Origin: Halorientalis sp. IM1011
GTDB lineage: Archaea > Halobacteriota > Halobacteria > Halobacteriales > Haloarculaceae
Direction: 5' to 3'
NCBI RefSeq assembly: GCF_001989615.1
Contig: NZ_CP019068.1
Span: 124,001-188,000, forward strand
Length of the DNA stretch: 64,000 nt
Shown here: positions 1-64,000 of the stretch, piece after piece
How positions within the stretch are numbered: the stretch's first letter is position 1
Layout: each line of letters starts with the position of its first letter
Made by a program: the position numbers and the translations under genes
The notes under the pieces: model-generated
Databases searched by the model: none
What the model was told of the DNA's origin: nothing
What the model saw: the letters and a program-made list of their open reading frames with translations, nothing else

Positions 1-1068
1 GAGGAAGTGATCCGAACCGGCACTCCCATACGGGAATCCGACTTCCGGTCCGCGGAGCGACCGGACGGGTCGGTTGGGCACGCCCGCGCGGTGGCGGTCC
101 CCTTGCAGGGCCCCGACGGTGATGCCATCGGCGCAATGGAGCTGTTGGTCGATTTCAGTGATATCGTCGAACAGCGCAAGGAGCTACAGGAACTCCAGTC
201 ACAGATGGCCGACGACGTCGAATCCGCTGTCGGAGAACTCAGTGACTCGGCCGACGCCGTCACAGCACAGTCCAGCGATATCAGGGACGTCGCCGACGAC
301 CAGGCCAGTGATCTGGAGGAAGTCCAGTCCGAGGTCTCCGGATTCAGCGCAAGCGTCGAGGAAATCGCCTCCAGCGCCGAGGAAGTGAGCAACCAGAGCA
401 AACGAACGAAAGACCTCGCCGACGAGTCCGTCGAGACGGCAACCGAAACCATCGAGCGGGTCGAGAAAGCTACCGAATCCGCCGAACAGGTCGCCGAGGA
501 GACGACAGAACTCCAGTCTCACATCGAGGAAATCGACGAGTTCGTCGAGGTCATCAACGATATCGCCGACCAGACGAACATCCTGGCGCTGAACGCCAAC
601 ATCGAAGCCGCCCGCAGCGAAGGCAACAACGACGGATTCGCGGTGGTCGCTGACGAGATCAAGGAGTTAGCCAACGAGTCCAAACAGCACGCCGACGAGG
701 TCGAACGCATCGTCACAGAGGTCAGTGAGATGGCCGACGACACTGTCGAAGGTGTCGAGGCAGCCACGGACGAGATCCAACGCGGGCTCTCGGAGCTGGA
801 GACGGTGCTCGAAAATCAGGAAGCGATCCGCTCGGCAACGATCGAAACCGACGAGGGGATCAGCGAGATCGCCGAGGCCACCGACGACCAGGCGGCAAGC
901 GCCGAGGAGATGGCCAGTATGATCGACGACGTCGCCCGCCGGGCCGCTGATATCTCCGACTCGATCGACGAACTGGCAGAAGCCAACGAAACCCAGCATC
1001 AAATGGTGCAGGATCTCGGCGAGAACGTCGAACGCGTCGAACACCAGCTCTCCACGATCACGGAGTGA
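1..1068 (+). CDS. Methyl-accepting chemotaxis (Htr) transducer, C-terminal part
   Basis: The reading frame is open from base 1, so the gene begins before the window. The first ~50 residues look like the end of a PAS-type sensor domain (AVPLQGPDGDAIGAMELL), followed by a long heptad-rich coiled coil. The conserved signalling tip ADQTNILALNANIEAARSEG lies at about residues 190-210 and is the CheA/CheW contact site of all methyl-accepting transducers. Flanking Glu/Gln-rich helices supply methylation sites. No transmembrane segment is visible in the part present, so it may be a cytoplasmic PAS-type Htr. It passes sensory input to the archaellum motor through CheA/CheY. Confidence 0.93.
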   Translation, partial: EEVIRTGTPIRESDFRSAERPDGSVGHARAVAVPLQGPDGDAIGAMELLVDFSDIVEQRKELQELQSQMADDVESAVGELSDSADAVTAQSSDIRDVADDQASDLEEVQSEVSGFSASVEEIASSAEEVSNQSKRTKDLADESVETATETIERVEKATESAEQVAEETTELQSHIEEIDEFVEVINDIADQTNILALNANIEAARSEGNNDGFAVVADEIKELANESKQHADEVERIVTEVSEMADDTVEGVEAATDEIQRGLSELETVLENQEAIRSATIETDEGISEIAEATDDQAASAEEMASMIDDVARRAADISDSIDELAEANETQHQMVQDLGENVERVEHQLSTITE

Positions 1069-1171
1069 CGACGGCCCCGTTTCGAAACGTCAGCACAAAA
1101 CTAGTTTTCGCCGTGGTATACGCACCGTTCCCAGCGCAGAGAACTCCGAGCGTTCCACCGTTCCAATTCAA

Positions 1172-1318
1172 TCACAGTTCATACTGTGCTACTTCTGCGG
1201 ACCCACACTCAGGACAGTTCTCGGTCGGGTCGTCGATAGTGGCGCCACAGTGGCGACACTCACAGAATCGACGCCGCTGTCGCTGCCGTGTGACCACTCG
1301 CGTTATCCGTTTGATCAT
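1172..1318 (-). CDS. Small zinc-ribbon protein
   Basis: A 48-residue protein starting at the ATG at 1318; the frame is open to 1402 but the added residues look non-coding. It has a basic N-terminus (KRITRVVTRQRQRRRF) followed by CECRHCGATIDDPTENCPECG, that is two CxxC knuckles, ending AEVAQYEL. It closely resembles the 49-residue protein at 51050-51199 in length, knuckle spacing and the basic head. Role unknown; such ribbons bind zinc and usually nucleic acid or protein partners. Confidence 0.7.
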   Translation of the reverse strand: MIKRITRVVTRQRQRRRFCECRHCGATIDDPTENCPECGSAEVAQYEL

Positions 1319-1410
1319 GACTATCGGTGCATGACCGACACGGGATAAATAGGCCAGCCAGCCATACCGGAACTGAAAACCACAGGACGGAACGTCGGTC
1401 ACGAAATTCG

Positions 1411-1430
1411 CGTCAGACGTTCGTCTGACG
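1411..1430. repeat. Perfect 9-bp inverted repeat in a gene-free stretch
   Basis: CGTCAGACG-TT-CGTCTGACG can form a strong hairpin. It lies in the 296-bp gap between the zinc-ribbon gene (start 1318) and the GIDE-like gene (start 1615). Bases 1430-1501 behind it show GGCCCCA/TGGGGCT end pairing, but no good gene was found there. It could be a terminator-like hairpin or an operator. Confidence 0.4.
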
Positions 1431-1614
1431 GCCCCAGTAGCGCGGGTGGCCTGCTTCCCGGGGGTTTGAGAGACTCCTTGTGTTCAAGACGAGGTGGGGC
1501 TCGGAACGTCACATTTCCCCGAGCCAGTCGGCTGAGGCCTCAGAGTAGTCGCCTGGGACTGGAGTACACTGAATCCAAACGCCGGATACAATCCCGCGTC
1601 GAAATTCCACCAGA

Positions 1615-2412
1615 ATGAAGCGGCAGCCTCGAGCAATACGCCGCACACCCATGGCCCTCCCCGGTGGACTGGCGATCACGACACTCTTCGGCGGTGCGAT
1701 GCTTCTGATCGGCGGCCTCGTGCTCGCCGTGAGCGGCCGATACATCTGGCGAGCGACTGCCGTCCTCCGTGCGACGGAACTCGAGACACTCGACGACGTC
1801 CCAGCCAACACACTCGTCCGAGTCACCGGTGCCATCACTGCGGGCGAGGAAGGAACGCTCGTCGCGCCGTTCAGTGACGTCGACTGCGTCGCACTCCGGT
1901 ACCAGATCGAGGAACGACGGTTGTCAGTTCTCTATTTGCTCCCGTGGTACGTGACAGTTCACGAAGCGACGGCAGCCGTCCCGTTTACGGTTCGAACGGG
2001 GGCGGGAACAGTCGAAGTCGTCGAACCCGTGCGGACCGTCGCGCTCACGTCCCAGGTCGTCGAGACGACGGCAGCCACCGACGATCCACCAGCGCAAATC
2101 GACACCTTCGAACGCGACCACGACGAGATCCCGACGACGACACGCTGGCAGGATCCACCTGCACTGCTCGCACCACTCGCCGGTCTGCTCTCACTGGGAA
2201 CCCGACGCTACAGTGAACAGCGAGCACCAATCGACGCGGACGTCACAGTGGTCGGGCGCGTCACTCCTGACGGGACGGGGCTGGATCCACTCGTCGTCTC
2301 CGATCGGTCCCCGACTGCAACGGTCGGTCGAATGGCGAAAACGTCGATCGCAGGCGTGCTTATCGGCGTCTGTGGATTGTTGCTTGGGGTTGGGCTGCTG
2401 GTGCTTTTGTGA
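1615..2412 (+). CDS. GIDE-domain-like membrane protein
   Basis: 265 residues with a membrane helix at about 18-42 (LFGGAMLLIGGLVLAVSGRY) and another at the extreme C-terminus (VLIGVCGLLLGVGLLVLL). Between them is a beta-rich domain containing LVRVTGAI, DCVALRYQIEE and PWYVTVHE, the pattern of the GIDE domain known from the mitochondrial E3 ligase MULAN and found without a RING finger in haloarchaea. Function in archaea is unknown. An alternative start is the ATG at 1651 (MALPGG), which would put the first helix closer to the N-terminus. Confidence 0.65.
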   Translation: MKRQPRAIRRTPMALPGGLAITTLFGGAMLLIGGLVLAVSGRYIWRATAVLRATELETLDDVPANTLVRVTGAITAGEEGTLVAPFSDVDCVALRYQIEERRLSVLYLLPWYVTVHEATAAVPFTVRTGAGTVEVVEPVRTVALTSQVVETTAATDDPPAQIDTFERDHDEIPTTTRWQDPPALLAPLAGLLSLGTRRYSEQRAPIDADVTVVGRVTPDGTGLDPLVVSDRSPTATVGRMAKTSIAGVLIGVCGLLLGVGLLVLL

Positions 2413-2421
2413 CCGGCGTCT

Positions 2422-3060
2422 TCAACACGCGCCGCCGCCACCGCCGGCCGCAGCGCCCGCCCCGGCACAGCTCGCTGCACTCGCGCTCGCACCGGCCGCG
2501 GCCGCTGCCCCGGCGACGACGATCGCGGCGTCGTCGGTCTGGCTGTAGTCCCGACACTCGCCCCAGGCCACCGGTGCGATCTCGTCGTCGATATCGTCGG
2601 CTGCGACGACGGCGTCGCGAAGCTGCGACAGCGAGAACGCGGGATCCGTCGCGTACTGGTCGACGAGCGTGTCTGTGAGGAGGACACGACGGCACGTTTC
2701 GGCCTCGAAGAGTTCGTCGCCGTCGAAGGTGAACTGGACGTCGTAGTGGCGGACGAACACGTCGTCGAAGGGGTTCTGGAGGGCAGCCGCCGCCTCACCG
2801 ACGAGTTCCCAGACGCGGTCCTTGTCTGGCGTCTCGACGTCCTCGCCGAGCGAGAAGCGAGCGATGGGGACGACGACCGGGTCGCCATCCGGACCTTCGT
2901 TGACGACTGCGACGCCGGTGACGCCACAGTCGTCGACGTCGTACGCCTGTTGCTCGACGGCAGTTCGGAGGGCTTCGTCGGCGGCTTCCTGTCGCGATTC
3001 GAGATCGACCTGTTCGTCCGGCGTGTCGCTTCCGAGGAGTCGTTCGAGCAGGGAGGGCAT
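2422..3060 (-). CDS. Conserved haloarchaeal hypothetical protein, Ala/Gly tail
   Basis: 212 residues from the ATG at 3060; the frame extends to 3216 but the added residues are not haloarchaeal in character. It is a soluble acidic protein (start MPSLLERLLGSDTPDEQVDL) ending in an Ala-rich then Gly5-Ala-Cys tail, an unusual terminus that may be flexible or lipid/metal attached. I do not recognise the family. It is convergent with the GIDE-like gene, ending 9 bp from it. Confidence 0.7.
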   Translation of the reverse strand: MPSLLERLLGSDTPDEQVDLESRQEAADEALRTAVEQQAYDVDDCGVTGVAVVNEGPDGDPVVVPIARFSLGEDVETPDKDRVWELVGEAAAALQNPFDDVFVRHYDVQFTFDGDELFEAETCRRVLLTDTLVDQYATDPAFSLSQLRDAVVAADDIDDEIAPVAWGECRDYSQTDDAAIVVAGAAAAAGASASAASCAGAGAAAGGGGGAC

Positions 3061-3219
3061 CGTGGCTCGGGATTTGTGGGGGCGAGACTTTTGTGTTGGG
3101 GTCAGGGTGTCATAGAACGGTTCTGATCTACTAGAAGGCTGTTTGAAACACGTGCAAGACTTGAACCATAATTGTTTGATATACAGAAACTTAATGGGAG
3201 CTGGATAATAATTCAAACT

Positions 3220-3762
3220 ATGCGCCGACGCGTCTACCTCTTGTCACTTCTTGCGGGAACTGTCGGGTTCGCTGGCTGTTTTGGGTCCACCAGTTCAGAC
3301 AAGCCCTCCAGTACCTCCCCACCAAGTGCAACAAGTCCTGAGGAACGGGCAGAACTGACAGGAAGCGTCCACACGGCGACTGTTGATAATGGGAAACGGA
3401 TCCGCTATACACTCACCATGTCCGAACCGCCAACGGATCACGATGGTGACGCTCCACCGACTATCGAGTTCCAAGAAGATGGAACACGGATCACCGTCTC
3501 AGGTGGAATGTTTTACGGCTCAAGTACGTGTGATGAAATCGCTGTGCAGGAATTTTCGATGACTGTCGGACCCGAATTGCGAATCGTCATCGGCGCAACA
3601 ACGAGGGACGATGCACCGCGAACCTGTACCGCTGACATGGCGTATTCCCTGTATGACCTCGTGCTGGAAACGGAAGGCACCTCTCTGAGTAAGATAACGG
3701 TGGTCGAGAAACCAGAGGGTGAAGATCAACAGCAATGGACTGCGACACCACCCACAGAGTGA
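3220..3762 (+). CDS. Secreted lipoprotein, function unknown
   Basis: 180 residues from the ATG at 3220. The N-terminus MRRRVYLLSLLAGTVGFAGC has a twin-arginine pair, a hydrophobic core and a lipobox (FAGC), as in haloarchaeal Tat lipoproteins. A Ser/Thr/Pro linker follows and then a beta-rich domain with Cys pairs (SSTCDE, APRTCTA). Nothing identifies a substrate. The upstream ~100 bp is AT-rich and would hold its promoter. Confidence 0.75.
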   Translation: MRRRVYLLSLLAGTVGFAGCFGSTSSDKPSSTSPPSATSPEERAELTGSVHTATVDNGKRIRYTLTMSEPPTDHDGDAPPTIEFQEDGTRITVSGGMFYGSSTCDEIAVQEFSMTVGPELRIVIGATTRDDAPRTCTADMAYSLYDLVLETEGTSLSKITVVEKPEGEDQQQWTATPPTE

Positions 3763-3957
3763 TACATTCGCACACGTACTGATCGGGTAATTCCTCCCGG
3801 CAGACTTGCGATCAATCACATTGAGAACTGTTTTTTGACACCCTGTTGGGGGCTCCCCGTCTGTCGTGCTTCGGTCGGGACGTCTATCGGTGTGGGGCTG
3901 TCCGGACCCGAATGTTCACATTCGCGAAACACGATCACGGAGTGTGTGCTAGACAGT

Positions 3958-4821
3958 GTGAGCGCGGATCGCGTGGTGGTGCTTACGGGTGGGACGAGTG
4001 GCATTGGTCGGATTGCAGCGACGGAGCTAGCCGAGGAAGGCGGCACTATAGCAGTGGTCGGCCGGAATCAAAGCCGTGGTGAACAACTCGCGACTGAATC
4101 GAATACGATGCCAGGCGAGATCCGGTTCCACCAGGCCGATCTCGCGACCCAGGATGGGGTTCGTGCGCTTGCCGACGACCTTCGCGACTCGTACGACCGG
4201 ATCGATGCACTCGTCCACAATGCCGGATTGTCCGTCTCGACACGGACGGAAACTGCTGACGGGATCGAACGCACACTCGCGGTCAATCACATCGCCCCGT
4301 ATCTCCTGACCCACGAGCTGCTCGATATGGTGACGGCCTCGGCACCGTCCCGAATCGTCGTCACGTCTTCGGAACTGCACCGCCGTGCGACCCTGGATTT
4401 CGACGACTTGCAGTGCACCACCGATTACGATGCACGGCACGCCTATGCCCGCTCGAAATTGGCGGTGACTGCATTCACTATCGAACTCGCGGCCCGACTT
4501 TCGGACGACCAGCAGGTGACCGCGAATTGCGTCCATCCCGGATTTATCCCCTCGACGAGCCTGTTCCGCGACGCCTCGCTCAGAACACGTCTCATGATAC
4601 GTGCGGCAGCACTCGTCCCTGGTGTCGGCACCACCCCACAGGCTGGGGCCCGGCGGCTACACCACGTCATCACGGACCCGCGATTTGCCGAGGAGACTGG
4701 TGCCTACGTGACTGACGACGGGACCGAGCCACCCTCGGCCGAAGCGTCTGATCCGGCGATCCGAGACCGACTCTGGACTGTCAGTGCCGACCTGGTCGGC
4801 ATCGATCCGGACTGGCCGTGA
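3958..4821 (+). CDS. Short-chain dehydrogenase/reductase (SDR)
   Basis: A classical SDR of 287 residues that reduces or oxidises a small alcohol/ketone with NAD(P). Visible motifs are the cofactor loop TGGTSGIG near the start, the HNAGLS motif (NAG), catalytic Ser in VVTSSELH and the catalytic YARSK pair. The frame is open to 3835, but SDRs begin a few residues before the Gly-rich loop, so I take the GTG at 3958 (GTG at 3946 is the alternative). Its last 91 bp recur at 6321-6411 beyond the ATPase gene. Confidence 0.85.
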   Translation: MSADRVVVLTGGTSGIGRIAATELAEEGGTIAVVGRNQSRGEQLATESNTMPGEIRFHQADLATQDGVRALADDLRDSYDRIDALVHNAGLSVSTRTETADGIERTLAVNHIAPYLLTHELLDMVTASAPSRIVVTSSELHRRATLDFDDLQCTTDYDARHAYARSKLAVTAFTIELAARLSDDQQVTANCVHPGFIPSTSLFRDASLRTRLMIRAAALVPGVGTTPQAGARRLHHVITDPRFAEETGAYVTDDGTEPPSAEASDPAIRDRLWTVSADLVGIDPDWP

Positions 4822-4822
4822 C
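4732..4822. repeat. 91-bp direct repeat, copy 1 (end of SDR gene)
   Basis: This block encodes the last 30 residues of the SDR and its stop codon. It matches 6321-6411 with 3 mismatches in 91 bp, same orientation. The two copies bound a 1.5-kb segment holding only the AAA ATPase gene and its promoter. Confidence 0.95.
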
Positions 4823-4856
4823 GGTTCGTGTCTCGGACCTGGTGCCCCAGACAGAG

Positions 4857-6230
4857 TCACAGGGCAGAAATGGTCTCGGGGAGGTCGAACAGTCGAACAT
4901 CGGCACGGGCGTCGGCAACACGCTCGAGATCGGTCGTAAATCCGGAGCGGCTAAACAAGACGTATAGCGTCTCACCGTCTGCGGGCGCCTCTGCCCACCT
5001 GACGTCCGCTGCGGTTCGTTCGAGGTCGGTGAGAACACCTTCGCTCACGGGAGTGGACGTGAACTTACATTCGCCGGCGACGAGTCCGTCGTCGGTGAGG
5101 CCGAGGACGTCCAACTCCTGTTCTTTGAACCACCATTGCCCGACCTGATGGAACGGTCGGTCGACGAGGCCCGGAAGCGCCTCCTGGCAGAGCCGCTCGA
5201 ACAATGGACTCACGTAATCTGCCAGTTCAGGTGTAACGAGTTCGTCGTATGCGTCCGCGCCGAGCAGACGCAACTGATCCTGATTACCGTACACGAAGCG
5301 GAACCAGAACCGAAACAGCGGCGCGGCGATTCGGTACCGGCCGCGTTTCGAGGCCGTCGGTGACTCGGTCACGGGGATGTGTCGTTCGACCAGGCGGAGT
5401 CGGCGCAGCTTCTGCAGATACGTGCTGAGTGAACCGGAGTCGACACCCGCCATGCCGGCGATCTCGTTGGGGGTACGACGCCCGTGAGCGAGCGCCCGGA
5501 GGATGCTGAAATACGTATTCGGCTGTCGGAGTTCGGTCCGGAGCAAGAACTCGGGTTCGGAGTACAGGAGGCCGCGTTCCGAGAGAATCGTCCGCTGGAC
5601 GTTCGGTCCCAACGGCTGGTCGGGGTCGATGGTCTGGAGGTAGTGCGGTGTCCCGCCAAAGATCGACCATGCCATAATAGCGGTCTCGGGGTCGTACGCT
5701 GGGAAGAACTGGCGGGCGCCGGCGACAGAGAGGGGCTGGAGGTCAATCGTCGCCGTCCGTCGGCCGTACAACGGCGCGCTTCCCGAGAGGACCGTATCTT
5801 CCATGACACTGATCGAGGAGCCGACCAGGACCAGTGTCATCCCTGTCTCCTGTAGTTCCATGTCCCAGACGCGTTGGATTCGCGAGGGCAGCGACTCGTC
5901 TTCCTCGATGAGGAACGGAAACTCGTCGATGACCACGATAGCGTCTTCACTCCCGAGTGTCTCGAGGAACACTTCCCAGTCACGGCGGACGTTTTGCAAC
6001 GATGGGAACTGCGCGGTGGCTGTATCGACGAACTGCTCGAGTTGATTCTGTGCTGTGGACTCGACTGCCTGGTAGTACACAGCATCGGTCCGATCAGCGA
6101 TCGACTGGCGGACGAGCTCGCTTTTTCCAAGGCGACGACGACCGTAGATGACGACGAAGTCTGCAGTTTCGGATTCGTAGCAGTCCGCGAGTTGATCGAG
6201 TTCGGCATCCCGATCAACGAATTGCTCCAT
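4857..6230 (-). CDS. Archaeal AAA ATPase with DUF234-type C-terminus (copy 1)
   Basis: 457 residues of the archaeal ATPase family (ATPase_2 plus wHTH plus DUF234). Walker A is YGRRRLGKSELVRQ (residues ~30-43) and Walker B is AIVVIDEFPFLIEE (~95-108). A helix-turn-helix (RTPNEIAGMAGVDSGSLSTYL) lies near residue 260. The C-terminal part (DVLGLTDDGLVAGECKFTS) resembles a PD-(D/E)xK nuclease-like fold with the E.K pair. These ATPases are abundant, mobile and of unknown function in archaea. A close paralogue is at 58361-59743; the proteins differ at few positions. The gene lies between two copies of the SDR gene end. Confidence 0.9.
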   Translation of the reverse strand: MEQFVDRDAELDQLADCYESETADFVVIYGRRRLGKSELVRQSIADRTDAVYYQAVESTAQNQLEQFVDTATAQFPSLQNVRRDWEVFLETLGSEDAIVVIDEFPFLIEEDESLPSRIQRVWDMELQETGMTLVLVGSSISVMEDTVLSGSAPLYGRRTATIDLQPLSVAGARQFFPAYDPETAIMAWSIFGGTPHYLQTIDPDQPLGPNVQRTILSERGLLYSEPEFLLRTELRQPNTYFSILRALAHGRRTPNEIAGMAGVDSGSLSTYLQKLRRLRLVERHIPVTESPTASKRGRYRIAAPLFRFWFRFVYGNQDQLRLLGADAYDELVTPELADYVSPLFERLCQEALPGLVDRPFHQVGQWWFKEQELDVLGLTDDGLVAGECKFTSTPVSEGVLTDLERTAADVRWAEAPADGETLYVLFSRSGFTTDLERVADARADVRLFDLPETISAL

Positions 6231-6268
6231 ACTGAGTGGACTATGTCTGGGGAAATAGAACTGGCGAT

Positions 6269-6290
6269 TTCAGAAATCTGGATTTCTGAA
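6269..6290. promoter_or_regulatory. 22-bp palindrome upstream of ATPase copy 1
   Basis: TTCAGAAATC-TG-GATTTCTGAA, perfect 10-bp arms, centred about 50 bp before the ATPase start at 6230. A related but less perfect sequence (AGAAATC-TA-GGTTTCT, then GAAATC-AC-GATTTC) lies at the matching place before the second ATPase copy (58289-58318). Conservation of the arms suggests an operator, possibly for the ATPase's own HTH. Confidence 0.6.
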
Positions 6291-6320
6291 TTCGCAATCA
6301 GGTTTCAGTGGGTTGAGTAC

Positions 6321-6411
6321 CCCTCGGCTGAAGCGTCTGATCCGGCGATCCGAGACCGACTCTGGACTGTCAGTGCCGACCTGGTCGGCATCGACCCGGA
6401 CAGGCCGTGAC
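6321..6411. repeat. 91-bp direct repeat, copy 2 (orphan SDR gene end)
   Basis: An orphan copy of the SDR 3' end including the stop codon, 88/91 identical to 4732-4822. It has no upstream SDR coding sequence, so the intact gene is on the other side of the ATPase cassette. It shows that the cassette entered at, or was exchanged through, the SDR gene end. Confidence 0.95.
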
Positions 6412-6426
6412 TGCCAGACTCCGCTG

Positions 6427-6774
6427 CTACTCGCGGAACGAGAGGAGATCCCGTTCGTCGAGCTGGACGAGGAAGTACGAGAGCGTTTCGTCGACTGGCT
6501 CGACGCGTTCCGGGTCGTGCTCGTCGGCGACGATCGACGCGATCTCGGCGACGGTGTGGTCGCCATCACAGTGCTGCCAGACCGTCGACCCGACCGGGTC
6601 GAGCGTGAGCTCACGCTCCCGATCCGTCCCGAACAGGTCGAACAGGAAGCGATCGAGACGGTTCTGTGCCGTAAGCTGCCACGTGATCGTGGCTCGCTCG
6701 GTCCCGTCGACGGGCTCCATCGACCACTCGGCGCAGTCGCGAACCGGGACCGACTCGGGACCGTGCGTGCTCAT
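6427..6774 (-). CDS. PqqD-like peptide-binding protein
   Basis: 115 residues. The C-terminal ~80 residues fit the PqqD fold: LDPVGSTVWQHCDGDHTVAEIASIVADEH followed by VDETLSYFLVQLDERDLL. PqqD proteins are small winged-helix-like chaperones that hold a precursor peptide for a radical-SAM enzyme. No radical-SAM gene is nearby. The start overlaps the stop of the OPT transporter gene (ATGA at 6771-6774), so the two are translated together, suggesting a role with the transporter. Confidence 0.75.
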   Translation of the reverse strand: MSTHGPESVPVRDCAEWSMEPVDGTERATITWQLTAQNRLDRFLFDLFGTDRERELTLDPVGSTVWQHCDGDHTVAEIASIVADEHDPERVEPVDETLSYFLVQLDERDLLSFRE

Positions 6775-8735
6775 TGGCTCGTTCCTGACCTGGTGCGGAG
6801 GATGCTGGCTGTGAACAGGACGACGAGCGCGATGATCGCGACGATCCCGAGACGCTGCTGCAGTGCAGGGGAGAATCCGAGCGGGAAGGGGGCACCACTA
6901 CTGCTCCCGATACCGGTGATGTACAGGGCGCCGATGACGATGCCCAGGATCGCCTCGCCGGTGATGAGGCCGGCGGCGACGATGCGGCCCCGATACGTCG
7001 TTTCCTCGGCCCGTGTCCCGTCTTCGTCGTCTCCTCGCGCGACGTAGCGATCGATGCCGCCACGGAGGAGGCCGCCGAGGAAGATCGGCGTCGCGAGGGT
7101 GATCGGCAGATAGATGCCGACCGCGAACGGCAATACGGGGACTCGCATGAGGATGAGCACGAAGGCGAAGACCGCGCCGATGAGGATCATCCCCCACTGT
7201 GCGGTGCCGGTGAGCACGCCTTCGGAGATCAGCGCCATCATCCCGGCCTGCGGTGCGGGAATCGTACTGCTCCCGATGCCGTAAGCCTGGTTGAAGAAGT
7301 ACAGGACGCCGCCGGAGAACACTGCAGAGATGGTGATGCCGATTACCTGTGCGATTTGCTGTTTTCGGGGCGTCGCTCCGATGAGATAGCCCGTTTTCAG
7401 GTCCTGGGAGGTGTCACCGGCCACGGCGGCGGCGATCGCGACGACCGACGCCGTCACCAGCACGACGACCGGGTCGGTCACACCGGTGGATTTCATCGCG
7501 AGTGCGGCGATGAGGATCGTCGCGACGGCCATCCCGGAGACGGGATTCGAGGAACTGCCGACGACACCGACGAGATACGCAGACACGGCGACGAAGAGGA
7601 AGGCAGCGATGACGGCGATGAAACCGCCGAGCAGACCGACCTGCACCTGGGGAAGGACGACGAGGGCCAGCGCGATGAGTATCGCACCGCCCCCGACCAC
7701 CTTCATCGGGAGGTCGCGCTTCGTTCGTTTCTGCGTGGTGTCCCCGGTGCTCTCCCCACCCACGAGTTCGTCGGCGGTCGTCCGGAGGGCGTCGATGATC
7801 GTCTGCCGCATCGAGAGAATGGCGTGGAAGCCGCCGACGATCATGGCGCCGGCACCGACGTAGCGGATGTACTGATCCCAGACGGCATTCGCCTGCGCCA
7901 TCAGGCCGGCATCGGCAGCAGCGGCGGGGACGAATCCCCCGGTGATCAGGATCGGGATCAACATTAGCCACGCGATCAGGCCACCGCCGAAGACGTATCC
8001 GGCGATTTTCGGCCCGATGATGTACCCGACACCGACGAGTGCCGGTGTGAAATCGCCACCAACGGCAAAGCCGCGGGTCTCACCGACGGAGAAGGCCGTC
8101 TGGAGCGTGGTCCGGAACGCGGCCATGCCGTTTGCGAGCCACATGTAGAGGGCGCTGAGGAGGAAGCCAAAGGAGATGAGTTTCACGCCGCTCTCGCCGC
8201 TGTCCCCGGCCTCGAGGACGTCGGCACACGCAGTCCCCTCCGGATAGGGGAGTGTATCGTGTTTGTCGACGATGAGATAGCGCCGCATCGGAATCATGAA
8301 CAGAACGCCGAGCAGCCCGCCGAGGATAGCGACGGCTGCGGTGTCCACGATATTGATGGATTCGCCGAGGAAGGTGACACCGGCGATCGTGAAGATGACC
8401 CCCGCCGCGAGCGCTTCGCCGGCCGAGGTCATCGTCTGGACGATATTGTTTTCGAGGAGGGTGCCGCCGATGCCGACCTGCCGGAGAACGTAGAACAGTC
8501 CCATACTGATGACGGCCGCCGGAATCGAGGCGCTGATCGTCATGCCGGACCGCATTCCGAGATACATATTCGCGGTCAGCATGATGACGTTCAGCACCAG
8601 CCCGATGGCGACCGCTTTGACGGTGAGTTCGGCGACAGTCCGCCCGGCCGGTATCGTCGGTTCGGGCCCCCCTTCTGGAGCGCCCTCAGTACTACGTGTC
8701 TCGTTAGCGTGCTCAGGTACCGAATCTGATGTCAT
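6771..8735 (-). CDS. OPT family oligopeptide transporter
   Basis: 654 residues with about 15 hydrophobic helices. It starts with a soluble acidic ~25-residue head, then PAGRTVAELTVKAVAIGLVLNVIM and the OPT-type segments MYLGMRSGMTISASIPAA and LPYPEGTACADVLEAG. OPT proteins are proton-coupled importers of short peptides or metal-peptide chelates. First gene of a two-gene operon with the PqqD-like gene. Length is typical of archaeal OPT proteins. Confidence 0.92.
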   Translation of the reverse strand: MTSDSVPEHANETRSTEGAPEGGPEPTIPAGRTVAELTVKAVAIGLVLNVIMLTANMYLGMRSGMTISASIPAAVISMGLFYVLRQVGIGGTLLENNIVQTMTSAGEALAAGVIFTIAGVTFLGESINIVDTAAVAILGGLLGVLFMIPMRRYLIVDKHDTLPYPEGTACADVLEAGDSGESGVKLISFGFLLSALYMWLANGMAAFRTTLQTAFSVGETRGFAVGGDFTPALVGVGYIIGPKIAGYVFGGGLIAWLMLIPILITGGFVPAAAADAGLMAQANAVWDQYIRYVGAGAMIVGGFHAILSMRQTIIDALRTTADELVGGESTGDTTQKRTKRDLPMKVVGGGAILIALALVVLPQVQVGLLGGFIAVIAAFLFVAVSAYLVGVVGSSSNPVSGMAVATILIAALAMKSTGVTDPVVVLVTASVVAIAAAVAGDTSQDLKTGYLIGATPRKQQIAQVIGITISAVFSGGVLYFFNQAYGIGSSTIPAPQAGMMALISEGVLTGTAQWGMILIGAVFAFVLILMRVPVLPFAVGIYLPITLATPIFLGGLLRGGIDRYVARGDDEDGTRAEETTYRGRIVAAGLITGEAILGIVIGALYITGIGSSSGAPFPLGFSPALQQRLGIVAIIALVVLFTASILRTRSGTSQ

Positions 8736-8741
8736 GAATAT

Positions 8742-8760
8742 TTATAATCTGGGTTATAAA
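8742..8760 (-). promoter_or_regulatory. TATA-type promoter of the OPT operon
   Basis: TTATAA-TCTGGG-TTATAA lies 7-25 bp before the ATG at 8735. The distal TTATAAA would place transcription start at or next to the ATG, that is a leaderless mRNA. The two TTATAA arms also make an inverted repeat that could be a binding site. Confidence 0.5.
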
Positions 8761-8864
8761 CTATCCTAGTTATTTTCTAGCGTCACTTTTCTAAACGCCA
8801 TATAGTATCGCATTACACTCAGTTCGGCACAATTAACCCCGTATACAAGTGACTTCTCCCACGA

Positions 8865-10043
8865 CTAAAGTCGTGGGCTTCCCTCACGGAGGGTTAGGCC
8901 CACGTCTTCCGGGGAATTCGCAGGTTCCATCTCACCGTTGGTTCCCTTGAGTACGACCTGCGTTTCGGGCTGAGCCACAACAGCCCCCACCGTCGATAGC
9001 GGACTCTGAATGTTCTTACCGACGGCTCGTTTGCCGATGTTCGACGCCCCGTTCTTGTCTGCGTTGTCGTCCAGTCCACAGTCGTGACACTCCAGACGCC
9101 CCTGCACCTCACGACTCGTGTTCTGCGACCCACACCGCCAGCACGTCCGAGACGTGTCGTACTCTGACACCGGAACGCACTCTCGCCCGTCCAGATGAGC
9201 TTTGTACGTGAGGATGTTCGCCATCTTCGCATACGGCATCTTGTGGGTCTTGTCGTTCACGTACCGACCCTTGTCGTTGTCGAAGCGCAACCCCGTCATA
9301 TCACCGAAGACGATGACGGCGTTGCGCTCCCGAGCGCGAGCGACGAGTTCGTTCGCCACCTGATGCAACTCGTGTTCAACCGTCCGGGATTCCTTGTCAC
9401 CGAGACGTTCGATGACCTGCGCTCCCGAGCGCACCTTCGCCTTCCCGATGGACTTGCGGAGTTGCTTGTAGTGTTCGCGGACGCGACGGACTTCCGCACC
9501 GTGGAACGTGGTGTCGCGGTCGGAGAGAAACGTGCTGACGGCTATCCACTTCGCACCCATATCGACGGCGAGAACGTCGTCGTACTCGTCTGCGACGGCC
9601 ACAGACCGTTTGCAGACGAGGTGGACGTACCACTCACCATCTCGGTGGACGAGTTCCGAGTCGCGGATGTACTCGTCGGTGAGCAGGTGGGTGTCCTTCT
9701 TGGGGACGCAAACGGGAACCCAGATGCTATCCCCACGTTCCTTCTCGGGGTTGTAGACGGGAAGTTTGAACCACCACGACGAGAGAACCGTATCCTCGTC
9801 GTGTTCGATGGTGATGCAGTCGTTGCGGAGGACGACGGGTTGCTCGGTGTCCGCTCGCGGATTCTTGTTCGACCGGACTTTGCCCGCCTGTTGTTTGGTG
9901 GCGGAGTAGAGGTTCGCGTCGTCGTCACCGTGAACGGCGTCTTGGAACGCGGAGTATTCGCGTCCGACGAGTCGGGCTTTCCGTTCGGTGAGCGAATGGA
10001 GTTTGACCCGTACCGTGGTGGTGATTTCTTGGCGCATCGTCAT
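8865..10043 (-). CDS. tnpB: TnpB RNA-guided nuclease homologue, element 1
   Basis: 392 residues if it starts at the ATG at 10043, which overlaps the tnpA stop (ATGA). RuvC motifs are seen: AVDMGAKW (Asp) and DDNADKNGASNIG (Asp), with the zinc ribbon CWRCGSQ...CHDCG between. The middle RuvC motif reads VIVFGDMTGLR, where most TnpB have a Glu (FEDL/LEDL); here Gly stands in that place. Activity may therefore be altered or lost. TnpB cuts the donor joint guided by the right-end RNA and so maintains the element. Confidence 0.9.
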   Translation of the reverse strand: MTMRQEITTTVRVKLHSLTERKARLVGREYSAFQDAVHGDDDANLYSATKQQAGKVRSNKNPRADTEQPVVLRNDCITIEHDEDTVLSSWWFKLPVYNPEKERGDSIWVPVCVPKKDTHLLTDEYIRDSELVHRDGEWYVHLVCKRSVAVADEYDDVLAVDMGAKWIAVSTFLSDRDTTFHGAEVRRVREHYKQLRKSIGKAKVRSGAQVIERLGDKESRTVEHELHQVANELVARARERNAVIVFGDMTGLRFDNDKGRYVNDKTHKMPYAKMANILTYKAHLDGRECVPVSEYDTSRTCWRCGSQNTSREVQGRLECHDCGLDDNADKNGASNIGKRAVGKNIQSPLSTVGAVVAQPETQVVLKGTNGEMEPANSPEDVGLTLREGSPRL

Positions 10044-10429
10044 CGTCCAGTCTGTGCTTCGATGTACTCCTCGATGGTCTGACTCGACACTTCGCCTGCT
10101 GAGGAGACGAAGTACGAGCGCGTCCACAGCGAGGGGAGGCCGAAATCGAACTCTTCGCGGAGGTTCCGCGAGGTGTAGCCCTTGACCTGTTGGATGATTT
10201 TGTTCGGGGCGAGTTTCGGGTTACCCGTGATGAACAGGTGTACGTGGTCGGGCTGGATTGCCAGTCGGAGGATGTCGAGGTCGAGTTCGTCGGCTTTCTC
10301 CTCGATGAGTTGTTCGAGGCGGTCGGCAACCTCGTCTGTTAGCACCGGCTTGCGGTACTTCGGGCACCACACGAAGTGGTAGTGAAGGTTGTGAACCGAC
10401 GTTCGCTCTCGACTGTACCCCCGTGGCAT
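10040..10429 (-). CDS. tnpA: TnpA Y1 transposase, element 1
   Basis: 129 residues, full length for IS200/IS605 TnpA. The HUH motif is HVHLF (AIQPDHVHLFITG) and the catalytic Tyr candidate lies in the C-terminal helix TIEEYIEAQ. It performs single-strand peel-and-paste transposition by binding the subterminal hairpins. Translationally coupled to tnpB. Confidence 0.93.
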   Translation of the reverse strand: MPRGYSRERTSVHNLHYHFVWCPKYRKPVLTDEVADRLEQLIEEKADELDLDILRLAIQPDHVHLFITGNPKLAPNKIIQQVKGYTSRNLREEFDFGLPSLWTRSYFVSSAGEVSSQTIEEYIEAQTGR

Positions 10430-10487
10430 ACGATTAGATAGACATCAACCTATATTAGATGTTACGCTTTCATCAACCCTCTATCGG

Positions 10488-10829
10488 CTATCGAGGATGG
10501 TTTGTGTTGTGTGTGGTCGGATTCATCCCACGACTGAAGTCGTGGGCTTTCTCCTCGATTTTGTGTAATTCGACGGTTGTTCCGACGCCCTCTAACGACT
10601 CCGTCGGTTCATCGACAACCGTGAATCCCTGCGACGTGAGCGTCTGGTAGACGTGCTCGAATTCGGAAACAACACCCACCGCGAGATCGATATCTTCTGT
10701 CTGGTCTTTCAGCCCACGGATCGTCATCGCCGACCCGCCGAGGAGATACACCGTCACGGATTCCGACAGCCAGCTATCGAACTCTTCGAGAAACTCTTTG
10801 ATCGCTTCGCCACCCTTGAATATCGTCAT
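10488..10829 (-). pseudogene. Nucleotidyltransferase (DUF6036-like), C-terminus cut by IS element 1
   Basis: The first ~95 residues look like a minimal nucleotidyltransferase: VTVYLLGGSAMTIRGLKDQTEDIDL holds the GGS and DxD motifs. The last ~17 residues (AHDFSRGMNPTTHNTNHPR) are read from the left end of the IS element, including its hairpin, so the natural C-terminus is gone. Its start overlaps the stop of the wHTH gene (ATGA at 10826-10829). Such pairs resemble toxin-antitoxin modules; the toxin may have been inactivated. Confidence 0.75.
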
Positions 10830-11776
10830 TTGACTCCGTACTGCTCTTTGAGCGCCATAAATTCTGATTCACTTGGAAGGACGACAGGGAACTCCTCCGA
10901 GTCTTCGACCCCTCCCTGTAGTGCTTGGTACATTGCAGCGACCGTGGACTCCAGTTCGTACCACGTTGCAGTGTCTGTGAGCGTCTTTTGGTCGATGTCT
11001 AACGCCTCGATCAACAACATTGCATAGCTAACCTGGCGGGCGCCGCTATCGAGGGCGAGCGTGTGACACACCACTTCGCCCGGTGTGAGTTCCTCGTCGG
11101 GCGCGTACCAGAACGCGGGCTCACCTGCAAGGAAGAATTGCAGCCCGTACTCCTCGAACCGACCAAGCCCGGTCACCTGCCAATCTGGTGCGTCTAGTAG
11201 CGCGTCTGTATCTTCAGTGGTCTGCACGCGGACGAGTGTTCGTTTCGGGTCGCACCACTCGATAGTCGCACTCGGCGCGATCTCCCGGGCTCGCGATCGG
11301 TGCTCGTGGATCACGACGGCCTGCGCGAACGCCAGCAGCGGTGCGAGGTCCTCACTTACCGCGTACTCGGGGCCGGACGGGGACAGCATCGCCCGATTTT
11401 TGAGCGGCGACAGCGCCTTGTGAACGCCTTGGCGCGTAATCTCGAGTCGCTCTGCAATTTCGGATACGCGGCGGGCCTCGTCGAGAAACCAGCACACTTT
11501 GAGGGTGGCAGGTGAGAGGAGGTCGGCCCATTCAACGTGGCTGAGTTCCGACTGCAGCGTCCGGTACGCTTCAATGACTGGGTGGTCCGCGACACGGACT
11601 TTCCGTTGGTTGTTGGGCCCACGGCGTTCGACCAAGAGCCCCGCGTCCAACAAGTCATCGAGCACCTCGTAGATGTGTGCCTGTGAATACCCGGTTTCAG
11701 TTGCGAGATCCACTGGCGTCGCTTCTCGGCCGGTACTCAGAGCGTCAATCACGGCGATTCCGGCCTTTGAAATCAC
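10826..11776 (-). CDS. Winged-helix regulator paired with the nucleotidyltransferase
   Basis: About 316 residues. An N-terminal wHTH (PVDLATETGYSQAHIYEVLDDLLDAGLL) is followed by a second HTH-like segment (RRVSEIAERLEITRQGVHKAL) and a beta-rich C-terminal domain. I choose the GTG at 11776 because the TATA box at 11800-11808 would start transcription there; GTG at 11797 is an alternative that lies too close to the box. It probably represses its own operon and neutralises the partner nucleotidyltransferase, but that is inference from the arrangement. Confidence 0.75.
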   Translation of the reverse strand: MISKAGIAVIDALSTGREATPVDLATETGYSQAHIYEVLDDLLDAGLLVERRGPNNQRKVRVADHPVIEAYRTLQSELSHVEWADLLSPATLKVCWFLDEARRVSEIAERLEITRQGVHKALSPLKNRAMLSPSGPEYAVSEDLAPLLAFAQAVVIHEHRSRAREIAPSATIEWCDPKRTLVRVQTTEDTDALLDAPDWQVTGLGRFEEYGLQFFLAGEPAFWYAPDEELTPGEVVCHTLALDSGARQVSYAMLLIEALDIDQKTLTDTATWYELESTVAAMYQALQGGVEDSEEFPVVLPSESEFMALKEQYGVK

Positions 11777-11799
11777 TGTGTATACTCTAAACCCCACTC

Positions 11800-11808
11800 G
11801 TATATATA
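11800..11808 (-). promoter_or_regulatory. TATA box of the wHTH-nucleotidyltransferase operon
   Basis: The plus strand reads GTATATATA; on the minus strand this is TATATATAC centred about 27 bp before the GTG at 11776, the standard archaeal TATA-to-start distance. This supports a leaderless mRNA. Confidence 0.55.
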
Positions 11809-12082
11809 GGTTTCTGGATTTGGGTTGACAACCAGGCTATTCCGGTACGAAGTCTTCGAGTGCGTTCTCTAGAGATCCGTGGAATTACCAACTTACCCAC
11901 TTGAAGGCCCCGTCGGTCGGTCCGTCCTATCGCTGGTGCCCGGAATGCTCGCTCACCCTGACTCTGTACCGGTAGGAGTTCGGGGCTCGATGCAGGACGG
12001 CTCGCGCACCGGTCTCGGTGTTCCGATACGTGAGTGTCGGCGACCGGCTCTCGCGTCGCCAGTTGGTGATGCGGGACATTGT

Positions 12083-12574
12083 TCAGAGGTGGACGTCAGC
12101 GGGCACGATCCAGAGCTCTTCACTCTCCTCGAGGAGTCGATCCAGCTGTCCACGGTGGCGAATGCCGGTTCCGTGTTCGGTGTACAGGAAGATCGTCGGG
12201 CCGTCGTACGCACCGACTTGGTGGAAGGCGTGCCGAGCAAGGTCCTCGTCGCGCATGATCTCCTCGTCGGAGAGCTCGTCGATGGCCTCCTTCACCCGGT
12301 CGAGATTCCGCTCGAATTCCTCCTTCGTCGCCTCCCAGCCACGCTCGAGGAGATTCTGGCCGTCATCGGAGTCGACGGGGGCTGCAGTCGGAAGCTCACC
12401 CCATCGTGCCTTCCCCGCAACGGACGTGTCCTCCTCCTCGAACGTGACGTAGTAGTCGAAGACGGCGCCGGCGTGTGGGTCCGCGCCGACCAGGCGGTCG
12501 AACACCGACTTTCCGGTGGCCAGTGCGTCGTCGTGCGTCGATGCCTCTACGAGTGCGTATATCACCATGTGCAT
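12083..12574 (-). CDS. Haloarchaeal plasmid-type hypothetical protein
   Basis: 163 residues from the ATG at 12574 (MHMVIYALVEASTHDDALATG); ATG at 12568 is also possible. It is acidic and soluble, with ferredoxin-like alternation at the N-terminus (VIYALVEA...AVFDYYVTFEEE) and helical middle. I recognise it only as a type often seen on haloarchaeal plasmids; function unknown. The gene-free 285 bp between it and the wHTH promoter shows nothing further. Confidence 0.7.
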   Translation of the reverse strand: MHMVIYALVEASTHDDALATGKSVFDRLVGADPHAGAVFDYYVTFEEEDTSVAGKARWGELPTAAPVDSDDGQNLLERGWEATKEEFERNLDRVKEAIDELSDEEIMRDEDLARHAFHQVGAYDGPTIFLYTEHGTGIRHRGQLDRLLEESEELWIVPADVHL

Positions 12575-12678
12575 CTCGAACACCTCGAAACGCCGACGCA
12601 CCGGGAATCGTTGCTCGCTCCAGCTGCGCCGGCACCCATCGCCGGCGCTCGAAAAACTCTCCTCGTGACGGCGGAGTC

Positions 12679-13095
12679 TCAGGGTTCGTCCGCTCGTTCG
12701 ACAGTGATGGTCAGGTCGCCCGACGCGTAGTCAGCCTCGAAGTCGACCGCGAACGCGTTCGCCTCGTGGGCGGCGTGGTAGGCGCGGTGGCGTTCGAGCG
12801 AGCCTGTCGCCTTGAAGTGGAAGAACGCGGCCGCCGTGTAGGGCTAGCTCCGTGTTTCGACCTGCGACTCGACGGACGCGGGGAGCGCGATCTGGGGCGT
12901 CTCCGTGTGGATACTCGCAGCGAACTCCTTCGCTTCCTCGACGGTTGCTTGCGAGTGCGCTGGTGTCTCGCCAGTGAGCACGTTCACCGGGGTTTCCGTC
13001 TCATCGGTGAACAGGACGTCTCCGAAGGTGTGTGTCCCGAGGATCGCCTCGGGATCCAACTCGCAGTCGTGGAACGGGTCGTCGTCTGAGATCAT
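12679..13095 (-). pseudogene. Small acidic protein gene split by an in-frame TAG
   Basis: The reading frame from ATG 13095 gives 83 residues (MISDDDPFHDCELDPEAILG...) and stops at TAG (12844-12846). The same frame then continues without interruption for 54 codons (PYTAAAFFHFKATGSLERHR...ITVERADEP) to TGA at 12679. The second part has haloarchaeal composition and no start codon of its own, so the TAG most likely interrupts one gene of ~138 codons. Function unknown. A recoded or suppressed amber codon is a less likely reading. Confidence 0.6.
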
Positions 13096-13221
13096 TGGAT
13101 CACGAGCCTACGGCGGGGCTCACCATTTCGGCCCCTGAAAAACAGAGCTGGCTTCGAGTAACCTCGCCTACTGATGGATCTCCAAAATCCCTATGGGTTC
13201 TGTATTCGACGTTTCGGTCAG

Positions 13222-14400
13222 ATGCCCTCCATATCGCGCCGTGAATACCTTGCAGTCTCAGCCACGACAGTTCTCGCGGCAACTACCGGCTGCCAGACCA
13301 GCTCCTGTACGCCGACAGAGCCTGGCGTCGCGCAGTGGCCACAGACACGTGCCTCTCCGCACAATACGAACGCCGTTCCCGATCAGTCGACGCTCACGCC
13401 TGGCGGTGACTATTGGACGAATTCGCTTGCGGACGATATCGATATCACTGGACTCGTTGCCACAAATGATACGGCTGTCGTCGTTGGCCACACACCTGGC
13501 GAGCAGAATGGCTTCCTGACCACCGTGCAACTCGACGATGGGTCCTCCGATACGACCCACGAACTCAACCGGGGTCCAACTGGGCCACCAGCCCTCGCAG
13601 GTTCGATCGCTGTGACGCCCGTACTTGGCGACTATACCGAGCCATCGACCGGCGGGCTCGTCGCACTCGACACCGCTAGCTGGACGACCACTTGGACCCA
13701 CGAGACGGCTGGACGGCCGAATCCACCGACCGTCGCTGACGACCTCCTCGTCGCCACGAGCGACCAAGGCGATGTAACTGCGCTTGCGGCGTCCACTGGC
13801 GAAACGCAGTGGACGCGGACGTTTGGTGACGATCACCAGCGTGCAAGCATCCCTGCACCGCCAGCCGTCGACGACGACCACGTGTACATCACGGCAGATG
13901 GCTCTGCTGCCCAGGGAATCTATGCGCTGGGCCGCGAGACGGGTGAAACACAGTGGGAAATTCCTGGGCCAAATATTCCGAAACCGTTAGTTCGCACGGA
14001 GGATGTCGTCCTCGCGAGCTACGACCGCTATGAACTCGCGGCGTTCGACACTCGGAGTGGAGATCGGCAGTGGTCGAAAGCGATGTACGATGGTGGTCTG
14101 TTCCCACCAGCAATCGGACAAAGCCGCGTCTTTAGCGCGGACGAAGAAACCGTGTACGCGCTTGCCGTCGAGAATGGTGACGTCCACTGGGTACAAGACC
14201 TCGATGTCGCAGGCTCCCCAATGGTCGTTGGGGAGTCTGTCGTCGTTCCGACGACTGACCGGATTGTGGGTCTGAGTATTGAGGACGGTAACGAGCTGTG
14301 GGCTCGGTCTGAGACATCTGCCACAGGATGCGTTCCTGTTGGTCTGGGCCTGCTTTACACATCAGGGAATACGGTGACGCTGCAAACAAACTGTGACTGA
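13222..14400 (+). CDS. PQQ-type beta-propeller lipoprotein
   Basis: 392 residues from ATG 13222. [20 protein letters not shown] is a Tat signal with lipobox. The rest consists of repeats ending in G-x-x-x-[49 protein letters not shown], typical of PQQ-like eight-blade propellers (also BamB). It is exported and anchored on the cell surface. Cofactor binding is not implied; many such proteins bind none. Confidence 0.88.
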
Positions 14401-14636
14401 AAGAAGCCGGCCACGAGGCGCTTTTCAAGTGGATCGAACGCCAGCAGCACGCCGATCCGAACGGCCCGGCGTTCACCGTTCTCGACGACCTCGAGGACGA
14501 ATCACTCCCAGCGTCGGCGGCGACGGACGCTCGCGAGGAAGACGATCTCGTCGACGAGTGGCACGGGAGTGACGAATCGTTCAGGCTCGTCGATGATCCG
14601 TCCACTCAGCCTGACACAGATGGTTGGCCCAGTTGA
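14397..14636 (+). pseudogene. Remnant of the 3' end of an unknown gene
   Basis: The frame from 14397 encodes ~79 residues ([21 protein letters not shown]...PDTDGWPS) and stops with TGA at 14634. An in-frame stop precedes it immediately and there is no start codon, but the composition (acidic, D/E-rich) is that of a real haloarchaeal C-terminus. It overlaps the last bases of the propeller gene, marking a recombination junction. Confidence 0.45.
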
Positions 14637-14691
14637 CACACCGATCGGGACGGTCGCAGCCGACCATTTCCGCCCTACCCCGGTCATTTTT

Positions 14692-14816
14692 GTTCGCCAT
14701 TACCGGCGAACTCAAAATTAGTTCGCCCCTACAGCCGAACACAGTCCCAACCACAACACTCATCCGAGTTCGGTGGAAAAACCGAACTAACGCCTGGTTC
14801 GGTAATGGAGGCGAAC
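14692..14816 (+). promoter_or_regulatory. Array of four 20-bp operators before satD
   Basis: Four inverted repeats share the form GTTCGSY-N6-RSCGAAC: 14692-14711 (GTTCGCC...GGCGAAC), 14721-14740, 14768-14787 (GTTCGGT...ACCGAAC) and 14797-14816 (GTTCGGT...GGCGAAC). All have 6-bp spacers. Centres are 29, 47 and 29 bp apart. The last overlaps the ribosome binding site GGAGG (14807-14811). The SatD protein has a C-terminal HTH and is the likely ligand. Confidence 0.8.
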
Positions 14817-14818
14817 AA

Positions 14819-15481
14819 ATGACCAAGAATCAAGCCGACGCCGTGTTCGTGGCCGTCATCGGGGACATCCGGGGGTCTCGGGAGCTCGCGGATCGGAGCG
14901 AAGCACAGCGAGAGTTCAAGCAGGTGGTCAACTCCCTGAACGACGAGTTCCCGGACAGCTCCATCGCCTCCCAGTTCACCGTCACGACGGGCGACGAGTT
15001 CCAGGTGCTCCTGACAGACGCGACCGATGCCGTCGAAGCGCTGGTCTCGGTAAGCGACCGGTTCCACCCGGCCCGACTCCGGTTCGGCATCGGGCTCGGG
15101 CCGCTGGATACGCAGCTGAACCCGAACCAGGCAATCGGGATGGATGGCCCGTGTTTCCACCGGGCACGAGAGGCGATCGAAGCGGCCAAGGACGCGGGGG
15201 CGTGGGTCCGCGTCGATGGCTGGTCGAGCGAGCTAGTGGCGCACGTCAACTCGATGTTCGACCTGGTGCAGTGTGTCCGTGAAGATTGGACGGATCGGCA
15301 GGCGCAGTTCGCGCGAGCCCTCAAAGAGGAGGGCACCCAGAAACGCGTCGTTGAGCGCTTCGACGTCTCGAAGTCCACGGTGAGTGAATCACTGAGTGCT
15401 GGACACGTCCAGGAGGTACGGAACGCCGAGACCTCCCTCGGAGAGCGGCTCCAGACGGCGCTCGAGGAGGAGCGGGCATGA
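14819..15481 (+). CDS. SatD-family protein with C-terminal HTH
   Basis: 220 residues from ATG 14819, preceded by GGAGG at 14807-14811. The N-terminal ~140 residues match the SatD family (AVFVAVIGDIRGSRELADRSE, TTGDEFQVLL, IGLGPLDT), whose fold recalls nucleotide cyclases. Residues ~175-205 (TQKRVVERFDVSKSTVSESL) form a sigma-70 region-4-like HTH. It overlaps the next gene by ATGA and is preceded by an operator array, so it probably autoregulates. The signal it senses is unknown. Confidence 0.82.
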   Translation: MTKNQADAVFVAVIGDIRGSRELADRSEAQREFKQVVNSLNDEFPDSSIASQFTVTTGDEFQVLLTDATDAVEALVSVSDRFHPARLRFGIGLGPLDTQLNPNQAIGMDGPCFHRAREAIEAAKDAGAWVRVDGWSSELVAHVNSMFDLVQCVREDWTDRQAQFARALKEEGTQKRVVERFDVSKSTVSESLSAGHVQEVRNAETSLGERLQTALEEERA

Positions 15482-16236
15482 GCGGGTGGCTGACCGGGCT
15501 TGGCCCGGCGGGGACCGCGCTTGCACTGCTCGTGCTGGGGCACGTCCTTGGTGACTTCGCCTTCCAGACGGAGGCCCTGGCGATGGCCAAGCATCGACTC
15601 CAACCGTTGCTCACGCACTGGGCCATTGTCCTCGTCGTCCACGTCGCCGTGTTCGTGCCGTTGTTGACCGTCCAGTCAGTGGTGGTCGTCGCGATTATCG
15701 GGTTACTTCATCTCCCCATCGACGCCGTCTCGGCGCAGCTCCGCGAGCGCAGAGACGGGTCGGCACTTCTGTTTCTCGGTGACCAACTGGCCCATCTTCT
15801 GGTCATCCTCGCGGGGTGGTCGTTGCTTGCCCCCGGTGTCTGGCGCCTCACACCGCTGCTGACCGGGATTCGTGGCGTGACGCAGCTTCCTTGGGCGGCG
15901 GTGACCACGGGAGCGGTGTACCTCGCAGCGTTCGTGTTCGCACACGACGGCGGGAACGCCATCGTCCGTGGCGTGCTCCCGGACGCGGATCCTGTGCCTG
16001 ACACGGAGGACGATCTGGAGGTCGGGTCGCTCATCGGGAGCCTCGAACGGTGGATCATCCTCTTCCTCGGCGTGGCTGGGCTGTGGGGCGCGGTCGGGCT
16101 CGTCGTGGCCGCGAAGTCGATCGCCCGCTTCGAGGAGCTGAAGAAACAGCCCTTCGCCGAGTACTTCCTCGTCGGTACTCTCACCAGCGTGCTCGTCGCC
16201 ATCGCGCTCGTCGGGCTGGTGTCGGTCCTCGTTTGA
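15478..16236 (+). CDS. DUF3307 membrane protein
   Basis: 252 residues with about six membrane helices. The N-terminus LLVLGHVLGDFAFQTEALAMAKH is the DUF3307 signature (HxLxDFxFQ). SatD and DUF3307 genes are neighbours in many bacteria and archaea, and here they overlap by 4 bp. Function unknown; the pairing suggests a sensor/regulator with its membrane partner. Confidence 0.82.
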   Translation: MSGWLTGLGPAGTALALLVLGHVLGDFAFQTEALAMAKHRLQPLLTHWAIVLVVHVAVFVPLLTVQSVVVVAIIGLLHLPIDAVSAQLRERRDGSALLFLGDQLAHLLVILAGWSLLAPGVWRLTPLLTGIRGVTQLPWAAVTTGAVYLAAFVFAHDGGNAIVRGVLPDADPVPDTEDDLEVGSLIGSLERWIILFLGVAGLWGAVGLVVAAKSIARFEELKKQPFAEYFLVGTLTSVLVAIALVGLVSVLV

Positions 16237-16316
16237 CGGGAGGATTAATTGCAGGGTCGGGGTCGAAGCTGCTCGCGAACAGCGGACCGACGTGGCTGAC
16301 CGCGCCATGCGCTATT

Positions 16317-16882
16317 GACATCCTCCTTCGCGTGAACGCGGAGGAATCCCGAGCGGTGGGAGTTTCAGGTTTGCAGTCCAGTTAGCAGACTACCAGACCT
16401 TTCGGGCGCGGGTAGTCCCACAGTGTCGGACTGGTGAACTTGTGGCGGTGCCAAACCGCCGTTACCCCTATCCTCGGCCGTCTAAGGCGTCCCGATGTTA
16501 TTTTTGCCACGGGGACGCCAGCAGGCGTCAGCGGAGTCGGGGGTATCGTCTGGTTCGCTTTGAGCAGTCGGCACGTTGGCATACCCTTCGAGGATATGTG
16601 TTCACCGACTGTTCTTTCGGATACTGCCTCGTTGCATGGGCGGACAGGCCGTCGTCCGAGAGACTTCGTCTCTCGTGATCACGAACATCTTCGATTTTCG
16701 AACGACCTCCGAAGGACGGTTCGGAATCCGCTCCGTTCCGGCCGATTCCCACCAGTTTGTACGGTGGCCTGTCACTTAAACGCCGGTATTCTGAAACTCA
16801 AGAGGAGCGTGATACGTGGACCCTCTCCCAAGCTGACGGCGCGTATCCACGGCCTGAAGGCCGTGGTATTGCGCCTGTTCAG
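16317..16882. mobile_element. IS200/IS605-derived remnant or MITE-like sequence
   Basis: The 830-bp stretch between 16237 and 17065 has no convincing gene. It holds TGACATCCTCC followed by CGCGT-GA-ACGCG and GGAATCC (16318-16352), a haloarchaeal IS right-end hairpin, and CCACGGCCT-GA-AGGCCGTGG near 16849-16867. The first hairpin recurs inverted at 26828-26862. Open frames inside (for example 16442-16678) show no transposase motifs. Confidence 0.5.
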
Positions 16883-17065
16883 CGTATAATGTCACCGTAC
16901 TTGAGGTCGTGGCTGCGCGCGCAGCGGAGTCCTCGTGAGCATCGCGAACGAGGGCACGTGAGACGAGCGAATGCGAGTCTCACGGAGCGAGCACGGAGCG
17001 GAGGGTGGGGTGGCGGGGCCTGGGCTGGTCCGGCACATAGCAAAAAAGAATGCCGGGTGGACTGG

Positions 17066-17965
17066 CTATGCGTCCCACCAGCGGCCGCGCTCCGGGAAGT
17101 GGATGGTGCTCCAGCCGGTGACAGCCAGTGAGACCCGGCCCTCGTACCAGTTCCTGGCTGCCCCGTGGATGCGAACCTGCTCACCTTCTTCGAGCCACGG
17201 CGCCTCTGATGCCTTCCAGATCGTCACCCGGGTCTGCCCACTATCGTCCGCAACGAGCCCGACCTGGGCGATGCTCGGATGGGAGGGAGTCCACAGTGTT
17301 TCGATTTGACCTTCGATGCTCACCTCCTTGCGATCGACGTCCTCGAGTCTCCCGATGGGGACTACTGTCCCGGAAGCCGTCTGCAACTCTTCGACCACCT
17401 CCAGGACTGCACTCCGCACGTCTGTACCGTCGGCTACGGCTGCACCCAACCGCCGGCCGATCGCCGCCCGTGACCAGCCATCCAGCTGGTCGGCCAGTCG
17501 CATCGACTGCTCGTTGACCGCCCCCAACTCGTCCTGCGTGAGTTCGGCTCGGGGATCGTCTACGTCGGGATCTGCCATCGGGTGCACGCTTGCAGCCCGC
17601 TTGTGGAACTCACCACGCCGCTCAGCGCTTCGTTTGACGGCGATGTCTCGCGTGCGCTGCTCCCGACCCTCCTGCGTCCCCAACTCGGCCTGGGCACTGA
17701 TGTGCTCCAGTTCGGTTTCCCGCGCCCGAATGCGCTCTTCCTGTTCGAGGGTGACACCGTGAATCCGATCCTCGCTCGTGTCTGCGATCCCGTCTGGGTG
17801 GTTCGCATCCACCTTGGCCTGGGTCTCCTGCTCGACTGCCGCCTCGAACGCCGGCGTCTCGTCGACGACCGGGAACCTGTCGTCATCGACTGCCTGTTCG
17901 TCCGCGTTCTCGAATGCCTGTTCATCGACCGTAACGACCTTTCCGCTAGCGTTGTTACTAGACAT
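17066..17965 (-). CDS. RPA-like single-stranded DNA-binding protein (one OB fold)
   Basis: 299 residues. Residues 1-130 are acidic and helical; the C-terminal ~95 residues (GRLEDVDRKEVSIEGQIETLWTPSHPSIAQVGLVADDSG...VRIHGAARNWYEGRVSLAVTG) form an OB fold as in archaeal RPA. Haloarchaeal plasmids carry such accessory proteins. It may protect single strands during replication or transfer of the element. It stands beside the GC-rich hairpin block at 18.0-18.4 kb. Confidence 0.75.
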   Translation of the reverse strand: MSSNNASGKVVTVDEQAFENADEQAVDDDRFPVVDETPAFEAAVEQETQAKVDANHPDGIADTSEDRIHGVTLEQEERIRARETELEHISAQAELGTQEGREQRTRDIAVKRSAERRGEFHKRAASVHPMADPDVDDPRAELTQDELGAVNEQSMRLADQLDGWSRAAIGRRLGAAVADGTDVRSAVLEVVEELQTASGTVVPIGRLEDVDRKEVSIEGQIETLWTPSHPSIAQVGLVADDSGQTRVTIWKASEAPWLEEGEQVRIHGAARNWYEGRVSLAVTGWSTIHFPERGRWWDA

Positions 17966-18673
17966 TGGAGTTCACTAACCCCGAAGGCGCTCACGCGCCG
18001 CCACCGCGATGCCCTTACATCGCGGATTTCCTCGACATCACGTCCGACAGACCCATCTGCGCGCTCTCGCTCGCGCCTTCGCGAGCGCCCTGTGGGCGCG
18101 AGCGAGAGCGCGCCTGCACGAGGTGCCCCCAACCAGCACCGCGCGCCGTCTCACCGAGCGTAGCGAGGTGAGACTCGGAAGACGAACGGAGTGAGGCTTC
18201 CGGCGACCCGCCCGGAGCGAGCGGCCAGCTTTAAGCCGTTTCTCGCGTCCGGCCCGGACGGCGGGTTCGTGTCCAGCGCGACTGTCGCCGAGAACGCGCG
18301 CCGCCCTGTGGCGCGCGACAGCGCAGGCGGCACCAAGCGCTGGAACGCGAAACGCCCGCGAGGGGCGCAACCGAAAACGCGCTTAATGCTGGCGTCGAGA
18401 CCAGATTTACTTTAGCCCGGAACGGGCGCGGGCGGTGCGGAGAGCGCCCGCATGCCCGGAATGGTCGGTCGCGAGCGACGCGGAGGTCCCGCGAATGAAG
18501 TGAGCGGGACGCCGGTGAGCTTGCTCACCGGAAGGCGGCACGCGGCGAGCGGGGCGTGCCGTAACAACGAACCTGGTCACCCGGGCTCGACGCTCAGCCA
18601 CACAGCCGATATCCTGGTGGACTCAGAAAGGGCGAGATCGTCTCGGTCACCGGGAGACGGCGTCTCCCGAGCT
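17966..18673. repeat. GC-rich block with long hairpins, no genes
   Basis: No coding frame is convincing. Two strong inverted repeats stand out: GCGCTCTCGCTCGCGCC (18061-18077) with its complement at 18094-18111, a 17-bp perfect stem, and GTCTCACC...GGTGAGAC at 18150-18176. Many short GAGCGA/GCGAAC motifs follow. The block could be a replication origin, a transcription-end region or inert repeat DNA. Confidence 0.55.
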
Positions 18674-18820
18674 CACGGCGCGAAGTGCCGTGAACGTCCC
18701 CCGACCCCGCAAGCACCGCAGGCACGGGGAGCGCAGCGGGGTTCCCGTGAGCGAAGCGAACGGGAGCAAGCGAGACTGCGTCTCGCGTGGTCGCGGGATG
18801 CCGAGCGTCTGAGGGCTTTC
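18674..18820. repeat. 147-bp direct repeat, copy A
   Basis: It runs from CACGGCGCGAAG to GAGGGCTTTC and recurs at 20120-20266 with the same length and few mismatches. A second shared block (GAGCGGGGCGTGCCGTAACA...) lies before each copy (18544-18574 and 20078-20109). Together they bracket the wHTH-PIN gene pair. Confidence 0.9.
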
Positions 18821-18885
18821 GAGACGAGCACGACTGTCGGTGACAGATAACCAGCAACCGGTAGACGGGATCGCCCGGAAGCGGA

Positions 18886-19386
18886 CTACTCGAGCAGGTC
18901 CTCGACGAACCGGAAGCCATTCACGTACGTCACTGAGTCGACGTACCCCTCACTGGCGAGGACGGTCTCGGCACCCTCGCCAGCGAGCGTATCTGTCGTG
19001 TAGATGTACGCGTGGTCTGCAGCCCCCTCGACAAACGCATGGGCAGCGACGCCTGCCAGCGCCGGATCGGCACGCTCAATCTCGTCGGCTGGCCGGTCAT
19101 CCGCGTTCGCGATGTATCGCTGGACGCCATCCATCGTCCGCGACACCAGTCCCAACGAGTAGTCCAGCGGCGCAGCGACACGCGCCCACCCCTCCTCGAT
19201 CGCCGTGTCGATCGGCGGGGTGTCGACGCCGTCCACCTCAGCGGTCAATTCGTCGTAGACCCGCCCAGGAAGGACGAACGTTTTGTCGTTCTGGCGGGCG
19301 AACGTGCGGACGGCCTGATACCGGAGGTTCGGCGGTTGGCCCATCGCGACGAGCAGGCCGGTATCGGCGATATGGATGGCGGTCAC
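18886..19386 (-). CDS. PIN-domain ribonuclease-like protein
   Basis: 166 residues with the PIN acidic set: IADTGLLVAMG (Asp), VYDELTAEV (Glu), RADPALAGVAAHAF (Asp) and IYTTDTLAG (Asp). PIN proteins cut RNA and are common toxins. The GTG start overlaps the stop of the wHTH gene (GTGA at 19383-19386), giving an antitoxin-first order. Confidence 0.82.
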   Translation of the reverse strand: MTAIHIADTGLLVAMGQPPNLRYQAVRTFARQNDKTFVLPGRVYDELTAEVDGVDTPPIDTAIEEGWARVAAPLDYSLGLVSRTMDGVQRYIANADDRPADEIERADPALAGVAAHAFVEGAADHAYIYTTDTLAGEGAETVLASEGYVDSVTYVNGFRFVEDLLE

Positions 19387-19982
19387 GCGTCGTCGACGAC
19401 GTCCTCGTCGACACCTTCGATATCTGCGACCGACGCGCCAGACGCCTCGACGTCGAAGTGCTCGAGAACGACGGGGCGGAGTGCCTGCAGGATGATTTCG
19501 GCGGCGAGTGGCGAGATATCGAGATCCTGGGCCATCAGGCGGTGGGTGATCTCGCCCAGTTCGCGGTCGACAGCATAGGTGAGCGCCGTCGCCAGCCCGG
19601 CGATTCCGTGCCGGTCGATGTACGTATCGATGTCGTCGTCGGTCGTCCGCCGGCCGACGGCGTCGATGAGCGCCGGCGTGATCGTGTACTCGCGAGTGCC
19701 ATCGGCGGCAGTTACCGTCAGATCGATCTCGTGGGCGGTGTATCGCCGGGGCTGGTCCTCACTGGTTGTTTCGATGACGCCGGCGTCGACGAGCCGGTTG
19801 ACGTAGGTGTAGGCTGTGCCCTGTGCGAGGTCGAGAGCGTCCATCAGTTCCTGGACGGTCGACTCGCCCTCGCGAGCGAGATACGCATACAGCTGGGCGA
19901 GGGCTGGTTCTTCGAGGAGGTCCGCGACCGAGAGGAAGTCCCGGATGATGTCGCCGTTGGTTCGGTTTGACGTGCGAGACAT
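19383..19982 (-). CDS. wHTH protein, DUF7342-like, partner of the PIN protein
   Basis: 199 residues from ATG 19982 (MSRTSNRTNGDIIRDFLSVADLL); a TTG at 19988 is less likely. A winged helix is visible: ALAQLYAYLAREGESTVQELMDALDLAQGTAYTYVNRLVDAGVI. The C-terminal half is helical. Haloarchaea carry many such wHTH-PIN pairs on mobile DNA; it probably acts as antitoxin and repressor. Confidence 0.82.
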   Translation of the reverse strand: MSRTSNRTNGDIIRDFLSVADLLEEPALAQLYAYLAREGESTVQELMDALDLAQGTAYTYVNRLVDAGVIETTSEDQPRRYTAHEIDLTVTAADGTREYTITPALIDAVGRRTTDDDIDTYIDRHGIAGLATALTYAVDRELGEITHRLMAQDLDISPLAAEIILQALRPVVLEHFDVEASGASVADIEGVDEDVVDDA

Positions 19983-20119
19983 GGGCAATTGGCTGTTTAC
20001 AGTTTACAGCGAATCAGTAAAGAGTGTTGGGGGTCAATCTGTCCGGACTAGGTACGAGCAACGCGGAGGGCGGCAGCAGCGAGCGGGGCGTGCCGTAACA
20101 ACGAACCTGTTTAATCGGG

Positions 20120-20266
20120 CACGGCGCGAAGCGCTGTGAACGTCCCCCGACCCCGCAAGCACCGCAGGCACGAGGAGCACAGCGGGGTTCCCGTGAGCGA
20201 AGCGAACGGGAGCAAGTGAGACTGCGTCTCGCGTGGTCGGGGGATGCCGAGCGTCTGAGGGCTTTC
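20120..20266. repeat. 147-bp direct repeat, copy B
   Basis: Second copy of the block at 18674-18820, same orientation. The 19983-20348 interval between the wHTH and the next PIN gene consists mostly of this repeat plus the shared upstream block (20078-20109) and shows no gene. Confidence 0.9.
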
Positions 20267-20348
20267 TATCTGTTCTCGGCCACCGCCTGTCGTCTCGACG
20301 GAAGCATTATCTGGCATTTCTGTTCACTTCGAAATATCTTCCACGGTG

Positions 20349-20861
20349 TCAGGACTCTTCGAGCAATGAGCAAGCTCGCTGCACGTAACTGTTCGCACCC
20401 CAGCTACGGGCGTTGCTAATCTCATCGAGGAGCAGCCGCGCATCAGCAGCTGACAGGTGGTTAGTTCGAACGAGAACTGAAAGCAGCGTCGGTGTCGTGA
20501 CGAGTCGCGTATCAGCGAGCGAGGCGTGGATCAAGCCAAGGTGGTTGAACTCGTCACAGAGCAAGAGCGCAGCATCGAGATCGTTCGCGAGCGTGACCGC
20601 CGCGTTTTCACCGTCATCGAGCGGGAACTCGGCGTCGAGGTCGACCGACTGTGTCGTGAATGACTCCGCCTGGTCGAGTACGGCGGACGCGGCGTGTCCA
20701 TGGACGTCATCGTAGGAGGCGATCTCTTGGAGTTCATCGATGACCGCTGTTGGGGCGACGACCTCGTACTGGGAGAGACATAGTGTGAGTGGATCGGGAT
20801 TGCCGTCAGTAACGATCCCGAGACTCACGAGGGCGGAGGCGTCTGCGATCAGCCGCGACAT
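20349..20861 (-). CDS. PIN-domain toxin-like protein (second module)
   Basis: 170 residues. PIN acidic residues are in MSRLIADASALVSLG (Asp7), TAVIDELQEI (Glu), DDGENAAVTLAND and LLLCDEFNHL (Asp). It directly abuts the ribbon-helix-helix gene (TAG then ATG, no gap), the classic order of a type II toxin-antitoxin operon. Predicted to be an RNase held inactive by the partner. Confidence 0.82.
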   Translation of the reverse strand: MSRLIADASALVSLGIVTDGNPDPLTLCLSQYEVVAPTAVIDELQEIASYDDVHGHAASAVLDQAESFTTQSVDLDAEFPLDDGENAAVTLANDLDAALLLCDEFNHLGLIHASLADTRLVTTPTLLSVLVRTNHLSAADARLLLDEISNARSWGANSYVQRACSLLEES

Positions 20862-21164
20862 CTATGGGTCGGCGACCTCGTCGATGAAGTCCCCGTCTAA
20901 CTGCTGTTTCAACACTCGGAGGTTTGCCGCCTCCTCGGCGCCGACGAGTGCTTTGAGCTGCTCGAAGGTGATCTCGTCGTCGTAATAGGCGGCGGCGATC
21001 TCTTGGGTGAGTGCGTCGTCGTGAGCGGCGTCTTGGAGGTACTCCCGAAGCGCGGTCACGAGGACGTCTGTTCGGTCTTCCCCGAGGACTGCGGCCAGTG
21101 CGTCGGCCCGGTCGATGAGCCGATTGGGGGCCCGAAACTGCACGCGCTTCTTATCGGTACTCAT
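20862..21164 (-). CDS. Ribbon-helix-helix antitoxin-like protein
   Basis: 100 residues from ATG 21164. The N-terminus KKRVQFRAPNRLIDRADALAAVLGEDRTDVLVTALREYL is a ribbon-helix-helix DNA-binding domain; the acidic C-terminal half would bind the PIN toxin. Upstream are two direct repeats (21167-21186, 21204-21223) that fit its operator. Confidence 0.8.
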   Translation of the reverse strand: MSTDKKRVQFRAPNRLIDRADALAAVLGEDRTDVLVTALREYLQDAAHDDALTQEIAAAYYDDEITFEQLKALVGAEEAANLRVLKQQLDGDFIDEVADP

Positions 21165-21166
21165 GA

Positions 21167-21223
21167 TGTGTACATTGTGAGCCAACGTACTTAGCCGTTT
21201 TTGTGTGTACAATGTGAGCCACA
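21167..21223 (-). promoter_or_regulatory. Two direct-repeat operators of the RHH-PIN operon
   Basis: TGTGTACATTGTGAGCCAAC (21167-21186) and TGTGTACAATGTGAGCCACA (21204-21223) match at 17 of 20 positions, 37 bp apart, in the 60 bp before the antitoxin start. RHH proteins bind such tandem sites cooperatively. Confidence 0.65.
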
Positions 21224-21291
21224 TTTGGCCGAGCGTCACTGGGTCGCAAAGCAGTCGTCGATTGCTACGGAGGTGCTGAGAACCCTTTAAC

Positions 21292-21463
21292 TCACTCGTC
21301 TTCGAGCGCGGCGTAGATCTCTGCGTGGCGGCGTCAGTCGAGTTTCCCCCATTTCGAGGACGATCTCGCGTCGTTCGGCGTCGCTCTCGGCCGCCTGATA
21401 CCGCTCGTGGAGTTGCCGGACCTCGTCGTCGACCGCCGGCGAAGAATCGGTACTGGGCGCCAT
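21292..21463 (-). pseudogene. Small frameshifted gene
   Basis: From ATG 21463 the frame encodes MAPSTDSSPAVDDEVRQLHE...EIVLEMG, then shifts near 21345-21350: another frame continues with RHAEIYAALEDE and TGA at 21292. Both halves are Glu/Asp-rich and helical, so one ~55-residue protein has been broken by a small indel. Function unknown. Confidence 0.45.
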
Positions 21464-21516
21464 CGTTCTGTCGTACCTACTCAGTGAGTCCCTTAATGGA
21501 AGTTACAAGGCTAAAA

Positions 21517-21535
21517 CCCCGCCTTCAGGGCGGGG
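21517..21535. repeat. Solo IS-type hairpin
   Basis: CCCCGCC-TTCA-GGGCGGGG in the stretch between the broken small gene and IS element 2. It resembles right-end hairpins of haloarchaeal TnpB elements and is probably the scar of another element. Confidence 0.45.
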
Positions 21536-21621
21536 ATACAGCCGACACCTCCTACAGAACCCACCGCCAGTGACATCCTCCGCGCCGTAAACGGCGCGGC
21601 TTCCCTGCATGGGAATACCGG

Positions 21622-22878
21622 CTAACTACCGGCAGTGGGTTCTGACCCGACCTCGCCGAGCGTCATCTGCCGTGGTTGGCTCTGCTCGGTGGGGGCCGCG
21701 GCGCTGTCACAGGCGCTCCCATCCCGTGAGATGTCATCGCCCGCCGGTTTCAGCGGCAGGCTCTCACCCCACGGGTCATGGCGGTCAGCGATGTTGACCG
21801 CCGCGTTGATGTCTGCGTGGTACTCCGACACCCAACACTCGTCGTTCTGACACCGGAACTCATCGCCGTCCCGATACCCGATGTGGCCGCACTCGTGGCA
21901 CGTCTGGCTCGTGTACTCCGGGCGGATGTATTCGACCTGGATGCCAGCCTCTCGTGCTTTGTCCTCGATACGCTCCTGCAAGCGAGCGAACGCCCATGCG
22001 TGGAGGCGTCGGTTCATCCATTCGCCGTAGTCGAGGTCTTCGCGGATGTCCGAGAGGTCTTCCAGAACGACCACAGGCTTCTCGAATCGACAGGCGTACT
22101 CGACGGCACGTCGAGACGCCTTTTCGATGATGTCTGTGAGTGCGTTCTGGTAGTGGTCGAACCGTTCGTCAATCAGCCACTCGGCGGCGTCACGCTCTTG
22201 GAGGCGCTTGAGCGTCGTGTGCATCTCCTTGCGAAGGTGACGAGCGCGGCCACCGTTGATTAGTAGTGGGTCGGTCGGAGTGTCCTGCTCGCAGGCACAG
22301 CCCGCGAGCAGGTGTGCTTCGCCAATGTCGAAGCCGACTGGTGTTACATCGTCGTCTGTCGGTTCGTAGTTCGGTTCTTCGACCGGGAACTCGACGGTGA
22401 CGTGGAGTGTCCACGACGTGCGGTGACGTTGTAGGCGGAGTTGGCCTGCCGACGCTTCACCGTCCACGAGGTCGTGCCACAGTTCTTCTTGAGCGGGGTT
22501 GATACGGAGTGGTATCCAGAAATTCGTCCCGCGACCGGGCTGTGGCACCCACCACGTGAACTCGTAGTCCCGTTCCGGTGAGTGGTCGAACTCGGCGGCT
22601 TGGTTGGTGAGTCGAACTGGGTGGTCGTCGTCCAACTCCTGTGCATTGTAGGTTCCGTGCAGTTGCGGGACGTAGTTACACAGGGCCGCCTTCGCCTGAT
22701 ACGGCAGGTCGTAGGGCGTCACTACATCGCTGGTGGCGGTCATCGTCCCGCACCCGGCCTCGAACGCCTCGTGGAGTCCTGCCCGGTAGGTGCCGAGCAG
22801 GTCGCACAGTTTGCGCTCTTTGTGGGCTGTCGGCGGGGCGAGCGTGGCCTCCAGCGTTTTCGTGGTTGTCGCGGTCAT
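21622..22878 (-). CDS. tnpB: TnpB RNA-guided nuclease homologue, element 2
   Basis: 418 residues. The RuvC triad looks intact: VGFDIGEAHLL (Asp), VVLEDLSDIRE (Glu) and YHADINAAVNIA (Asp). The zinc ribbon is CHECGH...CQNDEC. It follows tnpA with the stop TAG one base before its ATG. It is not closely similar to element 1's TnpB, so the two elements are independent arrivals. Confidence 0.92.
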   Translation of the reverse strand: MTATTTKTLEATLAPPTAHKERKLCDLLGTYRAGLHEAFEAGCGTMTATSDVVTPYDLPYQAKAALCNYVPQLHGTYNAQELDDDHPVRLTNQAAEFDHSPERDYEFTWWVPQPGRGTNFWIPLRINPAQEELWHDLVDGEASAGQLRLQRHRTSWTLHVTVEFPVEEPNYEPTDDDVTPVGFDIGEAHLLAGCACEQDTPTDPLLINGGRARHLRKEMHTTLKRLQERDAAEWLIDERFDHYQNALTDIIEKASRRAVEYACRFEKPVVVLEDLSDIREDLDYGEWMNRRLHAWAFARLQERIEDKAREAGIQVEYIRPEYTSQTCHECGHIGYRDGDEFRCQNDECWVSEYHADINAAVNIADRHDPWGESLPLKPAGDDISRDGSACDSAAAPTEQSQPRQMTLGEVGSEPTAGS

Positions 22879-22879
22879 G

Positions 22880-23272
22880 CTACTGGTTTTCCACGTAGTC
22901 CATCAGCACGTCGATGCTCACTTGGCCGGTCGTGGCGAGGAAATATCCCGGTTGCCAGAACGCATCTTCGAGCGTCTGTTTCACCTCGGGGTACTCCTGC
23001 CGAATCCGGCGGGATGTGACGCCCTTGAGCGAGTTGATGAACTTCGTGAGGTCTGTGGTTGGTTTGGTCGTGAACAGGATATGAACGTGGTCAGTACCGC
23101 CGTCCACGTTCTTGATGTCGGCCTCGAAGTCCTCTGCAATCTCGTGTGCAACTTCAGCCACGCGCTCCAGTCGCTCATCGGTGAGGATGTCGGCGCGGTA
23201 CTTCGTGACGGTCACAAAGTGATATTGGAGCGCGTAGACCGTGTGCGATCCGGATTGCAGGTTATACTCCAT
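22880..23272 (-). CDS. tnpA: TnpA Y1 transposase, element 2
   Basis: 130 residues with the HUH motif HVHILF (GGTDHVHILFTTKP) and a C-terminal Tyr in LMDYVENQ as the candidate nucleophile. Full length. It shares the fold but not close sequence with element 1's TnpA. Confidence 0.93.
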   Translation of the reverse strand: MEYNLQSGSHTVYALQYHFVTVTKYRADILTDERLERVAEVAHEIAEDFEADIKNVDGGTDHVHILFTTKPTTDLTKFINSLKGVTSRRIRQEYPEVKQTLEDAFWQPGYFLATTGQVSIDVLMDYVENQ

Positions 23273-23474
23273 TTGGCCTCACAAAATATAAGATACCCAA
23301 TCTCAATAACTCTTGTGCCGTTGGGTATTCGGCCGGGCAGAACCGCGTGGACTGTCGCACCGGGCTTACGCGATTCACGCCCGTCCCCAGAACGCTTCGC
23401 GTTCTGGTGTGCGAACGAGACGCAATGCGTCTCGTCAACGCCGTGAACGGCGGGATTCTCTCGCTGAATCAAGA

Positions 23475-23765
23475 TCACTCGCCCCCCTCGCCGACGTCGC
23501 GAGCGGCCGTCCAGCCTCGATGGAAGACGGCCAACTGCGTGATCGAGTCGAAGGCTCGGCCACTCGGCTCGTGAACGAGCGCTTTGGTCTTGGGAACGGG
23601 TGTGACGACGTCTGCGTCGACGAGCTCACTGACCAGGTTCTGGGCCGTTGCTTCGTCGATGTCCGCCGTCGCGACACTGACAGCGTCGCGATCCCGAGCG
23701 ACCAACGTTCGCTCGAACTGTTCGTAGTCGGCACTCGTGTCGTCGACTGAGTTGGAATCAATCAT
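23475..23765 (-). CDS. Small hypothetical protein, wHTH-like
   Basis: 96 residues from ATG 23765. The central helices (DIDEATAQNLVSELVDADVVTPVPKTKALVHEPSGRAFDSITQLAVFHRGW) suggest a winged-helix-like fold. Seen as a type on haloarchaeal accessory DNA; function unknown. The 250 bp upstream to 24017 hold no other gene. Confidence 0.6.
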   Translation of the reverse strand: MIDSNSVDDTSADYEQFERTLVARDRDAVSVATADIDEATAQNLVSELVDADVVTPVPKTKALVHEPSGRAFDSITQLAVFHRGWTAARDVGEGGE

Positions 23766-24017
23766 CGGTATCACACCGTGTACGCTACTGCGCGCTGCAC
23801 GCCTGCTGGCGCGAACAAACAGTCCGTGTCGTGCAGCGGTGGGTCGTTCGTGGGTTGAGACCGTCGATCGAAGGAACGCCCATGACTCTCCCCGAATCTC
23901 GGATGGTGGGCTACCGGAGACAGATACGGCCTTAACCAACAAACCGTAGTGCGTGCTTCGATGTTGGTTAACCGAAGTCTGACTTGGTTCTGGATTGATC
24001 CCATCCGTCGGATCGAT

Positions 24018-24662
24018 TCACTCGTCGGGTGTGATCGCCTGCTCGATAGGGGTGTCACCACCGAAGAGCCGGATGGTCTCGCCGACCGTCGCCTCGCGAT
24101 TGAGACAGGCGACGACCGTCTGTGCGACGTCGGCGCGCGGGATGTCGTCGCCGTCCTCGTCAGGGTGCTCGAAGGCCACCGAGACCTGGCCCGTCCCGTC
24201 GTCGTCGGTGAGCGCGGTCGGGCGCACGATCGTCGCATCGAGTCCTGACGCCCGAAGATAGTCGTCGGCGGATCGCTTGGCCACCAGATACGGCCGAATT
24301 GCCTCGGGGGCGGCGAGCGGGTCGCTGGCTTGGAGAGAACTGATCATCACGTAGCGGTCGATGCCCTGCTCGACGCAGGCGTCGATCGTTCGCCGTGCGC
24401 CCCAGAGATCGATCATGAGTGTCTTGTCCCAGCCAGTGTCCCCACCGGCCCCGGCCGTGAACACGACCGCATCAGCGCCCTCGAGTGCCTGCGCGAACTC
24501 GCCTTCGAGGTCGCCGAGTCGAGGTTCTCCGCCGCGCTCGCGGATTGTCTCGAACTGGGCCTCGTCACGAACGACCCCGATCGGGTCGTGCCCGGCATCC
24601 GCGAGTCGCGGAACTAGTTCGCGGCCGATCCCACCGTTCGCGCCGATCACTGCGACGTCCAT
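24018..24662 (-). CDS. NAD(P)-binding epimerase-like protein
   Basis: 214 residues from ATG 24662. The Rossmann loop is MDVAVIGANGGIGREL, followed by FTAGAGG and YLVAKRSADDYLRASGLD, as in atypical SDR proteins of the YwnB/NmrA kind. These act as NAD(P)-dependent reductases or redox sensors; the substrate is unknown. It is divergent from the histidine kinase gene. Confidence 0.85.
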   Translation of the reverse strand: MDVAVIGANGGIGRELVPRLADAGHDPIGVVRDEAQFETIRERGGEPRLGDLEGEFAQALEGADAVVFTAGAGGDTGWDKTLMIDLWGARRTIDACVEQGIDRYVMISSLQASDPLAAPEAIRPYLVAKRSADDYLRASGLDATIVRPTALTDDDGTGQVSVAFEHPDEDGDDIPRADVAQTVVACLNREATVGETIRLFGGDTPIEQAITPDE

Positions 24663-24873
24663 CGTGGGTGTATTCTCCGTGTTCACGACAATAGGCCTGT
24701 GGGCGGGTACTGCCGTCCAGTGGAACACGTTGATGGAGAGTGTCTCTGTCTGTGTCAGGACGGCGCAATCCAACGGTCACCGACAGACGACTGTCTCGCA
24801 GTGGGCCGGTGACGACAGTCGATCCGTTCGATCACCAGAACTGATAGAAGTGTTCGATACGAACACGCACCCC

Positions 24874-26445
24874 ATGAGTGAGCGCCCGGGAGTCCAGGAG
24901 TGGAACGAGGCGCACTCCCAGCTGTACGAGATCATCCGCAGTGACCAGTCTCTCTTCGATCGGCTGGAACGGGCGCTCGAACTCGGTGTGGAATTTCTCG
25001 GCGTCGATCACGGCTACATCACGCGGATCGACCAGGAGACGAACGCGTGGGAGGCGATTGTCAGTACGGATGCCGAGGATGGTGTGATTCCGCCTGGGCT
25101 CGACCTCGATCTCTCGACCACGTACTGTCGACGCACGATCCAGGAAGCGGAACTCGTCTCGTTTGCTGACGCGCTCGAGGCAGGCTGGGAGACCGATCCC
25201 CCGTACCAGGCCCAGCAACTCCGCTGTTATCTCGGTGCGCCGGTCATCGTCGCCGATGAACCCTTCGGGACGGTGTGTTTTGCCTCACGGGAGCCGAAAC
25301 CTGACGGATTCTCCGAGAGTGAGCGGTCGTTTACGCATCTGATCGCCCAGATGGCTGGGTACGAACTGGAGCAGCGAAATTACGAGCGCGATCTCGCCGA
25401 ACAGGAACACACCCTGGAGACGCGCCGGGAGATCTATCGAGCCGTCATCGATGCCAGCTTCGACTTTTTGTTCCGCCTCGACCTCGACGGCCAGTTCACG
25501 TTCGTCTCGGCCACGGTCGCGGAGTTTCTGGGGCATACCGCGGACGAACTGGGCGGGCGTCCCTTTACAGATGTCCTTCCACATGCGGAGTCGGCAGACG
25601 CGGCGTGGAATCTGTACGAACAGGTGCTGGCCGGTGAGACGGTCGAGGAGACGTACCTCCCACTCGAGACCGACGCCGGTGAGATCGTCTACGCCGACAT
25701 CCGGGCGACACCGATCTACGATGCCGACGTGTCACCGGCCGATCGGGCCCCAGCCGATATCGTCGCGGTCCAGGGGACCGCGCGCGACGCGACCGAGCGG
25801 AAGCGTCGGGACCGGCTGATTGGCGTCATCCACCGGGTACTCCGGCACAACCTCCGGAATGATATGGGTGTCATCCAGGGCTATACGGAACTTCTCGAGC
25901 AGTCGGTGTCCGAGACGGACGCGGAGAAGGTCCGCCGGATTCACGATACGGCCGACCGGTTGATCGACCTCAGCGAGACGGCACAGAAACTCGCGGAGAA
26001 TCTCGACACACCGCCGGAGCTCGAACCGATCGATGTCGTCCCGCTCGTCACCCGGGTCGCCGCCCAGGTCGACGAAGGCCATCCCGAGGCCTCACTCACG
26101 ATCGACGCCGCGGAGACCGCCGTCGCACGGGCCGCACCGCGACTGGAGACCGCGGTCTGGGAACTCGTCGATAACGCAGCCACACATGCTGGCGAGTCAC
26201 CGACCATCGAGATCGAGGTGGAGACGACCGATGCGGACGTCCTGGTTCGTATTCTGGACGATGGTCCCGGGCTTCCCGACATCGAGCGATCGGTACTGCT
26301 GTCCGGCGAAGAGACGCCATTGGTTCATGGCCAACGGCTCGGGCTGTGGCTCGTCTATTGGATCGTGACGAGTCTCGATGGCGAACTTGATGTCCGCGAT
26401 GATCGGGCCGGTACAGCCGTCGAGATTCGGCTGCCGGCATCCTGA
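24874..26445 (+). CDS. GAF-PAS sensor histidine kinase
   Basis: 523 residues from ATG 24874. A GAF domain (residues ~15-165: LGVDHGYITRID...GAPVIVADEPFGTVCFAS) is followed by a PAS domain (~185-300: FRLDLDGQFTFVSATVAEFLG), then the phosphoacceptor box HRVLRHNLRNDMGVI (His near 324) and an HATPase domain with N box ELVDNAATHA and G box DDGPGLP. No membrane helix, so it senses a cytoplasmic signal. No response regulator is adjacent. Confidence 0.9.
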   Translation: MSERPGVQEWNEAHSQLYEIIRSDQSLFDRLERALELGVEFLGVDHGYITRIDQETNAWEAIVSTDAEDGVIPPGLDLDLSTTYCRRTIQEAELVSFADALEAGWETDPPYQAQQLRCYLGAPVIVADEPFGTVCFASREPKPDGFSESERSFTHLIAQMAGYELEQRNYERDLAEQEHTLETRREIYRAVIDASFDFLFRLDLDGQFTFVSATVAEFLGHTADELGGRPFTDVLPHAESADAAWNLYEQVLAGETVEETYLPLETDAGEIVYADIRATPIYDADVSPADRAPADIVAVQGTARDATERKRRDRLIGVIHRVLRHNLRNDMGVIQGYTELLEQSVSETDAEKVRRIHDTADRLIDLSETAQKLAENLDTPPELEPIDVVPLVTRVAAQVDEGHPEASLTIDAAETAVARAAPRLETAVWELVDNAATHAGESPTIEIEVETTDADVLVRILDDGPGLPDIERSVLLSGEETPLVHGQRLGLWLVYWIVTSLDGELDVRDDRAGTAVEIRLPAS

Positions 26446-26513
26446 TCGTCAGCACTCTGTCTCGTTTCACGAACGGAGAATCGATTCGAAGGATCGGGGA
26501 GGACTTTGCTCAT

Positions 26514-26762
26514 CGTCCGGCCGAGGTTGAACAGCGTGTGCTGCCGCACTTCATAGAGGGTGAGCGCACCCGACCAGCGGTCGTCGGTTTCCATACGCTC
26601 GGCGTAGGTTGCGACGAGCGGTCCGCACATTCCAATACAGTGTGCACCGCCGAGGAGGCCAATCAGAAAAAACACCGCGAGTCCGTAGCCACTCGCGATG
26701 CCGATCTCACTCAGTTGTACTAGAACTGCTGATATCATACTCACGGCTGGCAGAGCCAGCAT
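26514..26762 (-). pseudogene. SafE/TauE-like membrane permease, 3'-truncated
   Basis: Residues 1-83 (GLAVFFLIGLLGGAHCIGMCGPLVATYAERM...LFNLGRT) match the start of SafE/DsbD_2-type permeases, common in copper islands. After GRT the sequence loses family character and runs into the 3' end of the convergent kinase gene, stopping only at 26355. The C-terminal two thirds are therefore missing. Confidence 0.7.
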
Positions 26763-27091
26763 AGATTAGAAGGTACCACTCGTACTGTGTAGTTGGTTTC
26801 GATTCAGCCCGTAATATCCCAACGCTCAGGATTCCTTCGCGTTCACGCGGAGGAGGATGTCAAAAAAGCAGATCGTTCGAGAAGCATCCCTCCGAATTCG
26901 CACAGCAACACCCACAGGTCTCGGAGACGGGGTCGTCCCAGAGCCATGAAAATCACTGAACACCGCATCGTGATATCGAGTTTCGTGGCCAGGCAGCCCC
27001 GAATATTGCGTTTGTCAATCACAACTGGTACAGCGATGCCTCACAAACCCTCATGTATGAGCAAGTACGTTGGCGGATCCAGGTGGGGAAG
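26763..27091. other. Gene-free stretch with IS scar and a Cys-rich coding scrap
   Basis: Holds an inverted copy (26828-26862) of the IS hairpin found at 16318-16352. On the minus strand, the frame ending at TGA 26860 encodes a ~30-residue scrap, WDDPVSETCGCCCANSEGCF, with no start codon; it may be the C-terminus of a lost metal protein. The last 60 bp would hold the promoter of the next gene. Confidence 0.45.
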
Positions 27092-27685
27092 ATGAATCGA
27101 CGGCGAGCAGATACAGTAGTCGGTGGCTTGGTCGCTGCCGTCATCATCGTCGGCGGGGTGCTCACCTGGCAAACGTACCAGCAACAGCAAGCCTTCGAGC
27201 AGATGGGTTCGATGATGGGCTCGTCGATGGGAGCGGTTCACGGAACGAATCCGCTCTGGTATGTCCTCGGAACCCTTCTCGTCTCGGCTGTCATCGGTGG
27301 CGGGTATCTCGTGGTGCGGGACGAACTCACTAGCACAGACGGACCCGACCGCTCACAGATGGAGATGACGAACCCGACCGATCCTGAGAGTGTCGAATCA
27401 CCGGAGGGAGACACCCAATCAGCAGGGGATATCAATCCAGAGGCTCAGCCACAGGCTCGCGTGTTGGACCTCTTGCCGGATGATGAACGCCGTATCCTCG
27501 AACCAGTTCTTTCCTCGCCCGGCATCACACAGATCGAAATCAGGGACCGCTCGGACTTCTCGAAGAGCAAGGTCAGTCAGACGGTGAGCGCTCTCGAGAA
27601 GCGCGGCCTGCTGTACCGCGAGCGCCAAGGGCGGACGTATCGTATCTATCCGAGTGACAACCTACAAGGGAAACAGGCGAGCTAG
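27092..27685 (+). CDS. Membrane-bound wHTH regulator of the metal island
   Basis: 197 residues from ATG 27092, preceded by a GGTGGGG purine stretch. Two membrane helices (VVGGLVAAVIIVGGVLTW and LWYVLGTLLVSAVIGGGYLVV) flank a Met/His-rich loop MGSMMGSSMGAVHG outside the membrane. The C-terminal ~70 residues are a MarR-like winged helix (GITQIEIRDRSDFSKSKVSQTVSALEKRGLLYRE). The loop could bind copper and relay to the DNA-binding part; that link is inference. Confidence 0.78.
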   Translation: MNRRRADTVVGGLVAAVIIVGGVLTWQTYQQQQAFEQMGSMMGSSMGAVHGTNPLWYVLGTLLVSAVIGGGYLVVRDELTSTDGPDRSQMEMTNPTDPESVESPEGDTQSAGDINPEAQPQARVLDLLPDDERRILEPVLSSPGITQIEIRDRSDFSKSKVSQTVSALEKRGLLYRERQGRTYRIYPSDNLQGKQAS

Positions 27686-28005
27686 TGAACCGTTCCCACG
27701 AGTCCAGCCCCCAAGACGTTGTTCCACTGTCACAACCTGCACAATCTCGATGCAAGGATGGCACGTGTCGTGGAATACGTCGAATGACCTGGTTTCGGAT
27801 CGTTCACACTGCCGTCCGTGTGGTCATGGTTCTGTCCCGTGAGAAGGGTCCAGTGCCAATCCGGCGAATTCGAGCCGGATGAACGATCCTATCCCTGAAA
27901 AACGTTTAGAGCGCTCTATAAACGGTCTCGAACGTTCTCCTGCATGGGTTCACACCCACGTCGATAACTCCCGAGCAGTCCTACGAGTAACCGAGGAGAA
28001 AGACA
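27686..28005. other. 320-bp gap with a palindromic promoter element
   Basis: No gene seen. At 27903-27924, CGTTTA-GAGCGCTC-TATAAACG is nearly palindromic with the perfect core TAGAGCGCTCTA (27907-27918). It lies ~85 bp before the His-rich protein gene and includes a TATAAA. A ribosome binding site GAGGAG stands ~10 bp before ATG 28006. Confidence 0.5.
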
Positions 28006-28353
28006 ATGACCAACTTCAAACTCGGCCGGTGGCTGCTCGTGGCGCTCGCGATCGTCGGACTTGCGTTCGCCACCCCCGTGGTCAGCGCACACGGCAACGA
28101 CACGACTGCTGACGACGCGCCCACGGACAATGCCACCGCAGATGAATGGGCCACTTGGATGGAGACGCAGATGACCGAACACATGGGCCCTGGTAGCGTC
28201 GAGTGGGTGGAGTCGCACATGGGTGTAACCGTCGACGAGATGGCCCAGGACATGGCTGACGAGGAATACCACGACGGAGCTAACGACGGGTACCACGATG
28301 GGGCTGACGAGGAATACCACGACGGCGGGATGTACGGGCAGGGCCACTGCTGA
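28006..28353 (+). CDS. Secreted His/Met/Asp-rich metal-binding protein
   Basis: 115 residues. The signal peptide is LGRWLLVALAIVGLAFATPVVSA, cut after VSA. The mature part has HMGPGS, SHMGVT and three repeats of (E/G)YHDG ending MYGQGHC. Abundant His and Met in acidic context point to copper or other soft-metal binding outside the cell. It begins a run of metal-island genes in one direction. Confidence 0.72.
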   Translation: MTNFKLGRWLLVALAIVGLAFATPVVSAHGNDTTADDAPTDNATADEWATWMETQMTEHMGPGSVEWVESHMGVTVDEMAQDMADEEYHDGANDGYHDGADEEYHDGGMYGQGHC

Positions 28354-28410
28354 CGGCCCTGACCGTTTCGATCGCTCCAATTGAACACCGCGATTCACCA
28401 ACGCAAGATT

Positions 28411-28764
28411 ATGACGCAACCCATCACTCACATCGGACGCACTGCTCGTCGACTCGCGATGCTCGCCGCCCCGCTGCTGGTCGCGGCGACTGGAACGGCT
28501 GCTGCCCACGGTAGTGGGAGCTACGGCGGGGGCATGATGGGCGGCGGCTGGGGCCTCTTCGGCGGAGCGATGGGGCTCTGGGGACTCCTCTGGATTGGGC
28601 TCCTCATCGCCGTCCCGCTCTACCTCGTCTCTGCGCTCCGCAACCGAGGATCCGGTGGGAACGAAGAGCAGTCGCTGTCGGTTCTCCGTGAGCGCTACGC
28701 CCGCGGGGAGTTCTCGGACGACGAATTCGATCGACGGCGAAACCAGCTCGAACGCACCGGATAA
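28411..28764 (+). CDS. SHOCT-tail membrane protein 1
   Basis: 117 residues from ATG 28411. A signal-like segment (LAMLAAPLLVAATGTAAAHG) is followed by a Gly/Met stretch (GGGMMGGGWG), a membrane helix (LWGLLWIGLLIAVPLYLVSAL) and a SHOCT tail LRERYARGEFSDDEFDRRR. SHOCT is a short C-terminal helical module that probably mediates oligomerisation. Confidence 0.82.
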   Translation: MTQPITHIGRTARRLAMLAAPLLVAATGTAAAHGSGSYGGGMMGGGWGLFGGAMGLWGLLWIGLLIAVPLYLVSALRNRGSGGNEEQSLSVLRERYARGEFSDDEFDRRRNQLERTG

Positions 28765-28859
28765 CTGGGACAGTTGCTGTTCCAGCCGATACATCACACT
28801 CCCAACGCCCGCCGTTGCGGCACCCAACCGTTAACCCCGTGGACGGGGTATAATATTAC

Positions 28860-29276
28860 ATGGAATACACAATACAGACGTCAGTCACTGGCGAGTTCGA
28901 CGACGTCGTCGACACGACAATCGCAGCGCTCGAAGACGAAGGATTCGGCGTCCTCTGTGACATCGATATCCAGGCGACGCTCAAGGAGAAACTCGGCGAA
29001 GAATTCCGCCAGTATCGCATTCTCGGTGCATGCAATCCACCGCTGGCCCACGAGGGACTGACCGAAGAAATCGAACTCGGTACACTCCTCCCGTGTAACG
29101 TCATCGTCTACGAAACCGATGACGGCGATATCGTTGTGAGTGCCGTCGATCCGCAGCAATTGGTCGGCATCGCAGGCAACGATTCACTCGACTCCATCGC
29201 GACCGAGGTCACCGAGCGTTTCGAGCGTGTTCTCTCGGCCGTCACCGACGAACTCGGATCCACGTCGGAGGCCTGA
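28860..29276 (+). CDS. DUF302 protein
   Basis: 138 residues matching DUF302: TTIAALEDEGFGVLCDIDIQATLKEKLG and ILGACNPPLAHEGL. The family is a small alpha-beta sandwich often found with heavy-metal or sulfur genes; biochemical role unknown. The upstream GGGGTATAATATTAC, with TATAAT about 10 bp before the ATG, may be promoter sequence. Confidence 0.88.
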   Translation: MEYTIQTSVTGEFDDVVDTTIAALEDEGFGVLCDIDIQATLKEKLGEEFRQYRILGACNPPLAHEGLTEEIELGTLLPCNVIVYETDDGDIVVSAVDPQQLVGIAGNDSLDSIATEVTERFERVLSAVTDELGSTSEA

Positions 29277-29281
29277 TCTCG

Positions 29282-29635
29282 ATGTCTTCATCGAACCAGC
29301 TCGATACCACAACCATCGTTCTCCTCATCCTCGGAGCAATCATTGTCTTGCCCGTGCTCACGATGGGGATGGGCTTCGGCGGAATGATGGGGTACGGCGG
29401 GATGATGGGCCAGTATGGCGGTACTGGTGGATGGTGGCCATTCGTCGGAATGCTCATGCCGCTCATCTTTCTCCTCATCCTCCTCGGTGGTGGCTACCTC
29501 GTCTTCCGGCGCACGAGCGAAACGCAGACATCTCGAAATCCGGCGATGGAGGAGCTCCGCACGGCATACGCTCGTGGCGACCTCACTGACGAAGAATTCG
29601 AATCCCGCCGCGAGAAACTCAAACGGTCGGAGTGA
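29282..29635 (+). CDS. SHOCT-tail membrane protein 2
   Basis: 117 residues, starting 6 bp after the DUF302 gene. Two membrane helices (TIVLLILGAIIVLPVLTMGM and FVGMLMPLIFLLILLGGGYLVF) flank a Gly/Met loop (GGMMGYGGMMGQYGG); tail LRTAYARGDLTDEEFESRR. Close in plan to the proteins at 28411 and 32489. Confidence 0.82.
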   Translation: MSSSNQLDTTTIVLLILGAIIVLPVLTMGMGFGGMMGYGGMMGQYGGTGGWWPFVGMLMPLIFLLILLGGGYLVFRRTSETQTSRNPAMEELRTAYARGDLTDEEFESRREKLKRSE

Positions 29636-29772
29636 GCCAACGAGTACGCACCAAGGTGCGTATCCTCGTGCCTGTGTGATCGAATTCGTGATGCTACTCC
29701 CGATCACCACTGCGTGACCGCGCTTTCGAATCGAAGGGATGGAGCTCTCTCGGCTTACGATTCCGAACAGTA

Positions 29773-30152
29773 ATGTGGTTAAGTTACAAGACCGTAGTAT
29801 ACGATGTGACCGGGGTCATCCTCTTCACCCGAGAGCGTGCGGAGCATGCGCAACACAACGGGAGAAAAACGACGGGATCGAGGAGAAGTATCCGGACGTG
29901 GAGTTCCGGGAGGTCGATATCCAGAAAGATCTGGAACGGGCCGACGAGTACGGCGTCCGGAAGACGCCGACGACACTCGTCTACGCGAACGGTGAACAGA
30001 CCGCCGAGTTCATCGGCATCGTCGAGCGGAACGACCTCGAGTCGGCCATTGAGTGCGCGACCGGACACTCGTCTGGACTCGTCCAACGTCTCGTCGATGT
30101 CGTGCGAAAATATCGACCACTAGACCAATTCAAACCACATGACGAACTATAA
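29773..30152 (+). pseudogene. Thioredoxin-like gene with a frameshift at the active site
   Basis: Frame one from ATG 29773 encodes MWLSYKTVVYDVTGVILFTRE, the first strands of a thioredoxin fold. The continuation CGACATQREKND...RKTPTTLVYANGEQTAEFIGI lies in the next frame. The shift is at about 29836-29842, just before the CGAC redox motif, and corresponds to one missing or two extra bases. Either a recent mutation or a sequencing error; the rest is well preserved. The 3' end overlaps the halocyanin gene by 14 bp. Confidence 0.75.
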
Positions 30153-30894
30153 TCGACGTCAGTTCCTGGGAGTGCTCGGTGCCGGCGCAGTCGCCAGCAC
30201 AGGCCTCTCTCAGCCAGCGAGCGCACAGGAGACGCCCGTCGTGAAGATGGGCAACAACTACTTCGACCCGATCGGGCTCCACGTCGAACCCGGCACGACC
30301 GTCCGCTTCGAGATCGCGGCCGGTGCACACTCGGCAACGGCCTACGAGAACCGGATTCCATCCGACGCCAGCGCATTCGATAGTGGGACCATCTCGTCGG
30401 GAGAGTTCGAGCATACGTTCGAGAAGCCGGGCACATACGACTACTACTGCATTCCGCACAAGTCGGCCGGGATGGTCGGTCGCATCGTCGTCGGCAGCCG
30501 CGGCGGTCCAGCCGAAGACAGCCCGATTCCGGACGGTGACGTGCCCGAGAGCGACGCGATCGTCAAGCAGGGCGCGATTGCGTATGGATCTAGCACCGGA
30601 GATGACGGGAACTCCGATGGTGGAATGATGGGTCCCGGAATGGGGTCTGGCCCGGGGATGATGAACGGCCGAAACGATGGATGGGTCGGTGGGCTGCCGT
30701 TCGTCGGTGGGGCACTCGGAGTGCTGGGGCTGGTCGGCGGACTTCTGTACTGGGCACTGGGTCGAGGTGACGCTCCGTCCCGGCGTGATCAGTCCGCGAT
30801 GGAAACCCTCCAACGCCGTTACGCACGAGGCGAGATCGACGAAGAAGAGTTCCAGAAGCGTCGTGAGCGATTAGTTGAGAAGCAAGAAAACTGA
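30139..30894 (+). CDS. Halocyanin-type blue copper protein fused to a SHOCT tail
   Basis: 251 residues. Tat signal NRRQFLGVLGAGAVASTGL; plastocyanin-like domain at residues ~33-122 with copper ligands His (GAHSATA) and Cys, His, Met in YYCIPHKSAGM. A Gly/Met linker (GGMMGPGMGSGPGMM) leads to a membrane helix (ALGVLGLVGGLLYWAL) and the SHOCT tail LQRRYARGEIDEEEFQKRR. An exported electron carrier or copper binder anchored in the membrane. The fusion to a SHOCT module is unusual. Confidence 0.88.
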   Translation: MTNYNRRQFLGVLGAGAVASTGLSQPASAQETPVVKMGNNYFDPIGLHVEPGTTVRFEIAAGAHSATAYENRIPSDASAFDSGTISSGEFEHTFEKPGTYDYYCIPHKSAGMVGRIVVGSRGGPAEDSPIPDGDVPESDAIVKQGAIAYGSSTGDDGNSDGGMMGPGMGSGPGMMNGRNDGWVGGLPFVGGALGVLGLVGGLLYWALGRGDAPSRRDQSAMETLQRRYARGEIDEEEFQKRRERLVEKQEN

Positions 30895-31028
30895 ACTACC
30901 GGAAGCCCACGACGATTCCCCACGCAGGCGTCCAGAAGTTACGATAGAAGTGTCCTGAGAGATTTTATACTACGGACTCAAAATCTGAGCGGTTCTATTT
31001 GTGGTGGAGGTCACAGAAGTACCAGCAC

Positions 31029-31048
31029 GGAAGCACACGGCTTTAGCC
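31029..31048. repeat. Solo IS-type hairpin
   Basis: CACGGCT-TT-AGCCGTG followed by GGAGGAGG in the 187-bp gap between two convergent genes. It looks like the end hairpin of a lost TnpB element, but as a stable stem it could also serve as terminator. Confidence 0.4.
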
Positions 31049-31081
31049 GTGGGAGGAGGCGCGTGACATGGCTGGACATTG

Positions 31082-32479
31082 TCAGTGGTGGTCGTGTCCC
31101 CCGGACCCCGCATCAGCGACTGGCTCGATCGTCGCGAAGTTCTCCGGCGTCTCCTCGAACGCTCGTTTACAACTCCGGGAACAGAAGTGGTACGTCTCGC
31201 CGTTGTGGGTCGCGGTCGGTCCCTCTTCGACCGTCCGCATCCCGCAGACCGGATCGCGATACTGCCCTGGCGCGCCCAGTCCACGGCGGTAGACATAGAG
31301 AAGAAATCCGGAGAGCGCGAACGCGATGAGATTTAGATAGAACGTATAGTTCAGTTCGAAGTACGTCTGCTCGGACGCGGTCATGCCCCCTGTCAGGTCC
31401 GGCACGATTCCGAGGGCGTCGAACAGCTGCTCCATGAGAAAGCCGGTGAAGGCCATCGTCACGAAGAACACGCCGAGGATGTAGGCCATCACTTTCCAGC
31501 CGTAGTACTTCCGGTAGACGTTGAGGACGGGGATCGTGATTAGGTCGGCGTAGACGAACGCGATGACGCCGGCAAAGCTGACGCCACCGCCCCATAGTGC
31601 GACGGCGAACGGGACATTGCCCATACTGCCCACGAAACTGATGACCGCGATGGCGACGCCCATCACTGCGTTCTCCGCGCTGGCCACCAGGCTATCGCCC
31701 TGGAGGAACAGTGCGTTCCACACCCACTGCGGGACGAACACGATGACGAACCCCGAGATGAGAAAGCCCGCGATGACGTCCTTGTACAGCATCGACCACT
31801 CTTTGCGGTACTGGTTACCCACCTTGTACCAGCCACCCCACGACAGGAGTTCGTCGCGCCACCCGCCGCCACTGGCTGCCGCTTGCTGGTAAGTCTCCAT
31901 GCACCCTTCCGAGCAGAATTTGAGCGTCTCACCGCCGTCGGTGACGATCGAGTACTCGTCTTTGCCTTCCATCCCGCAGGTCGGGTCCTCGGTGACGCCG
32001 TGATCGTGGTCGCGTTCGTTCAGTTCCTCCCGAACGCGGTCGAAGAGGGTCTCCGGAAGCGTCAGGTGCACGATCACTGCCATGACCGCGATGAGGATCA
32101 CACCGCCCAGAAGCTCGGCCACCAGGAACTCCCACCCCAGCAGAATGAGGATCATCAGCCCGAGTTCGACGATAAGGTTCGTCGAGGCGAACATGAACGC
32201 GAGGAAGGTGACGACGTGTGCGCCTTTCTTGAACAGGCCCTTCCCGATGGCGACGGCACCGAAGCTACAGCCACTGCTCGCGGCACCGAAGAGGGTTGCC
32301 TTCGTGATTCCTACGGCGTCGCCGTCTCCGAGGACTGCGGCCATTCGCTCTTTCGAGACGTAGACCTGGACGAGACTGGTAATGACGAGTCCCATGATGA
32401 TCGCCCACGCCGCCGTCCAGAGGAAGCCGACACCGATTCGAAGCGCTTCGATCACCTGGGTGGTGACTGTCGCTTGCAT
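31082..32479 (-). CDS. Metal efflux permease (ArsP_1/DUF318 type) with two YHS domains
   Basis: 465 residues, about ten membrane helices. The permease half signature is TLFGAASSGCSFGAVAIGKGLF, repeated as VGSMGNVPFAVALWGGG. A YHS domain (DPTCGMEGKDEY...FCSEGCMETY) sits in the central loop at ~165-200 and another (DPVCGMRTVEEG...FCSRSCKRAF) at the C-terminus, ending GGHDHH. YHS domains bind metal through Cys. Probably a Cu/Zn-type exporter that loads metal on the loops. Starts 10 bp after the SHOCT gene's end. Confidence 0.85.
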   Translation of the reverse strand: MQATVTTQVIEALRIGVGFLWTAAWAIIMGLVITSLVQVYVSKERMAAVLGDGDAVGITKATLFGAASSGCSFGAVAIGKGLFKKGAHVVTFLAFMFASTNLIVELGLMILILLGWEFLVAELLGGVILIAVMAVIVHLTLPETLFDRVREELNERDHDHGVTEDPTCGMEGKDEYSIVTDGGETLKFCSEGCMETYQQAAASGGGWRDELLSWGGWYKVGNQYRKEWSMLYKDVIAGFLISGFVIVFVPQWVWNALFLQGDSLVASAENAVMGVAIAVISFVGSMGNVPFAVALWGGGVSFAGVIAFVYADLITIPVLNVYRKYYGWKVMAYILGVFFVTMAFTGFLMEQLFDALGIVPDLTGGMTASEQTYFELNYTFYLNLIAFALSGFLLYVYRRGLGAPGQYRDPVCGMRTVEEGPTATHNGETYHFCSRSCKRAFEETPENFATIEPVADAGSGGHDHH

Positions 32480-32488
32480 TGGTGGTAC

Positions 32489-32863
32489 CTATTCGTCTCG
32501 TTCGAGCCGTTCTCGTCGCTGTTCGAACTCCTCATCGGTCAACTCGCCGCGTGCGTAGGCCGTCCGAAGCTCCTCGATGGCCGGATCAGTCGATCCGTCC
32601 CGATTTATGAGTGCCTTGTACGCGAGATACCCACCGGTAATCAGGACCGCGAGGAAGCCGAGTTGCATAATCGCGCCAACGACGAACATCCAGGTTGGGA
32701 CCTGTCCGGTCCCGTCCCACATGCCGTGGTCCCAGGCTCCGTCCATCATCGGTCCGGTGCCCATCATGCCAAAGCCCATCCCGAACGTCGGGATGATGAC
32801 GAGGGCTGCGATAATTGCGACGACGATCCAGCCCAGCTGTCGGTCGGTTGTGTTTCCTGCCAT
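32489..32863 (-). CDS. SHOCT-tail membrane protein 3
   Basis: 124 residues from ATG 32863 (a GTG lies at 32872). Two helices (GWIVVAIIAALVIIPTFGMGF and WMFVVGAIMQLGFLAVLITGGYLAY), a Met-rich loop with HGMWD, and tail LRTAYARGELTDEEFEQRR. First gene of an operon with the YHS permease. Confidence 0.82.
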   Translation of the reverse strand: MAGNTTDRQLGWIVVAIIAALVIIPTFGMGFGMMGTGPMMDGAWDHGMWDGTGQVPTWMFVVGAIMQLGFLAVLITGGYLAYKALINRDGSTDPAIEELRTAYARGELTDEEFEQRRERLERDE

Positions 32864-33122
32864 CGTATTCACCCCCGAGCAGAGCGAGTTACTCGAGTTC
32901 TAGTTGTAGAAACGGGTGCATTACTCAATGCGATTGTCCTTCAGAATACAAAGTTATCAGCCACGATACCGGGGGTTTTCGAAGGCCCCAATCGCTTCTC
33001 GTACGACTGTGTCGGGCTGCACAGCGGATTATCGTCTCGAAGTCGGACCAATCACGGCATGGTGGTGCTTTGGATACGAAGGCGTAATCGAGAAAGGCCG
33101 CAAGCCCGTTTCTCGAAGTACG

Positions 33123-33320
33123 ATGAGTCCAACACTCACGGTCCAAGGGATGACCTGCGAGCACTGCGAACAGACCGTCGAAGAGGCGCTCGAAGGCGTC
33201 ACGGGCGTCAGAGATGCACACGTCGACAGGAACGCCGAGCAGGTGACGGTCGACGGTGACGCTGACGAGGCACAACTCGTCGCGGCGGTCGAAGACGCGG
33301 GATACGACGCGTCAGCCTGA
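33123..33320 (+). CDS. Heavy-metal-associated (HMA) copper chaperone
   Basis: 65 residues from ATG 33123. The metal motif is GMTCEHC and the whole length is one HMA ferredoxin-like domain (TVEEALEGVTGV, AVEDAGYDA). It carries Cu(I) in the cytoplasm, probably to the P1B ATPase at 36196-38454. Upstream frame residues (to 32916) are not HMA-like. Confidence 0.92.
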   Translation: MSPTLTVQGMTCEHCEQTVEEALEGVTGVRDAHVDRNAEQVTVDGDADEAQLVAAVEDAGYDASA

Positions 33321-33375
33321 TCCGAATCCGTTCACCATCGTCGGTACAATTCGTCCGACCCGGCAGACACGTTCA

Positions 33376-33579
33376 CTAGGGCGACCACTCGCAGGCATCT
33401 CCCGTCGTGAGTTCGTTCTCCTCGATGTGGGCAGACAGACAGGCGTAGTTACAGAAATACTCCGGTGACCCGCAATCGTCGGTGCAATCGCGCACGCAGA
33501 TCGGGTCGTGGTCGAATATCCGGGAGCCACAGTAGGTGCAGGACTGGTCAGCATCAGGGGTCCTAACGGTCGTCGACAT
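33376..33579 (-). CDS. Small Cys-rich zinc-finger protein (DUF7576-like)
   Basis: 67 residues with CTYCGSRIFDHDPICVRDC and CNYACLSAHIEENEL: eight Cys plus His in a compact double-knuckle. Resembles haloarchaeal DUF7576 proteins. Its neighbours suggest a part in metal handling, but these genes are widespread and the role is unknown. Confidence 0.75.
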   Translation of the reverse strand: MSTTVRTPDADQSCTYCGSRIFDHDPICVRDCTDDCGSPEYFCNYACLSAHIEENELTTGDACEWSP

Positions 33580-33810
33580 ACGTGTACATTCGGGGCGAAC
33601 CTTGAATTCGTTTTGACTATCGAGTGGTACTCCGTCAGGTGACTGATCTTCGAGGCGGACTCTGTGAGAGACATCGTAGTCGTACGTTGGTACAAACGTG
33701 GGTCGATGGATTGCCTACAATTTCAGGGTAGGAACTGAGCCGAGAGCTCAGCGAGAATGAACGGCGGCCGACGACAGATTTCCATTTGTACCTGTAGTCG
33801 GGAGTCAACT

Positions 33811-35171
33811 GCCCCGCGCACGGTGGCGCGGGGCTTGTCAGTGAACTCGGCCTCTGCCGACCGTGGTTAGTCGGATGGGACAAACCCCCGGTTCGGCGTC
33901 ACCGTTCCTGACTTCAGGGCGAGTTGACTGTCGCCCGTCCGCCGCGACGACTGGAGGCCGCGACGGACGTACCGCCACCCAACGTTCTTCGCTCCAACGT
34001 AGTCCGCGTTCGCCGTCGCACCACACTTCCCGCACTCAAACGTCGCCTGCCTGACGCGGTTCCCTTCGCTCGTGTGTCCACACTCGGGACACCGCCGACT
34101 CGTGTTCTCCGGATCGACGTACTCCGTACAAATGCCCTCCTCTTCCGCCTTGTACTCCACGAGGTCAACGAGCTGGCGGTGCGCCCACTGGTGGAACTCC
34201 TTCACTGGGGGCGCACGTTCCCTGATGTGTTTCAGGTTCTCGAACGCGATGTACTCGCAGTCGTGTGCCACCGCTTCCTCGATGATGTCGTTGGCCACCC
34301 GATGTAGGACATCTCGAACGTATCGGGATTCCCTGCCACTCATCTGCTGGATGGTACGGTGGGCGGACTGCGTACCGGTCTGTTGGAGACTGCTGCGAAT
34401 CTGCTCGAACTCCCGGTGTCGATGTCTGAGTTCTCTGCCGGACGCGAAGTACGCCGTTGAGGTGGTGGCGATGTTGACGATGCCGAGATCGACGCCGAGA
34501 ACTGTCCTGTCCTCGTCGTCGCCCTGTTGTTCGACCTGTTTCTCGGGCTTCGGTTTGCGGAACCCAAGGTGCAGGTAGTAGTCTCCATCGCGTCGGGTGA
34601 GCGTGGATTCAGTGAGTTCCCAGTCATCATCGTTGAGGTACTGGTATTGATAGCCGTCTTTGTCGTCCGGTAACGCGAGGTCACACCGAATGCGGTCATC
34701 GACAGTGGAGAGCGAGACTGTCCCGTCGTCGAACAGTGTCATCGTCCGGGTGTCATATTTCACCGTCTCGGCGGTGAACTCCGGCCGTGAAGTCTTGTAC
34801 TCCTCGTCCAGGTCTTCGAGTTCTTCAACACCTTGGAGTGCGGCTGCGGCTTGGTGGGTGGCGAGGACCGCGTGCTGACTCCCGAGACGCGTCTCCTCCA
34901 GTACCATGTCGTAGGCGAGACTTTGGAGGTAGGTTTTCCGCGTTTCACCGTGTTCCCATCCGATCTGGCTGCTGATGTTGCAGGCAGTTTGCCACTCGTT
35001 GACGGTGGTATCGAGCAGTTGCTTCTGCTCGTCGGTGAGGGTAGGGCGGGTGATTGCGGTGCGCCTCAGGTAGTCGTCTCCCACGAGTTTCAATAGGTGG
35101 TAGTGGTACTTAATAGATCGTGGTTTGTGGCAGCGGGTGTCGGCTTCCTCCCCGCCCACGGTGGGGCGGGG
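33811..35171 (-). mobile_element. TnpB-only element 3 (IS1341 type)
   Basis: Carries tnpB without tnpA. Matched hairpins stand at both ends: GCCCCGCGC-ACGGT-G-GCGCGGGGC (33811-33834) and CCCCGCCCAC-GGTGGGGCGGGG (35150-35171). As in elements 1 and 2 both face the same way. It lies within the metal island, directly before the gene at 35286, whose 5' end it may have removed. It would need TnpA in trans to move. Confidence 0.8.
33867..35084 (-). CDS. tnpB: TnpB RNA-guided nuclease homologue, element 3
   Basis: 405 residues if started at GTG 35084 (VGDDYLRRTAITRPTLTDEQ); the frame is open to 35159. RuvC residues look intact: GVDLGIVNIA (Asp), IAFENLKHIRE (Glu) and NADYVGAKN (Asp). Zinc ribbon CPECGHT...CGKCGATA. 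The longest and most canonical of the three TnpBs here. Confidence 0.9.
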   Translation of the reverse strand: MGDDYLRRTAITRPTLTDEQKQLLDTTVNEWQTACNISSQIGWEHGETRKTYLQSLAYDMVLEETRLGSQHAVLATHQAAAALQGVEELEDLDEEYKTSRPEFTAETVKYDTRTMTLFDDGTVSLSTVDDRIRCDLALPDDKDGYQYQYLNDDDWELTESTLTRRDGDYYLHLGFRKPKPEKQVEQQGDDEDRTVLGVDLGIVNIATTSTAYFASGRELRHRHREFEQIRSSLQQTGTQSAHRTIQQMSGRESRYVRDVLHRVANDIIEEAVAHDCEYIAFENLKHIRERAPPVKEFHQWAHRQLVDLVEYKAEEEGICTEYVDPENTSRRCPECGHTSEGNRVRQATFECGKCGATANADYVGAKNVGWRYVRRGLQSSRRTGDSQLALKSGTVTPNRGFVPSD

Positions 35172-35285
35172 AATCCGCCTTGCTACCTAGTTTGAACGTA
35201 GGCGGGTCCAACCGACGACCAGCAGGACTCCGTCCCGATTGTGAGTCGCAGAAAACGGTACCTCCAGCACTGGGCATATCTGTAT

Positions 35286-36053
35286 ATGGGAAACCACATC
35301 GAGCACGACTCTCACAGCCTCCCGAGGGGATACGGACCGTCTGGACATGCAACGGTCGGTGGACTGGCAGTCGCCGCAAACGGCTATCGGTTCGCCCCGT
35401 CATCCACTCACTTCACACCGGGCGATTCCGCCGACTGGGAGTTCCGAGTCGTTCGGGAAGATGGCTCGGTCGAAACGGCATTCGAGGAGGCCCACGACCA
35501 GCGTGGCCATCTGATTGTCGTCCGACGCGACCTAACTCGATTCCAGCATCTCCATCCGACGCTCGAAGATAACGGAACGTGGCGCGTCGAGGGGTTCACC
35601 CTCCCTGAACCAGGCGTGTACCGGGCGTTCATCGACGTCGTGATCGACGGACGACCGCTCACACTCGGCTTCGACCTCTTCGCAGACGGCTCAACAGTGG
35701 TGGAGCCCCAACCGGACGCAGGCCGGCGTGCCACCGTCGAGGAGTACACAGTCGAACTCAGTACTGACGAGGCCGTCGCGACCAGACCCACGAGGCTAAC
35801 CTTCGAAATCCGGCGTGATCGTGCGCCTGTCACTCGTCTTGATCCGTATTTAGGTGCGCTGGGTCATCTCGTCGGCCTCCGTGAAGGCGACCTCGCGTAC
35901 GTCCACGTCCATCCGGAAGAGACGAACTCGGACAGCGGTCGGGTCGAGTTCGTCGCGACCTTCCCGACCCCGGGGAAATACCGGTTGTTTTTCCAGGCGA
36001 AACCCGACGGGAACCTGATTACGACCGCCCACGACATCCGTTCCAGTACGTAA
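35286..36053 (+). CDS. Metal-island periplasmic-type protein with HxHP motifs
   Basis: 255 residues from ATG 35286 (MGNHIEHDSHSLPRG). Two beta-sandwich halves: one with FQHLHPTLEDNGTW and PEPGVYRAFIDV, the other with GALGHLVGLREGDLAYVHVHPEE and PTPGKYRLFFQAK. This is a known family of metal-resistance loci of unknown function. No signal peptide is seen, unlike relatives; the TnpB element just upstream may have replaced it. Confidence 0.7.
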   Translation: MGNHIEHDSHSLPRGYGPSGHATVGGLAVAANGYRFAPSSTHFTPGDSADWEFRVVREDGSVETAFEEAHDQRGHLIVVRRDLTRFQHLHPTLEDNGTWRVEGFTLPEPGVYRAFIDVVIDGRPLTLGFDLFADGSTVVEPQPDAGRRATVEEYTVELSTDEAVATRPTRLTFEIRRDRAPVTRLDPYLGALGHLVGLREGDLAYVHVHPEETNSDSGRVEFVATFPTPGKYRLFFQAKPDGNLITTAHDIRSST

Positions 36054-36195
36054 ACCGCGGGGACATTTCGCAATTTGCCGGCGAGTACTTCCACTGCATT
36101 CCGGATACGAGACCACTGCGACCGTGAGTGTCCGACGCAGGTGCCTCGTGTTGTTCGTCCGGGGATTGCCAGTGTCTGCCCGGTACTTCAGACAG

Positions 36196-38454
36196 TCAGT
36201 CAGCCGGTCGCGCATCCGCAGATGGAGACACACCCGGAAGGCTCGGAACCGAAAGGTCCACTCGCCGGAGTAGCTGGGCATTGATTGCGACGATCACAGT
36301 GCTAAGCGACATCAGGATAGCGCCGACGGCCGGCGAGAGCAGGATACCGATCGGCGCGAGGACACCAGCAGCGAGCGGGATGGCGAAGACGTTGTAGCCA
36401 GCCGCCCAGACGATGTTCTCCTGCATCTTCCGGTAGCTCGCCTTGCTCAGTTTCACCAACCGAACGACGTCCAACGGATTGTTCTGCACGAGGATGACGT
36501 CGGCCGACTGGACGGCGACGTCCGTCCCGCTCCCGATGGCGATCCCGACGTCTGCTCGCGTCAATGCCGGTGCGTCGTTGACGCCGTCGCCGACCATCGC
36601 CACGAGTTTGCCCTGGTCCTGGAGTTCCATGACCTTCGTGTCCTTGTCCTCTGGGAGTACCTCCGCGAACACCGTGTCGATGCCCAGTTCGTCGGCCACT
36701 GCATCGGCCACGTCCTGAGAGTCACCGGTGAGCATTGCCACCTCGATGTCGAGTTCGTGGAGCGCGTCGACGACGCGGTATGACTCCTCGCGAATTACGT
36801 CCGCCATCGCGAACGCGGCGATCAGGTTACCCTCGCGGACGAGATAGACCACGGTCTGTGCGTTCTCACCGGCTTCGTCGGCGAATGCGGCGAGGTCCGG
36901 GGGAACCTCACTGTCGAGATGGTTCAGAAGGTTCGGACCGCCGACGTAGATCTCCTGCCCATCGATGAACGCCCGAACGCCCCGACCTTTCATCGCCTCG
37001 AAGTCCGTCGCGTCGGGCGCATCGACGTCTCGTTCAGCTGCTGCCTCCCGGATAGCCCGTGCAATCATGTGCTCTGAGTCGCCCTCGACCGCGGCGGCGA
37101 GTGCGAGTGCCTCCTCGTCGGTGACGTCGTCGACAGTTTCCATCCCGACGACGCCGTGTTCACCCTCGGTGAGCGTCCCCGTCTTGTCGAAGATGATCGC
37201 GTCGAGTTCGCGAGCCCGTTCCATCGCGATGCGGTCGCGGACGAGCATGCCATTGCGGGCGGCGAGCGAGGTGTTGATCGCGACGACCAGCGGAATCGCC
37301 AGTCCGAGGGCGTGTGGGCAGGCGATGACGAGTACCGTGACGACTCGCTCAATGACCGATACGTCGAACGTCGTCGCGACGGTCCAGGCGAGGCCAGTCA
37401 CGAGGGCCGCACCGACGGCGACGTAGAACAGCCAGCCTGCGGCGCGATCCGCGAGCACCTGCGTGTTCGACTTGCTGCTCTGGGCCTCATCGACGAGGCG
37501 CATGATACCCGCCAGCGTCGTCTCCTCGCCCGTCGCGTCGATCCGCACGCGGAGACTGCCGTCGCCGTTGACCGTCCCGCCGATAACCTCGTCGCTGGGC
37601 TCCTTCGAGACCGGCTTCGACTCGCCGGTGATCATCGCTTCGTTCACGTCCGAATCGCCCTCCTCGACGACGCCGTCGGCAGGCACGCTCGCGCCTGGAC
37701 GAACGAGCACGAGATCCCCTTCCGAGAGGTCACTCACCGGAACTTCTTCCGTTTCGCCGGACTCCGTAATTCGTTCGGCAGTGTCGGGCATCAGCTTCGC
37801 CAGTTCGTCGAGTGCGCTCGAGGCCCGCCGGACCGACCGCATTTCGATCCAGTGGCCCAGCAACATGATGTCGATAAGCGTGACGAGTTCCCAGAAGAAC
37901 GCCGACGTCGTCGGAACGACGACGCTGGCGAGGCTGTAGACGAACGCGACGCTGATGGCCATCGAGATGAGCGTCATCATTCCCGGCGATCGGTCCCTGA
38001 TCTCGGGGATTGCCATCCTGAGGAACGGCACACCGCCGTAGGCGAAGACGATCACCGCGAAGACCGGATTGATCCACTCGCTGCCAGGGAATGCCGGGAC
38101 TGAGAAGCCGAGTTGCGCCTGGAGGAATTCGCTGTACAGCAGGACGGGAATCGAGAGCAGTGTGGAGACGAAGAATCGTCGACGGAACATCTGTTCATGG
38201 CCTTCGTGCATGCCACCGTGGTCGCCATGACCGTCGCCGTGTTCCGAGCCTCCGCCCCCGTGTCCCATCTGATGATCATGCGTGTCCCCAATTTCCCGTT
38301 CGACGTCGTCGGCATCGGCTGCCTCATCTTCGAGCATCGACTGCTCCGTACGGGACTCCTCTGCGTCGGGTACCGGCTCGTCACTCTCTGAACGTTGGTC
38401 GTCTTGGTGAGAGTGGGTTTCTTCGTCGTCTGCTGAGTGATGATGGTCGTCCAT
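36196..38454 (-). CDS. Copper P1B-type ATPase, CPH class (CopB-like)
   Basis: 752 residues. The N-terminal ~90 residues are His/Asp-rich ([18 protein letters not shown]...[13 protein letters not shown]) in place of an HMA domain. The metal-site helix carries [10 protein letters not shown] (~376), the class with CPH instead of CPC. Phosphorylation motif DKTGTLTEG (~425) and hinge [10 protein letters not shown] (~621) are present; the conserved SEHP reads SEHM. Exports copper or silver using ATP. Length normal. Confidence 0.93.
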
Positions 38455-38792
38455 GAGAATTCAGTACTCGATCTGTACGGTACCGAGGGTGATGGGTGTG
38501 GGGCCTCCTAGAATGATTTCAGTAACTCCGAAGCCCCAGTCTGGAATTTGAGCCCCAGAGAACAACATTTCGAGTTATCCGTGTGAGTCATCTCTTCAGA
38601 CCCGCTCTTGATACCAACCATGCTGCATCCATACTCTGTATTGCTCACACCGATTCTGGCAGAAAGTGGGGAGGTCGATAGCGCCCGTGCGAAATAGGAA
38701 GCGCGTATCTTGCATAGGGAGAACCACAATTGCCAGAAATGGTTATTGATCGATACAGAACCGTAATCACTCACTGCAGAGAACGATCACTT
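38455..38792. other. 337-bp gap between divergent genes
   Basis: Contains the promoters of the CopB-like ATPase (minus) and the small membrane protein (plus). A minus-strand frame at 38508-38774 (88 residues, KCCSLGLKFQTGASELL) has no recognisable domain and its composition is not haloarchaeal, so I do not call it. Confidence 0.4.
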
Positions 38793-39041
38793 ATGGACAT
38801 AACGCCGACCATGCTCTCACGGTTTGGGGCCTGGGGACAGATCGGCATCCTTGTTCTCGGAGTCGTCTTCTGGGCACTCGAGATAGGAACCGGTCTCCTT
38901 GCGGCATGTGTCGGATATTTCATCGTCACGATGGCGGGAATCATAGGGATCGCGAGAACAGAGTCGGCCATCGATGGAGCCATCGTGTTTCCCTTCTTGG
39001 TCCCTGGGTTCGTTCCCCTCTATCACTTCGCAACTCGGTAA
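38793..39041 (+). CDS. Small membrane protein
   Basis: 82 residues from ATG 38793 with two or three membrane helices (WGQIGILVLGVVFWALEIGTGLL, GYFIVTMAGIIGIA, AIVFPFLVPGFVPLYHF). Not recognised. Last gene before a long gene-poor stretch. Confidence 0.6.
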   Translation: MDITPTMLSRFGAWGQIGILVLGVVFWALEIGTGLLAACVGYFIVTMAGIIGIARTESAIDGAIVFPFLVPGFVPLYHFATR

Positions 39042-39847
39042 GCACGCACACTGAGCAGCTAATTCTCAGCAGTAACAGCGCGGAAGCCTACCTCTTCAGA
39101 AATGGGAGAAAACGCGTACGCCACGCTATACACACCACCTGTGAAAGTGATCTGCTACTGGCGTGACTCGGCACTGACGTTTGGCACCGCAAGTGATCGA
39201 TGGGACCACGCCATCGTCTGGCCAAATCATCTGGCAGCTGATACACCAACGAAGGCTGTTCGAAATGGGGCGTGGTCCCTGTACCAATACCTTCCCTCCT
39301 GTTTGAACGTCCCCCAGTTGGGTCCTTCGCGTGCTCACTCGGCGTCTCGTCAAATCCAAATCCTGGTTTTCTCAAACTGATAGCTCTATGGCCCACACCG
39401 GTTTTCGTGTCTCCATATGGCTCGTTACTGCACAACACTGACTCCACCGCTCGTTCCTTCCTATTCCTTTGGGCAAATCTCAAGGTGCGGGCTCCAAGAT
39501 AACGGCTGTAGAATCACGGAACGACGCGTAGGGCTGATTTGAACCGGTTGAATACAGCCTGAGAAAGTGAGTTACTCGAATTGGGCTGAGGATGAGACCG
39601 AAGAGGCGCCGAGACTGCTGGAAACAGTACTTATGGAGATCGACATCAAAACTAACACTGAGTCACCCTGTGGCTGGATTGTCTACGTGGCCGATCCAGC
39701 TCTAGAGAAGGGTCGAAACAAGACCAATAGCCCACGAACCACCGCTAGAGCTGGGTTTTCTTCTGAAATTCCCTCACTGACGATCGACACCGGGAGACGA
39801 TCCGAAAAGACGTGTCGAGATCAATATGGAATGGCTTGCACTTTCAC
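39042..39847. other. 806-bp gene-poor stretch between metal island and transfer operon
   Basis: No frame here looks like a haloarchaeal protein. Candidates at 39102-39380 and 39567-39866 (plus) and 39088-39483 (minus) lack motifs and the acidic composition. The stretch has lower GC than its neighbours and may be degenerate coding DNA at an island junction. It also holds the 3' region of the transfer operon. Confidence 0.45.
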
Positions 39848-41353
39848 TCACATCGGCTGTGAGTGAGACGACTCATCGAGTTGCTCGTACAGGTCGTCCG
39901 GGAAGGGGAGACTCCCATAGATCGAATAGGGACATTGGTCTCGCCCGATACAGTACCGTTGCATATCATCGTTCGAACAATGCATCGGGAGGGGATTCTC
40001 ACCGTCGATCTCGTTGTCGAGTTCGTAGCGGATCTGGTACTCGGTCTCCGCCTCGTCGTACCAGGGCCACCGCGCGAACAGGTCCTTCATATCACTGATA
40101 AACTCGGCTGTACTGGCGTCCTGGTACTGGGGAAGCCACCACGCCATCCGCACCAGATTGAAGAGGTCTTTTCGGACCGGTTTCTGCTCCTGAAGTCGTT
40201 CGTCCATGGCGGCCAGACAGGGCAACTCGAACAGATCCTCGAGGTCGTCGACGTGGAGCGGGCGGACACCGTCGCTGAACGCCGTCAGAGTGTAGCGATT
40301 CAACCGTGCATCCTCGACGCTGACGCTCGAGTGCTCACGGTTCTGTGAGAGAATCGCGCCGAGACTTCGTGGCGACGAAATAGCCTGACAGGCCTGTTGC
40401 TCCCAGGGTCGCTCGGGCTCGTAGGCGTCGAGTGCCGCATAGAGATCGCGTGCCGTCTGGGTCGCACCGAGCTGGGCGACGTCATCGTCTGCGGCGGCGA
40501 CTGCGTTGATGATCGTGCGCAGGTTCCGCGTCTCCCGGCTCCAGTTTGTCCATACGCGATGGGTCTGGCCGGCCTCGAAGAACCGATCGATACGGTCGGT
40601 GATCGCGGATTCGTTCGCCGTGAGCCAACTCCGTTGCTCGGCAGTGAGCGTCTCATCCTGCACTGTGAGGAGTCGGTCGAACGCGTCTTCCGCGTACTCG
40701 CGGTACTTCACCATGAAATCCGACACAGGAACGTAGAGGTTGTTGTCCGCAACGTGTGCCTGAATCTTGCCCTGCTGGTCCCCCTCGGCATCCGCACGGG
40801 CCAGACACTTTCGGGAAGCAGCGACGAGTGGGATTTCGAGATAATACGCCTCGCTGCCCTCGGGGCGTGTCGTCACGTCCGTACAGACCCTTCCCGGGTG
40901 GACGCCATCCTCGCCGGGCTCTTTCGCGTAGAGCGTCTCGGCGATCTCCTGGTGGAGCGCCCACCCCTCGTACTCGCGGACGAGCGAGGCGATATTGTTC
41001 ACGTACAGTTCGCGGAGATCACCCAGGAGTGCGAGCCGGCGCGGTGGCGTCGCCTCGAGCTTGGGATGGGCCATGATACAGATCGCGCCGAGTGTACTCA
41101 GGACCGCAAGCGCGCCTGGATCGTCGACATAGGGACGGCTGGCTGCCGCGTCTCGCGTACTCGGCGCGAACGCATCGGTGGTGAACCGTTCGACATCGGC
41201 GAGCAACTGCTCTGGCTGTTGCTCACCATCGACCGACCAGCGCTGATACCCACGCTCGAACAACTGCCGCAATTGGAACGCCCCTTCATCCCGTGGGAGG
41301 GCCGCCACCCGATACGCTGTGTACTCGTCATCTACAGGTGTGTCTCGGCTCAT
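39848..41353 (-). CDS. PriL-like primase large subunit of the element
   Basis: 501 residues. The C-terminal third has four spaced cysteines as in the Fe-S domain of primase large subunits: LPCLAAMDERLQEQKPVR (~378), TEYQIRYE, then MHCSNDDMQRYCIGRDQCPYS (~457-472). The N-terminal part is helical. Its ATG overlaps the stop of the PriS-like gene (ATGA). Predicted to help the catalytic partner bind template and start primers. Divergent from chromosomal PriL, so likely a plasmid-type subunit. Confidence 0.72.
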   Translation of the reverse strand: MSRDTPVDDEYTAYRVAALPRDEGAFQLRQLFERGYQRWSVDGEQQPEQLLADVERFTTDAFAPSTRDAAASRPYVDDPGALAVLSTLGAICIMAHPKLEATPPRRLALLGDLRELYVNNIASLVREYEGWALHQEIAETLYAKEPGEDGVHPGRVCTDVTTRPEGSEAYYLEIPLVAASRKCLARADAEGDQQGKIQAHVADNNLYVPVSDFMVKYREYAEDAFDRLLTVQDETLTAEQRSWLTANESAITDRIDRFFEAGQTHRVWTNWSRETRNLRTIINAVAAADDDVAQLGATQTARDLYAALDAYEPERPWEQQACQAISSPRSLGAILSQNREHSSVSVEDARLNRYTLTAFSDGVRPLHVDDLEDLFELPCLAAMDERLQEQKPVRKDLFNLVRMAWWLPQYQDASTAEFISDMKDLFARWPWYDEAETEYQIRYELDNEIDGENPLPMHCSNDDMQRYCIGRDQCPYSIYGSLPFPDDLYEQLDESSHSQPM

Positions 41354-42243
41354 GACTCGAGAAACGCTGGCGTCGCCTCCGTCCGGAAGTCGAAATCCGG
41401 ATCACTGATAGGCTGGACGATGCGAGAGACGTCGGCGTGTAGCGAGTACGGCAGCCGCATCACACGGCGCCGATCGGCCGTGACCACGGGGTCGATGGGA
41501 ATCCCGTATTCCTCGAGCAGCAGGTCGTTGATGACCTCGCGGCTTTGTTCGTCGTAGCGGTGCTCACGGTCGGTATCGAGGAGATAGACGTGACAACCCT
41601 GCCCCGAGTAGACGACCAGCGTCTCCGCGGCCTCGAAATCGTCCGCGAAGATTTCCTGGACGGTAAAGCCATACTCGAGGGCCTGCTCGATATCGGCGAA
41701 CGTGTAGGGATAGCCCTCGGGCGGGCTGTCGAGAATGCCCGCAGCCTGGAGTTGCTCGTTGTCGATGCCGGCGACTCCACCGGCGGTAGTGTCAGCGCCA
41801 GCACGCTGGGCGGCGATGTCTTTCGCGTCGATATCGACGGCGAGTAGCCAGGGCCGCTCCCAGTGATCGAGGGCGAAGTAGACTGCGTCGGGGCGGGGCG
41901 CCGGGTGGTCGACGAGATCCGGATCGACGAGGGCGTACTCGCTCCCCTGCGCCGGATCGGCCCGGGCAGGATACTGGATGAACTCCAGCAGGGCCGCCAT
42001 AGATTCGAACTGCTGGTTAGTGCGGTCGCCGGACGCAGTGGTCTGCCAGGTGTCCCGGCGAACGAACGACCGATCGGGTGCGTCCGCTGACCGGATCGGG
42101 TATTCGCTACGGAAGGCGATGGCGTACTGTTTGGGGCCGGCCACGGAGAGGAAGGTCGGGAATGCGTCGAGAGCCGCTGGAAACGTGTCCGTGTAGTAGG
42201 TGTGCAGTTCCGACCGCGTCGCTTCCCGCCAGGCGGGCGTCAC
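41350..42243 (-). CDS. PriS-like archaeo-eukaryotic primase catalytic subunit
   Basis: 297 residues. AEP motifs are visible: catalytic acids in LLAVDIDAKDIA (~134, DxD), VVYSGQGCHVYLLD (~212, the sGxGxHhh motif with His) and TADRRRVMRLPYSLHADVS, the PriS signature of Arg and His residues. The N-terminal region has AIAFRSEYPIRSAD. GTG start overlaps the stop of the coupling ATPase gene (GTGA). Makes primers for replication of the transferred or plasmid strand. Confidence 0.8.
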   Translation of the reverse strand: MTPAWREATRSELHTYYTDTFPAALDAFPTFLSVAGPKQYAIAFRSEYPIRSADAPDRSFVRRDTWQTTASGDRTNQQFESMAALLEFIQYPARADPAQGSEYALVDPDLVDHPAPRPDAVYFALDHWERPWLLAVDIDAKDIAAQRAGADTTAGGVAGIDNEQLQAAGILDSPPEGYPYTFADIEQALEYGFTVQEIFADDFEAAETLVVYSGQGCHVYLLDTDREHRYDEQSREVINDLLLEEYGIPIDPVVTADRRRVMRLPYSLHADVSRIVQPISDPDFDFRTEATPAFLES

Positions 42244-45200
42244 GAGTCCTGATCGACCTCCGTTTTCAGACTCCGGAACGTGTTCAGGGCCGTCATCCCG
42301 GCCAAATCGTGATCAGTAATCGCGGCTCGGAGCGCGCTGACGGTCTGTTTTTGCTTCGCGGTCAGCGAGAGCTCGATCCGGCCGGCGTCGACGAGTCCCT
42401 CGAGGACCTCGACGCACAGTGCCCGATTCTCGAAGACCCAGACGGCCTGTGCATCGACGTTCGCGAGTTTCTCGTAGTCCGAACGCACGGCCTCGAAATT
42501 GTTGCTCTGTGTCTCCACCTCTCCAACCCAGCAGAGGTCGTCGTCGGCATCGAACGCGGCCACATCGAAGACCGCGTCCGTATCGTGTGCGAAGTATCGT
42601 TCTGTGCGTTCGACGGCCTCGTGTTGCTGGTGGAGCCAGCTCTCGAGGAAGACCACGCCCGCCTTGTGAGGTGTCTTTTCGCCGAGATCGCCGACGCCCG
42701 GACTGCAATCGAGTGACCGATCGAGGAACGCTCGCCCGTCAGGCAGCACGGTGTAGTACTTCTGGCGGAACGAGAGATGTTCTTCGAGGAATCCCTTCTC
42801 TGTGAGCCGCTCGAGATCGAGGTCGGAGAACGGGTCGTCGAAGTCGGTCATGCCCTCCCGGAGTGAATACCCCTCGAGCTGGTGGTTCATCGCATCCAAG
42901 ACGAGGCCGAGGAACGCAGCTTCGTCCCGGGTGATGCCTTCCTCGCGGAGCGTCGCATCGGGAATCTCCGCCGTGGCCTCGGTGAAGCGAGTTGCATCCG
43001 CTGTCGCCTCGTCCCGTTGATCGTCAGGGTTGGAAGCTACAGTCTCGTTGGTGTCCTCCTGTGGTGCTGTCGGTGCGGACTCAGAAGGCGTGTCCGGTTG
43101 CTCCGGTCCGGCTGCCGGTGAGTCGTCCCCCGCGGCGCCGAACTGTGGCGGGCTTCCGATATCTCGCTCCGCATTCGATGCCGAATCAGAGTCCGTGTCG
43201 GCCCCTGATCCCGAGCCGTCCGTCACGGCGCCTGTGTCGTCGCTCGTGCTGTCCGCGCCAAAGAATGGGGCATCCGGTGCTTCCCCATCACCAGCCGTGC
43301 CAGAGTCTGCTGTGCGCTCATTCGCGTCGGCTGCAGCGATCTCGTCGGGATCGGCACCGATATCGCCGAGAATTGTCTCGGCCACATCCCTGGTGAGCTG
43401 CCACGACTGCCCTGGCAGGCTACACTCCGTGTTCGTTCGCCGCCGCACCCGTGGGATCGCCTGCTCTAGGAAGAGATGCCGCTCGTCGTCGGACAGCGGG
43501 TTCTCACTCTCCGGATGCCCCGGCGGAACCGGCCGTGAGAAGAGTGAGAACGGTGGTGGCCCCGTCTTCCCGAACCATGGATCCGGCAGTTGTACGATCC
43601 ACTCGCCCTTCGGCAAGCGCGTCGTACGATTCCGGAACTCGGTCGGACTCATCCCCTCGTAGGCCATCGCCTCCGCGAGCCTGTCATCCGTCGAGATTTT
43701 GCCGACCAGCTTCGTTTCGACGTTGTTCAGAAGCTCCGTGTACGGCCTGTCGCCGGTGCTGAGATCTGCAACCTGCTCGGGAAACTGGAGAAGGAGCCCG
43801 AGACTCACGCCGAACGACCGCCCCTGTGGGATGAACTCCTCGTACATGAGGCTGGTTGTCACGATGGGCGAAGCTTCCTCGATAATCAGGTTCACCATCG
43901 GGTCGCCGGCAGATGGGTCGATTGCGGGCTGCCCACCCTGCAGCGACTGGCCACTGCCGCGACGGTTCCCCACAGCGTCCCAGAGATTGCTCAACAGAAT
44001 CATCGTCAGGGCACGCTCGGATTCGGTGTGCAACTGCCCGAGATCGAACAGGAGGACGGCATCCTCCTCGACGAACTCGCGGAAGTCGAACGCGTTTCCG
44101 ACGTATTCCTGGGCATCAGAATCCCATTCGGGGACCTGATTGAGCATCTGGTAGACGGGTTCGTACTCGACGAGTTTGTTGAGCCGATTCGCCGCCCCAC
44201 CCATGATGTTCTGGAACTCGGACTCGTCGAGCTGGCACTTCTGGAGCAGTGCCCGTGCGACGTGATCGTTCTCCCTGTGGACTTCGGGTAACATCCGGTC
44301 GCTACTCATGCGCTCGACGGCCTCGATCAGCGTCTCGAGACTGAACGCGTCCGCGCCATATTCCTCGTCGAACAGAGCCTTGATGAGGAAGGTCAGAACA
44401 TTCTTGGAGACGAACGCATCGTCGTGGCGTTCCTCGCCGAGGATGAGCCGCATAATCTCGTGGAAGTGGTCGACTTTGTCCTGAATGGCTTTGTCACGAG
44501 AGCGCCCCATCGCAAGCGCCGGGCGAATGTCGAATAACGAGACCGCCGGCAGCGTCTCCGGCGCGTCGAAGTAGTAGACGTCGTCCAGTGTCCCGAACCG
44601 CTTGTAATGGGCGCGCATGTAATTTTCGGGCATCCCGTCACCCTTGCCGTCGAAGAGGACTGTCGGCCCAGGCACGTGCTCGTGTAGCGAGAGCATATCC
44701 GTCTGTGTCGCCACCGACTTCCCGCTGCCCGACGCGCCCACCCGCATGTAATGCGTGGTCAGCAGTTCCGGCGGGATGCTGACCGGCTCGTCCAGCGGGT
44801 CGTTCAGATTGCGGAGCGGATTGCCGATCGTCATGCCCGGGCCGGAGAAGGCGTCGAGGAGATCCGGGTTCGGCAGGGGAAGTGGCTGCCGGAGCCGCTC
44901 CTTCCCGCGAGCGCCACGTGAGCCCTGGGTCGTGAGTGCCTGCGCACTGGGGACGGCCACGAAATTCGCGAGTTCGTCCGCATTCAACACGAGCTGTGAC
45001 CGCCGCTTGCCCCTGAACGACTGGGTGAACGAGCGGGTGACGAGCCGCTCCAGTGTCTTCTGTGCCGGATCCCGGATGTCGGTCAGCCCCTCCGTGACGC
45101 GGCTTCCCTCGAGGCTGTAGAAGTAGCCATCGAGATGGTTGAACGCATTAGCTAGCGTCTCGATGGTCGTCGTCGCCTGGGCTTCGAGGTCGTCATCGGG

Positions 45201-46091
45201 ATCCGGTGGCAGGACCGACACCGCACGCAGGTTGACGGTAAACGTCTTGGATGGGCCCTTCTGGTCGATCAACGCCTGCCGCGAGGCGACCTCACCGCTG
45301 CCCGCACTCGAGGTTGGCTGGGCACTCTCGCCGACGCGTGGCGGATCACGCCCTCGCCGGCGATCGCGGATGCGCTCCTCATCGGCACCGTAGACCAGAT
45401 CCACGAGACTGGTCTTCGCCGACTGCAGGAACCCGTCGTGTTTGGTCTCGATCTGTTTCTTCCGGCTTTCGGCCCCTTTCTGCCAGTTGCTGTACCGCGT
45501 GAACAACACCTGCAGGACGGTCGGTGCCGTCGCGTCGGTGAGTCGCTCGATGGCCGTCGCGAGCGGCGCCCGTGACGGGCTGTCGTCCCCGCTGCTCTCC
45601 GGATGAACGCTTGAGTACTGTGTGAGGGGTGTCATCCAATCCCGGCTTCGCTCGCCGACCCCCTGCCAGCGGGCGGCGAGCGGTGTCCGGTCTGACAGGG
45701 AGAGGTCCGGGTCCTCGGCAGCGCCGCCCTCGGCTGGCTCTTCATCCGCGTTCGGTGGTCCAGTCACGTCAGTGGCCTCGCCACACAGCGCCGCCGAAAG
45801 GTCGACCGACTCCTGGGAGATCTCGTAGCTCTCCGGATAGGCCGTCTGCAGTTCCGATTCGATGACCGGGAGCAGATCCGTGTCGTCGACACCGAGATAG
45901 AATCGGACTGGTGCATCCTCGCCACGCGAAAGGGCGAGGAACTCGAACGTAGGCGGACTCTTCCGCGGGTCGTACTTGGTCCGCCAGTCGTTCCGGAGTT
46001 TCCGTAACCCGGCCAGCCGGGAGACGAGATCCGCCGGCTCGACTCGTTCTCGTGCCGGTTCAACACGGACGTAGCGACGTGTGTCAGTCAT
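42240..46091 (-). CDS. Large VirD4/HerA-like coupling ATPase
   Basis: 1283 residues from ATG 46091. The ATPase core has Walker A RVGASGSGKSVATQTD (~450) and Walker B NLIIEEASPIV (~734). Upstream ~400 residues have no clear match. After the motor comes a Ser/Thr/Asp-rich linker (~900-1060) and a C-terminal domain with LCWVGEVETQSNNFEAV that may be a nuclease-like or DNA-binding fold. Gene order after VirB4 points to a type IV coupling protein that feeds DNA to the channel. Confidence 0.82.
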   Translation of the reverse strand: MTDTRRYVRVEPARERVEPADLVSRLAGLRKLRNDWRTKYDPRKSPPTFEFLALSRGEDAPVRFYLGVDDTDLLPVIESELQTAYPESYEISQESVDLSAALCGEATDVTGPPNADEEPAEGGAAEDPDLSLSDRTPLAARWQGVGERSRDWMTPLTQYSSVHPESSGDDSPSRAPLATAIERLTDATAPTVLQVLFTRYSNWQKGAESRKKQIETKHDGFLQSAKTSLVDLVYGADEERIRDRRRGRDPPRVGESAQPTSSAGSGEVASRQALIDQKGPSKTFTVNLRAVSVLPPDPDDDLEAQATTTIETLANAFNHLDGYFYSLEGSRVTEGLTDIRDPAQKTLERLVTRSFTQSFRGKRRSQLVLNADELANFVAVPSAQALTTQGSRGARGKERLRQPLPLPNPDLLDAFSGPGMTIGNPLRNLNDPLDEPVSIPPELLTTHYMRVGASGSGKSVATQTDMLSLHEHVPGPTVLFDGKGDGMPENYMRAHYKRFGTLDDVYYFDAPETLPAVSLFDIRPALAMGRSRDKAIQDKVDHFHEIMRLILGEERHDDAFVSKNVLTFLIKALFDEEYGADAFSLETLIEAVERMSSDRMLPEVHRENDHVARALLQKCQLDESEFQNIMGGAANRLNKLVEYEPVYQMLNQVPEWDSDAQEYVGNAFDFREFVEEDAVLLFDLGQLHTESERALTMILLSNLWDAVGNRRGSGQSLQGGQPAIDPSAGDPMVNLIIEEASPIVTTSLMYEEFIPQGRSFGVSLGLLLQFPEQVADLSTGDRPYTELLNNVETKLVGKISTDDRLAEAMAYEGMSPTEFRNRTTRLPKGEWIVQLPDPWFGKTGPPPFSLFSRPVPPGHPESENPLSDDERHLFLEQAIPRVRRRTNTECSLPGQSWQLTRDVAETILGDIGADPDEIAAADANERTADSGTAGDGEAPDAPFFGADSTSDDTGAVTDGSGSGADTDSDSASNAERDIGSPPQFGAAGDDSPAAGPEQPDTPSESAPTAPQEDTNETVASNPDDQRDEATADATRFTEATAEIPDATLREEGITRDEAAFLGLVLDAMNHQLEGYSLREGMTDFDDPFSDLDLERLTEKGFLEEHLSFRQKYYTVLPDGRAFLDRSLDCSPGVGDLGEKTPHKAGVVFLESWLHQQHEAVERTERYFAHDTDAVFDVAAFDADDDLCWVGEVETQSNNFEAVRSDYEKLANVDAQAVWVFENRALCVEVLEGLVDAGRIELSLTAKQKQTVSALRAAITDHDLAGMTALNTFRSLKTEVDQDS

Positions 46092-48330
46092 TGGCTTCCT
46101 GAGGTGCTGTCTGAACGCCGGCCTGTTCGAGGAGCTTGGCGGGGATGTCGTAGTCGTCGATGCGACCTGTGTCCGCGAGATAGGCAACGTCGTCGGCGTC
46201 GATGTAGCGCTGGTCGACGAGATACTCCCACGGGTCGAGATCGTCGTCGAGGACGTGCACTTCGTACTCGTTGACGTGCAGGGAGAGTGATTTCGTCCAG
46301 TCGTTGACGGCCAGCAGACACTCCGAATAGCCGCCGTCCTCGCCGGTCTGGGCGGTCGCGATGAAATTCTGTTCCGAGGCGGTCAGGTCGTGGAAGTCGA
46401 TCATCTCGTCGCTCACCGATTCGTGGTGGAAGATCTGCTTGATATCACAGAGATTGTAGACGTTGCGCGCTTTTTCGACGGCCTCCTCGGACTTCTTGTC
46501 GGATTTGGCGATGAACTCGTCGACCGTCTGCGAGATGAGCGTGATTGCGGTGTTGAAGTGGCGACTGTGGCGAATGAACAGGTCGATCAGGTCCGTCGTC
46601 GCGGCCCGACGCAGGAGGTAGTGGGCCTCGTCGATGGTGACCTGCGTGCGGCGGTCGCTGCTCTGGGCGCGCTGGTAGATCCAGTCGAACATGACGTGCA
46701 TGAACAGCGGCGCCTGCCCGGTGTCGGCGAACATCGACATGTCGATGACGACCAGGCGATTGTCGAGTTCGACGTTCGTGTGGCCGTTCAGGTTGTCGTT
46801 CTCCCCGCCTTGCTGGAACGCTTCCAGGCCCAGCAGGAGCTGGTAGGCGTACTGTTCGTCGGCCTCCTTGAACCGGGTCTCCAGTTGCCTGATTTCGGGG
46901 CGGACCCGCTCCGGATCCGCATCTGCGTGCAGGTCGAGAAAGTCCGAGGGCTGGTGCCCGTCCGTCAGTGCGTGCAGGATATCGAGGACGTCCTGCATCG
47001 TCGGACTCGTGTTCTCGTGTGTCGCCGGATCCGGGGTGATGCCGTATTTGAGATAGGCCAGGCGCACCGCCCGCCGAAGGATCCCCTCCTGTTCCTTGCT
47101 CAGCGCCTGGTCGGCGACCGCCGAGAAGTGGGTGCGGAACAGCTCCATCACGGAGCGGAACTTCTTCTTGAACGGATCGTCCGCGACGTCGTCGATCCCC
47201 CGCCGGATTTCGAGCGGGTTGACCGTGTTCTGCCCGCCAAAGCGAATCACCTGCCCACCCAGATCGTTCGCGAAGTCGACGAAATCCCCGAGTGGATCTA
47301 GGACGAGCATCTCGATGTCGGGGTCCATCATCAGGCGATGGTACATCTCGTGTTTCTCGGCGAAGGTCTTCCCCGACCCCATCTTGCCCGCGATAGCCTT
47401 CGAATAGGAGGAGAGCTCGTAGCGGTCGAGCAAGACTGGTGTGTTCGTCCCGTCGAAGCCGTAGAACACACCCTCCGGATCGGCGACCGCTGGCTCGATG
47501 AACGGGAACATCGTTCCCACTGCGGTCTCCTGCATGAGCTGGGTGGCCTTGATCGGGTCCGAACCCAGCGGGGCAAGTGCGTCTTGCGACTCGACCTGAC
47601 GTTTGTCGAGCGTGACCGCTTCCGCGTTGGTCGTCCCGAGTGATTCAATGACGCGTTCGGTGGCGTCGTCGAGTTCCTGCTCGGTGTCGGCGATAATCTC
47701 GATGTAGATCGCGAAATCGAACAGTTTCGTCTCCCCGAGGATGATATCCCAGATGAGGTCTTTGACCATGTCCCGGTCGGCCTCGACCTCGTGGGTGTCG
47801 GTCTGGTTCTTCTGGTCTTTCTTGTGGAGGCGGGCCCGTAGTTGCGTCAGGCGTTTCTGGAGTTTGCGGAGGACTGACCCCGTATCGCGCGGTTCGATAT
47901 GCTGGGTGACGCGGACGTGGTCGTTCGTGGTATACAGGTCTTCGAGCCAGCCCAGCGGCACCCGCTCGGGGTAGCCGTGGATGGTGAGCGTGCGGACGAA
48001 CTGGTCGTTGCGGACCATGTACCCCGACTCGAAGAGCTTCGACACCTCCTGCAACTGGCGCGGTGCGACGACGTCCCGATCGGCGAGGGCCTGCTCGGTG
48101 TCGTCCTGCACGACGCCAAGCCGGAGTTGCCCCTCGTCGACGTCCTCGATCTCGAGGAGATGCTGGGCCTGCTGACGGATGTTCTCCTTCGTCAGGTCGT
48201 CACCGTTCGCTTCGAGGATCGCCGTCACCTGGTCGAACGTCTCGTCGTCGATATCGTCGATATCGTCGATGGATTGCTCGTCGCTTCCTCCGGGGAGGGT
48301 CGCCCGGAGGCGGTCCAATCGCTTGCCCAT
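46084..48330 (-). CDS. VirB4-like conjugation ATPase
   Basis: 748 residues from ATG 48330. Walker A KAIAGKMGSGKTFAEKHE (~315), Walker B QVTIDEAHYLLRR (~565), and the VirB4/TraC features DPLGDFVDFANDLGG and IRHSRHFNTAITLISQTV. It powers assembly of the DNA-transfer channel. Start shares one base with the preceding stop (TAATG); its end overlaps the next start by 8 bp. Confidence 0.88.
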   Translation of the reverse strand: MGKRLDRLRATLPGGSDEQSIDDIDDIDDETFDQVTAILEANGDDLTKENIRQQAQHLLEIEDVDEGQLRLGVVQDDTEQALADRDVVAPRQLQEVSKLFESGYMVRNDQFVRTLTIHGYPERVPLGWLEDLYTTNDHVRVTQHIEPRDTGSVLRKLQKRLTQLRARLHKKDQKNQTDTHEVEADRDMVKDLIWDIILGETKLFDFAIYIEIIADTEQELDDATERVIESLGTTNAEAVTLDKRQVESQDALAPLGSDPIKATQLMQETAVGTMFPFIEPAVADPEGVFYGFDGTNTPVLLDRYELSSYSKAIAGKMGSGKTFAEKHEMYHRLMMDPDIEMLVLDPLGDFVDFANDLGGQVIRFGGQNTVNPLEIRRGIDDVADDPFKKKFRSVMELFRTHFSAVADQALSKEQEGILRRAVRLAYLKYGITPDPATHENTSPTMQDVLDILHALTDGHQPSDFLDLHADADPERVRPEIRQLETRFKEADEQYAYQLLLGLEAFQQGGENDNLNGHTNVELDNRLVVIDMSMFADTGQAPLFMHVMFDWIYQRAQSSDRRTQVTIDEAHYLLRRAATTDLIDLFIRHSRHFNTAITLISQTVDEFIAKSDKKSEEAVEKARNVYNLCDIKQIFHHESVSDEMIDFHDLTASEQNFIATAQTGEDGGYSECLLAVNDWTKSLSLHVNEYEVHVLDDDLDPWEYLVDQRYIDADDVAYLADTGRIDDYDIPAKLLEQAGVQTAPQEAND

Positions 48331-49376
48331 TAGGACTCCCCCTCCGTTCGCGTTGCGTGGGTGAACTCCTCGAAGGCCGGATCGACGTGATTGTAGTAGT
48401 GATAGAGAATTTCCATGGTTTCCTGGCGGTCGGTGACCCGTTCGATTGAGACGTCCGTCCGCCCGAGTTTGTTCGTGATCCGGCGCTGGCGCTGGCGGAC
48501 TTCTCTGATACAGAGTTCCGTCCGGGCCGCCTCGTGACTGTCTCCGAATGGTGTCGATGCGAGAAGGCGCGAGCAGGCAGTCCCGACGACCGGCAGGGAA
48601 CTGAGCTGGCTCAACACACTCCCGCTCTCGAGGTCCTTGGTGACCTGGTCGGCTTCGACCCGTGTGACGATGTAGAAATCGCGTTGCTTGAGGTCCTCGT
48701 CCTCGATGTTCGTGTTGGCCCACTCGATGTAGAATTTGCGGCCATACTGGAGGATCGGCGACTGGCCCCGCGAGGCCATGCTCGCACCGGCTGTATAGAA
48801 TCGCTCGAGGTGGCCCGTGAGGTCGAACGTTTTCGGATAGCAGGGGACGGCGACACTGAACTCCAGGGACATCAGGAACGACATGTACGCACTCATCGTC
48901 TCGCGTTTGGCCTCGTCGCTGAGGGAGAGCCAGTTCTGTGGATGGACTTTCAACAGGCCGATGTAGCTGTCCCCATCGACGGCGATGCCGTCGTCACGGA
49001 TGTACTCGAAGCCGAGTTTCGCCTGCGTGGTCGTCGACTCCCCGAGCCGGTTCTCGAGGGCGACGTGATCGCGAGCCCGCGCTCGTTCACGTGCCGTCGG
49101 GAGGTCCGTCTCGATGTCGTCGAGGAAGCGATCGAGTGCCCGTTGGATCTCCAGATCGGACGTGGGTGGGTCCGCAGGAATGTCGTCCCGGTCCGGTCCG
49201 AGGGTCACACCGTCCGGTGGCGCTGTCTCGGTCGATTCGGATTCGGCCGGTGGCGACCACTCGCTCGATTCGGAACCGTCGGTGCTGGCTTGAGCCGTCT
49301 CGGTGGTCGATCTCGTTGCCTCGTCGGCGTCGGAATCTGTTCCGTCGGGTGCCTCGTCGGTGGATGCTTGGCCCAT
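48330..49376 (-). CDS. Transfer-operon protein, VirB4 N-domain-like
   Basis: 348 residues. The first ~75 are a low-complexity acidic Ser/Thr/Glu stretch. The remainder (IGLLKVHPQNWLSLSDEAKRE, MSFLMSLEFSVAVPCYPKTFD, RKFYIEWANTNIEDEDLKQRDFYIVTRVEAD) resembles the N-terminal domain of VirB4/TraC proteins, apparently encoded apart from the motor. It is followed with one base overlap by the VirB4 ATPase, so the two likely form one machine. Confidence 0.7.
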   Translation of the reverse strand: MGQASTDEAPDGTDSDADEATRSTTETAQASTDGSESSEWSPPAESESTETAPPDGVTLGPDRDDIPADPPTSDLEIQRALDRFLDDIETDLPTARERARARDHVALENRLGESTTTQAKLGFEYIRDDGIAVDGDSYIGLLKVHPQNWLSLSDEAKRETMSAYMSFLMSLEFSVAVPCYPKTFDLTGHLERFYTAGASMASRGQSPILQYGRKFYIEWANTNIEDEDLKQRDFYIVTRVEADQVTKDLESGSVLSQLSSLPVVGTACSRLLASTPFGDSHEAARTELCIREVRQRQRRITNKLGRTDVSIERVTDRQETMEILYHYYNHVDPAFEEFTHATRTEGES

Positions 49377-49380
49377 GAGG

Positions 49381-49767
49381 TTACCTCGATTCGGTGTCGT
49401 CCACCGTCTCGATCGTCTCTAGGTCCAGGCCGTCCTGCCGGACCCCGACGACATCCTGCACGACGGGCGTCTCGGCCGCAGGTCGGGTCCGGCGGTTGTA
49501 GTAGGCGTTCGACGAGAGATAGTACTCGGCGGCTGCCCGGGCGTAGCTGATCGGCCGCTGGCCGGCAGGGGCGACGAGGAGGATGATACTGCCAACCGAG
49601 AGGCCGATGCCGCCGGCGATGAGAAACAGCGTGCCAGTAAACCCCAAACTCTGGGCGATGCCCAGTGCGAGGAACGGTATGATGAGGACCTCACCGACTT
49701 CGCGGGCGGTGAGTCCGAACAATAACTTGGTGTTAATGATTCGGCCAGCAATCGGGAAGGTGTCCAT
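49381..49767 (-). CDS. PrgI/VirB3-like small membrane protein
   Basis: 128 residues. Helices GEVLIIPFLALGIAQSL and LFLIAGGIGLSVGSIILLVAP, then RPISYARAAAEYYLSSNAYYNRR, the layout of PrgI/VirB3 proteins that sit at the inner-membrane base of the channel. First gene of the six-gene operon. Confidence 0.75.
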   Translation of the reverse strand: MDTFPIAGRIINTKLLFGLTAREVGEVLIIPFLALGIAQSLGFTGTLFLIAGGIGLSVGSIILLVAPAGQRPISYARAAAEYYLSSNAYYNRRTRPAAETPVVQDVVGVRQDGLDLETIETVDDTESR

Positions 49768-49790
49768 ACACGGTACAGTCAGCGAGAGAG

Positions 49791-49800
49791 AAATTTAATA
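49791..49800 (-). promoter_or_regulatory. TATA box of the transfer operon
   Basis: AAATTTAATA (minus strand TATTAAATTT) centred 28 bp before the ATG at 49767, so the mRNA would be leaderless. The surrounding 70 bp are strikingly AT-rich against the GC-rich operon. Confidence 0.5.
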
Positions 49801-50001
49801 CTTATTTACGTCTCTCTATTTGTCCTGAATATATATTTATTCATACAGTTAGCATCCGGATAGAGTGACCAGACATAGTCCGTGCTCTAGGAGTGCACAA
49901 AATGGGGGCCGGTGAAAACATGCCGCAACAGACCCGTGTGGTGATTACAGTGGGTAGAACAACCCCGGCTTTTTTCGCCGAACTCTGCGGAAGTTGGCCC
50001 A

Positions 50002-50586
50002 ATGGACAGACGCGCGTACCTCGGCCTTGTCGGCATGACGAGCCTCGCTGGCTGTGCGAAGATTGCCAAACTGGTGGGGCCAGCGAGCCGTGCCGCAGAC
50101 GATGCGGTGGACGACTCGGCTGAACCGGACACACCAACTCCAGAACCAGAGTTTAGCAACGGAGTGGAAGACATCAGCACGGAAGATCTCTCGGACCAGC
50201 TCGAGGACGCATTTCCGATTTACAGTATCGATTCCAGAGAAACGGTCGATGCGTACGGGTATCTCTCGTGGTCCGTGGATATCCAATCCGAAGTGGACCC
50301 GGATCGAGACACAGTCTCTCTCGAGTACCAGGTGACCGTCCGCAATGGCCCTGCGATCGACGTTTATCTGATGGAACAGCGCGAATTCGAGCATTACCGA
50401 AACGGCGACAATTTCCTCTACAAAGAGCCCTACAGCGCTGAGAACACGAAATATGCAGACGCGAGTGGACTCCTCGATGTCCAGAACTACGTCTTCCTGT
50501 TAGACCACTCATCTGCGGGGGTCGCAGGGCCGAAGCTTGCAGACTCACAGGATGCCGATGTCACTGTAGAATTCACGATCGAGTGA
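50002..50586 (+). CDS. Tat lipoprotein, function unknown
   Basis: 194 residues. MDRRAYLGLVGMTSLAGC is a short Tat signal with lipobox. An acidic linker (DDSAEPDTPTPEPE) leads to a beta-rich domain ending DADVTVEFTIE. No catalytic motif seen. It stands divergent from the transfer operon and could be a surface factor of the element, but that is only proximity. Confidence 0.75.
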   Translation: MDRRAYLGLVGMTSLAGCAKIAKLVGPASRAADDAVDDSAEPDTPTPEPEFSNGVEDISTEDLSDQLEDAFPIYSIDSRETVDAYGYLSWSVDIQSEVDPDRDTVSLEYQVTVRNGPAIDVYLMEQREFEHYRNGDNFLYKEPYSAENTKYADASGLLDVQNYVFLLDHSSAGVAGPKLADSQDADVTVEFTIE

Positions 50587-50688
50587 GACCTACCGAGATT
50601 CAAGCTCCGCTGTAGAGATTGGGGTGCTACCGCAGGCCGCTCCATTCCGGGCCGGCCCATATACCCTGCACGGTAACGAGAACTGCGA

Positions 50689-50985
50689 CTAATTTGAGGG
50701 GTAGTGATCTGTCCAGGGTCGGACTCGTTCGAGTGCTGCGGCCACGCTCAGGATCTCTGTTTCTTCGAACCGGTTGCCGACTATCTGCAGGCCAACAGGA
50801 AGCCCATCATCAGTGAGACCGGCGGGCACTGACGCCGCGGGGTGGCCCGTCAGGTTGAACACCCACGTCAGCATTGCATCGGTTGGGACACCCATCACCG
50901 ACTGGCCATCGATTGCTGTCGGGTAGCCGTCAGCGAGATGTTTGCTGTACGGTGGGACGATAAGAGCGGAGCATGGCGCCACAAC
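50689..50985 (-). pseudogene. Amidase, C-terminal remnant
   Basis: About 95 residues (CSALIVPPYSK...MLTWVFNLTGHPAASVPAGLTDDGLPVGLQIVGNRFEETEIL) are the unmistakable C-terminus of an amidase-signature enzyme. The catalytic Ser-Ser-Lys part is absent. The frame extends to 51111 without family character. Confidence 0.85.
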
Positions 50986-51049
50986 ACAACGTCGACGAAA
51001 AGCAACTATCTTCGAATCTGCCCCCCCAACTCGGAAAATGGGAGGGTGT

Positions 51050-51199
51050 TCAGGAAATCTCGTATCGAGCGATGCTCCTCCGACCGCAGGCCGGACACAC
51101 GTCCGTGTCACCGTCGACGACGTCCCCGCAGTGGCGGCACTCGTAGTGGACCTGCCGACTGGCCGTCCCGAGGAGGAGCCGGTGCCAGAACCGGTTCAT
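51050..51199 (-). CDS. Small zinc-ribbon protein coupled to TFB
   Basis: 49 residues: MNRFWHRLLLGTASRQ, then YECRHCGDVVDGDTDVCPACGRRS and a short IARYEIS tail. Two CxxC knuckles. The ATG overlaps the TFB stop (ATGA at 51196-51199). Paralogue of the protein at 1172-1318. Coupling to TFB suggests a transcription-linked role, unproven. Confidence 0.72.
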   Translation of the reverse strand: MNRFWHRLLLGTASRQVHYECRHCGDVVDGDTDVCPACGRRSIARYEIS

Positions 51200-52137
51200 G
51201 CCGACCCCGTCCCGAGCTGTGCTTGCAGCGTGTTGCGATTGGCCCGAACCGTCACTGGACAGACGTCCGCTGCTGTTGCGAGTGCTTCCTGTGTGACGTC
51301 ACCATTGTGCTCGGTGGCCGCGACTTCGAGACAGGCTGCCGCAAACCCAGCCGGATCGCGACCACTGGACAGGCCTGTCTCTGTTGCCTGGTCGGCGAGC
51401 GCTATCGCTGCACGTCTCGTCTCGGGTGCCGCGTCGACTGCCGATGCCAGCTTCGGGACGAATGCCGCCGGCTCTTGGGGTGGGATCGGCAAGTTTAGTT
51501 CCCGATTCAGGGTCTGGTAGGCGTTCCTGACACGGGACTCGGCAACGCGAGCGACGCGGGTGATCTCCGCGAGTGTCCGCGTCTGCTCCGCACACCGACA
51601 CGCCGCGTAGACACAGGCAGCCGCCATCGATTCGATCGACCGACCAGGGAGGAGTGACGCGTCCTGTGCCGTCCGGAACAGTGTCGCCGCCTGTTCTCGA
51701 ATTGCCCGATCGAGGCCCAGTGCCGAAACGAGCCGCGCGATCTCCGTACAGCCGTGTCCGAGGTTGCGTTCGGCCTTGGACTGCCACGTCGCCCGGCTGT
51801 GTTCGCGACGGAGTCGGGAAAGTTGTCGTCGCTTCTGGTTCGGGAGTTCGTTCCCCTTTGCGTCCTGTCCGCGGCCGATCGTCGTCGACAGGCCACGGTC
51901 GTGGCGTGCGTTCGTCAGCGGTGCGCCCGTGCGCTCGCGTTTGGTTTCATCTCTCGGATGGATCCGCTTTCCACGCCGGTCCAGGCGAGCTGCCTCGACG
52001 ACCAGCCCGCAGGTGTCACAGCGCGTTTCGCCTTGCTCGGTAACGAGTGTGCCTGGACAGTCCGGGCAGTCGTTCGTCGGGAGTTTCCCGGTCGATTCCT
52101 CGTCGAAGCCATCTGCGTAGATGTCGCTCGAAGCCAT
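51196..52137 (-). CDS. tfb: Transcription initiation factor TFB (TFIIB)
   Basis: 313 residues. N-terminal zinc ribbon CPDCPGTLVTEQGETRCDTCG, B-reader/linker region RKERTGAPLTNARHDRGLSTTIG-like, then two cyclin repeats (IARLVSALGLDRAIREQAATLF; AFVPKLASAVDAAPETRRAAI). It recruits RNA polymerase to TATA/BRE promoters. Haloarchaea keep many TFBs; one in accessory DNA may redirect polymerase to element genes. Confidence 0.92.
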   Translation of the reverse strand: MASSDIYADGFDEESTGKLPTNDCPDCPGTLVTEQGETRCDTCGLVVEAARLDRRGKRIHPRDETKRERTGAPLTNARHDRGLSTTIGRGQDAKGNELPNQKRRQLSRLRREHSRATWQSKAERNLGHGCTEIARLVSALGLDRAIREQAATLFRTAQDASLLPGRSIESMAAACVYAACRCAEQTRTLAEITRVARVAESRVRNAYQTLNRELNLPIPPQEPAAFVPKLASAVDAAPETRRAAIALADQATETGLSSGRDPAGFAAACLEVAATEHNGDVTQEALATAADVCPVTVRANRNTLQAQLGTGSA

Positions 52138-52407
52138 CTCGAATCAGCGCGACCACTGTGTGTGGCCCCGCACCCCTCGGGGGCCACAAAACAACACATT
52201 GGCGCCGGGGCAGTGGTCTCCCATGACAGACCAAGTCGACCGAACTGAAGGGGTGTATCTGGCGCCAGTTTTATCCATACGGTGGGTGATGAGCTTCCTG
52301 TCACGGTTTCTCGCAGCCGCGGGTGTCTCCAACCCTCGGCAGTCACCGTGGTGTGTCTGTTCGACGTACTCCCGCGACGCTGCAGGAGTGCGTGACTTCA
52401 GACACCC

Positions 52408-52752
52408 ATGTCAACCAACGATCTACCACCGATGGAACCGCTGGCTCCGATCGTCGACCGAATGCGTCTCCACGCTCAGAGACGAATTGATGGATCAGTG
52501 ACTGGCGAGGTGACGCTCTTCGACGACGGCACCTTCCGCGCACGGATTCGACACACTATCGACGAGGATGAGCACAAATTGATTCGGTACGAACGGACGA
52601 CCGGTGAGATAGTCTACCTACACGTTCGCGACGCCCGCTGGGAGACGACGACGTTCACCGATGGTGAAACCCTTCACGAGCCAGCCTACGATGTCGTCGA
52701 CAGTGAAGTCTGTGAGGTAGTTTCGCCTCCATACCCCCGAGGGCTGGCCTAA
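52408..52752 (+). CDS. Hypothetical acidic protein
   Basis: 114 residues, beta-rich in the middle (GEVTLFDDGTFRARIRHTID, GEIVYLHVRDARWETTTF). Not recognised. The gaps on both sides (52138-52407 and 52753-52873) contain short CCCCTCGGGGCC-type hairpins at about 52192 and 52808. Confidence 0.55.
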   Translation: MSTNDLPPMEPLAPIVDRMRLHAQRRIDGSVTGEVTLFDDGTFRARIRHTIDEDEHKLIRYERTTGEIVYLHVRDARWETTTFTDGETLHEPAYDVVDSEVCEVVSPPYPRGLA

Positions 52753-52873
52753 GTCTAGGGGCGAAATGAGGCCCCAGCTGGCCTCACAGCGGCTGATCTC
52801 TCCGGACCCCTCGGGGCCACTAACAAACCGACGCGGTGGGTTCAAGCAGACTCCGGGTCAACTGGTACTTAGG

Positions 52874-53737
52874 ATGGTCTCCGAGGCCGAGATCGAGCGT
52901 CTCCGGCTGGAAGCCGACACGATCATGACCCGCTATCAGACGGTCGAGGAGGCACTCAACCAGGCGCGCAACGAATCCGGCGATCACTGGGAAGAGGGAG
53001 AACTCACGGTCACACTGGAGACCCCACAGGGAGAGGACATCGAGGTGGTACTGGACCTCGATCAAGATCCGGCAGCTAACGCACAGCAGCGCTACGAACG
53101 GGCGAAGGATCTCGAAGCCGAACTCGAACAGCAACAGGCCGTCGTTGGCCAGCTCGCACCACTGCCGGCCGACCCGGTGGCCTATCGGATTCTGTACCAC
53201 CTCGACACGGTCGAGGGGAACTATCCGCGATCGATGGCCGGCCATCTCGATGCCGAACGGAAACAGGTCGAAGCGCTGTGCGAGGAGATGGAGACGGCCG
53301 GCCTTCTGGAGCGCGTCGAGTCGGGAACGGTCAAGCAACGCCGCGTGAAGGCCAAGCAAGCCGACGAGGTCCGTCAGCACCACACCTACTACCGCCTCTC
53401 GCGGGAGGGCGATCACCTCCTGCGCTTTCTGGCAGAGCGGGACGGGAAGAAGAACGTCCTCCGGCACCTGCCGGATGGACAGACGATCGCGAAGCGGTTG
53501 GCTCGCGGTGGTCCGGATTATCCACGGATGACCGCCGACGAACTGGAGATGGACTTCGAGTACATCCGGCATCTCTACCGTGCGCTTCGGCGCGTGGGGC
53601 TGGTGACCACCTACCAGGGGAGTACGATCAAAGCCAGCGAGCGCAAGCTGAAACCCAAAGACGAGACCCACCGCAAGCACACCTACTACGTGACGACAGC
53701 TGTGGCTGACGAATTGCTGCGTGAGTTAGACGAGTAG
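52874..53737 (+). CDS. DUF2250-like DNA-binding protein, duplicated wHTH domain
   Basis: 287 residues from ATG 52874. A coiled coil (~1-95) precedes two related winged-helix domains: VAYRILYHLDTVEGNYPRSMAGHLDAERKQVEAL...KQRRVKAKQADEVRQHHTYYRLSREGDHLL, and VGLVTTYQGSTIKASERKLKPKDETHRKHTYYVT. It probably binds DNA as a dimer. Role unknown. Confidence 0.7.
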   Translation: MVSEAEIERLRLEADTIMTRYQTVEEALNQARNESGDHWEEGELTVTLETPQGEDIEVVLDLDQDPAANAQQRYERAKDLEAELEQQQAVVGQLAPLPADPVAYRILYHLDTVEGNYPRSMAGHLDAERKQVEALCEEMETAGLLERVESGTVKQRRVKAKQADEVRQHHTYYRLSREGDHLLRFLAERDGKKNVLRHLPDGQTIAKRLARGGPDYPRMTADELEMDFEYIRHLYRALRRVGLVTTYQGSTIKASERKLKPKDETHRKHTYYVTTAVADELLRELDE

Positions 53738-53959
53738 GGGAAGTCGTGCTACGACGGGTTCTTACTTTCCAATCCGATGTGGTCCTCTGAACTTGGATGA
53801 GGGCCATGATGAGGTTGAGTGGTTAGAGCGGGCAGACGTCAGAACCGAATCCAGACGCCAAAGTGAAAATAGAGCGCTTTTGCGGGCGTATCGCATCTCA
53901 TAGGGATATTAGATGGCGAAAAGTTATTGTGCCAGACCCTCAACGTTCTAGCCCAGACT

Positions 53960-54412
53960 ATGTCGCTCTGGCGAGCAAAGCGGAAATACGAGGCCAATCA
54001 GGGCCTCAACGAAACCGCCGACGACGCTTTGCTAGCCATCGCTATACTCCAAAACGAGAGCGGCGACTTCGGAGTATACACACCACAGGAAGTGAGGGAG
54101 AATCTTGAGGATGGCTGCGAGATTCTACAGGGAGTCCGTGGTGCTCTTGAGAGCCCAAATGAGGCTTCGAGTTATTACCTTGCGCTAGCGGATCACCTCC
54201 GAACCACGGGTCGTAAGCAGACGGCCAAACAGTTCAGCCGGGATCTGGAAACCGCCACTACCGCCTTGGTAGAGTCTTCCGAGAGTCTCCAATGGAATTC
54301 TGAGTTGAACAAGGCCAAGCAACTCCTTCAGCGGGTCGAGGAGTTCACGTCGGAAACTTCTAAACGGAATGTAGACAATCTGAGAGGGAATCTTGCGGGA
54401 GGAACTCGCTAA
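53960..54412 (+). CDS. Helical protein preceding the metalloprotease-like gene
   Basis: 150 residues from ATG 53960 (MSLWRAKRKYEANQGLNETADD). All-helical and acidic: LLAIAILQNESGDFG, YYLALADHLRTTGRKQTAKQFSRDLE, then a coiled coil. Its end overlaps the next gene's start by 20 bp. Codon use is less GC-biased than the transfer operon's. Not recognised; possibly a regulator or substrate of the protease partner. Confidence 0.65.
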   Translation: MSLWRAKRKYEANQGLNETADDALLAIAILQNESGDFGVYTPQEVRENLEDGCEILQGVRGALESPNEASSYYLALADHLRTTGRKQTAKQFSRDLETATTALVESSESLQWNSELNKAKQLLQRVEEFTSETSKRNVDNLRGNLAGGTR

Positions 54413-55454
54413 CCGACGCCTGACGAGGCTTGAGAGTCAGTTATCACAACTCCGTAGTGACCTCTTAGAGTTGGATGCAGGCCTTTCCGACAAAGAAAGC
54501 AAGACGTTCCTTGAACCAGTCGAGAAGACGCTCGAAAGAGCGAAGACACGCCAAGAGGCACTTGCACAGGCATCAGAAGACTCAGTGTCAGACTTCTATG
54601 ATCGATACGTCTCCGCACTCGACGACCTTGATGTTCGCCTGGATAACCTCCACGAAATAACGGGGTACATCGAACTCCATGCCCGTCAACGCGCAGAGGA
54701 TACAGAGATGATCGACGACATTAGCGAAGTGTGTTCAGAAGTCAGCAGCCCTCTGAACATCTCTATTACCGTTCTTCCGACGATCTGGGAGTCATACGCG
54801 ATATTCCCCCTCCAAGAGAAGGGTGGCGAAATTTACAGTCTCTTAGCTCCTCGCCATGCGAACCCGAGACAGTACCAACCTCTGTTAGCACACGAGTTAG
54901 GTCACGCACTCTTCGACCAAGTCGGGAAGGATCGTGCATATCACGACCGGATGTGGGAGATCGACGACGATTGGGGAGGGGAGAGAGGGGCTTTCGCCGA
55001 ATACTGGGATGAGTGGTACACAGAATTTCTCTGTGATGCCTGTGGTGTGCTCACTTTCGGCCCAGCTTATGTGTATGCGATCTCAGATTACCTACATAAC
55101 CAGCGTCCGTACAACCTATTCATCGAACACCCCCCGAATGCCCTTCGCCTCAGGTTCATAAGCCAATTGACGAGGGACGTCTTCCCAGACGCCGCCCTGG
55201 AGATGGTTCAACCGGTTTTGAGCTCAATAGATGGCCACCTGAACAACCAATCACAAAACAAACCAGAGAACTACGATAGTTATGTCGCAGAGGAGTTGTT
55301 GGCTTTGGTCAGCGATGCTGCTCAGCGGGAGGTAGACAACGAACTCCAGAGGATAACGGAGCAAGTTAACTCTGATACGTCTCTTGAAGAGGTCGACACA
55401 GGGATTAGATATCGAGTGAAAGTGAACCGGAAGTGGGCTCAGAACGGTGGATAG
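54393..55454 (+). CDS. HExxH zinc-metalloprotease-like protein
   Basis: 353 residues from TTG 54393. Residues 1-110 form a long coiled coil (LTRLESQLSQLRSDLLELD...). The catalytic region has LLAHELGHALFDQVG (HExxH, ~170) and a downstream acidic helix WYTEFLCDACG (~212) with a possible third ligand (Glu). Zinc peptidases of this gluzincin-like kind cut protein. No signal peptide, so cytoplasmic. The 3' end overlaps the Argonaute 3' end by 16 bp, convergent. Confidence 0.72.
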   Translation: MREELANRRLTRLESQLSQLRSDLLELDAGLSDKESKTFLEPVEKTLERAKTRQEALAQASEDSVSDFYDRYVSALDDLDVRLDNLHEITGYIELHARQRAEDTEMIDDISEVCSEVSSPLNISITVLPTIWESYAIFPLQEKGGEIYSLLAPRHANPRQYQPLLAHELGHALFDQVGKDRAYHDRMWEIDDDWGGERGAFAEYWDEWYTEFLCDACGVLTFGPAYVYAISDYLHNQRPYNLFIEHPPNALRLRFISQLTRDVFPDAALEMVQPVLSSIDGHLNNQSQNKPENYDSYVAEELLALVSDAAQREVDNELQRITEQVNSDTSLEEVDTGIRYRVKVNRKWAQNGG

Positions 55455-57625
55455 CGAACGCGACTACACTTTTCAAAGATTTCGTTGAGGTCCTTCGGAA
55501 TCTTGGTCGTTACTGGCGGTTTCATTTTCATCATCGGTGAACCCCAGTTCAAGAAAGACAGCTTGAATACGTCTTCACCGATAGCTGTGATGTCCTGATC
55601 ATGGGACGTGGCTCGTCTCTTACAAAGGATTGGTTTGGGCGTCCCTTGGTGGATCTGAGGCTCACCGAACGTGGTCACTAATACGTGTTCATCATCCAAT
55701 TTTGCGTATGCACCTGTGTCCGGTGCACGACTTCCTCGTTCCGAGAACAACCGATAAGCGTGATTTTCGATGATTTCAACCGCTGACCACGAAACATCCG
55801 TGTGAACGTATTCTTGATTCTGAAGCGCAGGAAGTTCTGATGATAGCGTTTCAAGTTCCGCATCTCCGAAATCACCGTTCCGATGGATGTCGAATGACTC
55901 GATTGGGCGGTCAAATGCTGAGCTGGCCGCCTTTAGACTTTGTTGGATAATTCGCTTGGCTGGGTATCCCTCGGACACAGTACTGGTACCCTGGCCAAGT
56001 GGTTCTTCTGTCTGATAGAGAAACCTGCCGTCCCTTCCGTCGATAGTAACAGCAGTTGCCGTCGTGGATCGATCTCCAGCGACGCTGAGTCCTAAATAGA
56101 CATCTGAATTGAGTTCGTTTGCGAGACCGAATGGGTACGTACCCAATTTCACAGCGAGTCCACAAGCAGTGTTGAAGATGACGTCGTCCGATGCACCCTG
56201 ACCTTCCGAGTACGTCGATGTAGTCACGTACTGGGTTGGAGCGCCTCCGAATGCATCGATGATTTCGTAATATTCGTCACCTTCGCCCTCAATGAGTCCG
56301 AGAACACCGTCGATGGAGTCTCCGAACTCAGCCACCCATTCGTCAAACTCTACTTGATCAGTGTAGCAAACACGGTGAGGGTCGGATCGGATTTGGACCC
56401 CACCGATCTCTAAGAGCTTCTCCCGAACATCTTGATAAAGGTTTTCGGCCCGCGTCCTTTCTCCCCCAGGATATGCGAGTACGATTTCGGAAATCTTGCT
56501 CTGAGACTCCCAGAACCCGTACTCTTCAAGGTAGTCACGGGTGATCCAGCGCCAATTTCCCGGATGGACCTCTTGACTCGGATCCACAGTGTTAGGTGTG
56601 CCAGTCGAAAGGACCTCATCGTTCCCAAACGCTAAGTCCGGATAATTAAAGTCACCCTGCTCGGTTGGTCTCACTCCGTCGTCGCTGACGAACACTTTCT
56701 CGTCCTCGACCTGAACGTAGTGAATTCGACCAGTGAAATTCTGAATGGCTTTTTGCCGTTCTTTTGCGGACAGGGCGGCCTCACTGGTTAAGTGGCGGTT
56801 CAGTTCTTCTGGAGATGCGTTCAACAACGAAGGTGCGGTATCGTACGGATCGCTGTTTCCAAATCGGATTTGGACTAATGGTTCGTCGGGATCTATCTTG
56901 TCTGCCCATTCGCTCCCGTATTCCCGCTGTGCGAATTCACGGACGGAGAGCATCTCATCTCCAAAATCGATAGTTTTGTCCGAGACTTTCCTCTCCGTCG
57001 AAATTCCGTGAAGCGTACATTTGGTAGGTTCTGGACGGTCCAACCTGAAGTTCTCTCCACCGTACTTCTCAATGGCTTCCTCGATCCCCTGGTGGTTGAT
57101 TCGGTCTGCGAGCGACTCACTACTGATGAACTTCGTAACCGATCTCACCACTAACTGTGGACTGTCATGGAATTCAACTCTATACGAAAATCCCGTGTAT
57201 ACGTCGTACTCATCGATTTGACCGCGAGGGGAAGGATAGAATAGTGCGTCTGCGTCCTCGTGATACCAGAAGTCCTGATAGTTCGTCATGTACCACCGAA
57301 CAGAATCCGAGATGGCTCGTTGAAGGACCATTCGGTCCCAGAAAGACGATGATTCCAAGGTGTGGGTCGTAGTAAACTTGGCGCTCGTACCACTACTCGG
57401 AGATTCGATGGTTTTCCGTTCGCTTGCGCCTATGACGGCAATGCACCAATCTCCATCCTCGGCCTGTCTCCACTTTTGTGCTTTCCCGTCGAGTTGCTGT
57501 TCGAAGCTCCTCTCTAGCCCTCCGAGAACTCGGTAAGGATCGTTCGATGGCTGTGGGTCTACTTTGTAAAGATCCGCATCGATATCCGGAATCTCTAACT
57601 CATACGCGTTGAGAGAGTACGCCAT
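55439..57625 (-). CDS. Prokaryotic Argonaute, catalytically inactive PIWI
   Basis: 728 residues from ATG 57625 (a GTG lies at 57640); TATTTATC at ~57651-57662 is a TATA candidate for a leaderless mRNA. Domains: N-terminal and PAZ-like (YTGFSYRVEFHDSPQLVVRS, ~150-190), MID (~400-470), PIWI (~490-728) with DVIFNTACGLAVKLG, IHRNG and HQGTPKPILCKRR. The first catalytic Asp of the tetrad is Ser (LGLSVAG, ~514) and the third is Asn (IHRNG for HRDG, ~583), so target cleavage is not expected. Such long Agos bind guide and target and pass the signal to a partner. Confidence 0.85.
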   Translation of the reverse strand: MAYSLNAYELEIPDIDADLYKVDPQPSNDPYRVLGGLERSFEQQLDGKAQKWRQAEDGDWCIAVIGASERKTIESPSSGTSAKFTTTHTLESSSFWDRMVLQRAISDSVRWYMTNYQDFWYHEDADALFYPSPRGQIDEYDVYTGFSYRVEFHDSPQLVVRSVTKFISSESLADRINHQGIEEAIEKYGGENFRLDRPEPTKCTLHGISTERKVSDKTIDFGDEMLSVREFAQREYGSEWADKIDPDEPLVQIRFGNSDPYDTAPSLLNASPEELNRHLTSEAALSAKERQKAIQNFTGRIHYVQVEDEKVFVSDDGVRPTEQGDFNYPDLAFGNDEVLSTGTPNTVDPSQEVHPGNWRWITRDYLEEYGFWESQSKISEIVLAYPGGERTRAENLYQDVREKLLEIGGVQIRSDPHRVCYTDQVEFDEWVAEFGDSIDGVLGLIEGEGDEYYEIIDAFGGAPTQYVTTSTYSEGQGASDDVIFNTACGLAVKLGTYPFGLANELNSDVYLGLSVAGDRSTTATAVTIDGRDGRFLYQTEEPLGQGTSTVSEGYPAKRIIQQSLKAASSAFDRPIESFDIHRNGDFGDAELETLSSELPALQNQEYVHTDVSWSAVEIIENHAYRLFSERGSRAPDTGAYAKLDDEHVLVTTFGEPQIHQGTPKPILCKRRATSHDQDITAIGEDVFKLSFLNWGSPMMKMKPPVTTKIPKDLNEIFEKCSRVRYPPF

Positions 57626-57729
57626 CTGATGGCTAGACACTACAGTGAAACTGATAAATACTTATTCCTCACATCAGAACTGATGTGACCGTAGCAGTGT
57701 GGTTTTGGTCCGTTATCTCAAAGTTGGGC

Positions 57730-57782
57730 GTTGTACCACGCGAGTGTCTCCCCAAACTGAAGCCCCTCGGTAGGAATCGAGA
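57730..57782. repeat. 53-bp direct repeat, copy 1 (orphan DUF6884 gene end)
   Basis: Encodes IPTEGLQFGETLAWYN on the minus strand, the C-terminus of DUF6884, with the stop at 57718-57720. It matches 60439-60491 with 2 mismatches in 53 bp. No DUF6884 coding sequence precedes it, so it is an orphan gene end, like the SDR end at 6321-6411. Confidence 0.9.
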
Positions 57783-57869
57783 GTGTCGAACCGAGAAACG
57801 GATGTGACAGACCAGCTACGCACCAACTCTTACGGGCAATTGAATAGTCGCAACAGTCGTACACGGAGT

Positions 57870-58214
57870 ATGGCGCGTTTGATCGGCGATTATGAGGTCT
57901 ACGGGGTCAACGTGGGCCCGGAAACGCGGTGTGCCCACTACAAGAGCGAGCGGGACGTCATCGCGCTTCGACTGGGCTGCTGTGAGGACTTTTTTTCCTG
58001 CCACCGCTGTCACGAATCGGTCACCGATCACGAGTCACAGCCGTGGCCCCGTGAGCGCTTCAGGGAGCCGGCTGTCCTCTGTGGCGTCTGTACAACTGCC
58101 CTGTCCGTCTCTGCGTACCTCGACGCGGAGCATACGTGTCCGGCCTGTGGTGCCGAGTTCAATCCGGGCTGTCGCACGCACTATGACCGCTATTTCGAGG
58201 GTTACATCGAATAG
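57870..58214 (+). CDS. CHY-type zinc-finger protein
   Basis: 114 residues from ATG 57870 (MARLIGDYEVYGVNVGPETR). Ligands follow the CHY pattern: CAHY, GCCEDFFSCHRCHES, LCGVC, CPACGAEFNPGCRTHYDRYFE. CHY fingers bind three zincs; role in archaea unknown. It lies between the orphan DUF6884 end and the second ATPase. Confidence 0.85.
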   Translation: MARLIGDYEVYGVNVGPETRCAHYKSERDVIALRLGCCEDFFSCHRCHESVTDHESQPWPRERFREPAVLCGVCTTALSVSAYLDAEHTCPACGAEFNPGCRTHYDRYFEGYIE

Positions 58215-58288
58215 TAATCTGTAGATGATAAATCCAGACTTCAGGATTCGGGGAGTTTGGACCTTAAGTACTCATTTTGCGCTAAAGA

Positions 58289-58318
58289 AGAAATCTAGGT
58301 TTCTGAAATCACGATTTC
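58289..58318. promoter_or_regulatory. Operator-like palindromes before ATPase copy 2
   Basis: AGAAATC-TA-GGTTTCT (58289-58304) followed by GAAATC-AC-GATTTC (58305-58318), then GAGTTCTATT. In coding orientation the first ATPase has AGAAATC-CA-GATTTCT, then GAAATC and AGTTCTATT. The shared upstream region suggests the promoter moved with the gene. Confidence 0.55.
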
Positions 58319-58360
58319 CAAAATAGGGAGTTCTATTGAGGTGGAGATGCAATCGGGTGT

Positions 58361-59743
58361 ATGGAGCAATTCGTTGATCGGGACGTCGAACTCGATCAGC
58401 TCACGGACTGCTACGAGTCCGGGGCCGCAGACTTCGTTGTCATCTACGGCAGACGTCGCCTCGGTAAGAGCGAGCTCGTCCGCCAGTCCATCGCTGATCG
58501 GGATGACGCCGTCTATTACCAAGCAGTCGAATCCACGGCACAGAACCAACTCGAACAGTTCGTCGACACCGCCACCGCACAATTCCCCTCGTTGCAGAAC
58601 GTCCGCCGCGACTGGGAAGCCCTCATCGAAACACTCGGCGAGGAAGACGCTATCGTGGTCATTGACGAGTTCCCGTTCCTCATCGAGGAGGACGAATCGC
58701 TTCCCTCACGGATCCAGCGAGTGTGGGATATGGAACTCCAGGAGACGGGGATGACGCTCGTGCTCGTCGGCTCCTCGATCAGCGTCATGGAGGACAAAGT
58801 GCTCTCCGGAAGCGCACCCCTGTACGGCCGTCGGACAGCGACGATTGATCTCAAACCGCTCTCTGTCGCTGATGCACGCCAGTTCTTCCCAGAGTACGAC
58901 CCGGAGACAGCTATCACAGCATGGTCGATCTACGGCGGCACTCCGTACTACCTCCAGACCATTGATCCCGACCAGTCGCTCGGAACGAACGTCCAGCGGG
59001 GGATTCTCTCGGAGCAGGGGCTACTGTACTCTGAACCCGAGTTCCTGCTCCGCACTGAACTTCGACAGCCGAACACGTACTTCAGCATTCTCCGTGCGCT
59101 CGCCCACGGGCGTCGCACTCCGAACGAAATCGCCGGCATGGCCGGCGTAGAGTCGGGATCACTCAGCACGTACCTCCAGAAACTCCGTCGACTCCGTCTC
59201 GTCGAGCGCCATATCCCCGTGACGGAATCCCCGACGGCCTCGAAACGCGGTCGGTATCGCATCGCTGCGCCGTTGTTCCGGTTCTGGTTTCGCTTCGTCT
59301 ACGGGAACCAGGACCAGCTTCGGATGCTCGACGATGACGCGTACGACGAACTTGTCGTACCAGAACTGGCGGATTACGTGAGTCCGCTGTTCGAACGCCT
59401 CTGCCAGCAAGCGCTCCCAGACCTCCTCGACCGACAGTTCCGCGATGTTGGGCAGTGGTGGTTCAAGGAACACAAACTCGATGTCCTCGGCCTCACTGGC
59501 GACGGCCTCGTCGCCGGCGAGTGTAAGTTCACATCCCAACCCGTGAGTGAGGGCGTCCTTGCCGACCTTGAACGAACAGCGTCAGAAGTCCGATGGTCAG
59601 AAGGACCGGCAGACGGCGAGACCCTGTACGTCTTGTTCAGCCGCTCCGGGTACACTGACGACCTCAAAAACGCCGCTGACATACGTGACGACGTTCGAAT
59701 CTTTGAGTTGCCCGATTTGATCATGAGAAGTCACCAGGGATGA
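58361..59743 (+). CDS. Archaeal AAA ATPase with DUF234-type C-terminus (copy 2)
   Basis: 460 residues, nearly the same as the protein at 4857-6230 throughout. Walker A YGRRRLGKSELVRQ, Walker B AIVVIDEFPFLIEE, HTH RTPNEIAGMAGVESGSLSTYL, C-terminal DVLGLTGDGLVAGECKFTS. Synonymous differences are many, so the copies are not a recent duplication. It ends convergent with the AbiEi remnant (23-bp overlap). Confidence 0.9.
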   Translation: MEQFVDRDVELDQLTDCYESGAADFVVIYGRRRLGKSELVRQSIADRDDAVYYQAVESTAQNQLEQFVDTATAQFPSLQNVRRDWEALIETLGEEDAIVVIDEFPFLIEEDESLPSRIQRVWDMELQETGMTLVLVGSSISVMEDKVLSGSAPLYGRRTATIDLKPLSVADARQFFPEYDPETAITAWSIYGGTPYYLQTIDPDQSLGTNVQRGILSEQGLLYSEPEFLLRTELRQPNTYFSILRALAHGRRTPNEIAGMAGVESGSLSTYLQKLRRLRLVERHIPVTESPTASKRGRYRIAAPLFRFWFRFVYGNQDQLRMLDDDAYDELVVPELADYVSPLFERLCQQALPDLLDRQFRDVGQWWFKEHKLDVLGLTGDGLVAGECKFTSQPVSEGVLADLERTASEVRWSEGPADGETLYVLFSRSGYTDDLKNAADIRDDVRIFELPDLIMRSHQG

Positions 59744-60438
59744 ACGATTCGGGGTCAACATTGAGGCGGAGTTGGTACTTGCTGTCCCGGGTCCCCGTCG
59801 CTTCTCTCGTCGGGTCGAGCAGCGGGTACCCAGTCGTGAAGTTCTCGACGAGGTCCTGGTACTCCGGAAGATCGGTGTCCAACTGGTCGGCGAGATACAC
59901 GAGTCGTTTCGTTGCGGCACCGTTCCCAACCCGCCGCAGGTACTAGACGACGCGTTCCCACGAACAGCGCGTGTCGACAGCGTTCTGCATTGCCGTCGCA
60001 AGCTCGCTGATACCCCCGCAGAACTCCGGATGGTCGGCACAATCGACTAGCGTCTTTTCGATACTCGACATATTCACCTGGTTCGACCCGACCGCAGTCG
60101 GTTGATACCCGAAGAACTTCTGCTCAGTGACCGTCACCGGTCGATACGTGACCCCGTGGATGTCGTGCTCCTGGGCGCGCTCCGTCGTCACGACATACAC
60201 CGTGCGGGACATCTGCTCGGTCAGCCCGTGGTGATTCAACGCACTCCAGTACCCGATGTACATCGGCTCTACGAGTGCTGACGCGATTATGAACTCGTGT
60301 TCAGTATACACGGCGTTCTCACCGGCAGCGAGCGGCAGAATCAGATATTTCCCGCACGCGATCCGCTCAAGGCACCCTTTCTCCTTGGGCGCATACGCCA
60401 TGTCCTTGGCCGACTTCCGCGGAATGTCAAAGCCGACT
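59721..60438 (-). pseudogene. AbiEi-type antitoxin, 5'-truncated and split by TAG
   Basis: The frame gives KGCLERIACGKYLILPLAAG, EHEFIIASALVEPMYIGYWSALNHHGL and EKTLVDCADHPEFCGGI, the AbiEi core. It stops at TAG (59943-59945), and the same frame goes on with YLRRVGNGAATKRLVYLADQ...YPLLDPTREATG...LRLNV to TGA at 59721, the AbiEi C-terminus. The first ~20 wHTH residues are lost where the DUF6884 tail begins (60438). The AbiEii toxin gene is absent. Confidence 0.8.
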
Positions 60439-60870
60439 GTTGTACCACGCGAGTGTCTCTCCAAACTGAAGCCCCTCGGTTGGAATCGAGATCGCTGCGA
60501 CCGGTGCGTCCTCGAACAGTGGTAGCAATTCCTCGTAGTACGATTTCCCCGCGTGAATGACGAGCGACGTCGAATCAGTCACAAGACCGGCGTCATCGAG
60601 TTCGTCGAACACACGTTCGGCCCACGTTCGTTTGCGTTCGACTGACGCACCGGTGAGGTCTCGTCGTAGGGTTCGATTGGGTCGCCATCGGGATCTACCA
60701 GCCCGTGCTTTGCCGAGAGTATCCACCAGGCATCATGCTCGCGGTCGGCGTACGTCCGCATCTTCTCGAAGTACGGAGAGGTGTAGAGGGTTTTTCGGGA
60801 CGGCTGGCTCGTCTCGTTTCGATTTGACGCAGCTCACGAGCCCGATTTCACGGGTCGGTTCAGAGCCCAT
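60427..60870 (-). pseudogene. DUF6884 protein gene with two frameshifts
   Basis: From ATG 60870: MGSEPTREIGLVSCVKSKRDEPAVP, shift near 60795 (A-run) to LYTSPYFEKMRTYADREHDAWWILSAKHGLVDPDGDPIEPYDE, shift near 60662 to LTGASVERKRTWAERVFDEL...IPTEGLQFGETLAWYN. The three pieces together form a full DUF6884 protein, a family linked to base modification and phage-type DNA. One-base indels each time; the gene is broken or misread. Confidence 0.75.
60439..60491. repeat. 53-bp direct repeat, copy 2 (end of DUF6884 gene)
   Basis: The in-place gene end matching 57730-57782. The pair bounds a 2.7-kb segment with the CHY, ATPase and truncated AbiEi genes. Confidence 0.9.
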
Positions 60871-60925
60871 ACAGGACACCTGACCAGTCACGGGATTTAA
60901 ACACATTTCCAAACAGTAATGAATC

Positions 60926-61363
60926 ATGTTCCGCTGGGTACGCCAACTTCTCGGTGGCGGCACCGCCTCACCCCAATCCACGGCCAGTCATCGCGTGACT
61001 ACTGGCCGTGAGTGGAAATGGGATCGTACGAATGAATACCAATATGACCACTACACCGACGCAGTCGACGACATCAAGCAACTCAAGCGAGACCGGCGCC
61101 ACGACGAAGTCATCGCACTCCTCAACTGGTGTATCGACTACACTGAAGCGGAGGCCGAAGCCGACGGTCCCATTTCCAACGCACCAGCCCCGACTTACTA
61201 TCGTCACCTCGGCATCGTCCTCCGGAAAGAGGGCCGCTACAGCGATGAAGTTGCACTGTTAGAAGACTACATTGATTGGTTCGACCAACACAGCGGCACG
61301 CCAGACGAGGGACTGATTGATCGTCTGGAGAAGGCGCGAGAGCTAGCCGCTGCCGAGGAGTGA
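60926..61363 (+). CDS. TPR-like helical protein
   Basis: 145 residues. After a basic start (MFRWVRQLLGGGTASP) come helix pairs with TPR-like spacing: DAVDDIKQLKRDRRHDEVIALLNWCIDYTEAEAEADG and APTYYRHLGIVLRKEGRYSDEVALLEDYIDWF. Known as a frequent haloarchaeal hypothetical of accessory DNA. Probably a protein-interaction module. Confidence 0.7.
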   Translation: MFRWVRQLLGGGTASPQSTASHRVTTGREWKWDRTNEYQYDHYTDAVDDIKQLKRDRRHDEVIALLNWCIDYTEAEAEADGPISNAPAPTYYRHLGIVLRKEGRYSDEVALLEDYIDWFDQHSGTPDEGLIDRLEKARELAAAEE

Positions 61364-61462
61364 GATGATTAGTAGTAGCGGCCGTAATACTGAAGCTGCG
61401 CTCGTGTGAAATTCTTCATAGACCCTCTAAGATTCGCCGGCCCTTAGTGAACCTAAGAGCGT

Positions 61463-61747
61463 ATGGGAGAACAGCAGCAATCAGCTATTGACCGTATATT
61501 AGAAACGGTAGATGTTATTGACCTGGTCAGTAATCTAGATGAGTTTGCGGAATGGCTACGAAACGAGTTTGGGACTGGGAGATCTGACGAACTGCTTGGT
61601 GGCTATAAGTTCTTCATGGAGAGGGCAGTCAGGGGTTTCCTCCGTCAAATCATCTACATCAAATTTCCTTTGTTACATGAAGGTCTTCGTTCCTCTTGTA
61701 CAGTGTACAAGAATTCCCGTACCGTATTGCAAATCGCTCTCATTTAA
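61463..61747 (+). CDS. Small hypothetical protein
   Basis: 94 residues, helical (DRILETVDVIDLVSNLDEFAEWLRNEFG). Less acidic than neighbours and in lower-GC DNA. Not recognised. It precedes the membrane protein gene by 27 bp and may share its transcript. A CTTAG..CTAAG inverted repeat stands just before the start (61444-61458). Confidence 0.55.
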   Translation: MGEQQQSAIDRILETVDVIDLVSNLDEFAEWLRNEFGTGRSDELLGGYKFFMERAVRGFLRQIIYIKFPLLHEGLRSSCTVYKNSRTVLQIALI

Positions 61748-61774
61748 TATATCCTGGAGACACGCTCTATAGGA

Positions 61775-62371
61775 ATGGTTTCAAAAAAGGACTTGGCTGA
61801 CTTTATTGAGGATTTTGTGGTTGAGACACCGAACTGGGCTCTGTTTGGGATGGCATTGCTTTTCGTCTTTTTCGGCTGGTTCATTGATCACGCGTCTTTT
61901 GTTCAGAGGTTTGGTGGCGTTCTAGTCGCTGTGATATTGGTGAATGCGTTTTACAGCTTCGACGTATTCTCGAATGAGTCTAACAAGACACTGATTCAGG
62001 TGATGTTGATCTTCGCTGCTGTAGGTGGTTTGGTCGCCAGTGAAGTCCTCAAAAGCGTGCTCATCGCAGCCATAGGAGATCTGGTCATTATCCAGGTTTT
62101 GGGTATAATTGCTGTTGTCAGCCGTATTAGCGTGAATATCACAGAGGCATACTCTGAAATTGACCGGCCAAATCCCAGAAATCGGTCTCCTGCGATTGTT
62201 TTTGACGGACGGAATGACACCTACGGAATGTACACTGCTGGACTCATAGCGGTCATCCTACCCGAGATACTCGAATTTCTATGGCTCGGGGAATACTTTG
62301 ACTGGATGTCTTGGGTTTGTCTACTCATCGCTTGTACCGGCTTTGGAGCTGTGTACGTCTACAGAGACTGA
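61775..62371 (+). CDS. Six-helix membrane protein
   Basis: 198 residues with six membrane helices: ALFGMALLFVFFGWFI, GGVLVAVILVNAFYSF, VMLIFAAVGGLVASEV, AAIGDLVIIQVLGIIAVV, AGLIAVILPEILEFLWL and MSWVCLLIACTGFGAVYVY. Between helices 4 and 5 is a loop with EIDRPNPRNRSPAIVF. No family recognised. In conflict systems such proteins can be membrane-disrupting effectors; here that is only a possibility. Confidence 0.65.
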   Translation: MVSKKDLADFIEDFVVETPNWALFGMALLFVFFGWFIDHASFVQRFGGVLVAVILVNAFYSFDVFSNESNKTLIQVMLIFAAVGGLVASEVLKSVLIAAIGDLVIIQVLGIIAVVSRISVNITEAYSEIDRPNPRNRSPAIVFDGRNDTYGMYTAGLIAVILPEILEFLWLGEYFDWMSWVCLLIACTGFGAVYVYRD

Positions 62372-62469
62372 TCTAGTAACTGCTCCCAAAAATAAAGATC
62401 AAACACCTGTTTCATATAACTGATTTCATACAAACACTTAATCCAGGGTGGGCTCTTTGATTCGCTATT

Positions 62470-63129
62470 ATGTGTGGAGGAGGAAGTCGTAATTGGAATA
62501 ACGGTTCTTCTGGATCTAATGGTTCTGGAGACGGGAGAAATACTGAAGGTGTCCCTCCAGAGAAAGAGACGAATTCGCAGGCGAGGGAGGAAACTGAGAA
62601 TCCCTGCCTTATCAATGAGACTATAGAGTTAGATTCGACGGATCCCGATGCTTTGGACGACGTATCGGAAGGAGATATTCTTCCTATCGAGGTCCGGGAT
62701 GGAGTACCCAGCGTGATTGATGATGAGGACCGAGTTGTGGGTACTATCACTGGAGATCTGGGTGAAAGATTGCTTGACTGTATTGAGAACGATTACAGCT
62801 ACCGGGCAGAAATCATTGAGATTGACGGCAGGAAGTGCGAGGTGCGAATAATCAACAAGTGTTACATCACCAGTACTGCTACGATCGCTTCGCCTAACCC
62901 GGACGCCCTCAGTAAAGTATCAGAGGGAGACGTACTCGCTGTCAAAGTCCGAGATGATAGCCTCTGTGTTGTCGATGATCAGGACAAGGTAGTAGGCTCT
63001 ATTGCCAAGCCTTGGACGAAGATTCTTATCGAGTGTGTTGAGTCAGGGGTGGAGTACGAGGCTGGAGTCACAGATATCGATGGTGGTGCCTGCGAAGTCG
63101 AAGTTTACAACAAGTCTTCTGAGGAATGA
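62470..63129 (+). CDS. Protein with two HIRAN-like tandem repeats
   Basis: 219 residues. A Gly/Asn/Ser-rich head (MCGGGSRNWNNGSSGSNG) is followed by two repeats of ~75 residues: DPDALDDVSEGDILPIEVRD..RVVGTI..RLLDCIENDYSYRAEI..CEVRIINK and NPDALSKVSEGDVLAVKVRD..KVVGSI..ILIECVESGVEYEAGV..CEVEVYNK. The pattern recalls HIRAN domains, which bind DNA ends, but the match is loose. Stop overlaps the next start (ATGA). Confidence 0.6.
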   Translation: MCGGGSRNWNNGSSGSNGSGDGRNTEGVPPEKETNSQAREETENPCLINETIELDSTDPDALDDVSEGDILPIEVRDGVPSVIDDEDRVVGTITGDLGERLLDCIENDYSYRAEIIEIDGRKCEVRIINKCYITSTATIASPNPDALSKVSEGDVLAVKVRDDSLCVVDDQDKVVGSIAKPWTKILIECVESGVEYEAGVTDIDGGACEVEVYNKSSEE

Positions 63130-64000
63130 TTATCGTCGGCGGCACCTACTTCGAGCAGTGTAAGTTCCCGTACGACGAGGAGTTATGGGGGCCGGGGCTT
63201 CGCGGCGTCAGTGCTGTGCAAAATATTACTTCCGGAGAAAACACGCTCTACACCTGTATCGGCACTAATCACGAAACTCAGCTCAATCTGAAAGCCAGTT
63301 CGTACGGCTTTGCTTCAGAAGTAACGGAAATCCCCGAAACCATTCAGTTCCAGTATCTGCACAACCACTCGAACGCCAGGTTTCTCCCCCCGGAAGCAAA
63401 CGAGTACGAGGGTGAAATCGATTCTGTCAGGGGTGATGCAGTACTGAGGTTTGGGCTTGTGGAAGGAACGGCTGTAGTCAATGGAACTAGGGTGGTATAC
63501 GATCCGCAGTCCGCGGAGCCAGACCCCTTCCACAAGAATGGGTCCGAAGCAGAGGAATTGACTATAGTCCTCAACAAGCACGAAGCGAAAGAGTACACCG
63601 CTGAAGACTCTGTCGAGGAAATGCTGGCAGACCTAACGGAAGGACAAGACAGCGCCGAGGTGGCCGTGATCAAATGCGGTGCATCCGGTGCTATCCTCCG
63701 TGAAGACGGTGAGAACCATGAGATCCCAGTCTACGAGACTGAGAGAGTTTGGAACATCGGTTCTGGTGATGTCTTTACGTCAATCTTCGCGGCGTATTGG
63801 GCAGAAAAAGACTGGCCAGCGAAACAGGCAGCGGAAAAGGCCTCACTCGCAACGGCCTACTACTGCAGTAGAAGGCAACTCCCGATTCCAGAAGAACCTG
63901 TAGAGATAGAGGAGTTTGATCCCGAAGAGAAGCCACCAACAATCGGTGAAGAAGGTCCTACTGTCTATATCGCGGCACCGTTCTTCTCCATTGGTGAGTT
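63126..64000 (+). CDS. PfkB-like kinase fused to a deoxyribosyltransferase-like domain (cut by window)
   Basis: The frame is open from ATG 63126 to the window end (291 codons). Residues ~1-250 follow the PfkB ribokinase plan, with an anion hole/catalytic motif WNIGSGDVFTSIFAAYW (GxGD). The sugar-binding N-terminal half is shortened and unusual. After a Pro/Glu linker the text GPTVYIAAPFFSIGE begins like a nucleoside 2-deoxyribosyltransferase. Such fusions act on nucleosides; conflict systems use them as effectors. Identity of the second domain rests on ~15 residues. Confidence 0.65.
   Translation, partial: MIIVGGTYFEQCKFPYDEELWGPGLRGVSAVQNITSGENTLYTCIGTNHETQLNLKASSYGFASEVTEIPETIQFQYLHNHSNARFLPPEANEYEGEIDSVRGDAVLRFGLVEGTAVVNGTRVVYDPQSAEPDPFHKNGSEAEELTIVLNKHEAKEYTAEDSVEEMLADLTEGQDSAEVAVIKCGASGAILREDGENHEIPVYETERVWNIGSGDVFTSIFAAYWAEKDWPAKQAAEKASLATAYYCSRRQLPIPEEPVEIEEFDPEEKPPTIGEEGPTVYIAAPFFSIGE

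What the first reader, a model, noticed from the sequence alone, without database searches (positions are those of the whole stretch)
53960..57640. Catalytically dead long Argonaute converging on an HExxH metalloprotease operon
The PIWI domain is clear (AVKLG, IHRNG, HQGTPKP) but the first catalytic Asp is Ser and the HRDG Asp is Asn. Inactive long Agos are known to work through partner effectors (nucleases, Sir2, membrane proteins). The only close neighbours here are a helical protein and a cytoplasmic zinc-protease-like protein with a long coiled coil, convergent and overlapping the ago 3' end by 16 bp. A guide-sensed protease effector would be new to me. All three genes have lower GC than the neighbouring transfer operon. 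The functional link is inference from position only.
Basis: partly seen in the sequence, partly recalled or inferred. Interest (0 to 1): 0.82.

Follow-up and report, generated by a model that had tools for sequence, protein, structure and literature searches.

The report
Dead Argonaute paired with a metalloprotease
A salt-loving archaeon carries a gene cassette in which an Argonaute (a guide-carrying sensor protein) that has lost its cutting residues lies tail-to-tail with a zinc-protease-like gene, and the same pairing recurs in every relative found, in archaea, bacteria and one virus contig, which points to an undescribed kind of immunity where guided recognition controls a protease.

Summary
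Observation confirmed: a 728-aa long Argonaute with catalytic Asp1→Ser and Asp3→Asn, converged on (16-bp overlap) by a helical gene and an HExxH gene. In 391 haloarchaeal genomes, full-length proteases occur in exactly the 10 genomes holding this Ago clade, always adjacent; about 35 genomes with other Agos lack one. One further genome and five plasmids agree (16 loci). Distant versions occur in another archaeon, a viral contig and five bacterial plasmids, including the operon of the studied enzyme RslAgo, whose paper names only a nuclease and a regulator. Halo and bacterial proteases are homologous (hhalign E=1.7e-18); HExxH and ExxCD, a gluzincin-type zinc motif, are invariant in all 23 loci. 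Haloarchaeal Agos lost Asp3 in 16/16, but distant Agos keep both Asp residues: slicer loss is derived, the protease is the constant partner. Best model: target recognition by guide-loaded Ago switches on the protease, as effector or by cleaving a regulator. Pairing is shown; activation, substrate and defence role are inferred. No PADLOC, NCBIfam or Pfam model covers the protease.

The parts
53960..54412 (+). small helical protein, 150 aa, first gene of the two-gene protease operon
   Evidence: orthologue in all 16 haloarchaeal loci; a small gene of 118-150 aa holds the same place before the protease in all 23 loci, but homology between the haloarchaeal and bacterial versions is inconclusive
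54393..55454 (+). zinc-metalloprotease-like protein, 353 aa, TTG start, N-terminal coiled coil
   Evidence: homologues beside the Ago in all 23 loci; hhalign to the bacterial set E=1.7e-18
54891..54905 (+). HExxH motif (HELGH, residues 167-171)
   Evidence: H167, E168, H171 invariant in all 23 loci
55023..55037 (+). ExxCD motif (EFLCD, residues 211-215), candidate third zinc ligand of a gluzincin
   Evidence: E211, C214, D215 invariant in all 23 loci
55128..55148 (+). HPPxxxR motif (residues 246-252)
   Evidence: P247 and R252 invariant in all 23 loci, H246 in nearly all
55439..55454 (.). 16-bp tail-to-tail overlap of ago and protease genes
   Evidence: 4-, 16- or 20-bp convergent overlap in 14 of 16 haloarchaeal loci
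55439..57625 (-). long Argonaute, 728 aa, slicer-dead
   Evidence: monophyletic clade, ultrafast bootstrap 100
56084..56086 (-). Ser514 at the first catalytic Asp position
   Evidence: alignment with VbAgo and VbAgo-DM
55877..55879 (-). Asn583 at the third catalytic Asp position (HRNG for HRDG)
   Evidence: Asn or Gly in 16 of 16 clade members

Best explanation
The cassette is a nucleic-acid-sensing defence module in which a guide-loaded long Argonaute controls a dedicated zinc metalloprotease. Proposed steps: (1) the Ago loads a short guide, by analogy with RslAgo, PliAgo and VbAgo a DNA guide that pairs with invader RNA (inferred). (2) The small helical protein bridges Ago and protease or holds the protease in check (inferred). 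(3) Target pairing is transmitted without slicing, because the catalytic Asp residues are gone, and activates the HExxH/ExxCD protease (inferred). (4) The protease cleaves a host or regulatory protein, giving dormancy, death or induction of defence (inferred). Shown here: the three genes form one conserved unit; the Ago is slicer-dead throughout the haloarchaeal clade; the protease keeps its metal-site residues everywhere; the Ago-protease pair exists in unrelated replicons of bacteria and archaea in two gene orders.
For: Protease and clade Ago occur in exactly the same 10 of 391 haloarchaeal genomes, adjacent every time (hypergeometric P about 5e-20), in the same five plasmids, and in the same five bacterial plasmids. 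HExxH and ExxCD are invariant over 23 loci while the Ago slicer residues decayed in the haloarchaeal clade. The pair keeps together although gene order differs: convergent in haloarchaea and the viral contig, one operon in bacteria and G594. Protein distances are correlated, r=0.85-0.92. Several loci lie beside other defence genes. Precedents: inactive long-B pAgos activate partner effectors (PMC10620215); Craspase is a guide-directed, RNA-activated protease (PMC9729208).
Against: No activity, complex, guide or phenotype has been measured. The protease fold could not be confirmed as a zincin. The distant Agos that carry the protease keep both catalytic Asp residues, so the protease is not simply a substitute for slicing. 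Bacterial operons contain XRE or sigma-type regulators that could be the protease's substrate. Correlated distances are also expected from joint inheritance alone.
Confidence: 0.52

Rival explanations
1. The protease is a regulator, not an effector: like ImmA, IrrE or CapP it cleaves a transcription factor of the locus when infection or DNA damage is sensed and so induces the Ago system.
For: The Runella and Rhizobium operons begin with an XRE-type HTH_3 regulator; Spirosoma and Emticicia have a sigma-70 factor followed by a conserved 180-aa protein. Faint M78 similarity in 4 of 11 proteases (best E=0.023), CapP in 2 of 11 (best E=0.018), hhalign to M78 16%.
Against: Pfam and PADLOC family thresholds are not reached. 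No conserved regulator accompanies the 16 haloarchaeal cassettes: the window's DUF2250 gene has no homologue near the others and the TFB-like gene recurs next to few of them. In haloarchaea the protease and ago are separate convergent transcription units.
Confidence: 0.26
2. The protease matures, loads or recycles the Ago machinery, for example by removing the helical protein or processing the associated nuclease; it is a housekeeping part of the pathway with no signalling role.
For: Tight coupling of helical and protease genes by an 8-20 bp overlap in haloarchaea; a nuclease in the bacterial operons.
Against: The nuclease is not conserved next to the haloarchaeal cassettes, so it is not a common substrate. 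RslAgo and PliAgo were active in vitro as purified proteins according to their authors (PMC9360449), so proteolytic maturation is not needed for slicing.
Confidence: 0.12
3. The HExxH protein works without proteolysis: a metal-binding scaffold or binding partner of the Ago.
For: No peptidase family reaches threshold and the fold model of the core is of low confidence.
Against: The general-base Glu168 is as invariant as the putative metal ligands over 23 loci.
Confidence: 0.07
4. Coincidence: three unrelated genes brought together in a defence or plasmid hot spot.
For: Several loci lie in defence-rich regions and on plasmids.
Against: Exact co-occurrence and adjacency in all loci found, across two domains of life and two gene orders, with changing outer neighbours.
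Confidence: 0.03

Closest known systems
DNA-guided RNA-cleaving (D-R) pAgo operons: PliAgo/RslAgo and PnyAgo groups (Lisitskaya et al. 2022, PMC9360449)
   Same: Homologous long Ago (hhalign 100%, 687 columns) and homologous protease (99.1%) with a small gene between or beside them; the RslAgo gene itself sits in such an operon
   Different: Haloarchaeal Ago has lost the catalytic Asp residues; genes are convergent; no Cas4-like nuclease or HTH/sigma gene in the window cassette. The paper's text does not mention a protease
Catalytically inactive long-B pAgo systems BPAN, BPAS, BPAM (Song et al. 2023, PMC10620215)
   Same: Long Ago without slicer residues, genetically tied to one partner that is presumed to act in its place
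   Different: Partners there are a nuclease, a Sir2 protein or a membrane protein, encoded downstream in the same operon; here a metalloprotease in a convergent operon
Haloarchaeal APAP, long-A pAgo with PLD protein (PMC11442185)
   Same: Haloarchaeal long pAgo with a dedicated partner
   Different: APAP Agos keep DEDX and pair with a phospholipase-D protein
Craspase, type III-E CRISPR gRAMP with TPR-CHAT (PMC9729208)
   Same: Would share the principle of a guide-directed sensor that activates a protease; some related Ago operons also contain a sigma factor
   Different: No CRISPR effector and no caspase-like protease; unrelated proteins
Peptidase M78 (ImmA/IrrE) and CBASS CapP
   Same: Small cytoplasmic HExxH proteins in mobile-element or defence loci; faint profile similarity
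   Different: Family cut-offs not reached; a different conserved ExxCD...G...HPPxxxR signature; partner is an Ago

Membership tests
Long prokaryotic Argonaute | MID-PIWI homology with N/PAZ-containing length | tested here: met
   728 aa; profile aligns to VbAgo over residues 88-712, E=7.5e-47; PADLOC PprPIWI over residues 1-720. The domain fold was not confirmed by model (pLDDT 46)
Long Ago, catalytically active (DEDX) | intact catalytic Asp1 and Asp3 | tested here: not met
   Ser514 and Asn583 in the window; Asp3 lost in 16 of 16 clade members
Inactive long-B pAgo systems (BPAN/BPAS/BPAM) | partner is the og_15 nuclease, Sir2 protein or og_100 membrane protein, encoded downstream of ago in one operon | tested here: not met
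   partner is an HExxH protein without TM segment, convergent to ago
Inactive long-B pAgo systems (BPAN/BPAS/BPAM) | membership of the long-B clade in a global pAgo tree | not tested
   long-B reference sequences were not in the tree
D-R pAgo operon (PliAgo/PnyAgo groups) | Cas4-like PD-(D/E)XK nuclease gene directly before ago | tested here: not met
   absent at the window locus; AddAB-like helicase-nuclease genes near 11 of 16 cassettes instead
D-R pAgo operon (PliAgo/PnyAgo groups) | DNA-guided cleavage of RNA | not testable with these tools
   biochemical property; catalytic Asp residues are absent, so cleavage is not expected
D-R pAgo operon (PliAgo/PnyAgo groups) | Ago groups with the RslAgo lineage in a tree | tested here: inconclusive
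   grouping support 35, with two methanogen-type Agos inside
APAP (haloarchaeal pAgo-PLD) | adjacent PLD protein and DEDX Ago | tested here: not met
Gluzincin-type metalloprotease | HExxH plus a downstream ExxxD motif | tested here: met
   HELGH and EFLCD, invariant in 23 loci; motif level only
Gluzincin-type metalloprotease | zincin fold | tested here: inconclusive
   model pLDDT 71, weaker in the core; matches dominated by the coiled coil
Peptidase M78 (ImmA/IrrE) | Pfam PF06114 gathering score | tested here: not met
   12.4 bits against 22 for P0003; best of 11 members E=0.023; hhalign 16%
Craspase | gRAMP effector and CHAT protease | tested here: not met
   no such domain in the cassette proteins; only the working principle is compared

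The most novel reading that the evidence does not exclude
An Argonaute-directed protease system, conserved across bacteria and archaea and present on one virus contig: guide-target recognition by a long Ago activates a dedicated gluzincin-like protease. In slicing members RNA cleavage could be the off-switch, and haloarchaea have discarded slicing, leaving a pure sensor-protease. This would be the Argonaute counterpart of Craspase and a new effector class for Ago immunity, present but unnoticed in the operon of a biochemically studied enzyme (RslAgo).
Probability: 0.42. Interest if true: 0.93.

Novelty: new variant of a known kind. Interest (0 to 1): 0.86.

Why it matters
Known inactive pAgos act through nucleases, NADases or membrane proteins; none of the papers found here reports a protease partner. 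A conserved Ago-protease pair makes it directly testable how slicer-dead Agos, and the RNA-targeting D-R Agos, protect cells. Material is at hand: the RslAgo operon, and a natural cassette on a Halobacterium salinarum plasmid. If target recognition does switch on proteolysis, it would also be a new kind of programmable protease.

Tried and rejected
Assigning the protease to a named family: Pfam, NCBIfam, PADLOC and PDB sequence searches gave nothing above threshold; the PDB hits of the profiles are mostly coiled-coil matches. M48: hhalign about 1%, rejected as a near relative. Foldseek and VIA-align on the protease model listed helical bundles and coiled coils, no zincin. The AlphaFold model of the Ago was unusable with four sequences. 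Phage records hold no homologue. The window's DUF2250 gene as part of the system: no homologue near the other loci. Dead PIWI as the defining trait of the pairing: rejected, distant members are not dead. PprPIWI as a protease-specific label: it scores NgAgo-type Agos best and is a general archaeal Ago model. Back-translated pattern search of public genomes found only three loci, so abundance could not be measured that way.
Full report
WHAT IS IN THE WINDOW. The window lies at G000:C2:124001-188000, on a 277-kb contig of a 3.78-Mb haloarchaeal genome. Three genes at 53960-57625 have GC 0.50-0.53 against 0.60-0.65 in most of the transfer-gene region. Two plus-strand genes, a 150-aa helical protein and a 353-aa protein with HELGH, overlap by 20 bp, the second starting with TTG. 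The second gene overlaps by 16 bp the end of a minus-strand 728-aa Argonaute. PADLOC recognises the Ago; Pfam gives nothing above its cut-offs for any of the three. Alignment with VbAgo and its double mutant VbAgo-DM shows that both catalytic Asp positions mutated there are naturally replaced here: Ser514 and Asn583.

DOES THE PAIR HOLD UP ELSEWHERE? Among 145 relatives, close Ago homologues occur in four other genomes and protease homologues in the same four (92, 31, 32 and 28% identity), always adjacent and convergent. A class-wide profile search of 391 genomes found full-length proteases in 10 genomes and full-length clade Agos in exactly those 10; about 35 genomes with other Agos had no full-length protease. 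The chance of the two sets coinciding is about 5e-20. In the plasmid collection five records carry the protease, and the same five are those with a full-length clade Ago: Halobacterium salinarum KBTZ03, Halorussus caseinilyticus, Haloplanus rubicundus, Natrinema caseinilyticum and Halosimplex aquaticum; the genes are annotated as hypothetical proteins. With Haloglomus (G073) this makes 16 haloarchaeal loci.

CASSETTE ANATOMY. The helical gene is present in all 16 loci. Helical and protease genes overlap by 20 bp in 11 loci and by 8-17 bp in the rest, nearly always with a TTG start, which suggests translational coupling (the start in G361 is a guess). Ago and protease ends overlap by 4 bp in 10 loci, 16 bp in 3 and 20 bp in 1, with a 1-bp gap in 1. 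In Natrinema an IS5-family transposase and other ORFs lie between two intact genes, so the overlap itself is not essential. The three proteins have strongly correlated distances (r = 0.90, 0.92 and 0.85; 0 of 20,000 permutations as high), as expected for a unit that travels together. Very similar cassettes occur in different families (Hsal, G090, G207), so the unit appears to move horizontally.

ACTIVE SITES. All 16 Agos have Asn or Gly for the third Asp; 14 of 16 have Ser or Asn for the first. All the other long haloarchaeal Agos compared keep both. The dead Agos are monophyletic (0.996 with FastTree; 100 ultrafast bootstrap). A published haloarchaeal survey states that haloarchaeal pAgos consistently contain DEDX (PMC11442185), so this clade was apparently missed. 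The protease keeps HExxH and ExxCD in all members.

BEYOND HALOARCHAEA. A phylum-wide search with the protease profile found G594, a distant archaeon, with PD-(D/E)XK nuclease, Ago, small helical gene and protease on one strand. An IMG/VR contig with a terminase (PHROGs E=3.7e-41) carries helical gene, protease and convergent Ago, the same layout as in haloarchaea. Searches with the G594 and Runella proteins led to five bacterial plasmids with nuclease, Ago, small gene and protease in one operon, preceded by an HTH regulator or a sigma factor in four: Runella slithyformis, Rhizobium sp. L51/94, Spirosoma oryzicola, Emticicia oligotrophica and an Aphanizomenonaceae cyanobacterium. The Runella Ago is WP_013921749.1, RslAgo, described as a DNA-guided RNA nuclease (PMC9360449). 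That paper says the operons have the same gene composition and names the nuclease and the regulator or sigma factor; its text does not mention a protease, and PADLOC models the nuclease (Aga_Cas4-like_Nuc) but not the protease. Figures and supplements could not be read here, so the downstream genes may be drawn there unlabelled.

HOMOLOGY. Haloarchaeal and bacterial-type proteases align over about 305 columns with 99.1% probability (E=1.7e-18, score 138; shuffled controls at most 21). The Agos align over 687 columns (100%). The helical proteins give only 14.7%, inconclusive. Invariant in all 23 proteases besides the start: P153, H167, E168, H171, E211, C214, D215, G223, P247 and R252. HExxH plus ExxxD is the gluzincin signature (established family knowledge); the fold was not confirmed. 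In the distant loci the Ago keeps both Asp residues. So the pairing is with Ago as such, and the loss of slicing is most simply a haloarchaeal derivation. Deep Ago branching is unresolved.

HOW IT LIKELY WORKS. By analogy with inactive long-B pAgos that switch on partner effectors (PMC10620215) and with Craspase, where guide-directed RNA recognition activates a protease and target cleavage is proposed to shut it off (PMC9729208), I propose that target pairing by this Ago activates the protease, with the small helical protein as adaptor or inhibitor. Confidence in this mechanism is 0.52; that Ago and protease are functionally coupled in some way, about 0.93 (my estimates). The main rival is a regulatory protease of ImmA/CapP type: bacterial operons contain an XRE-type regulator, or a sigma factor plus a conserved 180-aa protein, both plausible substrates, and the protease has faint M78/CapP similarity. 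In Craspase the substrate is itself a sigma-binding protein, so effector and regulator roles may merge.

GUIDE SUPPLY. AddAB-like helicase-nuclease genes lie near 11 of 16 haloarchaeal cassettes and SbcCD-like genes near 5, while PF12705 as a whole has only 1-10 hits per genome. Several of these neighbours were recognised by their N-terminal sequence or by annotation rather than by a profile. This fits DNA-derived guides but is untested; the window's own locus lacks them nearby.

VERDICT. Observation confirmed. Interpretation strengthened on the link, corrected on the role of catalytic death, open on mechanism. New variant of a known kind (Ago plus partner protein) with a partner class not described for Ago in the papers and libraries searched.

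Noticed in passing
L024, L025, L026, L070, L071, L072, L073, L075, L099, L100, L101: AddAB-like UvrD-helicase and PD-(D/E)XK nuclease genes lie near 11 of 16 haloarchaeal cassettes, SbcCD-like genes near 5; possible guide-generating machinery.
   Followed up: partly
L145:5339-9000 (IMGVR_UViG_3300034378_000255): An IMG/VR contig with a terminase carries a complete helical-protease-Ago cassette with an Ago that keeps both Asp residues: a virus that may use the system itself.
   Followed up: partly
L103 and L104 (Halosimplex aquaticum plasmid NZ_CP118159.1): The region is duplicated on one plasmid and both copies look damaged: one Ago is annotated in two pieces and its protease gene is not annotated; the other Ago is annotated as only 573 aa.
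   Followed up: no
L149:12592-13739 and L151:3731-4869: A sigma-70 factor is followed by a conserved 180-aa protein (25% identity, E=9e-17) before the nuclease-Ago-protease genes; a candidate sigma regulator and protease substrate, reminiscent of RpoE-Csx30 in Craspase loci.
   Followed up: partly
L147:5712-7818 (Rhizobium sp. L51/94 plasmid): The protease gene converges on and overlaps a gene annotated as CBASS cGAMP-activated phospholipase.
   Followed up: no
L099:11193-12311 (H. salinarum plasmid NZ_CP146627.1): The annotated protease start is too late; conservation supports a TTG start 20 bp inside the helical gene.
   Followed up: yes
window 58361-59743 (+): ATPase_2/DUF234 gene matching the PADLOC candidate defence model PDC-S27 (E=4.4e-48), close to the cassette.
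   Followed up: no
window 51196-52137 (-): TFB-like gene; 46-47% identical TFBs lie near the Natrinema and Halosimplex cassettes, suggesting related plasmid backbones.
   Followed up: partly
G000:C2:224902-229027: A PD-(D/E)XK gene pair about 45 kb from the cassette on the same contig; one frame holds an internal TGA, so it may be broken.
   Followed up: no
L024:1959-7142 (Haloglomus halophilum): Genes that look like a Dnd-type DNA phosphorothioation cluster (PAPS-reductase-like, SMC-like ATPase, cysteine-desulfurase-like, by sequence appearance) lie directly beside the cassette.
   Followed up: no
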